64,000 nucleotides of DNA, taken from positions 1-64,000 of the IMG/VR virus record IMGVR_UViG_3300028392_000036, one strand, 5' to 3'. Both the position numbers and the translations under genes were made by a program. The DNA is from a virus. The notes under the pieces were generated by a model, which saw only the letters and a list, made by a program, of their open reading frames with translations, was not told the DNA's origin and did not search any database. Every line of letters starts with the position of its first letter. Position 1 is the first letter of the stretch. This document shows, piece after piece, positions 1 through 64,000 of the stretch.

Positions 1-2034
1 CCAGTTGATAGTGAAAAAACACACCCATACTATTCAAACCCAAAACACCTTGATAATTACGGTAATTTACAAATCAAACCAGGTCAAGGCAAAGGCGTTG
101 CTGGCGGTCCAAACATGGCCGAAGCCGGCATGGGCGACGTAGTGAAAAAAGTTGGCAGTGCAGTTAAGAAAGCAGGCAGTGCTGTGTTGAACCGCCTGGG
201 CCATGGTGACGATCAAGCCATGCGTAAAGACCTACAACGTAAAATGGGCCTGCCACAGACTGGTGAAAAGCCACAACAAGTTAAAGAAAAAATGTCACCT
301 GCCAAGGCAAAAAGTTTTGCGGCATTGGCACCACCCACAGATAAAATCACTTTTGCCGACAAGATTGCCGGCGCCAAAAAGGAAGTTGACGAAATGTTGG
401 GAGATGTGGCGGCTGAAGCTATCAAAGGCGTACTCAGCCCCAAGCAAAAGAAATTAGATAAAAATCACAACGGCAAACTAGATGCCAACGACTTTGCTAT
501 GTTGCGTCGAGGTGGCAAGAAAGAAGTTGCTGACGAAGGCTGGGACGAAATGGAAAAAGATGTCAAGAGTCGAGCTGACTCTCCGAGAGTTGGTTCAATC
601 ACTCACGGTCACAAACACGATATTGAGCACACTGCTACAGGTCGTAAAGTAACACGTCGCGTTGATGCACAAGGCAATTCAGTTGGTTCTGACACTGATG
701 CAGAAGGTAACACAATTGAAAAACGTGGTCGTGGACGTCCAAAAGGTCCAGAAAAAGCTCCTGAGCGTGTGACCGGCAAAGCCACCAAACACAAAGGCGG
801 TCGCAAGATGGCTGACGAAGATTTTGATCCAGCTGATCGTGGTGAATACGATCAAGAAGGCGAAATGGCCAAAGACACTATCAAGACCGTTGTGCGTCAT
901 GCACAGGCCTTGGAAAAGATCCTGGGCGACAACAACAACTTGCCAGAATGGGTACAATCCAAGTTGGCCAAGATTGAAAGCATGATGACTGCGGTAGATG
1001 ACTACATGCAGAATCAAGACAGCGATCAAGATGACGAAATGTCTGTGGGCGAAGAAAAAACTTCTACTCGTGACAACCGTGCTGAACGAGCCGGCAAGAA
1101 AGTCACCAAAGACATTGAGTATGATGAGAAAAAGAAAGATCACATTCATGGCAAGAAGCGTGGCTCTGAAGATGCCCGGGCTGAGAAAGCCGGCAAAAAA
1201 GTAGCCAAAGATATTGAATACGATGAAAAGAAAAAGAAAGTCAAAGAGCAAGGCGGAACAGACACTCCCACAGCATCAAGTGGCTTTAGTTATGGTCAAG
1301 GCATTTATGATTCAATGAATCATGAACTAGAAACCATGATTCGAGAAAGTATGAATGTTAGCATGAGTATGAACACTGATGCCAATGGTGGACCGAGCAA
1401 AAGCATAACTGTTACTGCCACAGATGATGACGCATTAAAATTAGGTGAGTTGTTGAAAAACGCCGGCCTAGGTGGACACAATCTCCCAAATGTCGAAGGT
1501 GGTGCTGATCTAGATCATCCTGGTGCAATTGAAGTAAATGGCACAATGGATGCCGAAGGTGCGGAAGCACTTGCCGATCAAATTCGCCAGGCCATGGGAG
1601 ACCACGGTCACGAACACGACGGCGGCGAAGTATGTCCAGATTGCGGCCAAGAAGAATGCGGTTGCGACGAAGTGGACGAAGCATATGGTGACAACGCTGT
1701 GAGCCAAAACGAACCTGCATATCCTACCAACACCGAAACATCACATGATGCATTCCAATATTCAGGTGGTTTGAACAAGCCCAAGTCAAGTGGCATGGCA
1801 ACTATTCCTGTTACTGACGTTCAACTCGATGGTGAAGACAAGTTTGCCAGCATTGCACGTTTGCGTGAGATGGCCGGTATTAAAGAAGCCAAGAAACCTG
1901 ACTTCCTGGACGTTGACAAAGATGGCGACAAAGCAGAGCCATTTAAGAAAGCAGTTGACGACAAAAAAGCAGCCGGCGACAAAAAAGTTGCCGAAGGTTT
2001 GATGGCAGAACTAGCACGTTTTAAGAAAGCATAA
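1..2034 (+). CDS. Virion-associated protein, 5' partial, with EF-hand-like loops and a Cys-rich motif
   Basis: The reading frame is open from base 1, so the gene starts upstream of the window; the Met at 115 is internal. The protein is hydrophilic and Lys/Glu-rich. It holds an EF-hand-like loop (DKNHNGKLDANDF, about bases 460-498) and a second D-x-D-x-D-G loop near the C-terminus (DVDKDGDKAEP, about 1909-1941). A 20-residue unit, RAE(R/K)AGKKV(T/A)KDIEYDEKKK, occurs twice (about 1078-1137 and 1177-1239). A Cys cluster, CPDCGQEECGCDE (about 1634-1672), may bind metal. IKE/A near 1880 and VAE/G near 1990 resemble prohead-protease sites of T4-like phages. It stands immediately upstream of small virion-type genes. 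I infer a head-associated structural protein; the exact role is unknown. Confidence 0.7.
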   Translation, partial: PVDSEKTHPYYSNPKHLDNYGNLQIKPGQGKGVAGGPNMAEAGMGDVVKKVGSAVKKAGSAVLNRLGHGDDQAMRKDLQRKMGLPQTGEKPQQVKEKMSPAKAKSFAALAPPTDKITFADKIAGAKKEVDEMLGDVAAEAIKGVLSPKQKKLDKNHNGKLDANDFAMLRRGGKKEVADEGWDEMEKDVKSRADSPRVGSITHGHKHDIEHTATGRKVTRRVDAQGNSVGSDTDAEGNTIEKRGRGRPKGPEKAPERVTGKATKHKGGRKMADEDFDPADRGEYDQEGEMAKDTIKTVVRHAQALEKILGDNNNLPEWVQSKLAKIESMMTAVDDYMQNQDSDQDDEMSVGEEKTSTRDNRAERAGKKVTKDIEYDEKKKDHIHGKKRGSEDARAEKAGKKVAKDIEYDEKKKKVKEQGGTDTPTASSGFSYGQGIYDSMNHELETMIRESMNVSMSMNTDANGGPSKSITVTATDDDALKLGELLKNAGLGGHNLPNVEGGADLDHPGAIEVNGTMDAEGAEALADQIRQAMGDHGHEHDGGEVCPDCGQEECGCDEVDEAYGDNAVSQNEPAYPTNTETSHDAFQYSGGLNKPKSSGMATIPVTDVQLDGEDKFASIARLREMAGIKEAKKPDFLDVDKDGDKAEPFKKAVDDKKAAGDKKVAEGLMAELARFKKA

Positions 2035-2035
2035 T

Positions 2036-2209
2036 ATGACAACTAACCAACCTTTTACCGCAGGCTTAACAACACCTCCAGTGATGAACCCACACAGTCC
2101 AGCCACTGGCGGCTATAAACAACAACCTGTGTATATTCCAGGTGTGTTGGACCAATCACGCAACCTGTTTCAACCGGTTGTTGCTATTCCACCTGAGGAT
2201 AAAAAATAA
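2036..2209 (+). CDS. Small hypothetical protein, 57 aa
   Basis: ATG lies two bases after the stop of the preceding gene, and the stop overlaps the next ATG (TAATG), so it fits an unbroken operon. The product is Pro/Gln-rich and lacks Cys, with no recognised domain. Its position among virion genes suggests a small structural or assembly protein, but nothing in the sequence proves this. Confidence 0.55.
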   Translation: MTTNQPFTAGLTTPPVMNPHSPATGGYKQQPVYIPGVLDQSRNLFQPVVAIPPEDKK

Positions 2210-2538
2210 TGGCTGCTGTTCAAGTAATCAAGGACGCACCAGGCAATATTTTGTGGACCACAGACAAGGCTGAAATCAATGCTGAAGGTGCCAATGTTAC
2301 CTATCAAGTTAGTTTGACACAAACAACTTGGATTCAGGCCAATGGCGTGCCAGCCAATACTGCCATGCCCACAGGTAATCTATACGCCAATGCAGTATCT
2401 GTGCCCAACGGGACAACACATCAACTTTATGTTGGAGCAGGTAATTATTTGATTATAACAGGCAATAATTTCACAGCCGTGGCACTAGGCACACAATCAT
2501 CTGCCACTTTTGGTGTGTACGGATCAACCTCGAGTTAA
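2209..2538 (+). CDS. Small probable structural protein, 109 aa
   Basis: The start codon overlaps the stop of the 57-aa ORF. The sequence is rich in Thr, Ala, Asn and Val with alternating hydrophobic residues, as in all-beta virion proteins (decoration or tail proteins), and has no Cys. No family is recognised. It precedes the three paralogous MRAREF genes, and the block continues toward the terminase gene, so a virion role is inferred from context. Confidence 0.6.
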   Translation: MAAVQVIKDAPGNILWTTDKAEINAEGANVTYQVSLTQTTWIQANGVPANTAMPTGNLYANAVSVPNGTTHQLYVGAGNYLIITGNNFTAVALGTQSSATFGVYGSTSS

Positions 2539-2540
2539 CA

Positions 2541-2921
2541 ATGCGAGCACGTGAATTCGTAGCCGAAGATCGCAAAGGCGAAATACCCGGTGGGCATGAC
2601 AATTCCATGCCTGGTGCATTTCGTGTGCGTGACAACGGCGGCTACGACAGAACCAATCACATGAATCGCATGATGATGGCCATGGCCATGCATGATGGCA
2701 AAGATGCTAAACCTATTCCTAGAGATAAAATGGATCCTGCATCCTGGGTTGAAAAATACAACACAGCACACCCTTACACTGATGAAGAAAGCAACATGAT
2801 TCAAGGCGCCATGAAAACCATTGGATCTGACACACATCATGTGATCAGCGATCATCGCAGTCTAGAACATCCAGAGATACACAAAGTCAGTCCAGTGAGC
2901 GCATTCAAAGGATATAGATAA
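2541..2921 (+). CDS. Putative internal head protein, MRAREF paralogue 1
   Basis: First of three tandem paralogues (126, 125 and 128 aa) sharing an N-terminal MRAREF(V/I)xE motif and a C-terminal SP(V/I)xxF(K/G)GY motif, with a divergent centre. The N-terminus here, MRAREFVAE/D, is close to the capsid-targeting sequence of T4 internal proteins (MKTYQEFIAE), which is removed by the gp21 prohead protease after E. The centre is Met- and His-rich. By analogy it could be packaged in the head and ejected with DNA. The shared termini are seen directly; the packaging role is inference. Confidence 0.6.
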   Translation: MRAREFVAEDRKGEIPGGHDNSMPGAFRVRDNGGYDRTNHMNRMMMAMAMHDGKDAKPIPRDKMDPASWVEKYNTAHPYTDEESNMIQGAMKTIGSDTHHVISDHRSLEHPEIHKVSPVSAFKGYR

Positions 2922-3298
2922 TGCGAGCCCGTGAGTTTGTTACAGAGACCAGGGCAACTCTCACTCCAGACGAAGCCGGACCAATGCGTCAGACTTATAT
3001 TCTTCCTGGCATTAGAAACAATGATGCTTACCACACCTATAGACTCAGCATGGCCATGGCACGTGCTCGAGCAGATGTGGGTGGTGTAACAGATGATTTT
3101 CCTCCATTCCCTGAACAAAGTGCATTTGGACAAAATGCTGTGGTGTCGGGATTTGACGATACAGTGATTCCTGTGTTGGATCAAGCACTAAAGTTGACCG
3201 GCACACCAGGCGGCAAAGTCATGGTCAGCACACCAAAGAGTGAAGAGCCACCGGGCATTGACACACAGAGCCCTATAAAGGCATTTGGGGGATACTGA
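2921..3298 (+). CDS. Putative internal head protein, MRAREF paralogue 2
   Basis: Second tandem paralogue. It starts with MRAREFVTE/T and ends in SPIKAFGGY. Its ATG overlaps the stop of paralogue 1 (TAATG) and its own stop overlaps the next start (TGATG), so the three are translationally coupled. The centre, with an AFGQNAVV segment and two segments of likely helix, is closer to paralogue 3 (VFGENEIV) than to paralogue 1. No enzymatic motif is visible. It is a candidate prohead-processed internal protein by the same argument as paralogue 1. Confidence 0.6.
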   Translation: MRAREFVTETRATLTPDEAGPMRQTYILPGIRNNDAYHTYRLSMAMARARADVGGVTDDFPPFPEQSAFGQNAVVSGFDDTVIPVLDQALKLTGTPGGKVMVSTPKSEEPPGIDTQSPIKAFGGY

Positions 3299-3684
3299 TG
3301 CGAGCAAGAGAATTTATTCCTGAAGGACGCACAGGCAGTTTCACAGCGGATGTGGGCCTAGCCCTGCCTGGTGCTTTTAAAATTCCTGCATTAAAAAATC
3401 AAGATCCATATTTGCAGTATCGTTTTGGCGTGGCCATTGCCGGTGCCAAAGGTGCTAAGGCACGTGCTCAAGATGGTGTGCCACCATTCGATGGCCGTGA
3501 ATCAGTATTTGGTGAAAACGAAATTGTAGTGAGTTATGATCCCGAAGCAGAAGTCTGGATCAAGGATGCACTCAAGAGCATGGGCATGCCACCAAGCGAT
3601 GCTGTGCGCATTGGCACACAAGCGTCGGAAGAGGCTCCAGACGTGGTCAAGGCCAGTCCAGTACAGCCGTTCAAAGGTTACTAA
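3298..3684 (+). CDS. Putative internal head protein, MRAREF paralogue 3
   Basis: Third tandem paralogue, N-terminus MRAREFIPE/G and C-terminus SPVQPFKGY. The EFIPE segment is the closest of the three to EFIAE of the T4 capsid-targeting sequence. A basic KGAKGAKARAQ stretch lies mid-protein. Start and stop context show coupling to paralogue 2. A CTAAATA box follows at 3691, so this is probably the last gene of its transcription unit. Function unknown. Confidence 0.6.
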   Translation: MRAREFIPEGRTGSFTADVGLALPGAFKIPALKNQDPYLQYRFGVAIAGAKGAKARAQDGVPPFDGRESVFGENEIVVSYDPEAEVWIKDALKSMGMPPSDAVRIGTQASEEAPDVVKASPVQPFKGY

Positions 3685-3690
3685 TCTTGG

Positions 3691-3697
3691 CTAAATA
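3691..3697 (+). promoter_or_regulatory. Late-promoter-like CTAAATA box
   Basis: CTAAATA, 24 bases upstream of the secreted nuclease gene, resembles the T4-type late promoter core TATAAATA. It sits in a short inverted repeat (GGCTA-AATAC-TAGCC, 3690-3704). Confidence 0.45.
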
Positions 3698-3721
3698 CTA
3701 GCCTATTTTAGAGGTATCTTT

Positions 3722-4543
3722 ATGAACAAAATTCTCGCTCTCGTAGTGTTGGCTATGAGTCTTTCGGCTCAGGCCTGGACACAACGTGCTCCAAATCCCC
3801 CTGCACAATGCCAAGTGCATCAGCCCTATGGCTTTGCACAAACAGCCCGCCAACTGCAACCCATCTGTCGCCAAGCATACCTGGTGGCCTATGATGCGGT
3901 TGCCCGGTTGCCCAACTATGTGGCCTACACACTGACACCACCCAACGCACTAGGTTGTGTTGCCCGTACCAATGCATTTGCCGCTGACCAGTCGGTACCA
4001 GGTGGTGCCACCCCTGATGACTATGCTGGCACCGGCTACGACAAAGGACACATGAGTCCCGATGGCGACTTGAGTTGGGATCCACAAGTGGAATATGAAT
4101 CATTCCTGATGACCAACATGAGCCCACAAGCAGGTTCACTCAATCGTGGTATCTGGAAACTGTTGGAAACATCAGTGCGCGGCTGGGCAGTACAACTCAA
4201 TCAGTCATACACCATCATTGCTGGCGGCGTGTATGATGCTACAGACAAGAAAATTGGTAAGGGTGTAGTTGTGCCACATGGCTTCTACAAGATTGTAATC
4301 AACAATCAGACCAAAGAAATCGCTGGTTGGGCATTCCCCCACACAGCACCATATCCCAATCTGGGCAATGACTTGACCAAGTTCCGTTTGCCAATAGCAC
4401 AAATTGAAACCACAGCCGGTGTCAAGTATGCTTTCCCAGCAGGTGCTGTTGAACTACAACCAGGCAAAGAGTGGCCTGTGGATTTTGGCAAGTTGACTCA
4501 GGCCAAACGTGCCAAGTGTGGTGCCAATGCCTCAGCCGACTGA
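3722..4543 (+). CDS. Secreted DNA/RNA non-specific endonuclease (NUC1/EndA superfamily)
   Basis: 273 aa with a typical signal peptide (about residues 1-18, cleavage after AQA), so it is expected in the periplasm or outside the cell. The catalytic motif reads DKGHM (residues 107-111), with H110 as the general base; the family consensus is DRGH, so Lys replaces Arg here. A downstream NMSPQ...N-x-x-x-W segment (about 132-145, N141) matches the metal-binding Asn region of the family. The enzyme would cleave DNA and RNA non-specifically with a divalent metal. In a phage it could degrade extracellular or competing DNA, or act during host lysis; these roles are inferred. It stands alone between head genes and a radical SAM gene. 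Confidence 0.85.
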   Translation: MNKILALVVLAMSLSAQAWTQRAPNPPAQCQVHQPYGFAQTARQLQPICRQAYLVAYDAVARLPNYVAYTLTPPNALGCVARTNAFAADQSVPGGATPDDYAGTGYDKGHMSPDGDLSWDPQVEYESFLMTNMSPQAGSLNRGIWKLLETSVRGWAVQLNQSYTIIAGGVYDATDKKIGKGVVVPHGFYKIVINNQTKEIAGWAFPHTAPYPNLGNDLTKFRLPIAQIETTAGVKYAFPAGAVELQPGKEWPVDFGKLTQAKRAKCGANASAD

Positions 4544-4612
4544 TCCCAATCAATATCCTGTATACCCCGAGGACGATGGCTACGATCGACATCGTAATCC
4601 CTATAGTCCGGT

Positions 4613-4647
4613 GTAAATATAGCATGTTAAAATTGAGCATGTAAATA
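4613..4647 (+). promoter_or_regulatory. Two GTAAATA boxes just before the radical SAM gene
   Basis: GTAAATA occurs at 4613-4619 and 4641-4647. Each is followed within a few bases by GCATG, so a unit of the form gtaaata(n2-3)gcatg is nearly repeated. The second box ends four bases before the ATG at 4652. They resemble late promoters, but the second is too close for a leadered mRNA. Confidence 0.45.
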
Positions 4648-4651
4648 CTGC

Positions 4652-5791
4652 ATGTCCAATTTCTTTTGTGCCGCACCCTGGCGCGGCCTACACATCAATC
4701 CACAAGGCAATGTTAAAACATGTTGTGCTGGCAACCCTAATATGCTGGGCAATCTCAACACAAACACAATAGAGGAAATCTTAAACAACGATCTCATGAC
4801 CGAGATACGTGCTAGTTTGGCACAAGGTCGACCACACAAGTATTGTAGCAATTGTGTGCAAGCTGAACGTTTTGGTGCAGATTCTGAACGTGCCTGGCAC
4901 AACAATGTAAACCCCAACTTTGATTATGCTGCCGCAGGTGATCAATATCATTATCCTGTAATTGTAGATGTGAGATGGAATACAACTTGTAATCTAAGTT
5001 GTAACTACTGTGGGCCCAGCTGTTCAAGCAAGTGGGCCAGCCTCGAAGGCGTGCCATTCCGGTCAGGCACAAGACCTTATTACGAACAAGTGTGCGACTT
5101 TATTGAACAACATTACGAGCACGTATACGAAGTAGCACTAGTTGGAGGCGAACCGTTGCTGTTGCCCGAGAATGAACGTTTGTTGGATGTTATACCAGAA
5201 ACTGCTATTGTGACACTAATCACAAACATGAGTGTGGATCTAGAAAAGAACCGAATATTTCAAAAACTTACCAAACGAAAAAAAGTAGGTTGGTCGATGA
5301 GTTTTGACAACATTGGTGATAGACTAGAATATGTACGACACGGTGCAGACTGGAATTTATTACAGCAAAACTTACAAACGGTCAAAGAACTCATGCGCAA
5401 TAACGGGCACTGGGGAGGAATACACGCGGTGTACAACATTTATAGCGCCACACGTCTTTGTGAGTTTAGACAGTTTGCTGAAGATACTGGGACCACAGTG
5501 CTGTGGCAGAACTTGTTTCAGCCCGACTATCTTGACCCGTTCCTGCATGGCCCTAGAGTAGCTAAATTGGCCAGCGAAGAGATCAATCGATTCTATGCTA
5601 TGGGTATTGCCACACCTGCCGAACGTCAATTCTTTGATCAGGCATTGGAAAAATATAGTCAATCGAGTCTAGCAACGTTTAGTCCTAGACTACGTCAAAG
5701 ATTTCGTGAACACATCCAAAACAACGAAAAATTATATCATCCAGACAAGGCAGGTGAGTTTGCAAGGTTATGGCCGGAGTTGAACATATGA
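4652..5791 (+). CDS. Twitch-domain radical SAM protein
   Basis: 379 aa. The N-terminus carries a SPASM/twitch-like Cys motif (FCAAPW...KTCCAG, C6, C24, C25, plus CSNC at 65-68). It is followed by the radical SAM cluster motif CNLSCNYC (C113, C117, C120) that binds a 4Fe-4S cluster and S-adenosylmethionine. A GGEPLL segment, typical of the SAM-binding GGE motif, follows about residue 166. This order, auxiliary Cys domain before the radical SAM core, matches the twitch-type radical SAM proteins known from bacteria and phages; substrates are generally unknown. Its stop overlaps the terminase start (ATGA). It is one of four radical SAM genes in this window and has the same architecture as 43890-45170. 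Confidence 0.85.
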   Translation: MSNFFCAAPWRGLHINPQGNVKTCCAGNPNMLGNLNTNTIEEILNNDLMTEIRASLAQGRPHKYCSNCVQAERFGADSERAWHNNVNPNFDYAAAGDQYHYPVIVDVRWNTTCNLSCNYCGPSCSSKWASLEGVPFRSGTRPYYEQVCDFIEQHYEHVYEVALVGGEPLLLPENERLLDVIPETAIVTLITNMSVDLEKNRIFQKLTKRKKVGWSMSFDNIGDRLEYVRHGADWNLLQQNLQTVKELMRNNGHWGGIHAVYNIYSATRLCEFRQFAEDTGTTVLWQNLFQPDYLDPFLHGPRVAKLASEEINRFYAMGIATPAERQFFDQALEKYSQSSLATFSPRLRQRFREHIQNNEKLYHPDKAGEFARLWPELNI

Positions 5792-7377
5792 TAGGCGCAA
5801 AGAATACCCTCGACACGGTACTGGTCAAAGCACCACACCGTAAAGAAACATTTACTGAACAAGAACTTGAGGACTTTGCTCGGTGTGCCGATCCGGTAAC
5901 AGGTCCAATGTACTTTATGGACAACTTCTTCTACATCCAACATCCTGTTCGCGGCAAGATGCTGTATCATCCCTACGAATATCAAAAACGACTAATCAAC
6001 AACTATCATAACAATCGTTTTTCAATCAGTCTAATGCCTCGACAAACAGGCAAGTCAACATCAGCGGCTGGATACTTGTTATGGTATGCCATGTTTGTGC
6101 CTGATGCTACCATTCTAATTGCCGCACACAAGTACCTAGGCGCACAGGAAATTATGCAACGTATTCGTTACGCTTACGAACTATGCCCTAATCATATACG
6201 TGCTGGTGCTACAAGTTACAACAAAGGATCTTTAGAGTTTGACAACGGTTCGCGTATTGTGAGTCAAACAACAACTGAAAATACCGGTCGTGGTATGAGT
6301 ATTACACTCCTGTACTTAGACGAGTTTGCGTTTGTGAGACCCACAATTGCCAAAGAGTTCTGGACTAGTATTACACCTACACTGAGTACTGGTGGTAAAG
6401 CAATTATCACTTCAACACCCAACTCAGACGAAGATCAATTTGCCTATATTTGGAAGGGTGCCAACAAGATTGAAGACGAGTTCGGCAACCCAAGACCCAA
6501 TGGTCTGGGCACAAACGGATTCAAAGCATTCCGTGCATTCTGGCGTGAGCACCCAGATCGTGATGAAAAGTGGGCTGAAGAACAACGCAGCCAATTGGGA
6601 GACGAGCGTTTTCGTCGAGAGATGGACTGTGACTTTGTTATCAATGACGAAACACTAATCGCCCCTATTAAACTACTGGAACTAGAAGGCCAAGAACCCA
6701 CACACAAAACTGGACAAGTACGTTGGTACAGGCCTGTTGATCGAGACCGGATGTATATTGTAGCCCTTGACCCTAGTCTAGGTACAGGTGGTGATCCTGC
6801 GGCCATACAAGTGTTTGAAGCAGAAACTACTGAGCAAGTGGCAGAATGGCGACACAACAAAACTGATGTGCCCACTCAAATTAAAATCCTAGCAGATATT
6901 ATCAAAGAAATACACTCAGTGGTCAAGGATGAAAAGAAGATTTATTACTCAGTGGAAAATAATACCTTAGGCGAAGCCGCATTGATTTCTATTGCAGAAT
7001 ACGGAGAAGAAAACATACCCGGCTACTTCCTTAGCGACAACTCAGTGCAGAGCTCAAACGGACGTAGAATCCGTAAAGGATTTACCACTACCAACAAGAG
7101 CAAGATTGTGGCCTGTAACAAGTTCAAGGTACTGGTTGAATCTGGGCGTATGAAGCTGTACTCCAAGCCCTTGATCACTGAGTTAAAAACATTTGTGGCA
7201 GCCGGATCCAGTTATGCGGCTAAAATTGGGGAAACAGATGATCTTGTGATGGCTGGTTTGTTGGCTACTCGTATGCTTATGTTACTACAATCCTATCACG
7301 CAGACCTAAATTCCTACCTTAAAGACCATACGGATAATATAATTGAGCCATTTCCGTTCATTGCAATGATGCGATAG
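5788..7377 (+). CDS. 17: Terminase large subunit (gp17-like)
   Basis: 529 aa from the ATG at 5788, chosen because it overlaps the upstream stop as ATGA; an in-frame ATG at 5770 is also possible. The N-terminal ATPase domain has a Walker A variant (PRQTGKS, about residues 84-90), Walker B (LYLDE, about 175-179) and a coupling motif (ITSTPNS). The C-terminal nuclease domain of RNase H fold shows VALDPSLG (Asp about 328), VENN and DDLVMAG, the acidic residues that cleave concatemeric DNA. The protein docks at the portal, pumps DNA into the prohead and cuts it. Length and motif order are those of T4-like gp17. No small terminase subunit is recognised in the window. Confidence 0.95.
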   Translation: MIGAKNTLDTVLVKAPHRKETFTEQELEDFARCADPVTGPMYFMDNFFYIQHPVRGKMLYHPYEYQKRLINNYHNNRFSISLMPRQTGKSTSAAGYLLWYAMFVPDATILIAAHKYLGAQEIMQRIRYAYELCPNHIRAGATSYNKGSLEFDNGSRIVSQTTTENTGRGMSITLLYLDEFAFVRPTIAKEFWTSITPTLSTGGKAIITSTPNSDEDQFAYIWKGANKIEDEFGNPRPNGLGTNGFKAFRAFWREHPDRDEKWAEEQRSQLGDERFRREMDCDFVINDETLIAPIKLLELEGQEPTHKTGQVRWYRPVDRDRMYIVALDPSLGTGGDPAAIQVFEAETTEQVAEWRHNKTDVPTQIKILADIIKEIHSVVKDEKKIYYSVENNTLGEAALISIAEYGEENIPGYFLSDNSVQSSNGRRIRKGFTTTNKSKIVACNKFKVLVESGRMKLYSKPLITELKTFVAAGSSYAAKIGETDDLVMAGLLATRMLMLLQSYHADLNSYLKDHTDNIIEPFPFIAMMR

Positions 7378-7381
7378 TGCG

Positions 7382-7388
7382 CTAAATA
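7382..7388 (+). promoter_or_regulatory. CTAAATA box close to a start codon
   Basis: CTAAATA lies seven bases before the ATG at 7396. It resembles a late promoter core, but a start site 6-7 bases downstream would give an essentially leaderless mRNA. Confidence 0.4.
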
Positions 7389-7395
7389 TAATACC

Positions 7396-9636
7396 ATGGC
7401 AACAACGAACTCTATATCACAACAACTGCTGGATTTGCTGGCTACACGCAACTTCCATCCCGAAATGCTGAACAAGATGGGACAACCATCTAACGCAGAA
7501 GACGCCAAAACATTTACGTTTGACTATATTTCGGGTGCAGGTAAGAACTATGGTACTATGGTTATTGTACTAGACAATGACAACGAAATGAAGATCATGT
7601 ACGGGGACAACCTGGGCCGTACCATGGAAGGTGATGACAAGAGTGAGTTCTTTGATTTCTTACAACATTTGAATCAAAAAGCCACAAGCAATCGTTGGAC
7701 ACACAGCATTGCCGATATCAACCAACTCAAGCATACCATGCAAGGCATGGCAGCCATTCAAGAAGGCCTATTTGAAGGCTACTATGGTACACGTAAGGTT
7801 AGCTATGCTGGCGAACCCACTCAAGCCCGACTACAAATTGTACACAGCCAGCCCTTGGGCGAAGGTGATGCACGTTATCGCCACATTGACCGTATGTTTA
7901 TTGAAACAGCCGAAGGTGAAAAGTTCAAACTGGGCTTCAAGAGTCTAAGTGGTGCTAGAGCCATGCTGGAACATGTTCGCCAAGGCGGCAAGCCTTACGA
8001 TATTCGTGGTTGCCATATTTCGGAAACAGTAAACGAAATTGCTGTGCTGAGCCGATTCAATCGTGCCAGTGCAAATCGCATACTAGAAGGCGTCACACAA
8101 GAACTAGTAACAGAAGCACAGGCTTACTATCAAACCCTACGTGAAAATCTCAAGCACATGGCTAGCGGCCGTGGCTATGCCCGGTATTTTGAATCGTGGC
8201 ATCCGGCTACCATAAACGAACAAGAAGGTGTTGTGGACAACATCAAGACTCTGTTTATTGAACAGAGTATAGACAGCCGTATTGAAGCGGCATTACCACT
8301 GCTGGCCAAGATTCAGCAAAGAGGACATGAAATGAAAGAAGCAGAAATATTTGAAAACTGGATTAACAATCTATCAGAAGGTACTTGGACATTGCCAGAA
8401 ACTCCTGAGCAATTGGACAAACTCAAAACATTAATGACCGGCGAATTGATTGTTGGGCCTGATGCTACCAACGCAACAGAACAACTGTATGATCTAGTAG
8501 GCGATGATGAATTGTTTGATCGACTGCATGCTCTTGCCGAACAAGATCCCAGAGCCAATGCCTGGAACGATACTGAAGTCATGCAACGCTTGGCCGAACT
8601 GGGTGTTGAAATGCCTGAGCCCACAGCACCAGGCAATCCTGCTGAACCCCAAACAGGCGCAACTGCTCCTGTGGTACCACAACAAGGTGTGGCAGAAAGT
8701 GATACACCAGCACAACCAGCAGTGAAAATTATCAACGACTTTGATGAAGTAGTTGCAGAATTCGATCATGTACCAAAAGGATTTAGAGATGCACTCCGTA
8801 GTACTGAGTTTGATGCTGTTCAATGGCTTGCAGATGTAATGAAAAAAGATCCCGACTTTGATATAACCACTATCGAAAAAATAGTTTTAGCACCCAATGT
8901 GTCTGGTTACCCAGAGCAATATGTAATTGATGTTACAAAATATTTAGATGCCTTGGATGAAGGTGACAACCTGGCCACATTCGAAGACATCAACAGCCTG
9001 CGCAACTTGGCCGGATTGCCAGTAGCAGAAAGTCGCTTGATGGACAGTGCTGGTGAAACATTACAACACATTCTGGGCCGTTTCAAACACGAAGTTAAAA
9101 ACTTTGAAGCCGACGGCGATCTCAATGATGAGTTGTATCATGCCTTGTATGATTACTACAGTGACAATGGTGAAATGCCTTATGGTGTGGCCAAAGCACG
9201 TGATGGCGATCCTTACAACTGGATCAGCGACAAGTTATCAGCCGAACTAGGTGTAAACGAAAATCTTATCTCTCCCATGGCTATGCCTGTCACTACCGAA
9301 AGCGGCTCATGCAACATGACTGCTGAAGGCGAGTACTGTCCAGAACACGGCCTTGCAGAGTGCGGAATGGGCATGCCAGCAGGTATCATGGGCGAAGAAA
9401 AAGTAGATGAGATCATTGATTATGACACACTAAATCAATTAGCATCGCATCCAATGGCAGGTCCTCTTGCTGCCGCAGGCGGTGCCGCACTTGGTGCCAC
9501 AGTTGGCAAAGGAATTGAAAAACTTGGCAATATGTTTAAAGATAGAAAAGAACAAACCGCACTTGATCGTGCCGCTGGACTCAAAGAAGGCGATGCTGTG
9601 CTGGCAAGAATAAAATCATTGGCTTTGCTAAAATAA
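7396..9636 (+). CDS. Large hypothetical virion-type protein, 746 aa
   Basis: A hydrophilic, acidic protein with no recognised enzyme motif. Features visible: several predicted helical stretches in the first 400 residues; a Pro-rich linker around residues 410-430; QQGVAESD (about residue 434) and LPVAESRL (about 540), each fitting a VAE/S prohead-protease-type site; a Cys/His segment YCPEHGLAECGM (about 641-652); and a short Gly/Ala-rich hydrophobic stretch near residues 695-710. The same QGVAESD motif occurs in the gene at 36686-38593. Its position next to terminase suggests a head or internal virion protein. It ends just before a perfect TATAAATA box. Confidence 0.65.
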   Translation: MATTNSISQQLLDLLATRNFHPEMLNKMGQPSNAEDAKTFTFDYISGAGKNYGTMVIVLDNDNEMKIMYGDNLGRTMEGDDKSEFFDFLQHLNQKATSNRWTHSIADINQLKHTMQGMAAIQEGLFEGYYGTRKVSYAGEPTQARLQIVHSQPLGEGDARYRHIDRMFIETAEGEKFKLGFKSLSGARAMLEHVRQGGKPYDIRGCHISETVNEIAVLSRFNRASANRILEGVTQELVTEAQAYYQTLRENLKHMASGRGYARYFESWHPATINEQEGVVDNIKTLFIEQSIDSRIEAALPLLAKIQQRGHEMKEAEIFENWINNLSEGTWTLPETPEQLDKLKTLMTGELIVGPDATNATEQLYDLVGDDELFDRLHALAEQDPRANAWNDTEVMQRLAELGVEMPEPTAPGNPAEPQTGATAPVVPQQGVAESDTPAQPAVKIINDFDEVVAEFDHVPKGFRDALRSTEFDAVQWLADVMKKDPDFDITTIEKIVLAPNVSGYPEQYVIDVTKYLDALDEGDNLATFEDINSLRNLAGLPVAESRLMDSAGETLQHILGRFKHEVKNFEADGDLNDELYHALYDYYSDNGEMPYGVAKARDGDPYNWISDKLSAELGVNENLISPMAMPVTTESGSCNMTAEGEYCPEHGLAECGMGMPAGIMGEEKVDEIIDYDTLNQLASHPMAGPLAAAGGAALGATVGKGIEKLGNMFKDRKEQTALDRAAGLKEGDAVLARIKSLALLK

Positions 9637-9644
9637 TATAAATA
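9637..9644 (+). promoter_or_regulatory. T4-type late promoter TATAAATA
   Basis: An exact match to the T4 late promoter core, directly after the stop of the 746-aa gene and upstream of a 33-aa ORF and the gp32 gene. It supports gp55/gp33-type late transcription in this phage. Confidence 0.6.
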
Positions 9645-9649
9645 AACAT

Positions 9650-9751
9650 ATGAAAGAAGTGTGTGTAGTAGCGCACACTTCCGTAAACAACAAGTTAGGC
9701 AAAATTCTCTACCGTAAAGGTAGGAAACACAGACAGGCTGTGTTAAAATAA
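9650..9751 (+). CDS. Possible 33-aa basic peptide
   Basis: ATG to TAA within the 186-base gap before gp32. The peptide is strongly basic in its second half (GKILYRKGRKHRQ). The first third of the ORF forms a hairpin (AGTGTG...CGCACACT, about 9658-9680). There is no clear ribosome-binding site, so this may instead be an untranslated leader. The rest of the gap (9752-9822) is AT-rich and shows an AAAGG ribosome-binding site for gp32. Confidence 0.3.
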   Translation: MKEVCVVAHTSVNNKLGKILYRKGRKHRQAVLK

Positions 9752-9822
9752 CCTTGTAGGCAACACATTTAAGTAAATCTTAAATTTTAAAATCATATTA
9801 ACGCATAGAAAGGCAACACAAT

Positions 9823-10815
9823 ATGGCATCATTAGCAGAAATTCGCGCACGTTTGCAAGCGGCAGAATCAAAAGGTGGATCATCCACTGAACGCGGAGAT
9901 AATTCAATTTACCCGCACTGGAATATGGAAGAAGGCCAATCGGCTACATTACGCTTCCTCCCCGACGGTAACACAAAAAACACATTCTTTTGGCAAGAAC
10001 GAGCAATGATTCGTTTGCCCTTCAACGGTGTCAAAGGAGAGATGGAATCCAAACAAGTTATGGTACAAGTACCTTGCGTGGAAATGTGGGGTGAGGCATG
10101 TCCCATCCTGGCAGAAGTACGCACCTGGTTCAAGGACAAAAGCCTTGAAGACATGGGTCGTAAGTACTGGAAGAAACGCAGTTACATCTTCCAAGGTTTC
10201 GTTCGCGAAAACCCTTTGAGCGATGACAAAACACCAGAGAATCCAATTCGTAGATTTATCATTGGTCCTCAAATCTTCACAACTATCAAAGGCGCCTTGA
10301 TGGATCCTGAGTTGGAAGAATTGCCAACAGACTACCTGCGTGGCCTGGACTTCCGTATTAGCAAAGGTGCCAAAGGCGGCTTTGCTGACTACAATGGTTC
10401 AAAGTGGGCTCGTAAAGAGTCAGCACTAACTGAGGTAGAACAAGCGGCTGTGGATCAATACGGTTTGTTTGACTTGAGTACATTCTTGCCCAAGAAACCA
10501 ACTGATGTTGAGTTGAAAGTTATCAAAGAGATGTTTGAAGCATCAGTAGATGGACAGCCATATGACACAGAACGTTGGGGACAATACTTCCGCCCTGCTG
10601 GTGTACAAGCACCTGCTGGTGGCTCCGCTCCAGCACCTGCTGTGGATGAAGATGCTCCTGCTCCAGTGGCAAAACCAGCACTCAAAGTAACTGCTCCTGT
10701 AAGCGACTTTGATGACGAAGAAGCACCAGCCGCTTCAGCACCAGTGTCGGCCGCTAAGCCAGCACAAAAAGCTGAAGATATCTTGGCAATGATTCGCGCA
10801 AGACAAGCAAAGTAA
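9823..10815 (+). CDS. 32: Single-stranded DNA-binding protein (gp32-like)
   Basis: 330 aa. The N-terminus MASLAEIRARLQA is the basic self-association region seen in gp32 proteins of T4-like marine phages. The core contains an OB-fold with a Cys pair (PCVEMWGEACPI, about residues 83-94) corresponding to the zinc-binding region. The C-terminal 75 residues are Ala/Pro-rich and acidic, with a basic tip (IRARQAK); in gp32 the acidic tail contacts other replication proteins. It coats single-stranded DNA during replication, recombination and repair. An AAAGG site lies 9-13 bases upstream of the start, and a strong terminator follows directly. Confidence 0.92.
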   Translation: MASLAEIRARLQAAESKGGSSTERGDNSIYPHWNMEEGQSATLRFLPDGNTKNTFFWQERAMIRLPFNGVKGEMESKQVMVQVPCVEMWGEACPILAEVRTWFKDKSLEDMGRKYWKKRSYIFQGFVRENPLSDDKTPENPIRRFIIGPQIFTTIKGALMDPELEELPTDYLRGLDFRISKGAKGGFADYNGSKWARKESALTEVEQAAVDQYGLFDLSTFLPKKPTDVELKVIKEMFEASVDGQPYDTERWGQYFRPAGVQAPAGGSAPAPAVDEDAPAPVAKPALKVTAPVSDFDDEEAPAASAPVSAAKPAQKAEDILAMIRARQAK

Positions 10816-10817
10816 TC

Positions 10818-10841
10818 AACAAGGCCTTCGGGCCTTGTTTT
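10818..10841 (+). terminator. Rho-independent terminator after gene 32
   Basis: A nine-base-pair stem (AACAAGGCC / GGCCTTGTT) closed by a stable TTCG tetraloop and followed by a short T-run. It separates gene 32 from the downstream recombination genes. Confidence 0.85.
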
Positions 10842-10848
10842 ATTGTAT

Positions 10849-11625
10849 ATGCCAAAACTGTGTTGGACCCAAACTCATGATGTTATAGAACTTGCGGTTA
10901 TCGATCACGATGTGTACGAGTATTTTGTAGAGCAACTAAACGCTCACAGTCTCAATCAATACACAGTGTCAAACCTATGGTATGCCTCTCTGAGCCAAGA
11001 ATTACAAACACGTTTTCGACGTATACAATCTTTTGTTCACAATCGTTTGCAGTTGACCGACTTTGACTTTGAATTTGATCCCGGCAATCAAGATGATCTT
11101 AATCATTTACATAGCCAGTGGGTCAAGCTCCATCAACGTTTTCCTAACATTGATTTACTAGCCGACGCTGTGTCTCCTGGAGATATGGCCGCAATCAACA
11201 AGTTAGTACACGCTGTTGAAGAATCTACACAGAAGTTAAAAGCCACAACACCAAACCCAACCTACACAATGCCCAATCCTTTTGGTACACAAGTATTGGC
11301 ATTCGGAGTCTACAATATATCTGTAGCATACAACAATCTTGGCAGAACAACCTGGCAGAAATGGCAACACAATGATCCAACTACAGACACTGACCATAAT
11401 GACTTTGCAGAGATATATACCACATTGCGACTGAATGTGGGTCGACATGAAAAACGGACAGCGCCATTGGAATACCAGGCCTGGTGTGACCAACACAATT
11501 TACCTTGTGTGGGTAGCCAAATGCCATTGGCAAACTTTGACAAACTAGATCACAATCTGTTATACTATAGGCAATTGTTCTATAAGAATTCACTGATAGA
11601 AAATAATTTTATTACATTGGAGTAA
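10849..11625 (+). CDS. Hypothetical protein, 258 aa
   Basis: ATG at 10849 is preferred over a TTG two codons upstream. It is soluble, rich in His, Asn, Gln and aromatic residues, with a FDFEFDPGNQDDLNHLH segment and a likely long helix region. No family recognised. It lies between gene 32 and uvsX, ending two bases before the uvsX ATG, so it may be co-expressed with replication proteins. A candidate promoter for uvsX lies inside its 3' end. Confidence 0.6.
   Translation: MPKLCWTQTHDVIELAVIDHDVYEYFVEQLNAHSLNQYTVSNLWYASLSQELQTRFRRIQSFVHNRLQLTDFDFEFDPGNQDDLNHLHSQWVKLHQRFPNIDLLADAVSPGDMAAINKLVHAVEESTQKLKATTPNPTYTMPNPFGTQVLAFGVYNISVAYNNLGRTTWQKWQHNDPTTDTDHNDFAEIYTTLRLNVGRHEKRTAPLEYQAWCDQHNLPCVGSQMPLANFDKLDHNLLYYRQLFYKNSLIENNFITLE
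11537..11566 (+). promoter_or_regulatory. Possible sigma70-type promoter for uvsX
   Basis: TTGACA (11537-11542), an 18-base spacer and TATACT (11561-11566), inside the 3' end of the upstream gene and about 60 bases before the uvsX ATG. Confidence 0.45.
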
Positions 11626-11627
11626 AC

Positions 11628-12686
11628 ATGGGAAAACCATTTGACGTAAGTAAGTTCCGCAAGGAAATCACTAAGAGCATTGATGGCCTTAGTATCGGAT
11701 TTAACGATCCAACTGATTGGATTAGTACAGGTAATTTTGCCTTGAACTATTTGATTAGTGGAGACTTTAACCGTGGCATTCCTTTAGGTAAGGTCACTGT
11801 GTTTGCCGGCGACTCAGGTGCAGGTAAAAGTTATATCTGTTCAGGTAACATTGTTAAACACGCACAAGAGCAAGGCATCTTTGTGGTGCTGATTGATAGT
11901 GAAAACGCATTAGACGAGGATTGGCTCAAAGCACTTGGGGTAGACACAAGCGATTCAAAACTTCTTAAATTAAGTATGGCCATGATTGATGATGTAGCAA
12001 AAACTATTTCAACATTCATGAGCGATTACAAAGCACTCGCAGAAGGCGAGCGCCCTAAAGTTATGTTTGTTATTGACTCGCTAGGCATGTTGTTAACACC
12101 CACAGATGTTAATCAATTTGATGCAGGTGAAATGAAAGGTGACTTGGGTCGCAAGCCCAAAGCACTTACTGCACTTGTTCGTAACTGCGTAAACATGTTC
12201 GGTAGTTACAATGTTGGCTTGGTATGTACTAACCACACATACGCCAGCCAGGATATGTTTGATCCAGACGATAAGATTAGCGGTGGACAAGGCTTTATCT
12301 ATGCAAGTTCAATTGTGGTTGCTATGAAGAAGATGAAACTCAAAGAAGATGAAGATGGCAACAAAGTGTCTGAAGTAAACGGTATTCGTGCAGGTTGCAA
12401 GGTTATGAAAACACGCTATGCAAAACCCTTTGAAGGTGTACAAGTCAAGATCCCCTACACAACAGGTATGAGTCCATACTCAGGTCTAGTTGACTTAATT
12501 GAGAAGAAAACAATGCTCAAGCGTGAAGGCAACAGCCTGGTGTTTACCACAAGCGAAGGTGAAGTTATCAAGAAGTTCCGCAAGGCCTGGGAAAAGAATG
12601 ATGAAGGATGCTTGGACAAGGTCATGGCAGACTTTGGAAATCAGAAAGCTGAGGTAAGTACTCCGGAGGAAACAGCAGATGAGTGA
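11628..12686 (+). CDS. uvsX: UvsX, RecA-like recombinase
   Basis: 352 aa. Walker A is GDSGAGKS (about residues 61-68) and Walker B is MFVIDSLGM (about 145-153). The following KALTALVRNCVNMFG and LVCTNH segments correspond to the DNA-binding loop and sensor region of RecA-type cores. It forms filaments on gp32-coated single-stranded DNA for strand exchange and recombination-dependent replication. The C-terminus is acidic. It overlaps the next gene by eight bases, and uvsY follows one gene later, as in other T4-like phages. Confidence 0.93.
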   Translation: MGKPFDVSKFRKEITKSIDGLSIGFNDPTDWISTGNFALNYLISGDFNRGIPLGKVTVFAGDSGAGKSYICSGNIVKHAQEQGIFVVLIDSENALDEDWLKALGVDTSDSKLLKLSMAMIDDVAKTISTFMSDYKALAEGERPKVMFVIDSLGMLLTPTDVNQFDAGEMKGDLGRKPKALTALVRNCVNMFGSYNVGLVCTNHTYASQDMFDPDDKISGGQGFIYASSIVVAMKKMKLKEDEDGNKVSEVNGIRAGCKVMKTRYAKPFEGVQVKIPYTTGMSPYSGLVDLIEKKTMLKREGNSLVFTTSEGEVIKKFRKAWEKNDEGCLDKVMADFGNQKAEVSTPEETADE

Positions 12687-12945
12687 AGCAATAGCCAGTG
12701 AAATTTGGGGTGAACTCAAGCGTTTTGTAAACACAGTGGATCGTGCAGAAGCCGCCGAAACTGTGATACAGATCTTGATGGACAATGATTCGGACGTGGA
12801 AGATATTCGCAACGCTTTCAAAGGCGACACTGACATCAAACGTGCGCTAACAGCATACCTTGACAACGACAAGGATTATGTTGAAGAAGAGGACGAAGAA
12901 GTCGAAGACGAAGATTACAACGAAGACGAAGACTGGGAAAACTAA
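12679..12945 (+). CDS. Small acidic protein between uvsX and uvsY
   Basis: 88 aa. The first 65 residues look helical; the tail (about 66-88) is nearly all Glu/Asp with Tyr and Trp. It overlaps uvsX by eight bases and its stop overlaps the uvsY start (TAATG). The position suggests a recombination accessory protein, and the acidic tail could mimic DNA or contact gp32/UvsX. Function not known. Confidence 0.65.
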   Translation: MSEAIASEIWGELKRFVNTVDRAEAAETVIQILMDNDSDVEDIRNAFKGDTDIKRALTAYLDNDKDYVEEEDEEVEDEDYNEDEDWEN

Positions 12946-13397
12946 TGTGGTATAGCCGCGTAGTTGCCAGTTTAGGTGATATTCCAGACTTCATAAATCA
13001 TTATGAGCGTGAGCTCGAAGATGCCAAAAAAGACTGCAAGATCTACGGCGTAGTAGAAAAAAACATTACTGCATTGCCCGGTATAACTGAGCACCGTTTT
13101 AATCAGCTACAAGAGATTGAAGCAGTCTTGAACTATCTCAACATTCAACTGCGTAAAATACGTAGAAAGCACTTTCAAAAGTATTTGGAAGGTTATGCTC
13201 GGGCGTTAACTTCAAGAGATGCTGAAAAATATGTAGATGGTGAGGATGAAGTAATTGACTACGAAACCATCATCAACGAAGTGGCATACTTACGTAATCG
13301 TTGGCTGGGCATACTTAAAGGGCTAGACACTAAACAATGGCAAATGGGCCACGTGGTGCGGCTGAGAACTGCAGGTATGGAAGACATTCAGGTGTAA
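12945..13397 (+). CDS. uvsY: UvsY-like recombination mediator
   Basis: 150 aa. UvsY loads UvsX onto gp32-covered single-stranded DNA. The call rests on length, position directly downstream of uvsX, and a C-terminal pattern seen in T4-like phages: an NEVAYLRNRWLGILKGLD segment followed by a basic strand and a final RTAGMEDIQV. The first half is helical and charged. The stop codon lies in a GTGTAAATA box just before the glycan cassette. Confidence 0.75.
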   Translation: MWYSRVVASLGDIPDFINHYERELEDAKKDCKIYGVVEKNITALPGITEHRFNQLQEIEAVLNYLNIQLRKIRRKHFQKYLEGYARALTSRDAEKYVDGEDEVIDYETIINEVAYLRNRWLGILKGLDTKQWQMGHVVRLRTAGMEDIQV

Positions 13398-13400
13398 ATA
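13394..13400 (+). promoter_or_regulatory. GTAAATA box close to a start codon
   Basis: GTAAATA overlaps the uvsY stop codon and ends five bases before the ATG of the first glycan-cassette gene. Confidence 0.4.
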
Positions 13401-13405
13401 TCTGC

Positions 13406-14095
13406 ATGAAAGATATCATACCAATCTTTGTTGGATACGATCCACGTGAAGCCATAGCCTACCATACTTGTGTTAATAGTATTATTAGAAATTCAAGTAA
13501 ACCTGTTAGCATTATACCAGTAGCTCTTAACTTGTTTCGGGACTACAACGAAACACACACTGATGGCAGTAACCACTTTATCTACACTCGATTTTTAGTC
13601 CCGTATCTTATGGGATTCAACGGATCTGCTATTTTTATCGACGGTGATATGATTGTACGCGGAGACATTGCAGAACTTTGGAACTTGAGAGATAGTACAA
13701 AAGATGTACAAGTGGTCAAGCACGACTACAAAACTCGGATGCCTGTAAAGTATCTTGGGTCAAAGAATGAAGACTATCCACGTAAAAATTGGTCCAGTGT
13801 CATACTATGGAACTGTAACAGTTTTCCCAATCGTAAACTTATGCCTGCATTTGTTCAACTTGCTACAGGGTCTGAACTACATAGGTTTTCGTGGTTAGAT
13901 GATTCTCGTATTGGTGAATTACCTCCTGAATGGAATTGGTTGCCCGATGAATACGGGCCAAACCCCGCGGCCAAGCTCTTGCACTATACCTTGGGCACTC
14001 CATGCTTTCACGAATTTGCTGACACTCCGATGGGGGACGAATGGCATAAAGAACGCATACTTACAGAATATTGTCAGCAAAGGTTGATAGAATGA
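13406..14095 (+). CDS. GT-A fold glycosyltransferase
   Basis: 229 aa from the ATG at 13406; the N-terminal beta strand (IIPIFVGYDPRE) begins at once, so no later start is plausible. The metal/nucleotide-sugar site is a DxD-type motif in IFIDGDMIVRGD (about residues 78-89). The layout resembles GT8-like glycosyltransferases, which transfer a sugar from a nucleotide-sugar donor. The acceptor is unknown. It opens an 11-gene cassette of sugar-transfer and methylation genes and overlaps the next gene by four bases (ATGA). Confidence 0.8.
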   Translation: MKDIIPIFVGYDPREAIAYHTCVNSIIRNSSKPVSIIPVALNLFRDYNETHTDGSNHFIYTRFLVPYLMGFNGSAIFIDGDMIVRGDIAELWNLRDSTKDVQVVKHDYKTRMPVKYLGSKNEDYPRKNWSSVILWNCNSFPNRKLMPAFVQLATGSELHRFSWLDDSRIGELPPEWNWLPDEYGPNPAAKLLHYTLGTPCFHEFADTPMGDEWHKERILTEYCQQRLIE

Positions 14096-15084
14096 CCTGG
14101 GAACTCGAAGACGAAACCTCGTACCTGCCGCCTGTTCCTCCTAGCCCGCCCGACCCGCATGTGTTGGATCAAGTGGTACCTGAGATACGAGAAATATTTG
14201 ATAACATACTAAAGTATCGTGTGGATCCTGCAGGATCCACTTACGGTATTACACTACAAACGCTGAGTGAACAACTGGCGGTATTGCCTGTAAACAACAT
14301 AGTAAGTACAGACAGTGAATACAGATACGAAAGAAAAGGACACATGTACGATCCTATCCTACAAAGTTTTGTACAAGGCGCAGGCGGGCAAATTAGTACC
14401 TGGGCCAAAGAAGAATTTAATATGACTCCGGTTGTGTTACGCGGTATTACCAAACGCAAACAAATGGAAGGATGTCGTCAGGCCGGAAGAGATTTCTACT
14501 ACATTGATACAGGATACTTCGGCAACGACAAGAAAAAACTGTACCACCGTATTACTAAAAACGATGTGCAATGGTTTGGTCCTGTTATAGAACGCCCAGG
14601 CGACAGACTAGAAAAAACCAATGTTAGACCAAAGAAAATGCGTTCTGGTACAAACATTCTTATTGCACCACCTAGTCAGAAGTTATTGAACAACTACGAT
14701 ATTATTTTAGAAGATTGGCTGGCCAGCGTACAAGAAGAAATCAAACAGTATACAGACCGCCCTGTTGTTATAAGAACCAAACAAGGACGTAGTACCAGAG
14801 TCAATGACGATACTATGGAGATGGCTCTAGATCGTGATGTTCATTGCTTGATTACATTCTCTAGTATTGCCGCAGGTGAAGCATTGTTACATGGCAAACC
14901 TGCAATTACACTAGGCCCTAATGCGGCCGGACCGTTATGTAGTCAAAGTCTCAGTGAAATAGAAACCCCACGTAAACCCAGTCTAGATGAAGTAGAAGCC
15001 TGGGCTCGGCACATAGCATATTGTCAATTTACAGAAGTGGAAATGCGTGATGGTACTGCCTGGCGCATATTAAACAATGCTTGA
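14092..15084 (+). CDS. Capsule-synthesis-like (GT-B type) protein, paralogue A
   Basis: 330 aa, start at 14092 by ATGA overlap. The N-terminal ~70 residues are Pro-rich and unique. The remainder is clearly homologous to the gene at 17844-18647: both share VVLRGI(T/M)K, FYY(I/M)D(T/S)GY(F/L)GN, a TDRP stretch, and a C-terminal block TF(S/N)S(I/T)AA-x-EA-x-L-x-G-x-P. That last block resembles the donor-side motif of KpsC/capsule-polysaccharide glycosyltransferases. A role in glycan transfer is inferred; the catalytic residues are not certain. Confidence 0.65.
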   Translation: MTWELEDETSYLPPVPPSPPDPHVLDQVVPEIREIFDNILKYRVDPAGSTYGITLQTLSEQLAVLPVNNIVSTDSEYRYERKGHMYDPILQSFVQGAGGQISTWAKEEFNMTPVVLRGITKRKQMEGCRQAGRDFYYIDTGYFGNDKKKLYHRITKNDVQWFGPVIERPGDRLEKTNVRPKKMRSGTNILIAPPSQKLLNNYDIILEDWLASVQEEIKQYTDRPVVIRTKQGRSTRVNDDTMEMALDRDVHCLITFSSIAAGEALLHGKPAITLGPNAAGPLCSQSLSEIETPRKPSLDEVEAWARHIAYCQFTEVEMRDGTAWRILNNA

Positions 15085-16006
15085 TTGTGTAGTTTACGTT
15101 TCCAGTGTGGCCAATGTAAAAAAACACACTCGCAAAAGCCAATGTTTAGAAAGTTTTGCCACAGGTGTTGCTAGTTCAGGCGGTCAAGTACGTGTAGAAC
15201 ACAATTATGTTTACACCCCCAGTCGACTGGCAGTAATGTTAGGATGGGCAACTACCAACACCGGCGGACGTAACATAACCTTACGCAAAGAAATCATTGC
15301 TGAACAACGTCGACGTGGACTTCAAACCATGTGTATTGATGCCAGTTGCTGGAAATACATTGACGAAGGCAGTAGGTATCTACGCTATAGTTTGAATGGA
15401 CCGTTCTACGACCGTGCTGAATATGCTAATCATAATAGCGACAGCACCAAGTGGGATGAAATCAAACAAGCATTGCATATCAAATTGCAACCGCCGCGAT
15501 CAAACCTTCAAGGGGATATCTTGATGTGTATGCAACGTGATGGGGGCTTTGCTATGAAAGCACTTGACCCACTTGAGTGGTTGGATCAAAAGATTCAGCA
15601 AATACGCAAACATAGCCAACGCACAATTGTGATACGGCCGCACCCTGGTGATTATAGACCTGACGACTTTGTTCAGTATCACGGTCGTGCTGGTATAAAA
15701 ATAGTAGATCCAACAAATACTCAATTGGTAGACAACTTAAACGGTGCCCATGCCGCGGTATTCTTTAACAGTAGTGCAAGCGTAGCGGCTGTATGCGCCG
15801 GCATACCTGTGTTTGCGGATGATGTGAGTTGTGTGGCTTGGGCTGTGGCCAATCAAGATATTGCACAGATTGAATCTCCTGCGACATTTGCAAGAGAACA
15901 GTGGTTATACGATTTGGCTGCCGCACACTGGTCAGATGCGGATGCCCAGGCAGGGCGTATATGGAAAAAGTTTCAACCCTATTTGACTTCTACCACAACG
16001 TCATAA
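15077..16006 (+). CDS. Capsule-synthesis-like (GT-B type) protein, paralogue B
   Basis: 309 aa, overlapping paralogue A by eight bases. It has the fuller motif set: LDQKIQQIRKHSQRT, then VIRPHPGD (about residues 192-199) and FFNSSASVAAVCAGIPVF (about 231-248), matching the iRPHP and NS-x(3-5)-EA-x-x-G-x-P pattern of capsule-synthesis glycosyltransferases. Its 3' end overlaps the convergent methyltransferase gene by 28 bases, marking the edge of the inverted block. Confidence 0.65.
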   Translation: MLDCVVYVSSVANVKKHTRKSQCLESFATGVASSGGQVRVEHNYVYTPSRLAVMLGWATTNTGGRNITLRKEIIAEQRRRGLQTMCIDASCWKYIDEGSRYLRYSLNGPFYDRAEYANHNSDSTKWDEIKQALHIKLQPPRSNLQGDILMCMQRDGGFAMKALDPLEWLDQKIQQIRKHSQRTIVIRPHPGDYRPDDFVQYHGRAGIKIVDPTNTQLVDNLNGAHAAVFFNSSASVAAVCAGIPVFADDVSCVAWAVANQDIAQIESPATFAREQWLYDLAAAHWSDADAQAGRIWKKFQPYLTSTTTS

Positions 16007-16536
16007 TTGTGCCCTACGACGTCGGGCCACTTGTGACTCTTGTCAAACTCAGTAATAGATTCTGACACAATAGAAATATCCATATTAGCCAGCAACTGTT
16101 CACGCCACCACACAGGTAACTCCACAATCAAGTGAGCATTGCGTCCGTCGGGCAGGTGTTTTTTTGCAGGATAACAAGCAATTCTAAACCAACCAGCAAC
16201 GATCATCTTGTCGCTGATTGTACGTAATGTTTCTGCTAGATGGTCGGGTTCAATATGCTCAAATACATCTGCACTGACCACAGCATCAAATGATCTTTTG
16301 GGAACTCGATTATGAGCAGGGTTACCAGGATCGTACCCTTCTACACGTATGTCAGGATAAGCCTGTTGTATGCTAGCCATCAACGCACCGTGCCCACAAC
16401 CAAAATCTAATACGCTGGTGGGTTGATACAGTTTGAGGAACGGTTGTATACTACCAAAAGTTTTGCTACCTCTAACAAAGCGGCCCTGGCTGTGCATAGT
16501 GGCTAGTTGAGCCTGATATTCGGGATCTACGATCAT
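15979..16536 (-). CDS. Class I SAM-dependent methyltransferase
   Basis: 185 aa. Motif I is VLDFGCGHG (about residues 42-50), with an acidic strand-2 end VEGYDP and a DAVVSADVFEHI post-motif (about 84-95) typical of small-molecule methyltransferases. It would transfer a methyl group from SAM, probably to a sugar or lipid-linked glycan given its neighbours. It is the last gene of the minus-strand block, starting by ATGA overlap with the upstream gene and converging with 15077-16006. Confidence 0.75.
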   Translation of the reverse strand: MIVDPEYQAQLATMHSQGRFVRGSKTFGSIQPFLKLYQPTSVLDFGCGHGALMASIQQAYPDIRVEGYDPGNPAHNRVPKRSFDAVVSADVFEHIEPDHLAETLRTISDKMIVAGWFRIACYPAKKHLPDGRNAHLIVELPVWWREQLLANMDISIVSESITEFDKSHKWPDVVGHNYDVVVEVK

Positions 16537-17210
16537 CGGTGATTTACCTCTACATATCGGTACTTACCAGTCCATATACTAGGAACATCTGTCCAGGTCC
16601 CGTTGAGTTGATCGTTGATCCATTCTGGATAGTGTTCGCGATCTTTCCACCACCAGAATAGATCACTGCCTTTCCAATTTTGATAGTAACTGCGAAAGAA
16701 CTCTCTAGTGCGAGGCTCTCGAAAGAACTTGGGATCATACATTGTCTTTTTTTCTTTGGCTTCTCGTTGAAAGTTAAGTCCGATAAAGCAAAACTTTGTG
16801 GCATAATTTTCCAAGGCTTCCCGTACCCAGATCATATCATCATCGGGAATACTGTTTAACACCTGTGTACAAATAACACCATCAAACTTGGCACCCGCAG
16901 GAGGTGGTTGCTCAAAGCCTGCCACACAAGGATCATACTTGTATACAGTTACACCCAGGTACTCGTCAAATGTTTTCCACTCGGATTCTGGTAACTCATG
17001 ACCAACAGCACCACCATAGGGCAGTCGTTCTTGGTATTGCAGTCCCTTGCCACAGCCGTAGTCTAATATAGTCCGGGCGCCGTAGTGATCTACCAGGCCC
17101 TTGATCTTTTTTTGATATTTTACAACATCATATCCTGCCCAGGCTTTGTTGCTTGCTTGAAACTCACGACCCTGGCGAACTGACTCTTCGTAGTATGAAC
17201 TTACTGCCAT
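16533..17210 (-). CDS. Methyltransferase-like protein, 225 aa
   Basis: ATG at 17210 is preferred; an upstream TTG would add four residues. Motif I is ILDYGCGKG, followed by an acidic stretch and DGVICTQVLNSIPDDD, which matches the class I Rossmann methyltransferase layout. The C-terminus (FFRSYYQNWKGSDLFWWWKD) is unusually rich in aromatic residues. It overlaps the FkbM-type gene by ten bases. The substrate is unknown and is probably a glycan given the context. Confidence 0.7.
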   Translation of the reverse strand: MAVSSYYEESVRQGREFQASNKAWAGYDVVKYQKKIKGLVDHYGARTILDYGCGKGLQYQERLPYGGAVGHELPESEWKTFDEYLGVTVYKYDPCVAGFEQPPPAGAKFDGVICTQVLNSIPDDDMIWVREALENYATKFCFIGLNFQREAKEKKTMYDPKFFREPRTREFFRSYYQNWKGSDLFWWWKDREHYPEWINDQLNGTWTDVPSIWTGKYRYVEVNHR

Positions 17211-17851
17211 CCCATGATCCAATCATCTCTAACTTGATCTAGTTTGGTCATCCCCCAACTTTGTAATAATTCAACCGCCGCAAACTGTCCGTATTGTTTG
17301 CTGTAAGCGTCGTGTGGTTTTTGCTCTATTACCACAACAGGTCTACAACGTCGAATAGTTTGTTCAGCACCTTGCAGTATACGATACTCATAGCCTTCAC
17401 AGTCAATTTTGATATAATTTATGTCGTGAAAGTTTAAGTTATCAAGACGCATAACTTTTACATCGCCGGTGCCCATGGTAGCAGGGTCAAGATGACTATG
17501 ACCTGAATTGTCTTCGGTAATGATCATAGTGCCCTGAGTATCTTGATCTCCTAATGCAAAAGGACTTATCCATAATTTTTCATTCTGGACATTTTTTTCC
17601 AAACATTCTCTAAATATCGACACTGGTTCAAACGCCATAACCTTACTAAAATGTTTCACAAGATCACGACTCCATAGGCCTACATTGGCACCGATGTCTA
17701 ACGCTACATCTCGTTTGTTGCATAACTCAATACTGCGACGGCGCACAGCCACTTGATATTCAGCTGGTAATCCTTTGTCCACGCTTTTCTTTAACATTTT
17801 TGGCAAGTGTGTTTCGAAGTCGGGAAATTGCCATCCATAATGTTCACGCAT
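17201..17851 (-). CDS. FkbM-family methyltransferase
   Basis: 216 aa. The start at 17851 has AAGGAG eight bases upstream and overlaps the upstream stop. FkbM hallmarks: ALDIGANVGLWS (motif I), VMAFEPV, and NYIKIDCEGYEYRILQGA with the invariant KIDCEG-type signature, then PVVVIE. FkbM enzymes O-methylate sugars or polyketides; many lie in LPS, capsule or glycan clusters. Here it would methylate the glycan made by neighbouring glycosyltransferases. Confidence 0.88.
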   Translation of the reverse strand: MREHYGWQFPDFETHLPKMLKKSVDKGLPAEYQVAVRRRSIELCNKRDVALDIGANVGLWSRDLVKHFSKVMAFEPVSIFRECLEKNVQNEKLWISPFALGDQDTQGTMIITEDNSGHSHLDPATMGTGDVKVMRLDNLNFHDINYIKIDCEGYEYRILQGAEQTIRRCRPVVVIEQKPHDAYSKQYGQFAAVELLQSWGMTKLDQVRDDWIMGWQ

Positions 17852-18647
17852 TTTGAGTCTCCTTGAGTATTGCGGCTGCGGTGCCATCTGCTAGTTCTGT
17901 GGTATGGAATTGTCCATACGCCAAGTGACAGGCCCACTTATATACCTGGTCACTGTCTGGGAACCAAGGTGTTTCTATAGTGCTTAAATCTGTATTGCTT
18001 ACAGGACGTGCGGCATTGGCGGGTGCTGTGACAAATGTCGGCACTCCAGCCAGCACTGCTTCTGTTGCGGCTGTGCTGTTAAATGTAACTATGGCATGCA
18101 CATCGTTTAACCACTCTTCTGGCCGTTGTGTTTTGCGATCCCATCTTGATGCAGGGCGTTCTCTCATGCGTATAGGGCGATCAGTGTGTTGCTTGATAGT
18201 ATTGACTGTGGTCTTTAGCCACTCGTCTAGTGTGATGCCGTAGAACGTGCAAGGTTTTTCGTCAGGGGCAACTACAAGTATGTCTCTGCAGTGATTCTGC
18301 CGGGGACGAATTTTTACGTTTAATCTCTGGAATCTATCTGCGGGCCTATCAATTACTGCTCCGTGTTGTAGATCGTTGGGTACAATTCTATGCCAAAATT
18401 TCCAACCGTTGGGATTGGCCATACTGGGTCTATTACCCAAGTAACCTGAATCCATATAATAGAACTGTCTATGATCCGCCCAACAACGTCGGATAATCTT
18501 GTGTTTCATGATACCACGTAACACAAGTGGAGCATCACTGTCTTCGTAGTGCCATGTTTCTAAACAAGTAGGTACAGTACTAGATCCTGCCGCAAACATT
18601 TCAATGTACTCATCGGCGTTGTTTTTGTTTAGGAATATCCAGGTCAT
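17844..18647 (-). CDS. Capsule-synthesis-like (GT-B type) protein, paralogue C
   Basis: 267 aa, paralogous to 14092-15084 but on the opposite strand and without its Pro-rich N-terminus. Shared landmarks are LRGIMKHK, QFYYMDSGYLGN, DRPADRFQRLNV, TDRPIRMRERP and VTFNSTAATEAVLAGVPTFV, ending in a shared ATYGQF-type helix and DGTAAAIL. The two copies show that the cassette grew by duplication. Start and stop overlap both neighbours. Probably a glycosyltransferase; acceptor unknown. Confidence 0.65.
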   Translation of the reverse strand: MTWIFLNKNNADEYIEMFAAGSSTVPTCLETWHYEDSDAPLVLRGIMKHKIIRRCWADHRQFYYMDSGYLGNRPSMANPNGWKFWHRIVPNDLQHGAVIDRPADRFQRLNVKIRPRQNHCRDILVVAPDEKPCTFYGITLDEWLKTTVNTIKQHTDRPIRMRERPASRWDRKTQRPEEWLNDVHAIVTFNSTAATEAVLAGVPTFVTAPANAARPVSNTDLSTIETPWFPDSDQVYKWACHLAYGQFHTTELADGTAAAILKETQNA

Positions 18648-19444
18648 TGCCAGTATGCTTCTGTCCGTTTTACTTTTAGATCCGCTCGTTTGCTACGACC
18701 CTGATCTTTTCTAGCACCTTTGAGATGATCCAAGTATGCGCCCCATTCGCAGTTGATCAAGGGATGACCTTCACCTGTGATCAAATGTCCAGACCAATCT
18801 AGTTCAACAAGATTACATTGCTTTCTTACAGCATCAAACACAAATGAGTCATGCCATTCTTCAAGAGTAAATATTCCGTGTTCAGCATCATCATAATAAC
18901 GCTGAAACAGTTGTAAGAAAGTTTTCACAGCCGGACGACCAAGATTCATTGCATACAATCCGCATTCGGTATATTTGTCTTTACGTCCTAAAAAACATAG
19001 ATCTCTGTCTGGGGGACACAACCGATCTAGATCTGCTAATGTAATAGGACTGTGGCATACTGTATCCGCGTCCATCCATATCAACCAATCGGTACTGATA
19101 GCTCTAGCACAGTGAAATATTGAATATACTTTATGAGCAAAACGCACAGCGTTCCATTTGAATCCTTTGCTAGAATCTTTTCTTTTGTTACGAACAGGAT
19201 CGTCACTAACATCTCCGTTGGCTCGCGGTATATCTTGCCATACTGCTTTAAATGTAGTTAATGCATCAGCTACAGCAATACCATGTATCACAAGATTAGG
19301 TGCTGTTTCGGCAATGGTACAATCTTCTGCATAAACCACAAGGGTAACTTCTTGCGGCCAGTTCTGTAGAAAGGTCTGGATCATGCGTTGGCCGTATTGT
19401 TTATAGCCAGGCTCGTTAAAGGTGGTAATTACTGTGTACTTCAT
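18644..19444 (-). CDS. GT-A fold glycosyltransferase
   Basis: 266 aa, first gene of the minus-strand block. The N-terminus MKYTVITTFNE is the opening strand of a GT-A fold, and the donor/metal motif is DAD in WLIWMDADTVCHS (about residues 121-133). A C-terminal His-rich region follows. The start codon is only 11 bases from that of the divergent gene 19456-20310, so the two must share a very compact control region. Confidence 0.8.
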   Translation of the reverse strand: MKYTVITTFNEPGYKQYGQRMIQTFLQNWPQEVTLVVYAEDCTIAETAPNLVIHGIAVADALTTFKAVWQDIPRANGDVSDDPVRNKRKDSSKGFKWNAVRFAHKVYSIFHCARAISTDWLIWMDADTVCHSPITLADLDRLCPPDRDLCFLGRKDKYTECGLYAMNLGRPAVKTFLQLFQRYYDDAEHGIFTLEEWHDSFVFDAVRKQCNLVELDWSGHLITGEGHPLINCEWGAYLDHLKGARKDQGRSKRADLKVKRTEAYWQ

Positions 19445-19455
19445 TAAAAATACTT
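19445..19455. promoter_or_regulatory. Eleven-base divergent start region
   Basis: Between the two divergent ATGs lies ATTAAAAATACTT read on the + strand (19443-19455). There is no room for ribosome-binding sites or separate promoters. A similar AAATACTT element lies between the divergent genes at 29687 and 29708. Confidence 0.4.
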
Positions 19456-20310
19456 ATGATCGAAAACATAGCCTATTATCCTTTGCAATGTGCAAAAAAT
19501 TCTCAGCCTGTTATGAATGCAGTACTAGATTGTTTACAAGCCAGAGGTATCCAAACACAAGAAAACTCCATGACAAGTGATGCGGCAATCATTTGGTCAG
19601 TGCTATGGGCCGGCCGGATGGCTGCTAATCAAACAGTATACGAACACTATAGATCACAAGGCAAACCAGTTGTTATAATTGAAATTGGAGCATTATATCG
19701 GGGCAATACCTGGAAGATCGCGGTAAACAATATCACCTATGACGGGTACTACGGCAACCAAGACAATTTGGATTGGGATAGACCTAAAAAATTACGCATC
19801 AGTTTGGCTACACAACTCAGTCCCAAGCCCAACATTATTGTGGCATTACAACATGATCGCAGTCTACAGGTAACCGGAATTGACATCACAGCGTGGTTGC
19901 ATAGTACCTTAAAAATACTCAAAAATTCAACGGATCGGCCCATCACAGTACGACCACATCCACGATGCAAATTAGCATTGAACAACTTGCCACAAGGGGT
20001 AACAGTAGAAATACCCAATCAATTACCAAACACTTACGATAGTTTTGACATGCATTATGATTGCCATACTTTAGTAAATATCAATTCAGGACCGGGAATA
20101 CAAGCGGCCATAGCCGGAGTTAGGCCATTGGTATCACCATCTAGTTTGGCATATCCTGTGGGCATTGGGTTTGCTGAAATTGAACAGCCTTATGCAAAAG
20201 ATCGAGAACTTTGGCTTACACAAATCTGTCATACAGAGTATACATTAGATGAACTGCGTCGAGGCATGTGGATAAGTAGAGTTGCACCAGCACTTGAAAG
20301 AAAACCATGA
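19456..20310 (+). CDS. Capsule-synthesis-like (GT-B type) protein, paralogue D
   Basis: 284 aa. It carries TDRPITVRPHPRCK (about residues 157-170) and LVNINSGPGIQAAIAGVRPLV (about 209-229), the same two landmarks as paralogue B, and a Rossmann-like N-terminal half. It is the most divergent of the four paralogues. It reads away from the inverted block and overlaps the next gene by four bases. Confidence 0.62.
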   Translation: MIENIAYYPLQCAKNSQPVMNAVLDCLQARGIQTQENSMTSDAAIIWSVLWAGRMAANQTVYEHYRSQGKPVVIIEIGALYRGNTWKIAVNNITYDGYYGNQDNLDWDRPKKLRISLATQLSPKPNIIVALQHDRSLQVTGIDITAWLHSTLKILKNSTDRPITVRPHPRCKLALNNLPQGVTVEIPNQLPNTYDSFDMHYDCHTLVNINSGPGIQAAIAGVRPLVSPSSLAYPVGIGFAEIEQPYAKDRELWLTQICHTEYTLDELRRGMWISRVAPALERKP

Positions 20311-20942
20311 ACATCTGGCTTGATCACTATAGACGAATTTACTACCCTTTGTTAAACATTCAATTTGATGGAGTACAGGGTGTGCTGGCTGACGGCTTTT
20401 ACAATCGTGCAGTGGGATTTGATATTATCTTTAGACTATTATTAAATCAAAAACAATCCAATTTTAACATTGTTGAAACAGGCACACTGAGAACTCCGGG
20501 CAACTGGATGGACGGGCAAAGTGCTAGATTGTTTACAGAGTTTGTGGACCTGTACAATGGTCAGATGCGTAGTGTGGATATAGATTCAGTGGCCTGCGAA
20601 GCCGCACGTAACACTATTGTCAGCGACAAGTTTTCAGTTGCACTTAGTGACAGCGTAGATTGGCTCAAACAACAAACAGACTTAGATCAAGTTGATTTGT
20701 TTTATCTAGACAGTTATGATGTAGACTGGAACGATGATACCACGAGTGCTGAGCATCATTTAAATGAATTTATGGTCATTGAACCATACATTCGCCCGGG
20801 CGTTGTGGTAGTTGTAGACGATAACTCACGTTGGGTCAACAACAATCGGCGCACTGGTAAAGGTCGTAGAGTAGTTGAGTATCTCGAAACTCAAGGCCAT
20901 TTTCCCATTTACGACGAATACCAAATTATTTTTCAATTCTAA
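20307..20942 (+). CDS. Methyltransferase-like Rossmann protein, 211 aa
   Basis: Features: IVETGTLRTPGNW as a variant motif I, MRSVDIDSVACEAAR as the acidic strand 2, and VDLFYLDSYDVDWNDD with a paired acidic motif, then PGVVVVVDDN. This arrangement resembles the Methyltransf_24 group of SAM enzymes. It lacks the canonical GxGxG, so activity is not certain. Coupled by overlap to both neighbours in the glycan cassette. Confidence 0.6.
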   Translation: MNIWLDHYRRIYYPLLNIQFDGVQGVLADGFYNRAVGFDIIFRLLLNQKQSNFNIVETGTLRTPGNWMDGQSARLFTEFVDLYNGQMRSVDIDSVACEAARNTIVSDKFSVALSDSVDWLKQQTDLDQVDLFYLDSYDVDWNDDTTSAEHHLNEFMVIEPYIRPGVVVVVDDNSRWVNNNRRTGKGRRVVEYLETQGHFPIYDEYQIIFQF

Positions 20943-21667
20943 TGTCGAAGAAGAATCCCGGACGCATTGATTGTGCCTGCGTTATACACGGGAATGGTTA
21001 TGACTGGCAATATGTAGAAAGACTGTACAATATGCTGTGTCGAAATCTTGATCGAGAAGTTCGCTTGCACGTATACACAGAACACGACAGATCAGTTCCG
21101 CCACACATGGTCAAACATATCTTGGAAGATTGGGGCATATCTGGTCCCAAACGTAGTTGGTGGTACAAGATGCAGTTGTTCAATCCTGTTCATTTTGCGG
21201 GAAACTTATTGTACTTTGATCTAGACGTTGTGATTGCCAACCAACTAAACTGGGTGCGTGAACTTAGTACAGACTATCTATGGACCATTAGAGACTTTAG
21301 ATATCTACAACGTAGAGACACAGTCACAATGAACTCTAGTATGATGTGGTTTAATGTCGAACGATTCAGTTGGATATGGGACAAGTTCTCAGCGGCAGAT
21401 TTCAAAGCCACAATCAAGAGCTATCCTGGTGATCAAGATTACTTGGGTGCGGTACTAGATGTTAATCAGAGACGCTTTGCGGAAGACTTTCGTTTTGAAA
21501 GTTTCCGCTGGCAATGCCTAGATGGTGGATACGATTTTGCTCGACGCAAACACCTCAAGCCCGGCACTGGGGTTCGAATACAATCCGGCACCAGTGTAGT
21601 GGTGTTTCACGGCAACCCCAAGCCCGCACAAGTACACGATCCCCTAATACAACAACTGTGGCAGTAA
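20942..21667 (+). CDS. GT-A fold glycosyltransferase
   Basis: 241 aa. The DxD-type motif is DLD in LLYFDLDVVIANQLN (about residues 89-103), preceded by KRSWWYKMQLF, a donor-side pattern found in GT-A enzymes of phages and bacteria. A late SGTSVVVFHGNPKP strand contains the His typical of metal binding in retaining GT-A enzymes. It is the last gene of the glycan cassette, starting by TAATG overlap; a strong promoter region follows. Confidence 0.78.
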   Translation: MSKKNPGRIDCACVIHGNGYDWQYVERLYNMLCRNLDREVRLHVYTEHDRSVPPHMVKHILEDWGISGPKRSWWYKMQLFNPVHFAGNLLYFDLDVVIANQLNWVRELSTDYLWTIRDFRYLQRRDTVTMNSSMMWFNVERFSWIWDKFSAADFKATIKSYPGDQDYLGAVLDVNQRRFAEDFRFESFRWQCLDGGYDFARRKHLKPGTGVRIQSGTSVVVFHGNPKPAQVHDPLIQQLWQ

Positions 21668-21670
21668 AAA

Positions 21671-21717
21671 CTAGTACTAGAGTAGTACTTGACCAATAAT
21701 TCCCTTTTTGCTATAAT
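21671..21717 (+). promoter_or_regulatory. Sigma70-type promoter P1 with CTAGTACTAG palindrome
   Basis: TTGACC (21689-21694), 17-base spacer, TATAAT (21712-21717). A perfect ten-base palindrome CTAGTACTAG lies at 21671-21680, and TAGTACTTGACC abuts the -35. It drives the small gene at 21747. Confidence 0.8.
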
Positions 21718-21746
21718 AATGGCATACAAAGCAAAAAGGGGTTGAC

Positions 21747-21977
21747 GTGGGATACAAAATTATTGCAGACAAGTTTGAAACAGATTCAATGCGCCAAAAG
21801 TATGGCCCACGTGCAGGGCTCGAAGGCCCATTCAAGTATGCATCTGGACGAGTGCTGTATTACGATCCCAAAGAAGGTCGCTATTATGACCCTACTACAG
21901 ACTTCTATCTTAGCCACGAGGAAATGGACGCTGAACACGGAATTCTTGTGAAACGACTGGTTGATTTCCAAAAGTAA
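21747..21977 (+). CDS. Small soluble protein, 76 aa, GTG start
   Basis: GTG start preceded by an AAAAAGGGG ribosome-binding stretch and promoter P1. Charged, Tyr-rich (YYDPKEGRYYDPTTDFY), with a likely C-terminal helix. No domain recognised. As the first gene of a strong host-type promoter unit it is probably expressed early, and could be a host-takeover factor; that is inference. Confidence 0.6.
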   Translation: MGYKIIADKFETDSMRQKYGPRAGLEGPFKYASGRVLYYDPKEGRYYDPTTDFYLSHEEMDAEHGILVKRLVDFQK

Positions 21978-21991
21978 TACTTTTGCTGTAA

Positions 21992-22020
21992 TTGACAACT
22001 AATTGCCCTTTTGTTATAAT
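21992..22020 (+). promoter_or_regulatory. Sigma70-type promoter P2
   Basis: TTGACA (21992-21997), 17-base spacer, TATAAT (22015-22020), upstream of a small membrane-protein gene. A hairpin-like CAAAAGTA-ATACTTTTG lies just before it (about 21969-21985). Confidence 0.8.
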
Positions 22021-22047
22021 ACACACATAAAGAAACAAAGGAAACAT

Positions 22048-22269
22048 ATGAATTTAAAACTCAAAGCCGCATTACAGACAGTAGGAATTCTTGCTGTGAC
22101 TTCTACCATGGTAATTGGTGTACAACTTTTAGTTACAACTTTAACTGCAAAAGAATTGACTACCCTGCTTGCAGTAGGAAGTATTACATTTTTGGTGTAT
22201 TGTATGTACCAAGTGGTGCTAAGTCGCCTAGAATACGAACAAAAAGTTGATGAAATCTCACAAAAGTAA
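22048..22269 (+). CDS. Small membrane protein, 73 aa, two TM segments
   Basis: ATG at 22048 with AAAGGAAA upstream. Two hydrophobic segments, about residues 9-30 and 36-56, are joined by a short TAKELTT loop, with a charged C-terminal tail. It is expressed from P2. Function unknown; small inner-membrane proteins of this type can act in superinfection immunity or host remodelling, but the sequence alone does not tell. Confidence 0.6.
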   Translation: MNLKLKAALQTVGILAVTSTMVIGVQLLVTTLTAKELTTLLAVGSITFLVYCMYQVVLSRLEYEQKVDEISQK

Positions 22270-22283
22270 TACTTTTGTAGTAC

Positions 22284-22312
22284 TTGACCAATAATTCCAA
22301 ATTTGCTATAAT
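22284..22312 (+). promoter_or_regulatory. Sigma70-type promoter P3
   Basis: TTGACC (22284-22289), 17-base spacer, TATAAT (22307-22312), preceded by TAGTACTTGACC and the same CAAAAGTAATACTTTTG hairpin as P2. It drives the AAA+ ATPase gene. Confidence 0.8.
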
Positions 22313-22358
22313 ATACACATAGACAGTAAGATAAACCCGCACACAAAAGGAGCCAACC

Positions 22359-23381
22359 ATGAGTGCAATCCGCGTAGTAAAAGGTACATACCGCAACAAA
22401 CCCGTCCGTAACCAAGAATTCGTTCTTGTGAGCGGTTTCCAAACTGGTGCCAAAGGTAACTTTGTTACTGTTAAAAATAACGGCATCTTCCCAAACTGCC
22501 CTGATACGGTACGTATTAGTGTAGACAACATCTCTGACATAGAGTATACTAACGGCATGACACACGACAACACTGTACATTTTGAAAAGCAGGTTCTTGT
22601 TACAGAGACTGACGAGCAAGCAATGGACCGTATCCGCGAGCGTTTTGATATCTTGACAGAGATGACAAAGGCCACTGTGAGCGGCGACATCCGTGCAATG
22701 ATTGTATCCGGCCCTCCCGGAGTTGGCAAGAGCTACGGTGTTGAGACTGAGATTGAAAAGGCTTGTTTGTTTGACAAACTTGCAGGCAAGCGCCTCCGTG
22801 CTGAGGTTGTTAAAGGTAGTGCCACCCCAATTGGTTTGTTCCAAACATTGTACAAATACTCAGATGAGAATTGTGTCATTGTGTTTGACGACTGTGATAG
22901 TATTTTGCTAGACGACGTGGCTCTTAACTTGCTGAAGGGTGCCTTGGACTCAGGTAAGAAGCGTACTATTTCATGGTTATCAGAGTCCAGTGCCTTACGC
23001 CGTGAAGGTATCCCAGATCGTTTCGAGTTCAAAGGCTCAGTAATCTTTATTACCAACCTTAAATTTGATCAGATGAAGTCGCAAAAATTGCGTGACCACT
23101 TGGATGCACTGCAATCACGCTGTCACTATCTGGACTTGACCTTAGACACAATGCGTGACCGTTTGTTGCGTATCAAACAGATTGCCAAAGATGGTGTACT
23201 GTTCCAGGACTATGAGTTTGAAGAGGCTGTGCAAGAAGACATTATTGAGTTTATGCACACCAACAAGGACCGTTTGCGTGAAGTGAGTTTGCGTATGGCT
23301 CTTAAGATTGCAGACTTGCGTAAGATGTCAGTGTTGAACTGGAAGCGTTTGGCAGAGACAACTTGTATGAAGGTTGCCTAA
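22359..23381 (+). CDS. AAA+ ATPase
   Basis: 340 aa with an AAGGAG ribosome-binding site. The first ~90 residues form a separate, beta-rich N-domain. The AAA+ module has Walker A SGPPGVGKS (about residues 117-125), Walker B VIVFDDCDS (about 171-179), a sensor-like VIFITNL and a C-terminal helical lid. It is not a typical clamp-loader gp44: the DDCD Walker B and the N-domain differ. A role in remodelling a protein or nucleic-acid complex early in infection is inferred from its own strong promoter. Confidence 0.8.
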   Translation: MSAIRVVKGTYRNKPVRNQEFVLVSGFQTGAKGNFVTVKNNGIFPNCPDTVRISVDNISDIEYTNGMTHDNTVHFEKQVLVTETDEQAMDRIRERFDILTEMTKATVSGDIRAMIVSGPPGVGKSYGVETEIEKACLFDKLAGKRLRAEVVKGSATPIGLFQTLYKYSDENCVIVFDDCDSILLDDVALNLLKGALDSGKKRTISWLSESSALRREGIPDRFEFKGSVIFITNLKFDQMKSQKLRDHLDALQSRCHYLDLTLDTMRDRLLRIKQIAKDGVLFQDYEFEEAVQEDIIEFMHTNKDRLREVSLRMALKIADLRKMSVLNWKRLAETTCMKVA

Positions 23382-23382
23382 T

Positions 23383-23475
23383 ATGGCTTGGATAGGTGTC
23401 TTAATGTTGCTAATGTTAGGACACCTTTGGTGGGCACTACTTTTATCGTTTATTATTTTAATGTTTGGAAATTGA
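23383..23475 (+). CDS. Thirty-residue membrane peptide
   Basis: Begins two bases after the ATPase stop. Almost the whole peptide is one hydrophobic segment rich in Leu, Met and Trp. Coding is plausible because it abuts both neighbours, but its short length leaves doubt. Confidence 0.4.
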   Translation: MAWIGVLMLLMLGHLWWALLLSFIILMFGN

Positions 23476-23476
23476 T

Positions 23477-23584
23477 ATGTACGAAATTTATGATGGTGAC
23501 TTGTTGTTGTTTACTGTAGCAACTCGTGCCGAAGCAGACGAACAACGGCAAATGGGATTTCGGATAGTGCGTGTGGCAAAGTAA
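23477..23584 (+). CDS. Thirty-five-residue hypothetical peptide
   Basis: Starts two bases after the membrane peptide and ends just before two terminators. Charged, with an acidic N-terminal strand and a basic end (GFRIVRVAK). The tight packing supports it as the last gene of the P3 unit. No function known. Confidence 0.4.
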   Translation: MYEIYDGDLLLFTVATRAEADEQRQMGFRIVRVAK

Positions 23585-23596
23585 CTCTTAAAGTTT

Positions 23597-23629
23597 CCCC
23601 GGGCATTGGTTGGCTCCGGCCCGGGTTTT
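23597..23629 (+). terminator. Rho-independent terminator, first of two
   Basis: Stem CCCGGGC / GCCCGGG with a 14-base loop, followed by TTTTAT. Confidence 0.65.
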
Positions 23630-23631
23630 AT

Positions 23632-23666
23632 AACAGACACCCTTAAAAAAGGTGTCTGTTTTTTTG
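23632..23666 (+). terminator. Rho-independent terminator, second of two
   Basis: Ten-base-pair stem AACAGACACC / GGTGTCTGTT, nine-base loop and a run of Ts. Its T-run merges with the -35 of the uvsW promoter. Confidence 0.85.
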
Positions 23667-23692
23667 ACTTCTTGTTGCAATAAGTATATACT
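23664..23692 (+). promoter_or_regulatory. Sigma70-type promoter for uvsW
   Basis: TTGACT (23664-23669), 17-base spacer, TATACT (23687-23692), directly after the terminator. The uvsW ATG is only seven bases after the -10, so the transcript would begin at or next to the start codon. Confidence 0.55.
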
Positions 23693-23698
23693 AACATA

Positions 23699-25168
23699 AT
23701 GAAACGATGCACAATACAGATTAAAGACGAAGTAAACATCAAGTTAGAAGGCTTGGATTTGGACGTGCGCAAGGCACTGGTCAACGCTTTCAAATACGAA
23801 AACCCCGCCGCCCGTTACATGCCAGCGGTGCGACTGGGACGTTGGGATGGCAAGGTTGCATACTTCCAACTGGGCGGATCCACTTACACCAATTTGCTAC
23901 CCGAGATTGTTCCTATACTTGAAAAGTTTGATTACGATATTGAACTGGATGATCAAAGAGATTACTCTACTAAGTTTGAGTTTGAACAGGTGCGTGAGGA
24001 TAGTTTTGCACACGTGACCTGGCCTAAAGGACATCCTGCCGAAGGTGAGCCTATCATGATGCGAGATTATCAGGTGGAAATTGTCAACAACTTTCTGGCC
24101 AATCCGCAGTGCCTGCAAGAAGTGGCCACAGGTGCAGGCAAAACAATCATGACAGCGGCCTTGTCAAACGCTGTGGCACCATATGGACGAAGCATTGTGA
24201 TTGTGCCCAACAAGAGCTTGGTAACACAAACAGAAAAAGACTATATCAACATGCAACAGGATGTGGGTGTGTTCTTTGGCGATCGTAAAGAATATGGCCG
24301 TACACATACCATTTGCACCTGGCAAAGTCTAAACGTGCTGTTGAAGAACACCAAGGCCGGTACAGGCGAAGTCACAATACAAGAGTTCCTGGAAGACGTT
24401 GTGTGTGTTATTGTAGACGAAGTACACATGGCCAAAGCAGATGCACTCAAAACCTTGCTGACAGGCGTGATGGCTAGAGTGCCAATTCGCTGGGGTTTGA
24501 CCGGAACTATTCCCAAAGAGAAGTTTGAGAGCCAGGCCCTGTTGGTTGGACTGGGTCCTGTTATTGGTCGCTTGAGTGCAAATGAACTGCAACAGCAAGG
24601 TGTGTTAGCCAACTGTCACGTGAATATTGTGCAGTTGGTGGATCACGTGGAGTATAAAGAGTATCAATCGGAACTTAAATACTTGCTTGAAGAGTCGGGC
24701 AGGTTAGACACCATGGCTGACTTGATCCGTCGAGTAAACGAAACAGGCAACACTCTTGTGCTGGTGGATAGAGTAGCCGCAGGGCATGCTCTAGTAGAGC
24801 GACTGGGTGATCGTGCTGTGTTTGTGTCGGGCGCGACCAAAGCAAAGGACCGTCAAGATGAATACGATGAAGTTGCTGACAGCACTGATAAGATTTTAGT
24901 ATGTACCTATGGGGTCGCCGCTGTAGGAATCAACGTTCCTAGGTTGTTTAACGTTGTTATGGTCGAACCAGGAAAAAGTTTTGTACGTGTTATTCAAAGT
25001 ATAGGTAGGGGATTAAGAAAAGCAGAGGATAAAGATTATGTTAATATTTACGATATAACTAGCACATGTAAATTTGCTAAAAGGCACCTACAAAAAAGAA
25101 AAGTTTTTTATAAGGAAGCCGGATATCCAATGTCCTTAGAGAAATTAGAATGGATGAAAATTAAGTAG
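23699..25168 (+). CDS. uvsW: UvsW-like superfamily 2 helicase
   Basis: 489 aa. An N-terminal ~110-residue region precedes the helicase core: Walker A TGAGKT (about residues 144-149), DEVH box (240-243), LTGT motif III, and in the second RecA-like domain VLVDRV and QSIGRGLRK (motif VI). UvsW unwinds branched DNA and R-loops and moves replication from origin-dependent to recombination-dependent mode. The last ~270 bases are clearly more AT-rich than the rest, next to the HNH gene, and may be a co-conversion tract. It overlaps the HNH gene end-to-end by eight bases. Confidence 0.92.
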   Translation: MKRCTIQIKDEVNIKLEGLDLDVRKALVNAFKYENPAARYMPAVRLGRWDGKVAYFQLGGSTYTNLLPEIVPILEKFDYDIELDDQRDYSTKFEFEQVREDSFAHVTWPKGHPAEGEPIMMRDYQVEIVNNFLANPQCLQEVATGAGKTIMTAALSNAVAPYGRSIVIVPNKSLVTQTEKDYINMQQDVGVFFGDRKEYGRTHTICTWQSLNVLLKNTKAGTGEVTIQEFLEDVVCVIVDEVHMAKADALKTLLTGVMARVPIRWGLTGTIPKEKFESQALLVGLGPVIGRLSANELQQQGVLANCHVNIVQLVDHVEYKEYQSELKYLLEESGRLDTMADLIRRVNETGNTLVLVDRVAAGHALVERLGDRAVFVSGATKAKDRQDEYDEVADSTDKILVCTYGVAAVGINVPRLFNVVMVEPGKSFVRVIQSIGRGLRKAEDKDYVNIYDITSTCKFAKRHLQKRKVFYKEAGYPMSLEKLEWMKIK

Positions 25169-25757
25169 TTTTTAACTTTAGTCCTTTATTCCAGGCGACC
25201 TGAGACCCCGTTTTTCCTTTATTCCACGGAACTCTTCCTTTAAGTTTTGCCTTTATTTTTTCAATTGATTCTTCACTGTGTTTTTTACCATAGAAAGGAT
25301 TTAAATCTTGGTAATTACCTTTATTTGGAGAAGGACGACCTTTTAATGCATTTGATCTTTTTAAATTAGATTCAGCACTTTGTTCATAACACCCAATCTT
25401 TCCTTTGTTCCAAGGTACGCGGCCCTGGATTGACTTTGAATAGGCTTCTTTTATTGCACTATATGTATGGCTTTTAATTTTATAATTACCTTGCCGCTCA
25501 GTTAACATAGACATACACCACAATGCACCATACATTTTAGATTGATGTATACCTAAACACATTTTTGGTAATAACAAATGACAGATAAAATGTTCTCGAG
25601 CAGTAAGTACAACAAGATTTTCTTCTTTGTTATTCCCACCTAAACTTCGAGGAATGATATGATGTTTTTCGGTGTAGATTTCTTTTGATAATTCTCTTGA
25701 CTTCGCACGATTAACGATGTTATAATAGCAACATGAATACTTATTTTGTAAATACAT
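25161..25757 (-). CDS. HNH homing endonuclease with NUMOD3-like repeats
   Basis: 198 aa, antisense to the surrounding genes. The HNH core is EKHHIIPRSLGGNN...NLVVLTAREHFICH (about residues 31-60). The C-terminal half has repeated GRVPWNKGK / NKG motifs, the DNA-binding NUMOD3 type of phage free-standing homing enzymes. AAGGAG lies ten bases before the ATG, and a TATAAATA box lies upstream on the same strand. Such enzymes cut a related allele lacking the gene and spread by repair; here the target would be near the uvsW 3' end. AT-rich composition supports transfer. Confidence 0.88.
   Translation of the reverse strand: MYLQNKYSCCYYNIVNRAKSRELSKEIYTEKHHIIPRSLGGNNKEENLVVLTAREHFICHLLLPKMCLGIHQSKMYGALWCMSMLTERQGNYKIKSHTYSAIKEAYSKSIQGRVPWNKGKIGCYEQSAESNLKRSNALKGRPSPNKGNYQDLNPFYGKKHSEESIEKIKAKLKGRVPWNKGKTGSQVAWNKGLKLKTT
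25697..25726 (+). promoter_or_regulatory. Possible promoter inside the HNH gene
   Basis: TTGACT, 18-base spacer, TATAAT reading rightward toward 25843. It lies inside the antisense HNH coding sequence and may be fortuitous. Confidence 0.3.
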
Positions 25758-25818
25758 GGCTGATTGCTCCTTGTAGCATTAGAGTAGTTGGGAATCCCCA
25801 TTCCGCGAACTACACCTA

Positions 25819-25826
25819 TATTTATA
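25819..25826 (-). promoter_or_regulatory. T4-type late promoter TATAAATA for the HNH gene
   Basis: Exact TATAAATA on the minus strand, about 60 bases upstream of the HNH start, suggesting late expression of the endonuclease. Confidence 0.55.
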
Positions 25827-25842
25827 CTTCAAGGAAAATATT

Positions 25843-26343
25843 TTGCGTATTTTGACCCTCGACAACACCTATTACGACCTAAATCAACTGCCCGAAGAAG
25901 TAGATGACATGCGATTTGCCATACTAGATAATTCAAATCCAGCAGATCCAGACTATCATTTCATTCCGTTAATTTTCTTAGAGAGTTTTAATGCGCCAGC
26001 TCTAGTGTTACGTATAGGAACACAAACAATCAAAATGCCCATGGATTGGCAGATACTGATTGGAGAACCAGACATTGGTGATCTAGAAGTACTACCGCTA
26101 ACTTCAATCAATGATAGAGGTTTTAGAGTATTCCAGTTCAATCCATTAAGCAGTTATAGACCCAGTTTCCCGGATATTGAAATACTAGATGTGTATCATG
26201 AAGTCAACTGGTACGCACCCAAACTCAAGAACGGTCAGATGTTAGCCGTGCCCATAAACGATGAACCCGAACCTGACTGTGTGTACTTTGTTAAAGATGT
26301 TAGCCGCAACTGCGAGATTGTGGACTACAACAAGGCCTGGTAA
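25843..26343 (+). CDS. Hypothetical protein, 166 aa, TTG start
   Basis: TTG is chosen because it has AAGGAAAA upstream and no earlier ATG fits. The protein is acidic, with mixed beta strands (PALVLRIGTQTIKMP and MDWQILIGEPDIGDLEVLPL) and a FNPLSSYRPSFPDIEI segment. No family recognised. It heads a run of coupled genes that leads to the possible clamp-loader subunit, so it may belong to the replication group. Confidence 0.6.
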   Translation: MRILTLDNTYYDLNQLPEEVDDMRFAILDNSNPADPDYHFIPLIFLESFNAPALVLRIGTQTIKMPMDWQILIGEPDIGDLEVLPLTSINDRGFRVFQFNPLSSYRPSFPDIEILDVYHEVNWYAPKLKNGQMLAVPINDEPEPDCVYFVKDVSRNCEIVDYNKAW

Positions 26344-26642
26344 TGTCGCAACTCAAGCCCGGCGCCACATACATTTACGAACGTGCCAACGGCGTTGTGT
26401 ATGCCCGTGAGTTGGGTGCCGATCCTAGCACCAGATTTGAAGTGGGATACGAGTATGATCCCATAACAGGACACCGCATGGATCACGATTCTAGAACAAG
26501 CGATGGCAGACCATTGTTTGAACACATACAAGAAAACAAGTTGTGGGGCGAAATTCGCCGCGAAGCACGAACCAATCCCACTTTACAAGATGCCCTGGAC
26601 CATGCTATAATGATCTATCAATTGACCAAAACACATGAGTGA
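26343..26642 (+). CDS. Hypothetical protein, 99 aa
   Basis: Coupled by TAATG overlap to the previous gene. N-terminal strand-rich segment (GATYIYERANGVVYARE), a His/Asp-rich centre and a helical C-terminus (PTLQDALDHAIMIYQL). No domain recognised. It overlaps the next gene by eight bases. Confidence 0.6.
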   Translation: MSQLKPGATYIYERANGVVYARELGADPSTRFEVGYEYDPITGHRMDHDSRTSDGRPLFEHIQENKLWGEIRREARTNPTLQDALDHAIMIYQLTKTHE

Positions 26643-27081
26643 TAAACTAAACATTGCCAATGAGATGCGTATGTTTGACCGCAAGGTCAGAACATTCTAT
26701 GATGACTTGACAGCAGAAGAAAAGAAAAAGTTTTCAAACTATCTCATGATACGCTGGGGTTCGGCTGTGGAAGGTTCGAGAGAACTACAAGAGTTTTATG
26801 TGATTGCGTGTAATGAACGATTGAACAAACACTTCTTCAATGTGAGCCGGCATCCTAAACTGCAATGGCTCATGGCCACAACAGTTAGCCCTGACATGGG
26901 CACACCAAGACATCCCTGGATCGCTCCAAAGAAAAAAGAAGCAGGGTTGAGTGCCAAACGTAAGGCATTGATAGCCATGTATCCCACCTACAAAGATGAC
27001 GAGATAGATGTCATGTGTGAAATCACAACACAAAAAGAAATAGACGCATACAACCGTGCCGCAGGCAACGACAAGAAATGA
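26635..27081 (+). CDS. Possible sliding-clamp loader subunit (gp62-like)
   Basis: 148 aa. The order of a YLMIRWGS segment, an NERLNKHFF segment and a KLQWLMATTVSP...HPWIAPKKK stretch is reminiscent of the small clamp-loader subunit of T4-like phages, whose signature is FMxNR...N...LHK...LMAA, followed by basic residues. gp62 works with gp44 to load the gp45 clamp. No gp44 or gp45 gene is in this window to support the call. It could instead be an unrelated replication protein. Confidence 0.42.
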   Translation: MSDKLNIANEMRMFDRKVRTFYDDLTAEEKKKFSNYLMIRWGSAVEGSRELQEFYVIACNERLNKHFFNVSRHPKLQWLMATTVSPDMGTPRHPWIAPKKKEAGLSAKRKALIAMYPTYKDDEIDVMCEITTQKEIDAYNRAAGNDKK

Positions 27082-27752
27082 CATTCACGTGCGAGTATTG
27101 TAAGAAAACGTTTATCAAAGAAACGTCACTGTTGGTGCATTCATGCGAGCCCAAGCGCAGACGACTGGCCAGAGATGAAGCAGGTGTACGCATAGGCTTC
27201 CAGGCCTACATCCGATTCTATGAAACCATGCAAGGCTCGGCTAAAAACAAAACACACGATGACTTTTGTGACAGCCCTTACTACCGAGCATTTGTGAAAT
27301 TTGGAAACTATTGTGTAAACACCCATGTGATTGCCCCGGCAAGATTTATGGCCTGGTTGCTGAAAGCACAAAAGAAGATTGACCACTGGTGCAGTGACAA
27401 TGTGTACACAGAGTACTTGATTGAATATCTGCGTGTGGAAGCAGTGGATGATGCCCTGGCTCGTGCAATAGAACACAGCATGAGATGGGCAGAAGAAACA
27501 GGTAATCCCCCACACGACTGGATGCGTTATGGCAATACCAATAGTTTATGTTATGCGGTCACAGCAGGACGTATCTCACCTTGGATAATCTACAATTCAG
27601 AATCGGGACAAAAGTTCCTGAGTGAACTCACAACAGAACAAGTGGCCATGGTATGGCCCTATATTGATTCGGATGCCTGGCAAAAGAAATTCACAAATTA
27701 TCCAGCAGATCAAGAGTATGTGAAAGATATATTAAACAAAGCAGGATGGTAA
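27078..27752 (+). CDS. Zinc-finger phage protein, 224 aa
   Basis: The N-terminus is a C2HC/C2H2-type finger (CEYC-x14-HSC, residues 5-23), then a basic KRRR cluster. The remaining ~190 residues are helical and Trp/Tyr-rich without a known fold. A nucleic-acid-binding role is plausible from the finger. Start overlaps the preceding stop by four bases. Similar proteins occur in other marine T4-like phages as hypotheticals, from memory. Confidence 0.6.
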   Translation: MTFTCEYCKKTFIKETSLLVHSCEPKRRRLARDEAGVRIGFQAYIRFYETMQGSAKNKTHDDFCDSPYYRAFVKFGNYCVNTHVIAPARFMAWLLKAQKKIDHWCSDNVYTEYLIEYLRVEAVDDALARAIEHSMRWAEETGNPPHDWMRYGNTNSLCYAVTAGRISPWIIYNSESGQKFLSELTTEQVAMVWPYIDSDAWQKKFTNYPADQEYVKDILNKAGW

Positions 27753-27753
27753 C

Positions 27754-28104
27754 ATGATTAAAAACATTTGGCACGATGGTCCAGGACTCCTTGTACAACA
27801 TTCTCAATCTGACCCTCGCTTTAGCATGAATCAGCAGGATGCTGGGCGTGTGCGTTACAACGGTGACATGGCCTGTTTAGAAACATATAATGGTTATAGT
27901 TGGGTCCAATTTCAGACCACTGCAATGATTGGGCTAAATCACGATTACATCAGTGCCGTCGAATGGGCCAAAGGCAAGATGACAGAAGAACATCAAATTC
28001 GTCAACTTGCGGCCAAACACCCTGCTGTGGCAGATGCATTAGAGGCAGTGAAAAAGGCTGAAGAAAGAGTTCGAATTGTAGCCGCATTGGTGGATACTGA
28101 ATGA
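27754..28104 (+). CDS. Hypothetical protein, 116 aa
   Basis: Starts one base after the preceding stop. The first half looks beta-rich (GPGLLVQHSQ, YNGYSWVQF); the second is a helical pair (AVEWAKGKMTEEHQIRQLAAK and ADALEAVKKAEERVRIV). No domain recognised. The HNH gene is inserted directly after it. Confidence 0.55.
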   Translation: MIKNIWHDGPGLLVQHSQSDPRFSMNQQDAGRVRYNGDMACLETYNGYSWVQFQTTAMIGLNHDYISAVEWAKGKMTEEHQIRQLAAKHPAVADALEAVKKAEERVRIVAALVDTE

Positions 28105-28117
28105 TATTGACTTTGCG

Positions 28118-28125
28118 GATAAATA
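28118..28125 (+). promoter_or_regulatory. GATAAATA late-promoter-like box
   Basis: GATAAATA, five bases before the ATG of the second HNH gene. Confidence 0.4.
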
Positions 28126-28130
28126 ACAAT

Positions 28131-28766
28131 ATGAATCCGTTAAACAACAAATATGCTAAATGGTATTATCAATTAATTGAATTTGCACGTCAGCGTGATT
28201 TATCTTTTGACATTTATAAAGAACGACATCACATTATTCCTCGATCTCTCGGTGGGAATAATCGCAAGGAAAATATAGTCAATCTTTTACCACGTGAACA
28301 TTTTGTTGCACACCTATTGTTATCTAAAATGTTTGACGGTCAGGAAAAATTTAAAATGTGGAAAGCATTTAACATGATGCTTACTGAAAATACAGTTGAT
28401 CAAACTCGTTACACACCAACATCTCGTTTTTATGAATTAGCAAGAAAGTTAGTCGGTGCGGCATCGTCGGATTGTAACAAAGGTCGCATACCTTGGAACA
28501 AAGGAATTCCTCGTAGTGAAACGGTAAAAAAAGCAGTAAGCGATGCTAACAAAGGAAAAATTCCGTGGAACAAAGGAAATGATAGATCTGCTAACGATAA
28601 ACAACGTATGAAAGATGGTTGGGAAAAACGAATTGAGAATGGATTTGTGCCACATAATAAAGGCAAAAAACAAACTACAATTTTTTGCGAGAATTGTAGA
28701 ACAGAGATTGGCGGAGTTGGTAATTATACTCGGTGGCATGGACCAAATTGTAAAAAGGTAAAATAA
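28131..28766 (+). CDS. HNH homing endonuclease with NUMOD3-like repeats, second copy
   Basis: 211 aa, paralogous to 25161-25757. HNH core ERHHIIPRSLGGNNRKENIVNLLPREHFVAHLLL (near residues 31-64, first part seen directly as HHIIPRSLGGNN). NKGRIPWNKG and NKGKIPWNKG repeats follow. The C-terminus adds a Cys/His cluster (FCENC...HGPNCKK), a probable zinc finger absent from the first copy. It is AT-rich and sits immediately in front of the miniature DnaE-like gene, whose start overlaps its stop. Confidence 0.88.
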   Translation: MNPLNNKYAKWYYQLIEFARQRDLSFDIYKERHHIIPRSLGGNNRKENIVNLLPREHFVAHLLLSKMFDGQEKFKMWKAFNMMLTENTVDQTRYTPTSRFYELARKLVGAASSDCNKGRIPWNKGIPRSETVKKAVSDANKGKIPWNKGNDRSANDKQRMKDGWEKRIENGFVPHNKGKKQTTIFCENCRTEIGGVGNYTRWHGPNCKKVK

Positions 28767-29335
28767 TGAGTGCTGATATAGATTTAGATTTTGCTGACAG
28801 AGAAGATGTGCTGAAATTGATCTCTCATACTCCTGCACGACAAAGCAATGGTAGGAAACACAACTCGGGTATCTATGTAACAGACATACCTGTGGATCCT
28901 GTTGCAGGCTGTGCGTCACTAGATTCAGAAACTGCTGAATCTCGTGGATACTTTAAACTGGACTTTTTGAATATGAGTGTGTACCAGTTGGTTCGGGATC
29001 CTGCACACTATGAAGCCATGCTCATGGCCACACCACCTTGGCAACGATTGTGGACAGATGGTGCTTGGGCTAGTCAACTGGTACACGTGGGCAACTACAC
29101 AGACCTGCTGAAAAAGATGAGGCCAGATAGCATACCTAGGATGGCTGCTTTTATCTCAATTATACGTCCAGGTAAAGCACATTTACAAATGAAACCCTGG
29201 AATGAAGTGTTTGAGAGTGTGTGGGACGGAGATGACTCGCAAGGCTATACATTTAAGAAAAGCCACGCAGTTTCCTACGCGGCCCTGGTAGTACTACACA
29301 TGAATCTCACTAGTCAAGACGTCGCACGAGCGTAA
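28766..29335 (+). CDS. Miniature DnaE-like (C-family DNA polymerase) protein
   Basis: 189 aa; bacterial DnaE has about 1,160. Five DnaE landmarks occur in the right order: DIDLDF (residues 4-9; E. coli PDFDVDF with D401/D403), KHNSG (31-35; KHAGG), GYFKLDFLNM (61-70; LVKFDFLGLR with D555), YTDLLKKMRPD...MAAFISIIRPG (111-136; MKDLIKRLQPD...IALVALFRPG) and YTFKKSHAVSYAALV (161-175; YGFNKSHSAAYALV). All three catalytic aspartates thus have counterparts (D6, D8, D66). The PHP domain and most of the palm, fingers and beta-binding region are missing. It could be a minimal polymerase-like or regulatory protein, or a decayed derivative, but the frame is intact. Motifs are seen; homology is a strong inference; activity is untested. 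Confidence 0.75.
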   Translation: MSADIDLDFADREDVLKLISHTPARQSNGRKHNSGIYVTDIPVDPVAGCASLDSETAESRGYFKLDFLNMSVYQLVRDPAHYEAMLMATPPWQRLWTDGAWASQLVHVGNYTDLLKKMRPDSIPRMAAFISIIRPGKAHLQMKPWNEVFESVWDGDDSQGYTFKKSHAVSYAALVVLHMNLTSQDVARA

Positions 29336-29687
29336 TTGATTTTCTTTTTGATTTCTTGCGTACTATGTCCAGCAGGCTACAAGCTGGGCCGTGTAAGATT
29401 TCCAAATCTTTGTTGACAAAAGTACGCAGGGTGTAGCGGAACTGTTCCCAATCTTTGCGCAGGAATATGTTTATGGGGATAGATCTATTGCTTTCCCACC
29501 ACCAAGTACTTGCTAGTTCTAGAAATAATACCTTGGATTCTTGGTCCAAGATGCTGCCAAAGTCGTAGATAGTGGTGACGATATCGTCCCTGTTCTGCAC
29601 TACACCCAGATATTCTGCATTGGCATAAACGCACAATGTCATAAAAGGATATTTTTCTGTCAATTTTTCAAAGATATTGTTACCCAT
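29310..29687 (-). CDS. Hypothetical protein, 125 aa
   Basis: Convergent with the mini-DnaE gene (26-base overlap) and divergent from 29708. It has an alpha/beta look (FMTLCVYANAEYLGVVQNRDD and SKVLFLELASTWWWESN) and a basic C-terminus (RKKSKRKS). No family recognised. Its start codon overlaps a CATAAATA box that reads in the opposite direction. Confidence 0.55.
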   Translation of the reverse strand: MGNNIFEKLTEKYPFMTLCVYANAEYLGVVQNRDDIVTTIYDFGSILDQESKVLFLELASTWWWESNRSIPINIFLRKDWEQFRYTLRTFVNKDLEILHGPACSLLDIVRKKSKRKSITLVRRLD

Positions 29688-29692
29688 AAATA
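29685..29692 (+). promoter_or_regulatory. CATAAATA late-promoter-like box
   Basis: CATAAATA, 15 bases before the ATG at 29708 and overlapping the start codon of the divergent gene. Confidence 0.45.
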
Positions 29693-29707
29693 CTTGCTGA
29701 GGATCCT

Positions 29708-30778
29708 ATGTATTCAACCACCGTTTACTTATACCAACAACTCGTCCGGGTACTTTTGATAGACACCAGTGGCGGATATTTTACAGCGAGGTACGACCCA
29801 GTGTACGCAAAACAATTAACAATCAACAAGGGAGTGGATAACGTTCTGCTCTTTGAATTTATCAATCAAGACCAGAAGCCTGTGAATATTGCAGGCTCTA
29901 GTTTTGTTTTCCGTGTGGTAAATCAAACAGGAGATGAACTCCTAGTTACCAAGCCCATGGACATCTTGAGTTCTGCCCTGGGCAGAGTCAAAGTTGTGCT
30001 CGGCAACGAAGATACTATTAATATACAAGCACAACCTGCCAGTTACAGTATACAGCGCACAGCAGGTGACTATGTGCAAGCCGCTTATACAGATGCCAAC
30101 AGCCAAGCCAGAGCAGACTGCAACATTGTGGATTCAGTATTGCCCCAACACATTCCGGCCGCAGAATGTACTGTGCCCGATATGTATGGCAAGAACAACT
30201 ACTTTGGTATAGGACCAACACAATGGCCGGACTGGGCATTAACACCACAGCCGATCAATGCCATTCAAGCAACTGAATTCTATAGCAGTTTTATGCCTAC
30301 TAACGGCTCAAGTTTGACCACAGTCAAGTATGACCTGGTGGGCTACACAGGCACAGTCAAAGTACAAGCCGCCCAGAACTACGAATCAATTTGGTATAAT
30401 GTCACTGCATCAAGACAGTACCTTAGTGAAACTGTAAGTGATTACTTTAATGTAGTTGGATTCCATCCACTCCTGCGCCTGGCGTTCAACAACTCGATTG
30501 GGTATGGCGCACAAGGTAATGTACAAGTTTCTGGTGGTGTGGTAACTGGGATCAGTATTACCAACGCAGGTGTTGGTTATGTGGCACCCCCGCTGATCCA
30601 AATACTTGGTGACGGTTCTGGAGCAACAGCAACTTGTACAATTGGTGACAATAACCAAATTTCGGGTGTGACCGTCACCAATGGTGGATCGGGATATCTA
30701 CCAGTGCAATTTCAAAGTAATGTAAGTGCCACAGCAGTATTCACAAACGGACGAGTTCAAAACGTTCAATATCGTTGA
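29708..30778 (+). CDS. Probable tail/baseplate protein with BppU-like N-terminus
   Basis: 356 aa. The N-terminal third (KGVDNVLLFEFINQDQKPVN followed by SSFVFRVVNQTG) resembles the beta-sandwich of baseplate upper proteins. The C-terminus has two copies of a repeat of the form G-x-V-x-G-I-x-I/V-TN-(A/G)-G-x-GY-x-x-P (about residues 276-345), common in phage tail proteins. Mostly beta, without Cys clusters. It lies amid replication genes, so a virion role rests on sequence character only. Confidence 0.65.
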   Translation: MYSTTVYLYQQLVRVLLIDTSGGYFTARYDPVYAKQLTINKGVDNVLLFEFINQDQKPVNIAGSSFVFRVVNQTGDELLVTKPMDILSSALGRVKVVLGNEDTINIQAQPASYSIQRTAGDYVQAAYTDANSQARADCNIVDSVLPQHIPAAECTVPDMYGKNNYFGIGPTQWPDWALTPQPINAIQATEFYSSFMPTNGSSLTTVKYDLVGYTGTVKVQAAQNYESIWYNVTASRQYLSETVSDYFNVVGFHPLLRLAFNNSIGYGAQGNVQVSGGVVTGISITNAGVGYVAPPLIQILGDGSGATATCTIGDNNQISGVTVTNGGSGYLPVQFQSNVSATAVFTNGRVQNVQYR

Positions 30779-30803
30779 TCTAGTGTGATTAATCTGTTAT
30801 ACT
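30775..30803 (+). promoter_or_regulatory. Sigma70-type promoter for primase/helicase
   Basis: TTGATC (30775-30780), 17-base spacer, TATACT (30798-30803). The primase ATG is six bases downstream, again nearly leaderless. Confidence 0.5.
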
Positions 30804-30809
30804 ATACAG

Positions 30810-31799
30810 ATGCTAGATGTCCTTGCTTACCTACCTGCAAAAAGAAAACCCAGTCCACAAGGTTGGCTGAGTTTCAATGCAGTATGTTGTACACATAACG
30901 GTAACACTCCGGACAAACGTGGGCGTGGCGGTATCAAGGTAACCGAACAAGGTTGGAGTTATCATTGCTTCAACTGCTCATACACAGCCAGTTTTGTTCT
31001 GGGCCGCACAGTTAGTTTCAAGGCTAAAAGATTATTGTCGTGGATGGGTGTGCCAGACAATGAGGTTGACGTGCTTAATCTCGAAAGCCTACGTCATCGT
31101 AGCATTCACGGCATCCTAGAAGATCGCCAGCGAGTATTCAACACACTCAGTGCTATAGAGTTTGAAGAGGCAGATGACTTTCCACCGTGTTCAGAAGTAG
31201 TTACTACAGAACACCCTTATTACTGGAACTACATTCGTCAGCGTGGTGTGCCGGAAGACTTTCCTATAATGACATCAATCAAGAACGATGGCGTTCATTG
31301 GGTTAGACCGTTTGTATTGGTTCCGTTTACCTATGACAACCGGGTAGTAGGTTGGACTGCTAGATTTTTAGACAACAAGCAACCCAAATACATCAATCAC
31401 TCACAACCGGGTTATGTGTTTGGTACAGACTTACAACACTCCAATTGGCAACATGTGCTAGTGATGGAAGGTATCTTTGACGCACTATCAATTGGTGGGC
31501 TTGCAGTAATGCACAATACCATCAGCGATAGTCAAGCAAGGCTAATTCGCAGTCTTGGACGTGAAGTCACTGTGGTACCCGATCAAGATATAGCAGGTGT
31601 AGAATTAATAGATCGTGCTGTGGAACTGGGTTGGGCAGTGAGCATACCCGAGTGGCCGGCGGGTTTTAAAGATGTCAATGACGCTGTGATAAAATTAGGA
31701 AAATTAGGAGCCTTGCTAACTATTATGCAAGCAAGAGAAACTAGTAAAATTAAAATAGAGATAAGGAAGAAACAACTTGTTAAAAGACTACGGACTTGA
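30810..31799 (+). CDS. 61: DNA primase (gp61-like)
   Basis: 329 aa. An N-terminal zinc-binding segment (CCTH ... HCFNC, about residues 26-56) recognises the primer start site. The TOPRIM core shows VLVMEGIFDALS (about 214-225) with the catalytic Glu, and VVPDQDIAG (about 253-261) with the DxD. The product makes RNA primers for lagging-strand synthesis and acts with gp41. It overlaps the helicase gene by 23 bases. Confidence 0.9.
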   Translation: MLDVLAYLPAKRKPSPQGWLSFNAVCCTHNGNTPDKRGRGGIKVTEQGWSYHCFNCSYTASFVLGRTVSFKAKRLLSWMGVPDNEVDVLNLESLRHRSIHGILEDRQRVFNTLSAIEFEEADDFPPCSEVVTTEHPYYWNYIRQRGVPEDFPIMTSIKNDGVHWVRPFVLVPFTYDNRVVGWTARFLDNKQPKYINHSQPGYVFGTDLQHSNWQHVLVMEGIFDALSIGGLAVMHNTISDSQARLIRSLGREVTVVPDQDIAGVELIDRAVELGWAVSIPEWPAGFKDVNDAVIKLGKLGALLTIMQARETSKIKIEIRKKQLVKRLRT

Positions 31800-33216
31800 T
31801 GTCCAAAGATTATTTCTAGAAATGATGTTGGAAGATGCAAGCAGTTATGTGCGTGTGCAAAACATTTATAACCCACAAAACTTTGACCGTAGTCTAAGAC
31901 CAGCGGCTGAGTTTATTAAAGAACACACAGACAAACACAAGACCATGCCCGACAGGACACAGATAAGTGCAACCACAGGCATTAAACTTGCACCAGTGCC
32001 AGATCTAAATGAAGGGCACTTTGACTGGTTCATGGGCGAGTTTGAAGCATTTACTCGACGCCAAGAACTTGAACGTGCAATTTTAAAATCAGCGGACTTA
32101 CTGGAAAAAGGTGAGTTTGAACCAGTTGAAAAACTTATCAAAGATGCAGTACAAATATCGCTTACTAAAGACATGGGCACGGATTACTTTGCTGATCCTG
32201 CGGCTCGCATTAACAAATACTTCAACTCGGGTGGGCAAGTCTCAACAGGCTGGCCGCAACTAGACAGACTGCTGTATGGCGGATTCAGTCGCGGTGAACT
32301 AAACATCTTTGCTGGAGGATCTGGTTCTGGTAAGTCATTGGTTATGATGAACATTGCATTGAACTGGTTGCAACAAGGACTGAGTGGCGTTTACATCACA
32401 CTAGAACTGAGTGAAGAACTTACAAGTTTGCGAACAGATGCTATGTTGACTAATATGAGTACAAAGGATATCCGCAAGGATATTGACACAACAGAACTCA
32501 AGGTTAAACTGATCGCTAAAAAGTCTGGGCAATATCGGGTTAAAGCATTGCCGGCGCAAAGCAACATCAACGACATCCGTAGTTATATTAAAGAAGTACA
32601 AATTCAAACAGGGATTAAAGTAGACTTTATGATGATTGACTATTTGGACTTGTTGATGCCCGTGAGTGCCAAGGTCAGCCCCAACGACTTGTTTGTGAAA
32701 GACAAGTATGTTTCAGAAGAACTACGAAACTTGGCCAAAGAACTTGGGGTGCTAATGGTCACGGCGTCGCAGTTGAATCGTAGTGCAGTGGAAGAAATTG
32801 AATTTGACCACTCGCACATTTCGGGTGGTATATCCAAGATCAATACTGCGGACAATGTGTTTGGTATTTTTACAAGCCGTGCCATGAAAGAACGTGGCAA
32901 GTATCAAATACAATGTATGAAATCACGCTCATCAACTGGTGTGGGACAAAAGATTGATTTGGAATACAATATTGAAACCATGCGTATCACAGACGAGGGC
33001 GGCGACGAAGGCACAGGTTATAACAAGCCACAGAGTTCAATTATGGATTCAATCAAAGCTCGCAGTCAAGTTAAACCTGCGGAGGGCGATGCTAGTTCGC
33101 CGCCTTGGGAAAGAGCCAAGCCCCGAGAAGACTTTGATCTAGAAACACCCAAGGTCACAGCAGATGTGCAAAGTGCAAAACTAAAACAACTGCTGGGACA
33201 GATCAAACAGTCATAA
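31777..33216 (+). CDS. 41: Replicative DNA helicase (gp41-like, DnaB family)
   Basis: 479 aa, TTG start with an AAGGAAG ribosome-binding site inside the primase gene. N-terminal helical domain, then a RecA-like core: Walker A GGSGSGKS (about residues 181-188), Walker B FMMIDYLDLL (about 286-295), and ASQLNRS and SGGISKINTAD motifs of hexameric DnaB helicases. It unwinds the fork 5' to 3' on the lagging strand. The C-terminal tail (~70 residues) is hydrophilic and likely flexible. Coupling to gp61 matches the primosome. Confidence 0.93.
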   Translation: MLKDYGLDVQRLFLEMMLEDASSYVRVQNIYNPQNFDRSLRPAAEFIKEHTDKHKTMPDRTQISATTGIKLAPVPDLNEGHFDWFMGEFEAFTRRQELERAILKSADLLEKGEFEPVEKLIKDAVQISLTKDMGTDYFADPAARINKYFNSGGQVSTGWPQLDRLLYGGFSRGELNIFAGGSGSGKSLVMMNIALNWLQQGLSGVYITLELSEELTSLRTDAMLTNMSTKDIRKDIDTTELKVKLIAKKSGQYRVKALPAQSNINDIRSYIKEVQIQTGIKVDFMMIDYLDLLMPVSAKVSPNDLFVKDKYVSEELRNLAKELGVLMVTASQLNRSAVEEIEFDHSHISGGISKINTADNVFGIFTSRAMKERGKYQIQCMKSRSSTGVGQKIDLEYNIETMRITDEGGDEGTGYNKPQSSIMDSIKARSQVKPAEGDASSPPWERAKPREDFDLETPKVTADVQSAKLKQLLGQIKQS

Positions 33217-33217
33217 T

Positions 33218-33730
33218 ATGATGAATCAGTCTGCATTGGATAATGCTGTGTGTCTTACGCAAGATCTGTATCATGTGCATGATTTATTAAATGAACACAC
33301 ACTCGCAACAATTCTGCAACAACTAGAATTGCAAACACACTGGCAATCGGTGTTGATGCAAGAAAACAAGCCTAGGAAGTCACTGTCATGGATTGACAAT
33401 GGATTGCTGGATCAGATATGGTGCATGCTTGACAAGTTAGATTATTCAAGATTTGGATTAAAATTTACACATGTGTCGTTGTGGAAAGATCAACATCCGT
33501 ATTTCATTGGACAACATGTTGACAACGATCAAGTGTCGGCAGCCATGCAAATTTACCTCAATTCGGGACTAGCTGAATTAGGCACTTGGTTTGAAGGTAT
33601 ACCAATTCCTTTTGTTCCAAACTCCGGGTATATCATGCACAATCGAAACAAATTAAAACATGGCATGAAGCATGCTGTACCACCAGGATTCGTTCGATAC
33701 AGTTTGTACGCATTATTTGACTATGTATAA
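33218..33730 (+). CDS. 2-oxoglutarate/Fe(II)-dependent oxygenase-like protein
   Basis: 170 aa. The facial triad is likely H100-x-D102 (FIGQHVDND) and a distal His (H148 in LKHGMKH), with R160 in VRYSLYALF as the 2-oxoglutarate anchor; AAMQIYLNS between them matches the double-stranded beta-helix of prolyl-hydroxylase-like enzymes. It would hydroxylate a protein or small molecule with Fe(II), O2 and 2-oxoglutarate. It overlaps the following radical SAM gene by eight bases, so the two iron-dependent enzymes are co-translated. Confidence 0.68.
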   Translation: MMNQSALDNAVCLTQDLYHVHDLLNEHTLATILQQLELQTHWQSVLMQENKPRKSLSWIDNGLLDQIWCMLDKLDYSRFGLKFTHVSLWKDQHPYFIGQHVDNDQVSAAMQIYLNSGLAELGTWFEGIPIPFVPNSGYIMHNRNKLKHGMKHAVPPGFVRYSLYALFDYV

Positions 33731-34751
33731 TATCTCAGACATTCGTGATGTACACTTAGAAATATCTAGTTTATGCAATGCCGCCTGTCCATTGTGTCCT
33801 AGAAACTTTTACAGTTATCCTTACAACGATGGATACATTGAACACAACATGACGTTGGCAGAAGCAAAACAAATATTTGCCCCGGCCTTTTTACAACAAA
33901 TTAACACAATAAACATCAACGGAAATTTTGGAGATGCAGTAATGAATCCTGAAACTGTTGATATTGTTGAATATTTTAAAAAAGCAAATCCTGATATCAC
34001 AATCATAATGAGTACCAATGGTGGTGCTCGAGACACAACGTACTGGCAACAATTGGCTGTGTTAGGAGTCCAAGTTGATTTTTGCCTGGATGGTCTTGAA
34101 GACACACACAGCCTGTACAGACAAAACACGATCTACGGCACAGTGATCAAAAATGCCAAGGCATTTATTGCAGCCGGCGGCTTGGCTGTCTGGAAAATGA
34201 TTCGGTTTGATCACAACGCTCATCAAATTGATCAGGCTCGTTTGCTGAGCAAGCAAATGGGTTTTGCAGATTTTAAGATTCATGACCACGGTCGTGATCA
34301 GGCACCGGTATTTGATTTGAACCAACAAGTAAAACATACTATTGGTAAACCACAACAAACTGAATTTTCAATATTGTGGAAGTCAAGAACACAAGATGAA
34401 GTTTTGCTTGAAGATGTGGTTGGTCAGCGCACGCCAGCACCGATCAAGTGCAAGGTTGTGTCAAGGAAATCTTTGTATGTGTCCAGCACTGGCGATGTTT
34501 ACCCTTGCTGTTGGCTAGGATTCAATCCAAAAAATTATGGACATGGTAATTACCATCAAGCGGCCAATGCACAGTTCAAACACTTTGTGGTCGAAAACAA
34601 TGCACTTGACCATGATCTTGAGCATTGTATTCAGTGGTTCAACAACATAGAGCAAAGTTGGCACAAGCCCAGTTTTGAATCAGGACGACTGATTATCTGC
34701 AATGACGTCTGTGGCGTTAAGACGCAACACCTTCAATCACAGCAAAAGTGA
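33723..34751 (+). CDS. Radical SAM/SPASM enzyme
   Basis: 342 aa from the ATG at 33723; the start is set by overlap with the oxygenase gene and by the strand that immediately follows. Radical SAM motif CNAACPLC (C18, C22, C25). The C-terminal SPASM-type auxiliary cluster region contains KCKVVSRKSLYVSSTGDVYPCCW and later single Cys residues. SPASM enzymes usually modify peptides or proteins. It is closely similar in layout to 42528-43586. The 3' end overlaps the convergent tail gene by 35 bases. Confidence 0.85.
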   Translation: MYNISDIRDVHLEISSLCNAACPLCPRNFYSYPYNDGYIEHNMTLAEAKQIFAPAFLQQINTININGNFGDAVMNPETVDIVEYFKKANPDITIIMSTNGGARDTTYWQQLAVLGVQVDFCLDGLEDTHSLYRQNTIYGTVIKNAKAFIAAGGLAVWKMIRFDHNAHQIDQARLLSKQMGFADFKIHDHGRDQAPVFDLNQQVKHTIGKPQQTEFSILWKSRTQDEVLLEDVVGQRTPAPIKCKVVSRKSLYVSSTGDVYPCCWLGFNPKNYGHGNYHQAANAQFKHFVVENNALDHDLEHCIQWFNNIEQSWHKPSFESGRLIICNDVCGVKTQHLQSQQK

Positions 34752-35634
34752 ATACAGGTGCATCAGTGGCTGTACCACTTGCGGCAGAGAATGTGATTCT
34801 GAAACTGCCATCTGCCACTGCACTGATGTATGTTTCGTAGATGTTGGTACCTGATTTCTGATTGACGATGATCACATCATTTGCAGTCACTAGACTGTTG
34901 GTCACTGTGAAAGAAGTATATGCAGAAGTACCTGCCGCAGAATACAAAGTGATAGCACCGCACTTTTTGTTGAGTGTGACACCGGTTGTGCGTGATGATG
35001 TTTGTGTTACAGCACCACCAGCACCAGCAACAAAGCCAACTCCTAGCCCTGCACCAGCCAGTAGTGGTCGAATCAAATCATAGATGGCAATTGTGGTACC
35101 TGAATCCACACTGCTGAAAGCAAATCTATAGGTTCCAGTGGCACCAAATGTGATAACGTTGGCAGCATATCCTTGTATGCCAGTGGTTCCCACACTCACT
35201 GCACCGGGTAATGTAACTGTGTAAGCAGTATTGGTCACAACAAAGTCAACATAAACAACACCTTCTGATCCTGAAGCAGGCCAGTTTGAAAAACTCAAAC
35301 TAACATTAGCAGTGGGCGCAATCAACTGATACTGTCCAGCTGAATAATCAATGGGGATAGCACCTGCAGTCACAGTTTGTTGCACATAGGTGTAACTGAC
35401 ATCTTGTAATTTAACGGCGTATATTAAATTATCCGCCATGTTGTTGTCAAGTGTGGTGCCGGTTAACGCGGCTTTGAAAACACCTTTGTTTTCCAAGTCA
35501 GTGATCTCATTTTTTGCTGTTGTAAAGTTAGTTTTGATGTTGGTAAAATTATCTCTAAAGCCCTGTGTGTTATTGGGCTGGCCAGCAACGGGGTATGTAC
35601 CGTCTATGTTGTTGGGGTTGATTTGACTTGTCAT
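34717..35634 (-). CDS. Tail fibre/structural protein, 305 aa
   Basis: The N-terminal QPNNTQGFRDNFTNIKTNF segment is a recurrent opening of phage structural proteins. The C-terminal half (GGAVTQTSSRTTGVTLNK, AITLYSAAG, then TFAVIEGVAS) is a tail-fibre-type beta domain seen in many phages. Mostly beta strands, rich in Thr, Ala and Gly. It is transcribed leftward, with an AATAAATA box and AGGAA site upstream (35642-35664). Probably an adhesin or fibre component. Confidence 0.7.
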   Translation of the reverse strand: MTSQINPNNIDGTYPVAGQPNNTQGFRDNFTNIKTNFTTAKNEITDLENKGVFKAALTGTTLDNNMADNLIYAVKLQDVSYTYVQQTVTAGAIPIDYSAGQYQLIAPTANVSLSFSNWPASGSEGVVYVDFVVTNTAYTVTLPGAVSVGTTGIQGYAANVITFGATGTYRFAFSSVDSGTTIAIYDLIRPLLAGAGLGVGFVAGAGGAVTQTSSRTTGVTLNKKCGAITLYSAAGTSAYTSFTVTNSLVTANDVIIVNQKSGTNIYETYISAVADGSFRITFSAASGTATDAPVFTFAVIEGVAS

Positions 35635-35678
35635 TGAGTATTCCTGTATAATAGATATTTATTAGAATCCCTAAAGCA

Positions 35679-35685
35679 CTAAATA
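35679..35685 (+). promoter_or_regulatory. CTAAATA late-promoter-like box
   Basis: CTAAATA, 19 bases before the ATG at 35705, a normal late-promoter distance. On the opposite strand TAATAAATA (35656-35664) faces the tail-fibre gene, so late transcription diverges here. Confidence 0.5.
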
Positions 35686-35704
35686 ATCCAAAGGCCCAGA
35701 TCGA

Positions 35705-35953
35705 ATGCAGAAAAAGACCCGAAGTTTGCTGGAAGAATTAGATTCAATGTATGTGGAGCGGGATCGCCGCCTGATCATTGAAACTAGAGCTGACAGCGTG
35801 ATTGTCAGTGCCATACGCTTGATTGAACAAATTGAATCAGAGTTTGGACCTGAGCAAGCAGACAACCTCACACGCAAACTGCTCAATGCCATACGCACCA
35901 AAGATGCCGGCAAGTTTTCAAGATCTGTCAGGAGAACCAATGCAGATTCATGA
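35705..35953 (+). CDS. Small helical protein, 82 aa
   Basis: Basic and acidic residues alternate along a likely long helix (SLLEELDSMYVERDRRLI). It has no Cys. It overlaps the next gene by 14 bases. It lies in the virion-gene block, so it may be a head or assembly protein; nothing more can be said. Confidence 0.55.
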   Translation: MQKKTRSLLEELDSMYVERDRRLIIETRADSVIVSAIRLIEQIESEFGPEQADNLTRKLLNAIRTKDAGKFSRSVRRTNADS

Positions 35954-36689
35954 AATAACCAAGCGTAACCTAAACGAAGCAGGATTTGGAGCAGGATTGG
36001 CCAGCGGCCTAACTTCGGCCCTAAGCAAGGTTGGAGTTGGTGGACCTGATGCTAGTGCGTATCAACAATCCAAAATAGGAGGCCCAGGTGGACAACCGGG
36101 TGCCTACAAAGCCACGGCTGGCCTGGTCAAAACACTAACAACAACCATGCAAACAGCCTGGGCACAGACTATAAAATCATATCTAGAACAAACCAAGGAT
36201 GAACAGGGTAATCCTGTCATGGGCATTGCACAGTTACCTCCTGCCGCACAATCAATGTTGCACAAAGATCTAATGGCAATGATCAATAACACCATACGTC
36301 CCAGTATGCGTAACTTTGATTATCAGACCATGGGCAATCAATCTAACGATCCTGATGTAGTGGGCGCAGCCGCAGATATCAAAGATACTATCGCTAAAAA
36401 TGCAGACAAAATTTATCAACTCACAGTCAGCGGCACTGCTAAAACAGCCCAACTGACTCAGTTGTTTCAAGACATGGTAACCAATGGTATAGCTCCAGCA
36501 CAGAATTTATTGACTTTTACAACACAAAGAATAACTCCTAAATGGGGCAGAGACCCCACAACTGGAGAGATCACCATTGACACTCGCGGCGGTCAACCTG
36601 AAGTATTCGATTCATCCAATCCTCAACACAAAGAAGCCTGGGCCGATATACAAAATGGCATGGCCTCAAAAGGCCATCCTCCGGTATGA
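35940..36689 (+). CDS. Probable head-associated protein, 249 aa
   Basis: ATG at 35940, with CAGGAGAA upstream, rather than an earlier in-frame ATG in the overlapping gene. N-terminus MQIHEITKRNLNEAGFGAG: LNE/A fits the (L/I)xE specificity of T4 gp21-type protease. A Gly/Ala-rich stretch follows, then helices with an AQLPPAAQSMLHKDLMAMI segment. The next gene starts with the related MINLNEGG. I infer a prohead-processed structural protein. Confidence 0.55.
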   Translation: MQIHEITKRNLNEAGFGAGLASGLTSALSKVGVGGPDASAYQQSKIGGPGGQPGAYKATAGLVKTLTTTMQTAWAQTIKSYLEQTKDEQGNPVMGIAQLPPAAQSMLHKDLMAMINNTIRPSMRNFDYQTMGNQSNDPDVVGAAADIKDTIAKNADKIYQLTVSGTAKTAQLTQLFQDMVTNGIAPAQNLLTFTTQRITPKWGRDPTTGEITIDTRGGQPEVFDSSNPQHKEAWADIQNGMASKGHPPV

Positions 36690-38593
36690 TCAATCTCAAC
36701 GAAGGTGGCAATGTTTTCAAAGATGCACAAGGACAGCCACTAACACAACGCATCAAACAAACTGATATTCCTTCCACAGTGGCCTGGTTGGAAAAACTTA
36801 CTGGACTAGATCTGTCAGCTACCAAGGACGAATTAGGTGTCCCAGTTAAATGGTTAGGATCAACTGGCAAAAAACCTGACTCAGGTGATCTGGATCTTGC
36901 TGTAGATTCCAACGAAATAACCAAGGCCGAGCTAAAAGGCCGACTAGATGCCTGGGCCACAAAGAACAAGCAAGACCCCAAAGCCTGGACAAAACTCACA
37001 GGCGAAGCAGTACATTTTAAAACACCCATACAAGGTGATCCCAAGCGTGGTTATGTACAAACGGACTTTATGTTCATGCCCAACATGGAATGGGGCACAT
37101 TCTGGCTGGGTGGCGGTGCAGGATCAGCATACAAAGGTGTGTTCCGTAACGTACTGATGTCAAGTATTGCCAAAGCACTAGGACTCAAAGCCTCAGCCAA
37201 AGGTATTATCAGTCGTCAAACAGACAAAATGGTCACAATGGATCCAGATCAAGCCGCTGGTATCTTGTTGAGCCCTAATCTCAATAGCCGTAAAAATCTC
37301 GCCACAGTAGAAAGCATTTACAAAGCACTGGCAATGGATCCTGACCGTGATGCCAAACTGGCAGACTTCCGTGAGTATCTTGCACGTGAAGGCGTAAAAG
37401 AACCCGAACAGGGAGTGGCCGAAAGTGATGTCAACTTCTTGGCTCGCCTGCGTGACCGTATTGTGAACCAGGGCTATGTTGCCCTGGTAGAAGCAGAACA
37501 AGCTGGTGTGGGTGGCAGAGCCAAGGGCATCGAGCACCTGGAAGATCTAGTGTTCCGTCGTGGTACACAAGGCATCCGAGACGCACTCGAAATTGTTAAA
37601 CATGCCACAACACAGCCGTCAACTGTGACAGCTAAATGGGACGGCAAACCTGCTGTGATATTTGGACGCAAACCTGCCACTGGAGAGTTTGTGCTAACTG
37701 ATGGATCGGGCTTTGAAGCCAAAGGCTACGATGGTCTAGCAACAAGTCCACAAATGATGGCTGACATACAAAGCCATCGACCGGGCGACAGAACTGAAAT
37801 AATTCAAATCTATGCCACATTGTTTCCTATACTAGAAGCCGCATTGCCGCCCAACTTCCGTGGCTATGTCAAAGGCGACTTGCTGTACATGCAGACACCT
37901 CCTAATATTTCTGGCAACTATGTGTTCCGTCCTAACACAGTAGAATACAAAATTCCTGCCAAGTCCCCACTGGGACAGCGCATCGGAAACTCAGATATCG
38001 GCATTGCTATTCACTCAATGTATGCCGACGCAGGTGATGCACGTCAACCGTTAAGTGGTGTACGTTTTAACGACGTTCCAGGATTGATGTTAGAAAAGCC
38101 AGCAAGTCCCAAGCAGTTACAAACTGAAACCAACGCCGAAAAACAACTCAAGGCGTTGATCAAAACACATGGCAAAAACATAGATATCTTGTTTAATCCT
38201 ACAGAATTGCGAGCACACAAGATTACAGATCTAGCAAAACTGTGTGTGGACTTTATCAACACCAAAGTTGGCAGCCCGCTTAATGGTGCTACACTATTGC
38301 CCGAGTTTGGAAAGTGGCTAGAAACCAAGGTGACCCCACAAAAGTTCCGCAATATTGTGGAATACTTGAATAGCCCTACATCTAATACCCCTGCACTGGC
38401 AGCCGCATTTAATGCGTTTAACTTGTTACACGATGTCAAAATGCACTTGTTACAGCAAGCAGATACCGAGCACCCGGGACAAGAAGGCTGGGTCATGGCC
38501 ACCCCTGTAGGCTATGCAAAAGCAGTAAACAGATTTGATCCCAACGCATTTGCCGCTCAAAACCGCCTGAGAAACAATCCTCAACAGGCGTGA
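36686..38593 (+). CDS. Fusion of nucleotidyltransferase-like and KxDG ligase-like domains
   Basis: 635 aa. Residues 50-75 read LGSTGKKPDSGDLDLAV, the GS-x-x-x-x-x-(D)SGD-x-D pattern of the pol-beta nucleotidyltransferase fold, with a further Asp in QTDFMF (~127). The second half holds AKWDGKPAV (317-320 KWDG), the KxDG motif I of covalent nucleotidyltransferases (DNA/RNA ligases, capping enzymes), then VKGDLL (395-400), EYKIP and EGWVM...AK (600-612), positions compatible with motifs III-V. EQGVAES (241-247) lies between the halves and matches the VAE/S sites of neighbouring structural proteins, so the precursor may be cut into two. Likely roles, such as nucleic-acid end repair or RNA modification carried in the virion, are inference. 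Confidence 0.6.
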   Translation: MINLNEGGNVFKDAQGQPLTQRIKQTDIPSTVAWLEKLTGLDLSATKDELGVPVKWLGSTGKKPDSGDLDLAVDSNEITKAELKGRLDAWATKNKQDPKAWTKLTGEAVHFKTPIQGDPKRGYVQTDFMFMPNMEWGTFWLGGGAGSAYKGVFRNVLMSSIAKALGLKASAKGIISRQTDKMVTMDPDQAAGILLSPNLNSRKNLATVESIYKALAMDPDRDAKLADFREYLAREGVKEPEQGVAESDVNFLARLRDRIVNQGYVALVEAEQAGVGGRAKGIEHLEDLVFRRGTQGIRDALEIVKHATTQPSTVTAKWDGKPAVIFGRKPATGEFVLTDGSGFEAKGYDGLATSPQMMADIQSHRPGDRTEIIQIYATLFPILEAALPPNFRGYVKGDLLYMQTPPNISGNYVFRPNTVEYKIPAKSPLGQRIGNSDIGIAIHSMYADAGDARQPLSGVRFNDVPGLMLEKPASPKQLQTETNAEKQLKALIKTHGKNIDILFNPTELRAHKITDLAKLCVDFINTKVGSPLNGATLLPEFGKWLETKVTPQKFRNIVEYLNSPTSNTPALAAAFNAFNLLHDVKMHLLQQADTEHPGQEGWVMATPVGYAKAVNRFDPNAFAAQNRLRNNPQQA

Positions 38594-38607
38594 TTTTTCC
38601 AAACTGA

Positions 38608-38614
38608 CTAAATA
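38608..38614 (+). promoter_or_regulatory. CTAAATA late-promoter-like box
   Basis: CTAAATA, 42 bases before the ATG at 38657, which has AAAGGAAAA upstream. This spacing and the strong ribosome-binding site suggest an abundant late structural product. Confidence 0.55.
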
Positions 38615-38656
38615 AAAGCAGGTCCTACAAGACCACTAACTTAAAGGAAAATCGAA

Positions 38657-39097
38657 ATGGCAACATTTACAAAAATAAACGGTACTACCCAACCAGTATT
38701 TGCACTGGACGTAGCAAATGGTTCTATCGCTGGTACAGCAAACGTCGCGGCCCAAGGCCCAGTGATGTTGTCTGGCCCAAAGCTAGACTTCTTCTCATTG
38801 ACAGCAAACACAGCATTGACAAGTGCAGGTAACGTTAACGGTTACTTGAACAACGTGTTCCAAGCTATCCAATCTGGTGCTGGCATTGTTGGCGGCGGTG
38901 CAGGCGGAACAATTGCGTTCTACCAAGCAGGCCCAACAGCAGGTTTAATCAGTCTTGCTATCTACCCAAGTGGTGCTTACACAACAGCAACATTGGTAGC
39001 GGCTGCTCAAACAGCCAACGCAACTGGTGGTTTGAACATCGGCATCCCAACTGGTAACGTTTCTAACGTGGCCACATTCACTGGCTTGCAGACTTAA
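38657..39097 (+). CDS. Probable abundant virion protein, 146 aa
   Basis: Low-complexity composition (Ala, Gly, Thr, Asn) without Cys, beta-rich, with a central GAGIVGGGAGG stretch. It is a monocistronic unit: own late box and ribosome-binding site upstream, strong terminator downstream. Codon use is more uniform than in its neighbours (for example repeated GTT/AAC), which fits high expression. Likely a decoration, tail-tube or similar multi-copy protein. Confidence 0.6.
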   Translation: MATFTKINGTTQPVFALDVANGSIAGTANVAAQGPVMLSGPKLDFFSLTANTALTSAGNVNGYLNNVFQAIQSGAGIVGGGAGGTIAFYQAGPTAGLISLAIYPSGAYTTATLVAAAQTANATGGLNIGIPTGNVSNVATFTGLQT

Positions 39098-39117
39098 TAA
39101 CTAATTTTTAGTTAATG

Positions 39118-39150
39118 AACCCTGGACGTAAAAACTCCAGGGTTTCTTTT
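39118..39150 (+). terminator. Rho-independent terminator
   Basis: Nine-base-pair stem AACCCTGGA / TCCAGGGTT, nine-base loop, then TCTTTTT. It closes the unit of the 146-aa protein. Confidence 0.85.
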
Positions 39151-39155
39151 TGGCA

Positions 39156-39162
39156 TTAAATA
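39156..39162 (+). promoter_or_regulatory. TTAAATA late-promoter-like box
   Basis: TTAAATA, eight bases before the ATG at 39171 and just after the terminator. No Shine-Dalgarno sequence is visible. Confidence 0.4.
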
Positions 39163-39170
39163 CTCATAGA

Positions 39171-39602
39171 ATGAAAATCGTATGCCGTACTCTTTTTGAT
39201 TGTAGTCTCACTGGCGTGACCGGCCATTTCAGGCCAAGCGAAATTCCTTTTGTGGATCGTGCTGGTCAACAGGTGCGTAGTCAACACGATTGGAATCATT
39301 CACGCAATCAACAACGCAATTGGGAAACACTACTACAGATCATAAGTCTGCGTACACAGCCTGCTGACCTTACGGTACCTGTACATCGAGACGGAGTATG
39401 GGAATTTGAATTCAAGAGCGAAAGTGAAGGTGTATTTGAGATGTACGGAGATCCTGATCCACTAGCAGGACTCCGAGTTGATTGCGAAGGTGTGCCAATG
39501 ATGTTGAATCTCACTGAACAACCAAGTCTAGCACCAACTATTACTACCAATGGCAAAGGCCAAAACATTTGGTTCATTGCGGTAAATAATGCATTGGAGT
39601 AA
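39171..39602 (+). CDS. Hypothetical virion-region protein, 143 aa
   Basis: ATG at 39171. Begins KIVCRTLFDCSLTGVTGHFR, then a helical DWNHSRNQQRNWETLLQI segment, a beta-rich middle (GVWEFEFKSESEGVFEMYG) and a C-terminal strand pair. The pattern is familiar from T4-like marine phages as a conserved hypothetical; no function known. Followed two bases later by the coiled-coil membrane protein. Confidence 0.6.
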   Translation: MKIVCRTLFDCSLTGVTGHFRPSEIPFVDRAGQQVRSQHDWNHSRNQQRNWETLLQIISLRTQPADLTVPVHRDGVWEFEFKSESEGVFEMYGDPDPLAGLRVDCEGVPMMLNLTEQPSLAPTITTNGKGQNIWFIAVNNALE

Positions 39603-39604
39603 TC

Positions 39605-39868
39605 ATGGTTGACACAACTGATATCGAAAAGAAAAGTCTCGAAGCCCACGTTGAATTATGTGCTCAACGTTATACTGCCTTAGAACAACGCATCGATGAT
39701 GTCAAGCAAGACACAGCAGAATTAAAGTCTACTATACAAGAAGTGCATAGATTGGTACATAAAATGAGTGACAATCGTAACACACAGTTGATTGGTTGGG
39801 GAGTAGGAATCATTGGATTCTTGACAGCCGTCATAGGATACTTGGTCACTCACTACGTACTAAAATGA
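39605..39868 (+). CDS. Coiled-coil, tail-anchored membrane protein, 87 aa
   Basis: Residues ~10-58 form a heptad-rich helix (LEQRIDDVKQDTAELKSTIQ), followed by one TM segment (about 62-84, WGVGIIGFLTAVIGYLVTHYV). The topology resembles small holin- or spanin-type lysis proteins and also DUF-type coiled-coil proteins of phages; no lysin gene is adjacent. Ends with ATGA overlap to the next gene. Confidence 0.55.
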   Translation: MVDTTDIEKKSLEAHVELCAQRYTALEQRIDDVKQDTAELKSTIQEVHRLVHKMSDNRNTQLIGWGVGIIGFLTAVIGYLVTHYVLK

Positions 39869-40350
39869 CACGAGACCAGAAATTAGAACAATGGGCCGAA
39901 CGTGAGCTCAAACGCAACATCGATTCTATTATCATAGACAATGGTGCAGGCGGTATCGTGGTTTTTGGCAAATATTGTATTGAATCTATTGACAATAGAT
40001 TTAGTGTTAGTACTTGGGATAGAGAAATACACAGTTTTAGCAGTAAAAAAACAGCCATGAGTTGGTGCACTGCTGATCACCAACAACAGTACAATTTAAG
40101 TAATTTGATACTGGTGTTGGACCGTAAAAAACAGGCATTAGCCGCAGATATATACTGTCGTAAGACAGTGGGCGAACGTGGACGCCATGAGAATTTTTAT
40201 GAAATCATAAACATGAAAATTCAACCCAAAATAGACCTATATAATTCTGTAAATGCAGAATTAGAAAATTGTGTAAATCGGGCTAAATATCTACAGATTA
40301 GAGGATTCAATAATGAAACTGCAAGAACTAGCGGCTCCCAAGCCAAGTAA
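39865..40350 (+). CDS. Hypothetical protein, 161 aa
   Basis: Start at 39865 by ATGA overlap. An N-terminal basic helix (RDQKLEQWAERELKRN) precedes a small beta domain (IDSIIIDNGAGGIVVFGKYCIES), then a helical region. No family is recognised. Its 3' end holds a CTAAATA box (40283-40289) 23 bases before the start of the next gene, which it overlaps by 38 bases. Confidence 0.55.
   Translation: MTRDQKLEQWAERELKRNIDSIIIDNGAGGIVVFGKYCIESIDNRFSVSTWDREIHSFSSKKTAMSWCTADHQQQYNLSNLILVLDRKKQALAADIYCRKTVGERGRHENFYEIINMKIQPKIDLYNSVNAELENCVNRAKYLQIRGFNNETARTSGSQAK
40283..40289 (+). promoter_or_regulatory. CTAAATA late-promoter-like box
   Basis: CTAAATA within the preceding coding sequence; AGAGG lies ten bases before the ATG at 40313. 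Spacing fits a T4-type late promoter. Confidence 0.5.
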
Positions 40351-41272
40351 ACAAATCGCCAAAGTATTCGAAAGTTACTTTGGTTCACGTATCCGTTTTG
40401 ACCAATTAAACCGTGGCCAAACTCGTGTGATGTTGGGCAAAGTACAAGGTGTATTAAAAGAACACCGTGGCACAACAGCTCGTCACCGCAGTGAAACAAA
40501 TCCCAAATATTTGCAACTGGTAATGATGGAACAGGCATTGAGTGCTAGACTACAAGAAATGCAAACCACACTTCCACCAAGTGGCGGAGTCGGTGCTCCT
40601 GCTGGTACCCCTGCACAACCCGGTGCCATTGGTGCCGCCACTCAGCCAGGTGCCGCACCTGCTGCCGGTGCAAAGCCACCACAAGATCCTAAATTGGCAG
40701 CCGCGTTAAAGAAATCTACTGCCGGTCAAGCACTGACCCCAGAAGAACAAAAATTAATAGCTGGTGCCGCAATGATGCAAGCCGAAAGCCGACTACGTCG
40801 TGCAATGAAACGCCTTAACGAATCAGAAGTACAACAGGCTCAAGTTGTGTTGGCCGCTCAAGACATGGTTGACAAAATGCAAGGCATGTTGGAAGATGTT
40901 TCAGAATTGCAATTTAAAGAATTGCCAGCTCTGGTCGACTCGATCAAGAACCAAGTTGGCATTGATCAAGCCACACAATTTAATACAGATGCCACTGCCG
41001 CCTTGACTGGCCTGATACAAAATCTGGGAGGTGCCAAGCAACAACTTGATGCCGCTCTAGGTGTTGTAACTGGCCAAGCTCCGTCAGGTGCCGCGGCCGC
41101 TGGTGCAATGGGTGCTGACATTGCCGCTGGTGCAGGCGATATGGCCGCTGCCGGTGCCGACATGGGTGCTGACATGGGTGCTGACATGGGTGCAGATGCC
41201 GCACTGGATGCCGCTGCCGCAGAAGCCGGTGCTGAACCTCCTGCTGCCGCATTAGGCCGCGCCAAGAGATAA
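40313..41272 (+). CDS. Probable prohead core/head-associated protein, 319 aa
   Basis: N-terminus MKLQELAAPKPSKQIAKVFESYFGS is helical and basic. The middle is an Ala/Pro/Gly linker (about residues 85-125). A long helical region follows with MQAESRLRRAMKRLNESEVQQ, where QAE/S and LNE/S fit prohead-protease sites, then an Ala-rich tail with a GADM repeat (four near-identical units around residues 281-295). Helical, charged and Ala-rich composition is typical of T4-like scaffold or core proteins. Coupled to the next gene by TAATG. Confidence 0.55.
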   Translation: MKLQELAAPKPSKQIAKVFESYFGSRIRFDQLNRGQTRVMLGKVQGVLKEHRGTTARHRSETNPKYLQLVMMEQALSARLQEMQTTLPPSGGVGAPAGTPAQPGAIGAATQPGAAPAAGAKPPQDPKLAAALKKSTAGQALTPEEQKLIAGAAMMQAESRLRRAMKRLNESEVQQAQVVLAAQDMVDKMQGMLEDVSELQFKELPALVDSIKNQVGIDQATQFNTDATAALTGLIQNLGGAKQQLDAALGVVTGQAPSGAAAAGAMGADIAAGAGDMAAAGADMGADMGADMGADAALDAAAAEAGAEPPAAALGRAKR

Positions 41273-41634
41273 TGAAAATTTTTGAAGTTGACAGTAGCAT
41301 GGGAATGGCGCCGCCGCCTAACCCAGCACAACTGTCAGGATTGGTACAGTTTCTTAATGGTCGTGCTAATGATACCAATGCCAAAAAAGAAATCAGCCAG
41401 GATGCGTTTATCAAACTGGCCAATGATTTGGACATCAATGTTACTCCCCAAAATCTAGCCGATATTGTGAGTCAAGAACCACTCAGCAACCTGTTGGAAC
41501 CAATGGATCCAAATACAAAAATTTTAGCATTCAAGGGCGCTGGTACCCCAGATGTTGCCATGCCCGTAAACAAAGCACAAGACATTGTGGCTTCGGCAGC
41601 CAAATCGGCAATGAACAAAGACCGCGGCGTCTAA
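41272..41634 (+). CDS. Hypothetical head-region protein, 120 aa
   Basis: Starts MKIFEVDSSMGM and continues with a helical domain (QLSGLVQFLNGRAND, ISQDAFIKLANDLDI) and a C-terminal basic helix. It always appears as a short partner after the Ala-rich core-like protein in my recollection of related phages, but this could not be checked. Last gene before an independent sigma70-type promoter. Confidence 0.55.
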   Translation: MKIFEVDSSMGMAPPPNPAQLSGLVQFLNGRANDTNAKKEISQDAFIKLANDLDINVTPQNLADIVSQEPLSNLLEPMDPNTKILAFKGAGTPDVAMPVNKAQDIVASAAKSAMNKDRGV

Positions 41635-41642
41635 CCAAATTA

Positions 41643-41683
41643 GTCAACCAAAGGTTGACATAAAACGTTAAATATAGTATACT
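41643..41683 (+). promoter_or_regulatory. Sigma70-type promoter P7 with operator-like palindrome
   Basis: TTGACA (41655-41660), 17-base spacer, TATACT (41678-41683). A perfect inverted repeat GTCAACC-AAA-GGTTGAC (41643-41659) overlaps the -35, as an operator would. A TAGGAGGT ribosome-binding site follows at 41691-41698. It heads the Fe-S/radical SAM operon. Confidence 0.75.
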
Positions 41684-41702
41684 ACCACAATAGGAGGTCT
41701 GT

Positions 41703-42023
41703 ATGAAACAACTCATCGCTTTGTTCTTTTTAACTGTGTCTGTGTCAGCAATGGCACAACCAGGATTCAGATACTATCATCATCATCACGGATACTATCC
41801 AGGACCCAATTACGGCTGGGCGGCTCCTACCATCATCGGTGGTGTAATTGGTTATGAAATCGCTCGCAACCAACAGCCAGTGATCGTACAACAACCGGTA
41901 ATAGTTCAACCTACCACTGTACCTCCCACAGTTTACTATGGTCAGACACAAACATGTTCTGAATGGATAGAAGTACAACAACCAGATGGAACCATCAATA
42001 GAACAAGGACTTGCAGACAATGA
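41703..42023 (+). CDS. Secreted His/Tyr-rich protein with glycine-zipper-like segment
   Basis: 106 aa. A signal peptide (about residues 1-18, cleavage after AMA) is followed by a Tyr/His cluster (RYYHHHHGYYPGPNYGW) that could bind metal. A short hydrophobic GGVIGYEIA segment, a Val/Gln/Pro repeat and a C-terminal CSEWIEVQQPDGTINRTRTC pair complete it. This resembles bacterial small envelope proteins rather than phage virion proteins. It is first in the operon that encodes IscU, IscA and two radical SAM enzymes. Metal capture in the periplasm is a hypothesis. Confidence 0.65.
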   Translation: MKQLIALFFLTVSVSAMAQPGFRYYHHHHGYYPGPNYGWAAPTIIGGVIGYEIARNQQPVIVQQPVIVQPTTVPPTVYYGQTQTCSEWIEVQQPDGTINRTRTCRQ

Positions 42024-42151
42024 AACTACGACAGTTAAGACAAAAATTATACAGTGCTATCTTTGCACACGATAGCAAAAAAGAAAAGAAAGTTTGGTTC
42101 AAGATCCTTAAAAAATCTACCAAACACAAACACACTGAGGATATACGATAA
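42020..42151 (+). CDS. Small basic peptide, 43 aa
   Basis: Starts by ATGA overlap with the secreted-protein stop and ends in TAATG overlap with iscU, so it is fully embedded in the operon. About 40% of the residues are Lys, Arg or His, forming one or two basic helices. Function unknown; it could be a nucleic-acid-binding peptide or a substrate of the neighbouring radical SAM enzymes. Confidence 0.55.
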   Translation: MKLRQLRQKLYSAIFAHDSKKEKKVWFKILKKSTKHKHTEDIR

Positions 42152-42531
42152 TGGCCTATTCAGAAAAAGTAATCGATCATTATGAAAATCCCCGAAATGT
42201 GGGCAGTTTTAGCACTACTGACGATACCGTTGGCACTGGTATGGTTGGTGCACCTGCTTGCGGAGATGTTATGAAGTTACAGATAAAAGTAACAGATGGA
42301 ATTATTACAGATGCAAAATTCAAAACATACGGGTGCGGTTCCGCCATCGCGAGCTCAAGTCTCGTTACAGAATGGGTCAAAGGTCGAACACTTGAGGAAG
42401 CAGGATCCATACGAAATAGCGAAATTGCTGAAGAGCTTGCTCTCCCCCCAGTCAAAATCCACTGCTCCATTCTTGCCGAAGACGCCATCAAAGCCGCGGT
42501 AGAGGACTATCGCAAAAAGCATGTTCAATGA
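42151..42531 (+). CDS. iscU: IscU-type iron-sulfur cluster scaffold
   Basis: 126 aa, the normal IscU length. All cluster ligands are present: C37 with D39 (APACGD), C62 (YGCGSA) and H104-C105 (KIHCS). The LPPVK motif (98-102), which binds the HscA chaperone, is intact, so it should work with host IscS and HscA/HscB. It assembles 2Fe-2S clusters from Cys-derived sulfur and iron. Overlaps both neighbours. No phage IscS is present in the window, so host sulfur donation is expected. Confidence 0.93.
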   Translation: MAYSEKVIDHYENPRNVGSFSTTDDTVGTGMVGAPACGDVMKLQIKVTDGIITDAKFKTYGCGSAIASSSLVTEWVKGRTLEEAGSIRNSEIAEELALPPVKIHCSILAEDAIKAAVEDYRKKHVQ

Positions 42532-43586
42532 ATCTGTCAGATATTCAGACTTTAACGTTTGAACCTTCTTCCTACTGCAATGCACAGTGTCCGCATTGCC
42601 CTAGATTTAACATAACCAATCATGATGTTTTTGAATCCACAGGAATCCTACATCCTAATTTAAAACTTTTAAATTTAGATTTTTCAACGATAATACCAAA
42701 TTTGCAACTTGACCAAATGACCTCGTTGACAAAGATCATAATTGAAGGTGACAAAGGGGATCCATTAATGAATCCCGACATAGATATTCTATTAGACGCA
42801 TTTGCATCAATGAAAGTTGCGCCAACTGTGGTGCTTACCACCAATGGTAGTATTCGTAATGCAAGTTGGTGGCAAAATCTTGCTAAAAAATATCCTTTTT
42901 TAATAGTACAATTTAGTATAGATGGTCTGGCTGATACAAATCATTTGTATCGCCTGGGATTGAACTATAAGACTATTATAAAAAATCTTTCAACATTTAC
43001 TGAATCTGGTGGACGTGCAATTTGGAAAATGATTGTATTCAAACATAATCAACATCAGACAAAGGAAGTTGAGAATCAATCCAGACAACTGGGTTGTGAA
43101 AAAATTGTTTATATAAGATGTCAGATCGAGAGATTTAAAGGATTGGCGCAATGGCCAGTTATATATAACAATCAAACTCATTATATCTCCCCACCTGATA
43201 TTAATATTCCGTCGTCAGTGACATTTAAAAATACACCAAGTAAAACAATAAAAATCAATAAAGTATTAGATAAAAATTGCCCCTGGGGCAAAAATGGCCA
43301 TGTATATATTGGGTATCAAGGGCATGTGCTACCTTGTTGTATGATGCATTTTGATACTGAATTAAATTACGTAGGACAAACTTATTTAGAAAATTTATCT
43401 CAGGGTTTTGACAATCAGAATTTGCTATTAAATAGCATGGAAAAAATATTAAATAATCCATTGTTCAATGGTTCACTGGAGCAAAGTCTCCAACTTGGAA
43501 AATGGCATAGCACCTGTGTTCAGAATTGTAAACAACAAATTCTAACAAATATTTCAAATCGTAAATCCTATGATATCGTTCACTGA
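42528..43586 (+). CDS. Radical SAM/SPASM enzyme between iscU and iscA
   Basis: 352 aa. Radical SAM motif CNAQCPHC (C17, C21, C24). The SPASM-type region has C251 (NCPWGKNGHVYIGY), C270-C271 (LPCCMMHF) and a late C-x-x-x-C (WHSTCVQNC). EGDKGDPLMNP sits where the GGE-type SAM motif lies. Strongly AT-rich compared with iscU, suggesting a separate origin. It overlaps iscU by four bases and the iscA-like gene by 17. The substrate is unknown; peptide or protein modification is the usual role for SPASM enzymes. Confidence 0.88.
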   Translation: MNLSDIQTLTFEPSSYCNAQCPHCPRFNITNHDVFESTGILHPNLKLLNLDFSTIIPNLQLDQMTSLTKIIIEGDKGDPLMNPDIDILLDAFASMKVAPTVVLTTNGSIRNASWWQNLAKKYPFLIVQFSIDGLADTNHLYRLGLNYKTIIKNLSTFTESGGRAIWKMIVFKHNQHQTKEVENQSRQLGCEKIVYIRCQIERFKGLAQWPVIYNNQTHYISPPDINIPSSVTFKNTPSKTIKINKVLDKNCPWGKNGHVYIGYQGHVLPCCMMHFDTELNYVGQTYLENLSQGFDNQNLLLNSMEKILNNPLFNGSLEQSLQLGKWHSTCVQNCKQQILTNISNRKSYDIVH

Positions 43587-43893
43587 CGCGGCTCGAACAA
43601 AAATACAAAAATTAGTCACAGCCAAAAACTATGCTGGTATTCGTCTTGGCGTAAAAACTACCGGTTGCTCGGGACTTGCTTATGTGTTAGAATACGTTAA
43701 AGAATACAAGTCTGAACCGTATGTTACCAACTATGCACAAAATGATTTTGTAGTACTAGTAAATCATAAAGACGACATCTATCTTAAAAATATGACAGTA
43801 GACTATGTGCGTCAAGGACTAAACGAAGGTTTTGAATTTAGCAATCCTAATGAACGTGACCGATGTGGTTGCGGAGAATCATTTAGAGTATGA
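43570..43893 (+). CDS. iscA: IscA-type iron-sulfur carrier
   Basis: 107 aa, the typical A-type carrier length. The three ligands are C33 (TTGCSG), C99 and C101 (RCGCGESF). The DYVRQGLNEGFEFSNPN segment matches the HesB/IscA family. It carries Fe-S clusters from the scaffold to target apoproteins. Its position between two radical SAM genes, with start/stop overlaps on both sides, points to cluster delivery to those enzymes. It could equally be called ErpA- or SufA-like; the family call is secure, the subtype is not. Confidence 0.92.
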   Translation: MISFTDAARTKIQKLVTAKNYAGIRLGVKTTGCSGLAYVLEYVKEYKSEPYVTNYAQNDFVVLVNHKDDIYLKNMTVDYVRQGLNEGFEFSNPNERDRCGCGESFRV

Positions 43894-45170
43894 CCACCCA
43901 AACAATAGAATGGATTAAAAATAATCCTGCATTCTGCACGGCACCTTACGCTGTTTATGATTTTAGATATTATAATGATAAATGTAAAATAACAACCTGC
44001 TGTAACTTAGACTTATCCAGCACCAACAATACTTTGGATCTTGATTTTATAGAAAAGGTCAAGCAAGATATGGCACAGGATGTGGTACCCAACTCTTGTT
44101 GGAGGTGTACATCAGAAGAACAAAACCAAGCGCAAAGTGAGCGTGTGAAATATTTAATAGGACACACGGTTGCTGACTTAGAACAGTTTAAGCAAAATAA
44201 AAAAACAAATGAATTTCAAATTGGTATGAAATTCAGCAACCTATGTAATCTGGCTTGCCGTAGTTGTAATGAAACTGACAGCAGTTTATGGTCAAAGTTA
44301 ATGACTCGTCCCACCAGTCCGGAATATGAAATTGATATTTCGTCTGACGAGATTCTTTGGGACACAATAACTCGTATGATTCGGGCCAAGCATTCAGAAA
44401 CTGACAATTTTATTGTACACCCAATTGGTGGTGAAACAATGATTCAGCCAGGGTTTGCAAAATTAGTTGATTGGCTTATTACAGAAAATCTAGCCAGCAC
44501 AACCACTTTACGTATTACTACTAGTTTGGTTCCTAACATTGCTGACAAGTTTTTGGAAAAGTTTACGTTATTTCAACGTGTACAATTTTTGTCAAGCATA
44601 GATAGCGTGGGTGAAAATTATCATTATGTTCGCTGGCCGGCCCGATTTAACAAAATACAAGATAACCTAAAAACATTCAAAACTTTATCGTCGCAATACC
44701 CTAACAAATTTTCGCTAAGTGTTAGTCCAGTATTTTCATTAAACAATATCTTTTACGCTGTGGACTTCTTGGACTGGTGGGAAAACTGGGCAGATCAAAC
44801 ACAAACTGATTTATGGTTATCTAATATACATTTGTATAATCCAGAAATGTTAATGGTAGAAAGTTTACCATTTGAATACCGCCTGCAATTAACGGTATTG
44901 TTAGACCAGTGTGTTGATCACAATGTTTTTAAAAAATATAAACAAACTGATGTGCTCAGGGGATATTTTTCTGCCATGCAAGCCACAACACAAAACAACC
45001 CAACAGATACACAAACATTGTTCACACAGTATTTAGAATTCACTGCCGACTACGACAACCGTACAAATACCAACAGTTATCAATTAAATTCAAAACTATT
45101 TGACTTACTATCTAGCACACACCAAAATATATACAACTCTCACTTGAAATATGTACAATCCAAAATTTGA
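43890..45170 (+). CDS. Twitch-domain radical SAM protein, second copy
   Basis: 426 aa. N-terminal auxiliary Cys motif (AFCTAPY, KITTCCN, SCWRC: C16, C37, C38, C70, C73) comes before the radical SAM motif CNLACRSC (C119, C123, C126), the same order as in 4652-5791. A GGETMI segment is the SAM-binding GGE motif. AT-rich. Starts by ATGA overlap with iscA and overlaps the nuclease gene by 20 bases. Together with its neighbours this makes an Fe-S supply plus radical-chemistry operon. Confidence 0.87.
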   Translation: MTTQTIEWIKNNPAFCTAPYAVYDFRYYNDKCKITTCCNLDLSSTNNTLDLDFIEKVKQDMAQDVVPNSCWRCTSEEQNQAQSERVKYLIGHTVADLEQFKQNKKTNEFQIGMKFSNLCNLACRSCNETDSSLWSKLMTRPTSPEYEIDISSDEILWDTITRMIRAKHSETDNFIVHPIGGETMIQPGFAKLVDWLITENLASTTTLRITTSLVPNIADKFLEKFTLFQRVQFLSSIDSVGENYHYVRWPARFNKIQDNLKTFKTLSSQYPNKFSLSVSPVFSLNNIFYAVDFLDWWENWADQTQTDLWLSNIHLYNPEMLMVESLPFEYRLQLTVLLDQCVDHNVFKKYKQTDVLRGYFSAMQATTQNNPTDTQTLFTQYLEFTADYDNRTNTNSYQLNSKLFDLLSSTHQNIYNSHLKYVQSKI

Positions 45171-45867
45171 TTATCAACCAATTCCTCGCGTGACCATAGA
45201 GGGCAAGCGTTACTACGCCACCCCAGATGGCAACAACTTACCTAGTGTGACCACGATCCTTGACAAGACCAAACCACCAGAAAAAGTTGAAGCACTGAAT
45301 CAATGGCGTCGTCGTGTGGGCGCAGAAAAAGCACAACAGATCACCACTGAAGCCGCCAATCGCGGCACACGTATGCACACCTATCTTGAACACTATGTCA
45401 AAACAGGCGAACGAAAAGAACGTGGATCAAATCCCTTCTCTTGGCCCAGTCACGCAATGGCGGATGTGGTAATTGATCAAGGACTAAAGAATGTAGGTGA
45501 ATTTTGGGGAATTGAAGTTCCATTGTATTTTCCTAGTGTGTATGCAGGCACAACAGACGGCGCGGGCATACATTTAAATGAAGAAGCCATACTAGACTAC
45601 AAGCAAACCAACCGGCCCAAAAAGCGTGAATGGATTGATGATTACTTTGTACAACTATGTGCCTATGCAGAAGCACATAATGAATTGCACGGTACACGAA
45701 TACGAAAAGGCGTAATTTTGATGTGTGTTAAACCGGACTTAGACGAACAACACAACATCATTGGAAAGCCCCAATACCAGGAATTTGTGCTGGAAGGCCA
45801 AGAATACGACCGTTATCGGGACTTATGGTGGAAAAAGGTCGAACAGTACTACTTGCTAAATATGTAA
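45151..45867 (+). CDS. PD-(D/E)XK (RecB-like) exonuclease
   Basis: 238 aa. Motifs: RGTRMHTYLEHY (about residues 72-83), GTTDGAG (about 131-137, metal-binding Asp) and AILDYKQTNRPK (about 147-158, the E/D-x-K core), then DDYFVQLCAYA (the QxxxY motif). This is the order of RecB/Cas4-type nucleases found in T4-like marine phages. It lacks the Cas4 Cys cluster, so it probably has no Fe-S centre of its own. Likely a DNA exonuclease in recombination or host DNA breakdown. Confidence 0.82.
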   Translation: MYNPKFDYQPIPRVTIEGKRYYATPDGNNLPSVTTILDKTKPPEKVEALNQWRRRVGAEKAQQITTEAANRGTRMHTYLEHYVKTGERKERGSNPFSWPSHAMADVVIDQGLKNVGEFWGIEVPLYFPSVYAGTTDGAGIHLNEEAILDYKQTNRPKKREWIDDYFVQLCAYAEAHNELHGTRIRKGVILMCVKPDLDEQHNIIGKPQYQEFVLEGQEYDRYRDLWWKKVEQYYLLNM

Positions 45868-45886
45868 TATCGCAAGGACTATTACT

Positions 45887-47689
45887 GTGGCAATTGTACA
45901 AATATCACGAATCACACAACGCAAGGGTTTAGCACAAGACTTACCCTCTCCTTTGGCCGGCGCTGAATTGGGCTGGGCAACAGACACACGCAGACTTTAC
46001 ATTGGCAACGGCACATTACAAGAAGGTGCACCTGTTGTGGGCAACACTGAAGTGTTAACTGAGTTCAGTGATATTCTCAATTATGCTACAGAATACACTT
46101 ATCGGGGAGAAGATTTTGGTTTACTTCCGCCGGTACAAACTGGCACAAGCTCAAGCACCGCTGTAAGTCAGAGTTTGCAGTCCAGACTAGATAGTAATGC
46201 TATAATTACAGATTTTGGCGCCACTGGCGATGGTGTAACTGATGTTACTGCCAATATCAATAATGCATTAAATCAATTGTATTGTCAAAACGCGGCATTG
46301 ACCAGTGTTCGCAGAAGTTTATATTTTCCAGCTGGAACTTATATTATCTCTGACACATTAAACATACCGCCGTATTGTAATCTATACGGCGATGGTCCAG
46401 AAAGTACGATTATATATTTTTATGTGTCAACATGGACCAATACTGTTACCTATGCTGGTGGCGTGTTAGTGAAAAACGGCACCAGCTATTATAGAAGTAC
46501 TGGCGCGGTACCTATTGGCACTGCAATTGGCAATACCACTTATTGGACTCCAGCTACATTGCCAAGTTATATTGCAAGAACTGCCGATAGTATACAACAA
46601 ACTGGAGACAACATCGGAACCAATGGTGCATTACTACCGGGTAGTTTTGAAATAGCTAGAATGAAGTTCACTACCAATCAAATCATGAATGGATTTTATG
46701 TTGAAGCCGCACAAGATTGTGCTTTTCAAAGTGTAAACATTGCTGGCCCAGAGACAACAAGTTCGTTAAATGTGTCCACAAACAATACTGCCTGCGTTCG
46801 TTGGAATTCGACAAACGCTTCTGTTTGTAGTAATATTGAATGGAATCATTGTTCGTTCTCTGGCATGGTATATGGCAGCAACACTGACGAGCAAATTCAA
46901 GGAGCCACAATTAGTAATTGCTCATTTGACACATTGTATCAAGGGATCTACTTAGGCAATGCTGTGGCACCAACTGTGGGCCCAACTGGCTTCCGTATTA
47001 TAGCCAACAACTTTGATAATATCTATGCAGAAGGCATAGTGATAGTGAATGTGGGACTCAATTGTTCAGCATATAATATATTCTATGATGTAGGTAATAG
47101 TTTTAACGGCACAACTAATCCTGCCACTCCAGTGATCGACATGAACGGAATTGATAATGTCAGCGTAGGCGATATGTTCCAACGTTCGAATCCGTACGCC
47201 ACAGCACTCAAGCCGAGAATCAAACTCAATGACCTCAATGGTATTGCACTGGGTATGAATGTCAGTAACTTTGTATTCTGGAAAAATGGGTCGAACCCAG
47301 CAATCAATGCCAATCCTGCAAATGCTTTCAACCAGGCCAATCAATTAGCATTGGGAGTTTATCAGCGTACCTCTGGTATTACCGATGCCTTAACAGACAA
47401 CTCTACCAACATTACTTTGTTTACGTTTGATGCAATTTATATCAAGGCCATAAAGTTTGATTACACCATCGTGCGAGGCACGGCTGTGCGAACAGGAAAC
47501 TACACAGTGGTAGTAGGAACTGACTCGTCCGGTACAGGAATACAAGGTGTAGATGATGGCGTACAAAATTCTGTACCAGGTGTGACTTTTACTCAAAGCG
47601 AATCTGGCAGTGTGGTCACGGTCAAATACACCACTACCTCAACTGGTAGTAACGGAACCATTTATTATTCAGTTACAAAACTAGCCTAA
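45887..47689 (+). CDS. Tail spike with pectate-lyase-like beta-helix
   Basis: 600 aa, GTG start; a CTAAATA box lies at 45856-45862 within the previous gene. The N-terminal virion-binding segment contains LAGAELGWATDTRRLYIGNG, a common opening of tail fibres. Residues ~105-190 (ITDFGATGDGVTDVTANIN, then LYFPAGTYIISDT and LYGDG) are the Pectate_lyase_3 entry to a right-handed beta-helix. A chitin-binding-like insert (VLVKNGTSYYRS ... NTTYWTP) lies at about 200-230. It likely binds or cleaves host surface polysaccharide. Confidence 0.82.
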   Translation: MAIVQISRITQRKGLAQDLPSPLAGAELGWATDTRRLYIGNGTLQEGAPVVGNTEVLTEFSDILNYATEYTYRGEDFGLLPPVQTGTSSSTAVSQSLQSRLDSNAIITDFGATGDGVTDVTANINNALNQLYCQNAALTSVRRSLYFPAGTYIISDTLNIPPYCNLYGDGPESTIIYFYVSTWTNTVTYAGGVLVKNGTSYYRSTGAVPIGTAIGNTTYWTPATLPSYIARTADSIQQTGDNIGTNGALLPGSFEIARMKFTTNQIMNGFYVEAAQDCAFQSVNIAGPETTSSLNVSTNNTACVRWNSTNASVCSNIEWNHCSFSGMVYGSNTDEQIQGATISNCSFDTLYQGIYLGNAVAPTVGPTGFRIIANNFDNIYAEGIVIVNVGLNCSAYNIFYDVGNSFNGTTNPATPVIDMNGIDNVSVGDMFQRSNPYATALKPRIKLNDLNGIALGMNVSNFVFWKNGSNPAINANPANAFNQANQLALGVYQRTSGITDALTDNSTNITLFTFDAIYIKAIKFDYTIVRGTAVRTGNYTVVVGTDSSGTGIQGVDDGVQNSVPGVTFTQSESGSVVTVKYTTTSTGSNGTIYYSVTKLA

Positions 47690-48114
47690 TGTGGCCTCGA
47701 ACTTTTGCCGAAAGGCTTGAGAGTTGGGCACAACTCCGTCAACAAGCCGCCACCGCTGATGTAGAAACAGCACTCCGAGCCATCAATTCATGGTGGTTTC
47801 AAACCCCCTGGCGAGCATATCATTTGCACTGGGACGATCGTGCCAGTTGGCCAGATCCCTGGCAATTATTGAGCGATGATATCTATTGTCCTCTTGCTCG
47901 CGGACTAGGAATCCTGTATACTATAACTATGCTAGATCGTGCAGATCTGCAGGATGCTGTGTTGGCGGAGTTTGGTAGCGACAATTTAGTCCTGGTTGCC
48001 AAAAAGAAATATATACTGAATTGGGATCCAGAGCAGATGTTAAATATCACTTTAGGGCGTTCCAAACCCCAACACAGCATTACGCAAGAGCAAATACAAC
48101 AACAAATTAGGTAA
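47689..48114 (+). CDS. Hypothetical protein, 141 aa
   Basis: Trp-rich (INSWWFQTPWRAYHLHWDD), with an alpha/beta C-terminal part (GSDNLVLVAKKKYILNWDPEQML). Its start overlaps the stop of the tail spike and it ends two bases before nrdA. It may be a chaperone or partner of the spike, or a tail component; no motif decides. Confidence 0.55.
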   Translation: MWPRTFAERLESWAQLRQQAATADVETALRAINSWWFQTPWRAYHLHWDDRASWPDPWQLLSDDIYCPLARGLGILYTITMLDRADLQDAVLAEFGSDNLVLVAKKKYILNWDPEQMLNITLGRSKPQHSITQEQIQQQIR

Positions 48115-48116
48115 CA

Positions 48117-50432
48117 ATGAAGCAAATAACAGTACAAAAACGCAGTGGTCGCCGTGAACCACTAGCATTAGAAAAATGGCAGGCACAGATAGCCAAGGTT
48201 TGTGCAGGCATAGCAGATGTAAGTCAGTCAATGATAGAGATCAAAGCCCAGTTGCATTTTTATGATGGTATCACAACCAACGAAATTGATGGTATCACGC
48301 TCAGAGCCATAGTGGATCTAATTGACGTAGAATCAAATCCCGATGTGGGGCACACCAACTATCAGTACGTGGCAGGCAAACAACGACTATCAATGTTGCG
48401 TAAGGATGTGTATGGCTCATACGATCCTCCTCACCTGTATGAAATTGTAAAGAAGAATGTGGAAACAGGACTTTACACTAGTGAACTATTAGAATGGTAT
48501 AGTGAAGAAGACTGGAATCGTATGGAAGACATGATTGATCATGGCAAGGACGAACAATATTCATATGCGGCAGTGGAACAATTGATTGAAAAATATCTTG
48601 TGCGTAACAGAAGCACAAAGGAAATCTATGAAACGCCACAAGTTCGTTATATGATTGCGGCTGCCACGGTGTTCCACACGGAAGAACCCAACACAGCCCG
48701 TATGCGTTACATAAAGGAATACTACAATGCCGCAAGTGATGGATTATTTACCCTTGCTACTCCCGTGCTTGCTGGTCTCGGTACCCCTACTAAGCAATTC
48801 AGTTCGTGCGTACTCATTCGCAGTGATGATGACCTGGATAGTATTTTTGCTAGTGGCGAAATGATGGCCAAGTATGCCAGCAAACGTGCTGGTATTGGCC
48901 TAGAGATTGGACGATTGCGTCCACTAGGCTCACCCATTCGTGGTGGCGAAATCATGCACACAGGCATGATACCATTTTTAAAGAAGTGGTTTGGCGACCT
49001 ACGTAGTTGCTCACAAGGAGGTATTCGCAATGCAAGTGCTACTGTATTCTATCCTATTTGGCATCTTCAGTTTGATGATCTTATCGTTCTTAAAAACAAC
49101 CAAGGCACAGAAGAAACCCGTGTCCGGCACATGGACTATGGGGTTGTTCTTTCCGCATTTTTCTGGAGACGATTCAAGAACAAAGAAAACATAACATTCT
49201 TTGATCCCAACCAAGTACCTGAACTGTACGAAGCGTTCTATGCCAACACTGAACGTTTTGAAAAACTCTATGTGGAATACGAAAAGCGTCGGGACCTGCG
49301 TACCAAGACCATGAGTGCAGAAGAAGTGTTCAAGTCAGGCATACTCAAAGAGCGTACTGACACTGGACGTATCTATCTTGTGTTTATCGACAACGTTCAG
49401 AACCAAGGACCGTTTGATACTGAATATCATACCATTTACCAGAGTAACCTTTGCTGTGAAATCTTACTTCCTACAAAACCTTTCAAACGTCTTGACGATG
49501 CCGAAGGACGCATTGCTCTTTGCACACTGGGCTCAATTAACTGGGGTGCGTTCAGGAATCCTGAGGATATGCGTAGGGCTTGTAGAATTCTGCAACGCAG
49601 TCTCTGTAACATTCTCGACTACCAAGACTTCCTGTCGATCCAGAGTCAGTTATCAAATGACGAAATTCAGCCGCTTGGTATCGGCATTACTAACTTGGCT
49701 TACTGGCATGCCAAGCGAGGACTGCAATATGGTAACAAAGACGCTCTTGGAGAGGTCAAATCTTGGATGGAACACCAGGCCTTCTATCTTACCGAAGCAA
49801 CAGTTGAACTTGCTAAGGAAAGAGGCCGTTGCAAAGATTCTGACCGCACCTACTACGGTCGTGGTATATTTCCTTGGGAACGACGTGCCAACGGCGTAAA
49901 TGAATTAACAGACTTCTCTCCTGAACTGAACTGGGAAGGCCTACGTGCCGAGATGCGTAGTTATGGAGTACGCAATGCTACACTGATGGCCATTGCACCT
50001 GTAGAGTCTAGTAGTGTAGTAATTAACTCTACCAATGGTATCGAAATGCCAATGAGCCTGATCAGTGTAAAAGAATCTAAGGCAGGGAGCCTTACACAAG
50101 TTGTACCTGAGTATCACAAGTTGAAAAACAAGTATCAAATGATGTGGGCACAGAAAGACTGCGATGGTTATTTGAAAACAGCGGCTGTGTTGGCGGCCTA
50201 TGTTGATCAAAGCATCAGCACCAACACATTCTACAACCCAGCACACTTTGCTGACCGTAAAGTTCCAACAACGTTAATTGCCCGGAACTTGATGCAGGCA
50301 CACCACTGGGGATTGAAAACATTCTATTACAGTTTGATTAACAAAGCAGGTAGTAAACAAACTGCTGAAGTGGCCCCTCTTGAAATCATTGACTTTGATC
50401 TTGAGGAAGACTGCGAAGCCTGTAAGTTATGA
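48117..50432 (+). CDS. nrdA: Class Ia ribonucleotide reductase, alpha subunit
   Basis: 771 aa. An N-terminal ATP-cone (KRSGRREPLALEKWQ) indicates allosteric activity control. Catalytic cysteines: FSSCVLI (E. coli C225), NLCCEI (C439) and ALCTLG (C462), with a C-terminal EDCEACKL pair that is re-reduced by glutaredoxin. It makes deoxyribonucleotides for phage replication with NrdB. A TM peptide and an ATP-grasp gene lie between it and nrdB, so the usual adjacency is broken. Confidence 0.94.
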   Translation: MKQITVQKRSGRREPLALEKWQAQIAKVCAGIADVSQSMIEIKAQLHFYDGITTNEIDGITLRAIVDLIDVESNPDVGHTNYQYVAGKQRLSMLRKDVYGSYDPPHLYEIVKKNVETGLYTSELLEWYSEEDWNRMEDMIDHGKDEQYSYAAVEQLIEKYLVRNRSTKEIYETPQVRYMIAAATVFHTEEPNTARMRYIKEYYNAASDGLFTLATPVLAGLGTPTKQFSSCVLIRSDDDLDSIFASGEMMAKYASKRAGIGLEIGRLRPLGSPIRGGEIMHTGMIPFLKKWFGDLRSCSQGGIRNASATVFYPIWHLQFDDLIVLKNNQGTEETRVRHMDYGVVLSAFFWRRFKNKENITFFDPNQVPELYEAFYANTERFEKLYVEYEKRRDLRTKTMSAEEVFKSGILKERTDTGRIYLVFIDNVQNQGPFDTEYHTIYQSNLCCEILLPTKPFKRLDDAEGRIALCTLGSINWGAFRNPEDMRRACRILQRSLCNILDYQDFLSIQSQLSNDEIQPLGIGITNLAYWHAKRGLQYGNKDALGEVKSWMEHQAFYLTEATVELAKERGRCKDSDRTYYGRGIFPWERRANGVNELTDFSPELNWEGLRAEMRSYGVRNATLMAIAPVESSSVVINSTNGIEMPMSLISVKESKAGSLTQVVPEYHKLKNKYQMMWAQKDCDGYLKTAAVLAAYVDQSISTNTFYNPAHFADRKVPTTLIARNLMQAHHWGLKTFYYSLINKAGSKQTAEVAPLEIIDFDLEEDCEACKL

Positions 50433-50620
50433 ACAGTTTAGAAAAGATCTGGGCCCGGGCTACTGGGCACTTGATGGGCGAGTCTGATCATGATCGTCCA
50501 GATGTACCTATATTGACCTTGAGTGAAGCTCGCATTGCTTTGTTTTTGAAAACTTTCTGGGTAACCATACACGTGATAACTTGTTGTTTTATTATTGCTG
50601 GCGTTGTAAGACACTGGTAA
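50429..50620 (+). CDS. Small membrane protein after nrdA, 63 aa
   Basis: ATGA overlap with the nrdA stop. A charged first half is followed by one TM segment (about residues 37-60, ALFLKTFWVTIHVITCCFIIAG, first 20 residues diagnostic). No function known. Confidence 0.6.
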   Translation: MNSLEKIWARATGHLMGESDHDRPDVPILTLSEARIALFLKTFWVTIHVITCCFIIAGVVRHW

Positions 50621-50621
50621 A

Positions 50622-51872
50622 ATGAATATCCTATTTTCGTATCAATCTCACGTGATGACAATACTAATTGATAGTTTGTCTCGAGCTGGGCATACTGTTG
50701 ATGTTGTCGTGCCCGGCTGGGTTCCTGGTTTAAGAATAGAAGGATTGTCTAAATACAAAACTACAATTTGTAAAGATAGCAATGAGTTTCTGTCTATTGT
50801 TAACAATAGTCTTGATAGCGGTCAATACGATTATTTTTATCCCAGCTGGTCAGATTTTGTTACATCAAAAGCAGTCGAAGCAAATGAACGCAACAACTTG
50901 CCAACTATACCAGGTTCAGCCGCTGAATATATCAACACCAAGGATTCCTATTATAAAATTTTTGAACAGTTAGATATTCCTGTTCCCGAAATATATGCAA
51001 TGATACCGTTGGGTCAAAATCTTGATACAGTTCCTGACAACATAAATTTTCCTTGCGTTGCAAAACCCAGTCATGCAGTAAGCAAACCTGGCATGCAAAT
51101 ACTCAACAATCAACAAGAATTAATTGATTTTTTCTCATCACAATCTCAACGTATCAATCCTCAATACAATCCTCGTGGCAAGCCATATATGCTACAACAA
51201 TACATAGTTGGAGATGCATTTAGTATCATGGGGCATGTGGTTGATGGCCAAGTCACTATTGATTTTGCGTATGATATCGAAACTGACTGTAAGCCTTACG
51301 CATCCGAGACTGGTTGTGTATTTCCTAGCAAACAAAATACAGAGCAGTTGATTCCTTACATTCAAAAGTTCTTTGATCATATCAAAATAGATAATACTAT
51401 TTGGATGTTTGATCTCATAGTTGATCAAGAACAAAAGTTTTATTTTATAGATTTTGGGGCACGAGCACCTACCAACCCGCAGTTGTTGGTCAAATACAGT
51501 GGCGAACCGGACTATGCGGCCAAAATAATAGACCGTTTGTTTAACCACAAGAAATTTGTGTTAAATAACACTCACGCAGTGATTTGGAGGCAATTAAAAA
51601 TGCCAGCAGGGTTAATTGAGTCTCTAGAGTGCTATCGACCAGAACTAGCAGTAGAACTTAACTTGCCACAAGATGCAATTTGGACACCTACTAATGATTA
51701 CGAAGTACATCAAAATCCATATGCTGTAGTGGTTGCAGATACTTTGGAACAAGCAGAACAAAAGTTCATTGACTTACAACAATCGATTGTAGTAAAATAC
51801 AAGATGCAGTTCAAAGATCGGTATTCTGAAATCTTTTGGAAAAAGAAATGTCAAAACAACAATATAATTTAA
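50622..51872 (+). CDS. ATP-grasp ligase-like protein
   Basis: 416 aa. The N-terminal Rossmann-like pre-ATP-grasp domain starts MNILFSYQSHVMTIL. The ATP-grasp core shows FPCVAKPSHAVSKPGM (lysine and Gly-loop), YMLQQYIVGDAFSIMG (Glu/Gln adenine-binding strand) and WMFDLIVD ... FYFIDFGARAPTNP (metal-binding Asp and the FIDxxxR-type motif). Such enzymes join a carboxylate to an amine with ATP. It is AT-rich and sits between nrdA and nrdB, which suggests insertion. Substrate unknown; peptide or amino-acid ligation is possible. It overlaps nrdB by 25 bases. Confidence 0.75.
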   Translation: MNILFSYQSHVMTILIDSLSRAGHTVDVVVPGWVPGLRIEGLSKYKTTICKDSNEFLSIVNNSLDSGQYDYFYPSWSDFVTSKAVEANERNNLPTIPGSAAEYINTKDSYYKIFEQLDIPVPEIYAMIPLGQNLDTVPDNINFPCVAKPSHAVSKPGMQILNNQQELIDFFSSQSQRINPQYNPRGKPYMLQQYIVGDAFSIMGHVVDGQVTIDFAYDIETDCKPYASETGCVFPSKQNTEQLIPYIQKFFDHIKIDNTIWMFDLIVDQEQKFYFIDFGARAPTNPQLLVKYSGEPDYAAKIIDRLFNHKKFVLNNTHAVIWRQLKMPAGLIESLECYRPELAVELNLPQDAIWTPTNDYEVHQNPYAVVVADTLEQAEQKFIDLQQSIVVKYKMQFKDRYSEIFWKKKCQNNNII

Positions 51873-52948
51873 AAACAAAAACAGATTATCTAAACCGTAA
51901 AATGTTTCTGGACCCAGCAGGCCCTGTTACAGTCCAACGGTTTGAAGAAGTCAAGTATAACAAACTGGTCAAGTACGAACAAGAAGCACGTGGGTTCTTT
52001 TGGGTACCAGAAGAAATCTCTTTGACCAAAGATGCACAAGACTTTAAAGATGCCAGTGACACTGTCAAACATATTTTTACATCAAACTTACTACGCCAAA
52101 CAGCACTAGACTCGTTGCAAGGCCGTGGCCCCAGTCAAATCTTTACACCTGTTGTATCGATTCCTGAACTTGAAGCCTTGATCTACAACTGGACCTTCTT
52201 TGAAACCAACATTCACAGTCGCTCATACAGTCACATTATTCGCAACATCTACAACGTGCCCAAGGATGTGTTCAACACAATCCACGACACACAAGAGATT
52301 GTGGATATGGCATCGAGTGTGGGCAAATACTACGATGATTTGCACCGGTTCAATTGTAGTGTTGAACTAGGCATTACTGGTAGCGAACCCGAACATATCA
52401 AGGCAGTTTGGCTGGCACTGAACGCAAGTTACGCATTAGAAGCATTCCGCTTCATGGTATCATTTGCCACAAGTTTAGCCATGGTGGAGAACAAAATCTT
52501 TATCGGCAACGGTAACATCATTCAGTTGATCCTACAAGATGAAATGCTACACAAAGAGTGGACTGGGTGGTTGATCAATCAAGTGGTCAAAGAAGATCCA
52601 AGATTTGCCGCTGCCAAAGCCGAATGCGAAGGCGAAGTGTATCAGATGTATCTGGATGTGATCCGTGAAGAAAAAGCCTGGGCTGACTACTTGTTCAACA
52701 AAGGCCCGGTGATCGGACTTAATGCTAACATTCTCAAAGACTTTGTGGACTTCACAGCATTCAACGCACTCAAAGAAATTGGCATCAAGTACACACAAGA
52801 GCATCCACGTTCAACGCCTATCCCTTGGTTTACCAAGCACGTGGACACCAGCAAGAAACAAACAGCATTACAAGAAAACGAAAGCACCAACTATGTTATT
52901 GGTGTCATGAGTGACAGCATTGACTACGACGAGTTACCAGAACTATAA
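51848..52948 (+). CDS. nrdB: Class Ia ribonucleotide reductase, beta subunit
   Basis: 366 aa from the ATG at 51848. Iron ligands are recognisable: ALDSLQG (Asp), FFETNIH (Glu, His), and later EHIKA and EMLHKEW (Glu, His). The radical tyrosine is in HSRSYSHIIRN, at the E. coli Y122 position, so a standard diiron-tyrosyl radical is expected. It delivers the radical to NrdA. The gene overlaps the ATP-grasp gene and is followed by glutaredoxin. Confidence 0.93.
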   Translation: MSKQQYNLKTKTDYLNRKMFLDPAGPVTVQRFEEVKYNKLVKYEQEARGFFWVPEEISLTKDAQDFKDASDTVKHIFTSNLLRQTALDSLQGRGPSQIFTPVVSIPELEALIYNWTFFETNIHSRSYSHIIRNIYNVPKDVFNTIHDTQEIVDMASSVGKYYDDLHRFNCSVELGITGSEPEHIKAVWLALNASYALEAFRFMVSFATSLAMVENKIFIGNGNIIQLILQDEMLHKEWTGWLINQVVKEDPRFAAAKAECEGEVYQMYLDVIREEKAWADYLFNKGPVIGLNANILKDFVDFTAFNALKEIGIKYTQEHPRSTPIPWFTKHVDTSKKQTALQENESTNYVIGVMSDSIDYDELPEL

Positions 52949-52962
52949 CAAGGAGAATAAAA

Positions 52963-53187
52963 ATGAAAGCAATTGTATGGTCAAAAGACCAATGTCCCTA
53001 CTGTGTCCAGGCCAAGGCATTGTTAGAGTCAAGAGGAATTGAATACGAAGAGCGAAACATCAACAACGGCTGGGACAAAGAAGATTTGCTAGCCGCCGTA
53101 CCTGGTGCTAGAACATTACCACAAATCTTTTTAGATGAACAACTTGTGGGTGGATTTACTGAACTAAGAAAGCGACTAACCGAATGA
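52963..53187 (+). CDS. Glutaredoxin
   Basis: 74 aa with the CPYC active site (residues 11-14) and the TLPQIF (cis-Pro) and GGFTEL glutathione-binding motifs. It re-reduces the NrdA C-terminal Cys pair. AAGGAG lies ten bases upstream. Its position right after nrdB, as in T4-like phages, supports this role. Confidence 0.9.
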   Translation: MKAIVWSKDQCPYCVQAKALLESRGIEYEERNINNGWDKEDLLAAVPGARTLPQIFLDEQLVGGFTELRKRLTE

Positions 53188-53483
53188 CATTCGAACAAAA
53201 TCAAGTGTACACTTTTAAACTCAACTCCGGTGAAGAGTTGATTGCTCGTGTTGAAAAACCCGGCACTGAGTGGATCACTATCAGCGATCCTGTGAGCGTG
53301 GCTCCTGGACCACAAGGCATGGGACTTGTGCCCAGTTTGTTTACCGCAGATATCAAGCGGGAAATCCAACTAAATATCAACAGCATATCACTTTATGCCT
53401 ATGCTGAAGATGCTGTTAAAATGAAATACATTGAAGCAACTACAGGCATCAAAGTTCCAGACAAGAAACTCATACTAGGATAA
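53184..53483 (+). CDS. Small beta protein, possibly Sm-like
   Basis: 99 aa. It opens with VYTFKLNSGEELIARVEK, a strand-turn-strand pattern seen in LSm/Hfq-type barrels and in a conserved T4-like phage family, followed by a PQGMGLVPSLF loop. RNA binding is possible but not shown. Overlaps the glutaredoxin gene by four bases. Confidence 0.5.
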   Translation: MTFEQNQVYTFKLNSGEELIARVEKPGTEWITISDPVSVAPGPQGMGLVPSLFTADIKREIQLNINSISLYAYAEDAVKMKYIEATTGIKVPDKKLILG

Positions 53484-53484
53484 A

Positions 53485-53775
53485 ATGCCAGCAGTACAGA
53501 GAGACGGTGATCTAAATGATGCAGGCGGAGCAACTTCCGGCGGCGTAGCCTCTGTACGAGTAAATGGCATTCCGGTTACTGTAAACGGAAATCCAGTGTC
53601 TGAACACGCACCCTGGAGTCCAAAAGCCGCTCACGCACCTCACATAGCGGCTGCTACTGCTGGCGGGTCAGGATCGGTCAGTGCTGGAGGCATACCCATA
53701 GTGTATACCGGTGCTAGTGACACCTGCGGTCATTCGCGCACAGGTGGTAGCGACAACGTGAATGTGGCCGCATAA
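53485..53775 (+). CDS. PAAR-domain tail spike tip
   Basis: 96 aa. Typical PAAR features: repeated short beta turns, VRVNGIPVTVNGNPVSEHAPW and AGGIPIVYTGASDTCGH, with His and Cys residues placed to bind a zinc or iron ion at the point. It caps the gp5-type spike that pierces the outer membrane. The start of the large tail protein overlaps its stop. Confidence 0.88.
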   Translation: MPAVQRDGDLNDAGGATSGGVASVRVNGIPVTVNGNPVSEHAPWSPKAAHAPHIAAATAGGSGSVSAGGIPIVYTGASDTCGHSRTGGSDNVNVAA

Positions 53776-55814
53776 TGGCCACTATTACTAGTCCTTTACA
53801 GTTAACAGTATTCGCTGCCTTGGCTCAGAACCAAGGACTCAAGCCATTCCCTCCAGCCTTGGCTGCCGCAATTGCCGCATTCAATGCCACCACAGTGATG
53901 CAAAACTTTTTTGCGGCTGTGAGTTTTTACAAAGCACAAACATTTGCCACACAGTCCACACTGACCAGTTTGTTGAGCATTGGTAACTCGGTATGTCCGG
54001 CACTGGGCAACAGTATCCCAGTTAGTCCTATTGGAACATATCCTTACCTGAATAGCGAATATCTGATCAATTATCTTGGTGCAGTAGATGGATCCACAAT
54101 TGATCCGTCGGGCTTTAGTATGTTGATAGAACAAACCTGTGCCGCCTACCTTGGCAATGGCGACGCCAGTAAATTTGCCCAAGGGTTTATGGCTGTACAA
54201 GGTTATATTACCAGCACCAACAAATATATCAACAGTTCTGTAAATGCCAATCAGTATCTTGGTCCATTGTTTACCAACATGGATAATTTAACAACAGCCA
54301 ACATATCCAGCATGACCACTGATTTACCCAGTTACGGAATTGATCTTGCCAATCAGGGTAATCTATGGAGCATGAAAAAATTAGACCTGTACGGAACACC
54401 GGCTGGGCTGTTACAACAAATATCTTCGCTGGCAGGGATCAAAGCACGTACAGTACCAGATTTACAAAATGCCTTGCTTGCCCAAGGACTGTCTGCAACG
54501 GATATTGCCAATCTAGTCAATGATAATCGTGTGGGTTTAAACAAACCCAATGGATTAACACCAAACGAATTTGATAAATTACAAATATCAATTTACAACG
54601 CCATGGCCAATGTATCAGGTGATGCATTAACTCAAATACTAGACATCTTGGGAGTGACCACCCCAAATGTTAATACTCTTGCTGACTTATTAAATCCTGT
54701 GATTATGTTTCCCTTGAGTTATGCGTCATTGCAGACACCCAGTCCCAATGGTGCCATACCAATCTTTAATTCAACCGGCGCAGTAAATTCCAACATTACT
54801 CCCATAGTCAACAGTTATCTACCCACAGCATCAGGATGTGATGAACTAGGCAAGATCATTCCGCCGGCACAGGCCACCGCCAACAAAGCCATTCAAGTGG
54901 CATTCCAACAAATTAACAATGTGCCTAACACCACGTTGCCACGATTGGCTGACGCTGTATTAGGCACGGTTGATAATCCTTGGATGGTCACACAACCATA
55001 CTTGGCAAATACCGTGGTCAGCTACGGCAGTCCTGTACCAAGTTATTATCGCGCCATCGTTGATGTTCCAGCTGGCATTGATATTAACAATACTGCTTAT
55101 TGGTCTCCTACCACACTAGGAGGTCTTAGTACCATGGCCGACTTGCCATTGATACAGGCGCAAACTACACCAGTTGACAGTTCGGTGACTGATTATATTT
55201 CAACCACAATGGCCACAGGCACAGGCCCTGATGGTACCATTACCACTTATGATGTATTGGGCCTGGCTATTGACAGTGACAACTTTGCCGCACAACTAAA
55301 CACCGCCACTGCCGCGATTAATACGTTGCAAGGTGCAGGCAGTCTTGCTACATTGAATACCGCTTACATAAACATCTTGTCAGCAGTGAGTGATGCCAAC
55401 GTACAAACACAAATTACCAATGCCAATGCGGCCATTGCCGCACTCAGTGCCAATCCAAATGTAACCACATTGAATTCGGCCTGGACCTACATGGCCAACC
55501 TGATGAATCTCTCGGCTAAATACACTAGCCAAGCAGGTATTGATTATTTCAACTTGCAATCCAGTGATAAGAACAGCGTATACAGTTTTTCACAGAACTT
55601 GGCTTATTATGGATTACTCACAGCCAATGGCGATGCGGCTGAGTTTTTGGAAAACATCGCTGACATCACGACCCTAGGTGGCCAAGCCATTGTGGGTGCC
55701 ATGCGTGAAGGTCGCAACAATGCAAGATTGGGTGCGGCCAGTTTATACAATACCAATCAGATTCCTAGCAATCCTGAAGTAGCGCCGATCCCAGTAATTA
55801 CACCAATTACCTGA
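53775..55814 (+). CDS. Large tail/baseplate-region protein, 679 aa
   Basis: Coupled to PAAR by overlap. Ala/Thr/Asn-rich, with helical N-terminus and several repeated LN-x-A-W/Y-x-x-x segments. Residues ~385-425 contain a chitin-binding-type motif (NPWMVTQPYLANTVVSYGSP with SYYRAIVDVP and NNTAYWSP) like that in the tail spike at 45887. A C-terminal Pro-rich tail ends PVITPIT. Probable baseplate or tail structural protein; the exact T4 counterpart is not recognised. Confidence 0.65.
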   Translation: MATITSPLQLTVFAALAQNQGLKPFPPALAAAIAAFNATTVMQNFFAAVSFYKAQTFATQSTLTSLLSIGNSVCPALGNSIPVSPIGTYPYLNSEYLINYLGAVDGSTIDPSGFSMLIEQTCAAYLGNGDASKFAQGFMAVQGYITSTNKYINSSVNANQYLGPLFTNMDNLTTANISSMTTDLPSYGIDLANQGNLWSMKKLDLYGTPAGLLQQISSLAGIKARTVPDLQNALLAQGLSATDIANLVNDNRVGLNKPNGLTPNEFDKLQISIYNAMANVSGDALTQILDILGVTTPNVNTLADLLNPVIMFPLSYASLQTPSPNGAIPIFNSTGAVNSNITPIVNSYLPTASGCDELGKIIPPAQATANKAIQVAFQQINNVPNTTLPRLADAVLGTVDNPWMVTQPYLANTVVSYGSPVPSYYRAIVDVPAGIDINNTAYWSPTTLGGLSTMADLPLIQAQTTPVDSSVTDYISTTMATGTGPDGTITTYDVLGLAIDSDNFAAQLNTATAAINTLQGAGSLATLNTAYINILSAVSDANVQTQITNANAAIAALSANPNVTTLNSAWTYMANLMNLSAKYTSQAGIDYFNLQSSDKNSVYSFSQNLAYYGLLTANGDAAEFLENIADITTLGGQAIVGAMREGRNNARLGAASLYNTNQIPSNPEVAPIPVITPIT

Positions 55815-55845
55815 TCAAATTGGCTATTTTGAGATTGATTTCCTA

Positions 55846-55874
55846 TTGACTTAGTACTAACACGCATATATAAT
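55846..55874 (+). promoter_or_regulatory. Sigma70-type promoter for the outer-membrane protein
   Basis: TTGACT (55846-55851), 17-base spacer, TATAAT (55869-55874). A perfect palindrome TTAGTACTAA (55851-55860) overlaps the -35/spacer, a possible operator. AAAAGGAAAA precedes the ATG at 55919. Confidence 0.8.
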
Positions 55875-55918
55875 ACAGATTGACTCACGTCATTCTACTT
55901 TTAAAAGGAAAAAACTAA

Positions 55919-56473
55919 ATGAAGAAAATCTTCGCAATCTTGGCTTTGGCCATTACAGGTTCTGCTTTTGCGGTCGACAGCGTTACTGTTGAATCACAGA
56001 ATATCAAAACCATCAATAGTAGCACAGCACAACACGCTTATGTTTTGGGTGTGAAACACGACTTCAACAGCACATTTGCTGGCGACGTTGCATTCACCAA
56101 CACACAAACTGACAGCACCTATGCATTAGGCACACGCCTGGAAGCAGGTTTAACCGCTACTCAACCATTGTTTGGTTCAGTCAAAGGTTACACTCGCGTG
56201 GCTTTGGGCGAGAAGTACAGCAATACTGCCGCTACATCTTTCTATTCAATTGAGCCAGGTGTAACTACTCCAATCGGTCCATTCACTGCAAAGTTGGGTG
56301 TGCGCTGGCGCAGTGCCATTGACTCTGGTGCAAACAATGACCAGACTCACACAGTTCGTGCAACATTGGGTTACCCATTGACTGCTAACGACAATGTTTA
56401 CATTCGTTATGATCGCATCCGCGGCGATAGCGAGCAAAACTCTGTTATTGTGGGACTTACACACGCTTTCTAA
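55919..56473 (+). CDS. Outer-membrane beta-barrel protein (moron)
   Basis: 184 aa. Signal peptide (about 1-18, cleavage after AFA), then about eight amphipathic strands of alternating residues and a C-terminal GLTHAF, the terminal-Phe signal for BAM insertion. It is therefore a small eight-stranded-type outer-membrane protein of a Gram-negative cell, not a virion protein. Own promoter and terminator make it an independent unit expressed from the host polymerase. By analogy with Lom-type and other phage outer-membrane proteins it may block superinfection or change the surface; that is inference. Confidence 0.8.
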   Translation: MKKIFAILALAITGSAFAVDSVTVESQNIKTINSSTAQHAYVLGVKHDFNSTFAGDVAFTNTQTDSTYALGTRLEAGLTATQPLFGSVKGYTRVALGEKYSNTAATSFYSIEPGVTTPIGPFTAKLGVRWRSAIDSGANNDQTHTVRATLGYPLTANDNVYIRYDRIRGDSEQNSVIVGLTHAF

Positions 56474-56495
56474 AAAGTAATACTTTAGTACTACA

Positions 56496-56525
56496 AAAAC
56501 CCTGCTCTATGCAGGGTTTTCTTTT
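56496..56525 (+). terminator. Rho-independent terminator after the outer-membrane protein
   Basis: Ten-base-pair stem AAAACCCTGC / GCAGGGTTTT, five-base loop, then CTTTT. A TAGTACTA palindrome lies just upstream (56486-56493). Confidence 0.88.
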
Positions 56526-56527
56526 GG

Positions 56528-56556
56528 TTGACCGATAATTGCTCTTTTGCTATAAT
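56528..56556 (+). promoter_or_regulatory. Sigma70-type promoter P4
   Basis: TTGACC (56528-56533), 17-base spacer, TATAAT (56551-56556); an AGGAG ribosome-binding site follows. The spacer resembles P1-P3. Confidence 0.8.
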
Positions 56557-56587
56557 ATAGACATAGAGTAACAAAACAGGAGCCAAA

Positions 56588-56728
56588 ATGACTGTAGCAG
56601 ACTTGATTGAAATACTCCGCACCATGCCCGCAGACGCTCGTGTGGTTGCACATGACAGTGACTGGGGTTACACTGTGCCACTGGTAGAGGTGGATGGTGA
56701 CGGCGAAATTGTAATCTCAGCAGGTTGA
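56588..56728 (+). CDS. Small protein, 46 aa
   Basis: Preceded by P4 and an AGGAG site. It begins TVADLIEILRTMPADARVV, a pattern common in small phage proteins that pair a helix with strands. Its stop codon lies within the -35 hexamer of promoter P5. Function unknown; early expression is likely. Confidence 0.6.
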   Translation: MTVADLIEILRTMPADARVVAHDSDWGYTVPLVEVDGDGEIVISAG

Positions 56729-56753
56729 CCCGAAATTCCCAATTTGTTATAAT
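56725..56753 (+). promoter_or_regulatory. Sigma70-type promoter P5
   Basis: TTGACC (56725-56730), 17-base spacer, TATAAT (56748-56753), overlapping the preceding stop codon. An AGGAG site precedes the ATG at 56784. Confidence 0.8.
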
Positions 56754-56783
56754 ACTTGTATAGAAACTTAACAGGAGCCCGAA

Positions 56784-57095
56784 ATGGAACGACTCACAGA
56801 TATTCAGCAAATTAATTCTTCTATCATGTTTGGCAAGTGGACCGACGTTGAACTTCGTAGCATGGCAGACGCCATCCGTTTTTCCCAGATTAATCTTCGC
56901 AAGCAGGTCAAACGTAATCTGGATGTGGGCGTTCGTGTTCGTTGGGTTAGCACTAAGAACCCCTCAGGTGCCACAGGCACAGTCAAAAAGATTGCTATCA
57001 AGTATGTCACGGTCCGTAATGACCGAGACGGTGGCTTGTGGAAGATCCCGGCCAATATGTTGGAAGTAGAGTCAGGACAAATGGAGGCAGTATGA
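56784..57095 (+). CDS. Small protein with a KOW-like beta segment, 103 aa
   Basis: The first half is helical. The second (VGVRVRWVSTKNPSGATGTV followed by KKIAIKYVTVRN and WKIPANML) resembles a small SH3/KOW barrel, which may bind nucleic acid or protein. It opens a run of four overlapping small genes under P5. Function unknown. Confidence 0.55.
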   Translation: MERLTDIQQINSSIMFGKWTDVELRSMADAIRFSQINLRKQVKRNLDVGVRVRWVSTKNPSGATGTVKKIAIKYVTVRNDRDGGLWKIPANMLEVESGQMEAV

Positions 57096-57322
57096 ACAGG
57101 TTAGCACCACGTAGTTTTACATTCAACGTCATAGTAAGAGAAACCGCAGATGGAAGAGTAACCAAAAGCTCTCAAGGTGGTCCTTGGTTAAGATTGGCTA
57201 GAAAAATGGTCAAGAATGGTACAGCCAGGTTGACCAGTGTAGATGGTGGGTTTTATGGATATGGTGCTTCCTATGATGTTGGATACCATAAGGTAGTTTA
57301 TACTGTGACGGAGACCGTATGA
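57092..57322 (+). CDS. Small basic protein, 76 aa
   Basis: ATG at 57092 by ATGA overlap. Beta-rich and basic (RLARKMVKNGTARLTS), with a Gly/Tyr turn (GGFYGYGASYDVGYH). No family known. Part of the P5 unit. Confidence 0.55.
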   Translation: MNRLAPRSFTFNVIVRETADGRVTKSSQGGPWLRLARKMVKNGTARLTSVDGGFYGYGASYDVGYHKVVYTVTETV

Positions 57323-57474
57323 ACTTCCGCTCTTGGTGCAGAGAAAAGTGGTACGAGCACGTTGACGAACTGATCAGTTACGGGCTTGAACCACAGTTTA
57401 CCGCACAAGAATATTTCGATCGATATAAATTTTGGCTCAAACGTGAATTTAAACACCAGCAAGGAGTAAGGTAA
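57319..57474 (+). CDS. Small protein, 51 aa
   Basis: ATGA overlap with the previous stop and TAATG overlap with the next start. Helical with many Trp, Tyr and Lys residues (FRSWCREKWYEHVDELI). AAGGAG at its 3' end serves the following gene. Function unknown. Confidence 0.55.
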   Translation: MNFRSWCREKWYEHVDELISYGLEPQFTAQEYFDRYKFWLKREFKHQQGVR

Positions 57475-57830
57475 TGGGTCTCGATATGTATGCATACACC
57501 GCCGCCAAAGAACAGGCAGACTACGAAACTGGTCAACGTGAACTCGCCTACTGGCGTAAACATCCTAATCTGCACGGTTGGATGGAACGACTTGCCAAAT
57601 CTAAAAATGTAGAGTACAATTCATTTAATGGTGTTGAACTGGAACTCACTTGGGAAGATCTAGATGAACTAGAACGTGCAGTAACGCACAATCAATTGCC
57701 CTCTACCCAAGGTTTCTTCTTTGGTAATGAGTCAGATGATTTCTACAAAGAACAAGATCTTGAATTTATCAGGAAAGCCCGAGCAGAATTGTTCATGGGT
57801 TTAAAAGTGTTTTATAACTCCTCGTGGTAA
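57474..57830 (+). CDS. Conserved phage protein of the MGLDMY type, 118 aa
   Basis: It begins MGLDMYAYTAA and continues with ELAYWRKHPNLHGWM, a pattern I recall from conserved hypothetical proteins of phages and bacteria. Helical, acidic, with aromatic clusters. No assigned function. It has a strong AAGGAG site and is the last gene before a GTAAATA box and the ligase. Confidence 0.6.
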   Translation: MGLDMYAYTAAKEQADYETGQRELAYWRKHPNLHGWMERLAKSKNVEYNSFNGVELELTWEDLDELERAVTHNQLPSTQGFFFGNESDDFYKEQDLEFIRKARAELFMGLKVFYNSSW

Positions 57831-57834
57831 TCAC

Positions 57835-57841
57835 GTAAATA
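57835..57841 (+). promoter_or_regulatory. GTAAATA box adjoining the ligase start
   Basis: GTAAATA ends one base before the ATG of the ligase gene, too close to serve as a promoter with a leader. Confidence 0.35.
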
Positions 57842-57842
57842 T

Positions 57843-59216
57843 ATGAATGAAACAGACTTCTCAAACGAAAGGTTTGACAGCATAGTGGCGGCAGGGTGGA
57901 TCCGTGATCTAGAAAGTTCGGACAGTCGCATACACAAAGAAAAAACAATTGAAAAAGCACTTATGGCCGCCAAGTTGGGCAGTGCCGATGCACAATGTTT
58001 CCTCTTTAATTGTTATCAGGCTTACAATCCTTTCTACACCTTTAACATCCGTCAAGTGCCCGAGACTGAAGGCTTGACTGGTAGGCCTAACCCTTGGACA
58101 AAATTTTGGGCCTTGCTAGAAGCCTTGCGTACAAGATCTACTACAGGTAATCGTGCTCGCGAAAGCATTGAATCGATGAGTCAGATGTTTGACTCAGACG
58201 AGTGGAACAACTTGGCTCGCCGTGTGATGATCAAAGATCTACGATGCGGTATCTCAGAAAAAACACTTAACAAAGTACTGGGCAAGACTGAGTACCGGAT
58301 TCCTGTGTTTACTTGTCAACTGGCACAAGACTCCACAGACCAACCCAAGAAACTCCGAGGCATCAAACGCCTGGAAGTCAAACTGGATGGTGTGCGTGTG
58401 TTAGCAGTAGTTGACGGTGACAATGTTACCTTGTTCAGTCGCAACGGTAAAGAGTTTGAAAACTTTCCGCAGATTGCAGATGTTATTGAAGATGTTCGAA
58501 AGCACTTTCAATGGGGTCGTGGTACCGGTGGTCGCTATGTGTTAGATGGTGAGATTGTGGGAGAGAGTTTTCAGAAACTCATGAAACAAGCACATCGCAA
58601 GAGCGATGCTGTGACTGATGGTATGATGTATCATATTTTTGATATCATCCCGTTGGAGTCATTGCAAGAAGGACATTGTAACCTGCAACAGTACAAACGC
58701 ATCGAGTGGCTCGAAAGGTCCAAGGAACGTCTTTTGGAAACCTCTTGCCTGCGTATCATGAATGGCCTAGAAGTGGATCTGGACACAGCCGAAGGGCACG
58801 ATATAATGCAACGATTTGCTGAAGCATCAGTAGCCGAAGGCTTTGAGGGCATTATGATCAAGAGTATGGATGCACCTTATGAGTGCAAACGTTCGGACTC
58901 GTGGATGAAATGGAAACCTACAATAAGTGTTGATCTCAATATTGTGGGTTTTGAACAAGGTACTGGTCGCAATGCTGACCGGTTGGGTGCTATAATTTGT
59001 GAAGGAGAAGACAATGACCGTAGAATTCGTGTTAATGTTGGTAGTGGGTTTAGTGATACTCTTCGTGATGAGTATTGGGCCAATAGGGATCAGTTACTTG
59101 GTCACTTGGTTGAAGTCCAAGCGGACGCAGTCACCCAAAATCAAGACGGAACCTACAGCCTCCGATTCCCCCGGTTCTTGAGATTCCGTGACTTTGAAGC
59201 AGGAGAGAAAGTTTGA
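57843..59216 (+). CDS. 30: ATP-dependent DNA ligase (gp30-like)
   Basis: 457 aa. An N-terminal helical DNA-binding domain is followed by the adenylation motif KLDGVR (about residues 180-185, Lys forms the AMP adduct), then LFSRNGKEF (motif Ia/III), LDGEIVG, EGFEGIMIK (motif IV) and WMKWKP (motif V), with a C-terminal OB-fold. It seals nicks in phage DNA during replication and repair. Motif spacing matches T4-like ligases. A possible hydrophobic ORF is embedded in another frame near its 3' end. Confidence 0.93.
   Translation: MNETDFSNERFDSIVAAGWIRDLESSDSRIHKEKTIEKALMAAKLGSADAQCFLFNCYQAYNPFYTFNIRQVPETEGLTGRPNPWTKFWALLEALRTRSTTGNRARESIESMSQMFDSDEWNNLARRVMIKDLRCGISEKTLNKVLGKTEYRIPVFTCQLAQDSTDQPKKLRGIKRLEVKLDGVRVLAVVDGDNVTLFSRNGKEFENFPQIADVIEDVRKHFQWGRGTGGRYVLDGEIVGESFQKLMKQAHRKSDAVTDGMMYHIFDIIPLESLQEGHCNLQQYKRIEWLERSKERLLETSCLRIMNGLEVDLDTAEGHDIMQRFAEASVAEGFEGIMIKSMDAPYECKRSDSWMKWKPTISVDLNIVGFEQGTGRNADRLGAIICEGEDNDRRIRVNVGSGFSDTLRDEYWANRDQLLGHLVEVQADAVTQNQDGTYSLRFPRFLRFRDFEAGEKV
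59014..59181 (+). CDS. Possible embedded membrane ORF within the ligase gene
   Basis: 55 codons in another frame than the ligase. AAGGAG lies seven bases before the ATG and a TATAAT hexamer stands further upstream (58990-58995). The product would have one or two hydrophobic segments (VEFVLMLVVGLVILFVMSIG) and a hydrophilic tail, as small holins do. The upstream AAGGAG is also ordinary ligase coding sequence, so this may be chance. Confidence 0.25.
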   Translation: MTVEFVLMLVVGLVILFVMSIGPIGISYLVTWLKSKRTQSPKIKTEPTASDSPGS

Positions 59217-59407
59217 TGACCCCTCTATATGATGTTGTACTAGTAGCAGTCATGGTAGCACATAGTGCGTTTGGACCTGCACAACTGGAATATCAATCAG
59301 TTGATTATTATAATTCTTGGACTCGGTGCAATCAAGAACAACGTCGATTGAGCCAAAAACAAGACAAACGAACTGCATATATTTGTTTAAAAGTTGATAG
59401 GAATTAA
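59216..59407 (+). CDS. Small exported or membrane protein, 63 aa
   Basis: ATG at 59216 overlaps the ligase stop (TGATG). Hydrophobic N-terminus (LYDVVLVAVMVAHSAFG) that could be a signal peptide or anchor, followed by a Gln/Arg-rich part with two Cys. Function unknown. Confidence 0.5.
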   Translation: MTPLYDVVLVAVMVAHSAFGPAQLEYQSVDYYNSWTRCNQEQRRLSQKQDKRTAYICLKVDRN

Positions 59408-59411
59408 ATCA

Positions 59412-59639
59412 ATGACAGCAAAACCAGCTGATGGTGTTCGAGGACATCTACTAAATCTAATTGACGGCACAGTAGTATTCCGTGTGTATGATGATAAACA
59501 CAACTTTGTGGACTATGACATACATCACAGTGACTTGTGTGTTACAATCACAGATCCTGATGCATACTTTTATCGCCAAGATGATCAGGACATACTAGAT
59601 CATGCTCCAGTGACTCTGGGGACACAAGATGGTACTTGA
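59412..59639 (+). CDS. Small acidic beta protein, 75 aa
   Basis: ATG at 59412, with ATAGGAA upstream, is favoured over an earlier TTG. The product has a strand-rich core (GTVVFRVYDDKHNFVDYDIH) and many Asp/His residues. No family recognised. It overlaps the next small gene by 11 bases. Confidence 0.55.
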   Translation: MTAKPADGVRGHLLNLIDGTVVFRVYDDKHNFVDYDIHHSDLCVTITDPDAYFYRQDDQDILDHAPVTLGTQDGT

Positions 59640-59748
59640 AATTCTTTTATACGGGTTTGTAACAGCATTTGGTTGGTGGGGTGCCAATCACTATGTAATC
59701 GAACCTTACTTTCCTCCGCCTATTGAAAAGAAAGTGGAACAAAAATGA
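59629..59748 (+). CDS. Small membrane protein, 39 aa
   Basis: One N-terminal TM segment (VLEILLYGFVTAFGWWGANH) and a PYFPPPIEKK tail. The overlap with both neighbours supports coding. I recall similar tiny membrane proteins in T4-like cyanophages and pelagiphages; function unknown. Confidence 0.55.
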   Translation: MVLEILLYGFVTAFGWWGANHYVIEPYFPPPIEKKVEQK

Positions 59749-60185
59749 AAATTGGGCTAAGTTACAGTCGTTGTGTTCGTGATATCGTGGACGGTGTGGT
59801 AGACATTGATGATGTATTAGTTCTCATCACTCGTACGGATTTTGATCCGCATGATGACGACCAGTGGCGAGGCATTTGGATCGGTTATGGCGGTGGTACT
59901 GAAAATGCTTACAGCCGTGGATTCTTTAGCCAAAGCAATCCTGAATGGGCCGGCTATCACGATGAGGATCAATTCCGCAGTGTCAGCATTGAACTTTGGG
60001 AAACTGGTAAGTTACATCAGCCACGCAAATTTGGTTCGAAGCCTGCTCGTCGTCCTGAGATATGGTTGGAAACTGTGTTACCAGATTCAGAGATGATGAA
60101 TCGTCCTGCAGTGAAAGATGCTTGGGATCAGTTTCAGACCATCGCAGGTTTGACCAACACCAAACTAGATCGTAACTACAGATGA
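59745..60185 (+). CDS. Hypothetical protein, 146 aa
   Basis: ATGA overlap with the small membrane gene. It starts MKIGLSYSRCVRDIVDG and has an acidic and aromatic centre (DPHDDDQWRGIWIGYGGGTE), then a basic segment. The WRGIWIGYGGG turn suggests a compact fold, but no family was recognised. Confidence 0.6.
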   Translation: MKIGLSYSRCVRDIVDGVVDIDDVLVLITRTDFDPHDDDQWRGIWIGYGGGTENAYSRGFFSQSNPEWAGYHDEDQFRSVSIELWETGKLHQPRKFGSKPARRPEIWLETVLPDSEMMNRPAVKDAWDQFQTIAGLTNTKLDRNYR

Positions 60186-60292
60186 AGATTTCATCTAAAA
60201 ATCTTGAAATACAGTTGCCATGGGAACCGGGCCTACTAGAATGGTTGCAAGAACACTATCCAGTTTCGGGATATTTTTTAATAGAGGAATAA
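60182..60292 (+). CDS. Small protein, 36 aa
   Basis: ATGA overlap with the previous gene; the next ATG follows its TAA by one base. Contains LPWEPGLLEWLQEHYP, an amphipathic helix. GAGG near its end serves the next gene. Function unknown. Confidence 0.45.
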   Translation: MKISSKNLEIQLPWEPGLLEWLQEHYPVSGYFLIEE

Positions 60293-60293
60293 T

Positions 60294-61217
60294 ATGGCCA
60301 CAGTTAAAGAACAAGAAAAACTATTAGAAGTTTTAAAATTTACACCACGCACCTACAAAATCAATATGTGGGGGTACGGTGGTGAGTATGTTATGGGCAC
60401 CGTGGATCGCAAGATTTACGATTACTTCAAACATCGTAGACTAGATCTTAGCGACTTTGCGTGGGATTCAGACTATGCAGAAGAAAACAATATTCCCGAA
60501 GAAATGTGGCCATTTCCGCCGGGCAGTTATTATGACTGTGACGATATGGGTCACATACACGGTGTTGATCGTGCGGCTGGCACACTTCAAATCGATGACG
60601 AAGATGGTGAAACAGTTTATCAACGTGAATTGTCTGACATCTCGGGAGACGAAGAAGATGACCCTCAATGGGGTGGCGGAGAAGAAGTTTGGATTACTAG
60701 CCAGCCCGCAGGCTATGTGGTGTTCCTGGGCGTGAGCAACGAGAAAGGCACATTCTTTGAAGGCGATATCCATCTCAATACACCGTTTGATATTTCCAAG
60801 CTCACAATCAGCTACGACGAGTTTGACGGTAATGATATTATCACCGGAGTAGAATATGATGGTGAATCAGTTGACAACTACGGCGGCGACACCAATGGTA
60901 AGAGCTCAGACTTTGGGTTTTACTTGATCAAAGATTCAAACTCCTGGGAAAAATATTCAAATATGAATGATATTGAATACTCAATGACCGATTGGTTTCC
61001 TAAAAAAATCAAACCAGCGTATGTGGGCAACTACTTGGTCAAGACTGCTGGCAAAAATTCTTGGACACATCAGTGTATGTGGACTGGAAAACAATGGGTA
61101 AATATGTGGACTGATGAAAAAGACTACGACGATCCTGAAAAAGCAGTTAAGATAAAAGAGTGGCAAGGACTAACACAGGATCCAGATGCTACCGAGTGGC
61201 CAACCAATAGACCTTAA
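60294..61217 (+). CDS. Large acidic hypothetical protein, 307 aa
   Basis: Rich in Asp/Glu and aromatic residues (YYDCDDMGHIHGVDRAAG, GDEEDDPQWGGGEEVW). No TM segment or enzyme motif. The composition resembles DNA mimics and acidic early proteins of phages, but that is only a suggestion. AAAGGAG after its stop serves the BI-1 gene. Confidence 0.6.
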   Translation: MATVKEQEKLLEVLKFTPRTYKINMWGYGGEYVMGTVDRKIYDYFKHRRLDLSDFAWDSDYAEENNIPEEMWPFPPGSYYDCDDMGHIHGVDRAAGTLQIDDEDGETVYQRELSDISGDEEDDPQWGGGEEVWITSQPAGYVVFLGVSNEKGTFFEGDIHLNTPFDISKLTISYDEFDGNDIITGVEYDGESVDNYGGDTNGKSSDFGFYLIKDSNSWEKYSNMNDIEYSMTDWFPKKIKPAYVGNYLVKTAGKNSWTHQCMWTGKQWVNMWTDEKDYDDPEKAVKIKEWQGLTQDPDATEWPTNRP

Positions 61218-61228
61218 AGGAGAAAACT

Positions 61229-61918
61229 ATGAATGATACCCTTATATTTAATGACGAGCAATACCGTTCGGCTGAACAAATCAACTCGGCTATGGGCCGT
61301 GTTTACGGACACATGAGTCTAGCAGTGATTGTGTCAATGCTGGTCAGTTATTTGGTAGGAACCACACCTGAGTTGCTACAGTTCTTTTTCACTGGCGTAA
61401 TAAAGTGGATTGTGATCTTTGCACCGCTAGCGGCCATATTTGGTGTGAGCATGGTGCTGGGCAACGATCCGAGTAAACCAGTGGCACAGTTGTGCCTACA
61501 TGGCTTTGCGGCCCTGATGGGCCTGAGTTTCTCAATGATCTTTGCTGTGTTTGCCATGGGATCAATTGTTAGTGCATTTATGGGCGCGGCCATCTTGTTT
61601 GGTGTTATGAGTGGCTATGGCTACTTTACCAAGCGCAGTCTAGACAGTGTTGGTAAGTTTATGTTTGTGGGTTTGATCGCCATCTGTATTGCCAGTATAG
61701 TCAACATCTTTATTGGCAGCACCGTGATGCAGATGGTGATCTCTGCACTTGCTATTATAATCTTTCTTGGCCTTACTGCCTATGACACACAACAGATCCG
61801 CGAAGAACTTGTGTACGAAACCAACGATGCCGCAGAAGTGCGTGGTGCGCTAACTTTGTACATGGACTTTATTAACTTGTTCTTGAATTTGTTACAACTA
61901 TTTGGTGATAGGAAATAA
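61229..61918 (+). CDS. Bax inhibitor-1 (BI-1/YccA) family membrane protein
   Basis: 229 aa with about seven TM helices. It has the family's N-terminal entry (INSAMGRVYGHMSLAVIVSM), a central GSIVSAFMGAAILFG stretch, and a late TAYDTQQIRE segment with the conserved Tyr-Asp. YccA inhibits FtsH in E. coli, and BI-1 proteins can act as proton-sensitive calcium leak channels. A phage copy might shield phage proteins from FtsH or affect the membrane; this is inference. Strong AAAGGAGAA site. Confidence 0.85.
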   Translation: MNDTLIFNDEQYRSAEQINSAMGRVYGHMSLAVIVSMLVSYLVGTTPELLQFFFTGVIKWIVIFAPLAAIFGVSMVLGNDPSKPVAQLCLHGFAALMGLSFSMIFAVFAMGSIVSAFMGAAILFGVMSGYGYFTKRSLDSVGKFMFVGLIAICIASIVNIFIGSTVMQMVISALAIIIFLGLTAYDTQQIREELVYETNDAAEVRGALTLYMDFINLFLNLLQLFGDRK

Positions 61919-61920
61919 TC

Positions 61921-62304
61921 ATGGCTACCTGGGTACTAACAACCACTGAAAAGAAAAACGTTGAAGAAATTGAATTTTGGTACAAAGACGGAAAGACAAT
62001 CAAACGCACCACTGGGTTTCGTTGGGGCACAGTGTATTGTGAAAGCGATGAACGTCCTGATATTGATTTAGCGAATCCAGACGGTCTTGAAGTATTTGCT
62101 ACTGATTATGACTTTGAACTTGATAACTTGGATGATGGACATTACTGCGATGTTGAATATCCAGACGACATGAGCGAGGAAGAACAAGAACGCATGGATG
62201 AACTATGGGATGAAGATTCCTACGGTGCCTGGGAAGAAGAGGGTTGGTCAAATGATGATACAGAAACTTGGTTCAATGGCCCACTAGATTTAGAACAACA
62301 GTAA
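61921..62304 (+). CDS. Acidic hypothetical protein, 127 aa
   Basis: Starts two bases after the BI-1 gene. A short basic N-terminal part (TTEKKNVEEIEFWYKDGKT) is followed by a very acidic region with Trp/Tyr (DEDSYGAWEEEGWSNDD). No family known. Similar in style to 60294-61217 and may have a related role. Confidence 0.55.
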   Translation: MATWVLTTTEKKNVEEIEFWYKDGKTIKRTTGFRWGTVYCESDERPDIDLANPDGLEVFATDYDFELDNLDDGHYCDVEYPDDMSEEEQERMDELWDEDSYGAWEEEGWSNDDTETWFNGPLDLEQQ

Positions 62305-62305
62305 G

Positions 62306-62335
62306 TTGACAACGCCACTACTTTCCTTGTATAAT
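62306..62335 (+). promoter_or_regulatory. Sigma70-type promoter P6
   Basis: TTGACA (62306-62311), 18-base spacer, TATAAT (62330-62335). It is followed by about 200 bases (62336-62534) without a convincing gene but with GC-rich, self-complementary stretches, possibly a structured leader or small RNA. Confidence 0.7.
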
Positions 62336-62534
62336 GTACGTGTGCATGAGCAAGGAGATTGGTGGCGATCTAATGGTGTGAGCGGGGTGATTGAACGCCC
62401 GGGCCCGACACAACCGTGGCAGGTAGATATAATGCCCACAAGGTTGAGACACTGTCCAAGATCCGGCAACGGATCAAAACCGGCTGATACCCGGTGTATG
62501 CTCAAGTTGGAAATCACAGTGAAAGGAAGTTTAA

Positions 62535-62852
62535 ATGTCTGTTAAAATAGAAGCCTCTGATTCCACGCTTCCGTCCCTTGACTCTCTTAAAACAACGGCT
62601 TTGCCCATGCACAAATTATATTTCGAATTGTCTAGTGTGGACACATGGTATACTATCATGCGAGAAGCACGAGCACAGTTTGGCAAGAACTGGCGTAGTC
62701 AGGCACACGTCAAACGGCGACTAGAACATGCCGCACTTTGGCGACTAAACGACCAAGCAGAACGTGTATGGTTTGAAGTGCCAGATCCTAAGTTTGGAAC
62801 CTGGATAGCAATTAAACATGCTGTTAGACAGGTTGAACCCACCGGTAAATAA
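62535..62852 (+). CDS. Hypothetical protein, 105 aa
   Basis: ATG with AAAGGAAG upstream. Basic central helix (WRSQAHVKRRLEHAALWRL) and an aromatic C-terminal half. No domain recognised. Its stop codon lies inside a GTAAATA box (62845-62851) seven bases before the next ATG. Transcribed from P6 after a long leader. Confidence 0.6.
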   Translation: MSVKIEASDSTLPSLDSLKTTALPMHKLYFELSSVDTWYTIMREARAQFGKNWRSQAHVKRRLEHAALWRLNDQAERVWFEVPDPKFGTWIAIKHAVRQVEPTGK

Positions 62853-62858
62853 TACTCT

Positions 62859-64000
62859 ATGATATTTGGTTTTAGCATCCTGGCCACAGCAATCTTACTC
62901 AGTTGCGTGGCCGCTTATTATTCTGTAGCAGGCTTAACAGCCATCTTCAGTGCGGCAACCATACCAGTTATCATCATGGGTGGCAGTCTAGAACTAGGCA
63001 AAATTGTGGCCACTGTATGGTTGCACAATAATTGGAAACGTGCTGGAATCTTGTTCAAAGCATATCTAGTGCCTGCGGTAGCGTTCCTAATGCTGTTGAC
63101 ATCAATGGGCATTTTTGGCTATCTCTCCAAGGCCCATTCAGATCAAAGCCTAGTGTCAGGTGATGCAGTAGCAAAGGTAGCAATCTACGATGAAAAGATC
63201 AAGATATCTCGTGACAATATTGAAGCCGACCGCCGGGCACTTAAACAGATGGATGAGGCTGTGGACCAAGTTATGGGCCGATCAGCAGATGAAAAAGGTG
63301 CCGACAAAGCAGTTGCAATACGAAGAGGCCAGCAACGAGAACGGTCTAGGATACTTGCTGACATCGAAGCCGAACAGAAAAAGATTACTGGTCTTAATGA
63401 AGAACGGGCGCCATTAGCGGCCGAGTTCCGCAAGGTTGAGTCAGAAGTAGGACCAATCAAGTACATTGCGGCCTTGGTGTATGGCGACAATCCTGACTCA
63501 AATGTACTAGAACGTGCTGTACGACTTGTGATCATCATGATTGTGCTGGTGTTTGACCCGCTAGCCCTTACCTTAATTCTAGCCGCCAACAAACAATTTC
63601 AATGGGCAAGAGAAGGCACCGGAGGCTTTGTACACGACGAGCCCAAGTACGATCCCGACAATGGTCCATTAACTGAGGACCAAATAGAACAAATAAAAGT
63701 GTCAGTGCCAGAACCACCCGATGATCCTATACCTTGCTACAAATGTGGTACACCATTGGTTGACGCTCCGGGCATTGGCCTGTTCTGCCCCAACAAGGAA
63801 TGTGATGTTATAGACAATGTCAACGGTGAAGAACCTGTTAAGTTTGCACCAATTGAAATTGAATACAAGTTTGTAGACGAACACCACGAATCTGATTATG
63901 CTCCAGCCCTTCACGTGTACGATGATGAACGACTGGTATCAAAGTTTGACAAGATACAGGCGATTGAGCCACCAGACGATGAACTTGACGATGATGACGA
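62859..64000 (+). CDS. Membrane protein with coiled coil and zinc ribbon, 3' partial
   Basis: The frame runs off the window end, 380 codons visible. Two or three N-terminal TM segments (about residues 4-45 and 68-88, with FGYLSK at the end) precede a charged coiled coil (about 100-200), then another TM pair (about 222-245, VIIMIVLVFDPLALTLILAA). A zinc ribbon CYKCGTP...FCPNKEC lies near 290-310, and an acidic tail reaches the edge. This architecture is familiar from T4-like marine phages as a large membrane protein of unknown function. Confidence 0.7.
   Translation, partial: MIFGFSILATAILLSCVAAYYSVAGLTAIFSAATIPVIIMGGSLELGKIVATVWLHNNWKRAGILFKAYLVPAVAFLMLLTSMGIFGYLSKAHSDQSLVSGDAVAKVAIYDEKIKISRDNIEADRRALKQMDEAVDQVMGRSADEKGADKAVAIRRGQQRERSRILADIEAEQKKITGLNEERAPLAAEFRKVESEVGPIKYIAALVYGDNPDSNVLERAVRLVIIMIVLVFDPLALTLILAANKQFQWAREGTGGFVHDEPKYDPDNGPLTEDQIEQIKVSVPEPPDDPIPCYKCGTPLVDAPGIGLFCPNKECDVIDNVNGEEPVKFAPIEIEYKFVDEHHESDYAPALHVYDDERLVSKFDKIQAIEPPDDELDDDD

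Follow-up and report, generated by a model that had tools for sequence, protein, structure and literature searches.

A viral IscU-IscA module in front of a phage exonuclease, with radical SAM genes over-represented at its junctions

The stretch of DNA analysed in the current study (the window) comprises positions 1-64,000 of the 142,901-base virus record IMGVR_UViG_3300028392_000036. Within it, seven genes are arranged in series, and neighbours overlap by 4, 1, 4, 17, 4 and 20 bp (table 1). The gene positions, order and junction overlaps given in the initial annotation of this DNA, including the overlap of the PD-(D/E)XK nuclease, were all recovered. It was likewise confirmed in the window that scaffold, carrier and radical SAM genes lie in one unit with its own promoter.

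Table 1. Features of the IscU-IscA module and the region in front of it (positions in the window; slot, junction that takes up variable genes)
Feature	Position	Strand	Remarks
Perfect palindrome GTCAACC-AAA-GGTTGAC	41643-41659		Operator-like; overlaps the -35 box
Sigma-70-like promoter TTGACA-17-TATACT	41655-41683	+	11 of 12 consensus positions, best of the region
Secreted His-rich small protein	41703-42023	+	Signal peptide identified by eye
43-aa basic peptide	42020-42151	+	23 different homologues
IscU, Fe-S scaffold	42151-42531	+	TIGR01999, ligands, LPPVK
P0004, radical SAM, SPASM/twitch type	42528-43586	+	CX3CX2C and five C-terminal Cys; cargo of the IscU-IscA slot
IscA-like A-type Fe-S carrier	43570-43893	+	TIGR00049; C33, C99, C101
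P0006, twitch-domain radical SAM (NF033640)	43890-45170	+	Cargo of the IscA-exonuclease slot
PD-(D/E)XK exonuclease	45151-45867	+	phrog_298; backbone gene

The dedicated promoter and operator-like palindrome that had been proposed to head the unit were both found, the former close to consensus and the latter perfect. The promoter (CGTTAAATATAGTATACTA) is kept across many relatives. The palindrome occurs as a single copy in the 142.9-kb record, and many relatives keep its arms in front of the module but differ in the spacer and flanks. Constant arms around a changing spacer, in those relatives that have the site, suggest an operator. In 44 of the 110 modules of relatives, a looser form, GTCAAC-n(3-7)-GTTGAC, lies upstream of IscU at a distance of no more than 1.5 kb, and in total 48 occurrences were counted across 1.37 Mb of module loci. 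Many other promoter-like sites of the same genome share a different pattern, TTGACC-AATAATT-TATAAT. A host-type operator was also considered and is not supported, as 80 bacterial isc loci gave one chance-like palindrome.

The IscU protein passed the NCBIfam equivalog TIGR01999 (220.2 vs. a cut-off of 192.4 bits), and C37, D39, C62, H104, C105 and the LPPVK motif are all present. Among 159 different viral IscUs, C37, D39, H104, C105 and LPPVK were invariant, and C62 was kept in all but one, the exceptional row being gapped at this position. The carrier passed the A-type subfamily TIGR00049 (93.9 vs. 58.8 bits) and scored below the narrower IscA equivalog TIGR02011 (105.5 vs. 150.6 bits); it is classed here as an A-type, IscA-like carrier, IscA proper being unproven. 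Its cysteines C33, C99 and C101 were invariant in 154 viral homologues. The earlier observation that all cluster ligands of both proteins are intact and that LPPVK is kept thus extends from the window to the viral homologues. The median dN/dS was 0.07 for IscU and 0.13 for IscA, and such values near 0.1, together with the conserved ligands, indicate that the phage pair works as scaffold and carrier.

The nearest bacterial IscUs were 81-87% identical and mostly from Betaproteobacteria, which makes Burkholderiales-like hosts plausible, although unproven. Viral IscUs grouped apart from bacterial ones (2 label changes vs. 28.5 in shuffles, on a weakly resolved tree), and a recent capture of IscU from present-day hosts is unsupported, since the viral proteins form a separate cluster.

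In P0004, the CX3CX2C motif (C17, C21, C24) and five C-terminal cysteines (C251, C270, C271, C330, C334) are conserved in relatives. The seven-cysteine SPASM motif is absent, and the score against Pfam SPASM was just below the cut-off (21.2 vs. 21.5 bits). The assignment of this protein as radical SAM/SPASM could therefore be retained for its first part and not for its second. With five C-terminal cysteines and no seven-cysteine motif, P0004 probably carries one auxiliary cluster, in the C-terminal domain, and is better named SPASM/twitch-type. Its AlphaFold2 model (pLDDT 79.9) had SkfB, MoaA and anSME as top Foldseek matches. P0006 passed NF033640 (180.5 vs. a cut-off of 170 bits), and its auxiliary cysteines (C16, C37, C70, C73) and CX3CX2C motif (C119, C123, C126) were invariant over 18 sequences; outside the radical SAM core, its model (pLDDT 89.4) matched known structures weakly. 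Both proteins have the CX3CX2C motif and Foldseek matches to SkfB, anSME, MoaA and sactipeptide-maturase structures, and each scored below the gathering cut-off of Pfam PF04055. The GC contents of the two genes are 33% and 36%, vs. 44% for the window.

The exact arrangement recurred in just two contigs (L086 and L087). Over 8.6 and 9.5 kb these match the window at 99.98% identity and represent the same phage from two further samples. The locus with the next P0004 relative (L166, 72% identity) has IscU, SPASM, another gene, IscA and exonuclease, with no twitch gene. In L157 and L244-L254 the order is IscU, IscA, twitch (62-75%) and exonuclease, with no SPASM gene. A search of relatives for the gene order nevertheless recovered a diverged version of it (SPASM 27-31%, twitch 36-37%) in five distant loci (L015, L220, L222, L223 and L232), as one of many fillings of the same junctions. 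The last three of these have the His-rich protein, IscU, SPASM (30-31%), IscA (58%), twitch (37%) and exonuclease (83%). Both radical SAM genes are optional among relatives. Of 77 newly retrieved viral P0004 relatives, 74 had no IscU in the flank examined.

Searches with IscU, IscA, SPASM, exonuclease and twitch proteins gave about 260 viral loci, and near-identical ones were merged. In the resulting 127 non-redundant loci, IscU, IscA and exonuclease follow each other in constant order. The phages bearing the module are uncultured and are represented mainly by lake-water and other freshwater contigs. The two slots, between IscU and IscA and between IscA and exonuclease, were both empty in 54 of the 127 loci (43%) and held variable cargo in 73 (40 had the first slot filled, 52 the second and 19 both). 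The predominant cargo genes belong to four radical SAM families, namely twitch, B12-binding plus radical SAM, SPASM/twitch and MoaA-like; the other cargo consists of dCMP deaminase, 2OG oxygenase, HNH, GDSW proteins, a P-loop kinase and unknowns, HNH and GDSW being named from motifs by eye. Slot radical SAM genes were detected in 38 of the 127 loci and in none of the other 89. These counts, the cargo-free modules in particular, indicate that the IscU-IscA pair is independent of adjacent radical SAM genes. The seven family-slot combinations of the four families imply several independent insertions.

Counting ORFs of at least 90 aa, 50 of the 115 ORFs in the slots encode radical SAM proteins, compared with 25 of the 1258 in the flanks (about 2%); the Fisher P of 1.7e-40 for this difference is not read as a probability, because the loci are related and the detecting HMMs, on which the slot count rests, were seeded from slot genes. 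For the latter reason the genome-wide density of Pfam PF04055 matches (17 records of 74-374 kb, summed by hand) is the fairer yardstick. Against it, slot DNA carries one radical SAM gene per 2.3 kb vs. one per 21 kb genome-wide, or 50 found vs. 5.5 expected, about 9 times. Both slots together held radical SAM genes in 10 loci vs. about 4.5 expected (P 0.003, uncorrected for relatedness). With loci related to one another, raw P values overstate independence, and these statistics give direction and size. The proposed association of IscU and IscA with radical SAM enzymes is upheld in this form, radical SAM genes being over-represented beside viral IscU-IscA as well as in IscU-bearing genomes.

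Family searches with the His-rich secreted protein gave no match over cut-off; its homologues (30-83% identity) lie in front of IscU and have a median dN/dS of 0.17. The 23 homologues of the 43-aa peptide share a conserved C-terminus, KHKHTE, and with a median dN/dS of about 0.10 they indicate a real gene. The peptide is encoded near P0004, whose predicted fold matches the maturases SkfB, SuiB and EpeE, and a RiPP-like pathway was considered in which the radical SAM enzymes act on the peptide or on the His-rich protein. The peptide occurred, however, in 18 modules with no detected slot radical SAM gene and in 5 with one, and was absent from 32 modules with one. On these co-occurrence counts it was rejected as a RiPP precursor, and the pathway as a whole appears very improbable.

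Six radical SAM genes were found in the window phage (at 4652, 33672, 42528, 43890, 88405 and 127547 of the record), four of them outside the module, and relatives of 300 kb have as many as about 20. IscU-bearing records contained 141 radical SAM matches in 2.96 Mb, about one per 21 kb, whereas eleven IscU-free phages (T4, P-SSM2, HTVC008M, S-PM2, PA5oct, Atu_ph07, Phosso, XaC1, 2.275.O, SCTP-2 and BF) contained 13 in 3.51 Mb, one per 270 kb, a comparison in which lineage, habitat and genome size are confounders. Two top phage hits, named Acinetobacter phage MD-2021a, were left out as apparent bacterial chromosome contigs. Phage C48C1 has IscU with no adjacent IscA and just one radical SAM gene, so the link between IscU and radical SAM genes is not strict.

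The window genome also encodes ErpA (117167-117487, over the ErpA cut-off) directly behind superoxide dismutase, an adjacency shared by 78 of the 80 related viral ErpA loci. All 20 large records, including that of the window, had an A-type carrier; 13 had two matches and 13 had the dismutase. IscU was present in 21 of 24 related records, and the three lacking it are contigs of 27-88 kb. Host-type queries for IscR, IscS, HscB, HscA and Fdx gave no significant match in the 142.9-kb record, which is possibly incomplete, and a complete ISC system (IscS, HscA, HscB and Fdx) was not found in it. No aminotransferase class V protein (the IscS family) scored over cut-off in the window genome or in the 20 large relatives, the records of which may be incomplete.

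The exonuclease belongs to phrog_298 and has homologues in 950 phage records. Four cultured, IscU-free phages are related to the window phage by a helicase of 41-49% identity (Xanthomonas phage XaC1, Vibrio phage 2.275.O, PA5oct and Atu_ph07), but unlike it they have few or no radical SAM genes. PA5oct and Atu_ph07 are linked by the helicase, while XaC1 and 2.275.O share the whole order of helicase, structural and hypothetical genes, and then exonuclease. Since this synteny exists in the two phages with no IscU, the most parsimonious view is that the ancestor of the IscU-bearing group acquired the module by insertion ahead of the exonuclease. Coupling of the module to the nuclease was rejected, as the latter belongs to the backbone, is also present in phages lacking IscU and has only two cysteines.

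IscU followed by IscA is also the order of the bacterial isc operon (iscRSUA-hscBA-fdx), from which the phage genome differs by the missing matches listed above and the viral IscUs by their separate clustering. Fe-S genes of phages had been described as reported singly, but this does not hold. Marine viral genomes were described to contain IscU, A-type carriers and 2-12 radical SAM or other Fe-S genes together, and it was already proposed that viral Fe-S genes serve viral Fe-S proteins (Nishimura 2017, PMC5332604). The same kinds of genes thus share one genome in those viruses and in the window phage; the available text of that paper does not describe an operon, gene order, slots or promoter, and its viruses are marine, whereas the window phage group is mostly freshwater and has a fixed IscU-IscA-exonuclease module. 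In HMO-2011-type phages iscU and erpA were reported (PMC9038755), i.e. a scaffold and an A-type carrier as in the window phage, but a radical SAM module is not reported in the available text. As far as the open-licence PMC literature goes, the conserved module, its slots, the bias of these towards radical SAM genes and the dedicated operator-like site are new.

Several explanations of the module were compared. One, in line with the initial annotation, is a dedicated and physically coupled assembly line, in which a cluster built on IscU would be taken over by IscA and delivered straight to the two radical SAM enzymes encoded next to it. Tight overlap at each junction, the diverged order in five distant loci and the excess of doubly filled slots fit this idea. 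Nevertheless, the exact order is confined to a single phage, both enzymes are optional in relatives, most modules have no detected radical SAM cargo, dCMP deaminase, HNH and 2OG oxygenase use the same slots, and four of the six radical SAM genes of this phage, like most such genes generally, lie elsewhere. Direct hand-off to the adjacent enzymes is therefore not supported, and an assembly line of this type is considered highly unlikely. It would also be conceivable that the junctions are a hot spot taking any gene, with radical SAM genes arriving through heavy trading among phages and no functional link. The mixture of other cargo (including SGNH-like proteins and the P-loop kinase) and the low GC content of P0004 and P0006, as for recently acquired genes, would agree with this, but the roughly ninefold excess of slot radical SAM genes was measured against whole genomes of the same group, and we regard a hot spot by itself as improbable.

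A host-directed role is a more serious competitor, although still an unlikely one. The pair would then act as auxiliary proteins that maintain host Fe-S proteins of respiration and central metabolism in a prolonged infection or when the cell suffers oxidative or iron stress, and radical SAM neighbours would be incidental users. This would agree with the persistence of IscU-IscA in most modules without such neighbours, and with the position of ErpA beside superoxide dismutase, suggestive of general Fe-S care. It leaves unexplained, however, both the enrichment of radical SAM genes in the slots and the abundance of such genes in IscU-bearing genomes.

The explanation that we prefer, by a modest degree of confidence, is that the unit is a near-core Fe-S supply module of the phage which uses host IscS and HscBA and serves phage radical SAM enzymes generally. 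In the established ISC system, IscU receives sulfur from IscS, and LPPVK is the recognition motif for HscA. A phage IscU without IscS suggests that clusters would be assembled with sulfur from host IscS, and the strict conservation of LPPVK suggests that host HscA, with HscB, would unload IscU, after which IscA would pass clusters onward. Located at a constant site of the backbone, with virion genes on one side and the exonuclease on the other, and controlled by its own sigma-70 promoter and putative dedicated operator, the module would sustain cluster supply while infection proceeds, mainly to the benefit of the phage's many radical SAM enzymes; their enrichment in slots and genomes points to this service. 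The two junctions would act as insertion slots favouring radical SAM genes, for which co-expression with the supply genes is probably helpful, and the enzymes encoded there need not contact IscU or IscA. In the window phage, the first slot holds a SPASM/twitch-type enzyme and the second a twitch enzyme.

A wider version of this supply reading is put forward more tentatively, and we place it somewhat below an even chance. It describes a viral Fe-S island, kept by a large phage group, with scaffold, two A-type carriers and superoxide dismutase as near-core genes, in which the scaffold-carrier pair would be under a dedicated operator, the junctions would form a docking site for radical SAM genes, and the phage pathway would mature up to about 20 phage radical enzymes per cell.

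The slots provide a testable link between supply and use, as phages carrying the kit are unusually rich in radical SAM genes and these genes settle beside it. If the supply reading is true, phages would bear a cost to relieve a bottleneck in cluster supply, and new radical SAM chemistry of phages could be sought in the slots.

In the viral loci L022, L023, L025, L027, L162 and L254, the slot between IscU and IscA contained radical SAM enzymes of about 570–590 aa, with two such genes in tandem in L025. A B12-binding domain was present in the L254 enzyme, the single one scanned among this set. No Pfam match was obtained for the second most frequent cargo cluster (about 360–380 aa). Loci L002 and L003 contain a complete iscRSUA-hscBA-fdx operon together with mfd, hupB and ppiD, and therefore look like bacterial chromosome contigs deposited under a phage name.

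Approximately 15 promoter-like sites of the form TTGACC-AATAATT...-TATAAT were found in G000, the full record of the window's phage. They differ from the promoter of the IscU-IscA module, and are perhaps early promoters.

Two of the four further radical SAM genes of this phage were of the twitch type, above the NF033640 cut-off. Its superoxide dismutase gene is followed directly by ErpA, and among 80 viral loci with a related ErpA, 78 retain this pair. In records G004 and G005 the dismutase instead directly precedes IscU-IscA. In addition to this arrangement, G005 (the 82.9-kb contig of L058) carries 15 radical SAM matches, all within 36–72 kb.

Records and coordinates of the features discussed
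Feature	Record	Position
Acinetobacter phage MD-2021a (L002)	CAKLQH020000011.1	
Acinetobacter phage MD-2021a (L003)	CAKLQF020000009.1	
Promoter-like sites (examples)	G000	21689, 56528, 98466, 109012
Second cargo cluster	L099 (and 13 others)	3143-4285
Superoxide dismutase, then ErpA	L179	12574-13484
Same, phage record	G000	116574-117487
Further radical SAM gene	window	4652-5791
Further radical SAM gene	window	33672-34751
Further radical SAM gene	G000	88405-89670
Further radical SAM gene	G000	127547-128662
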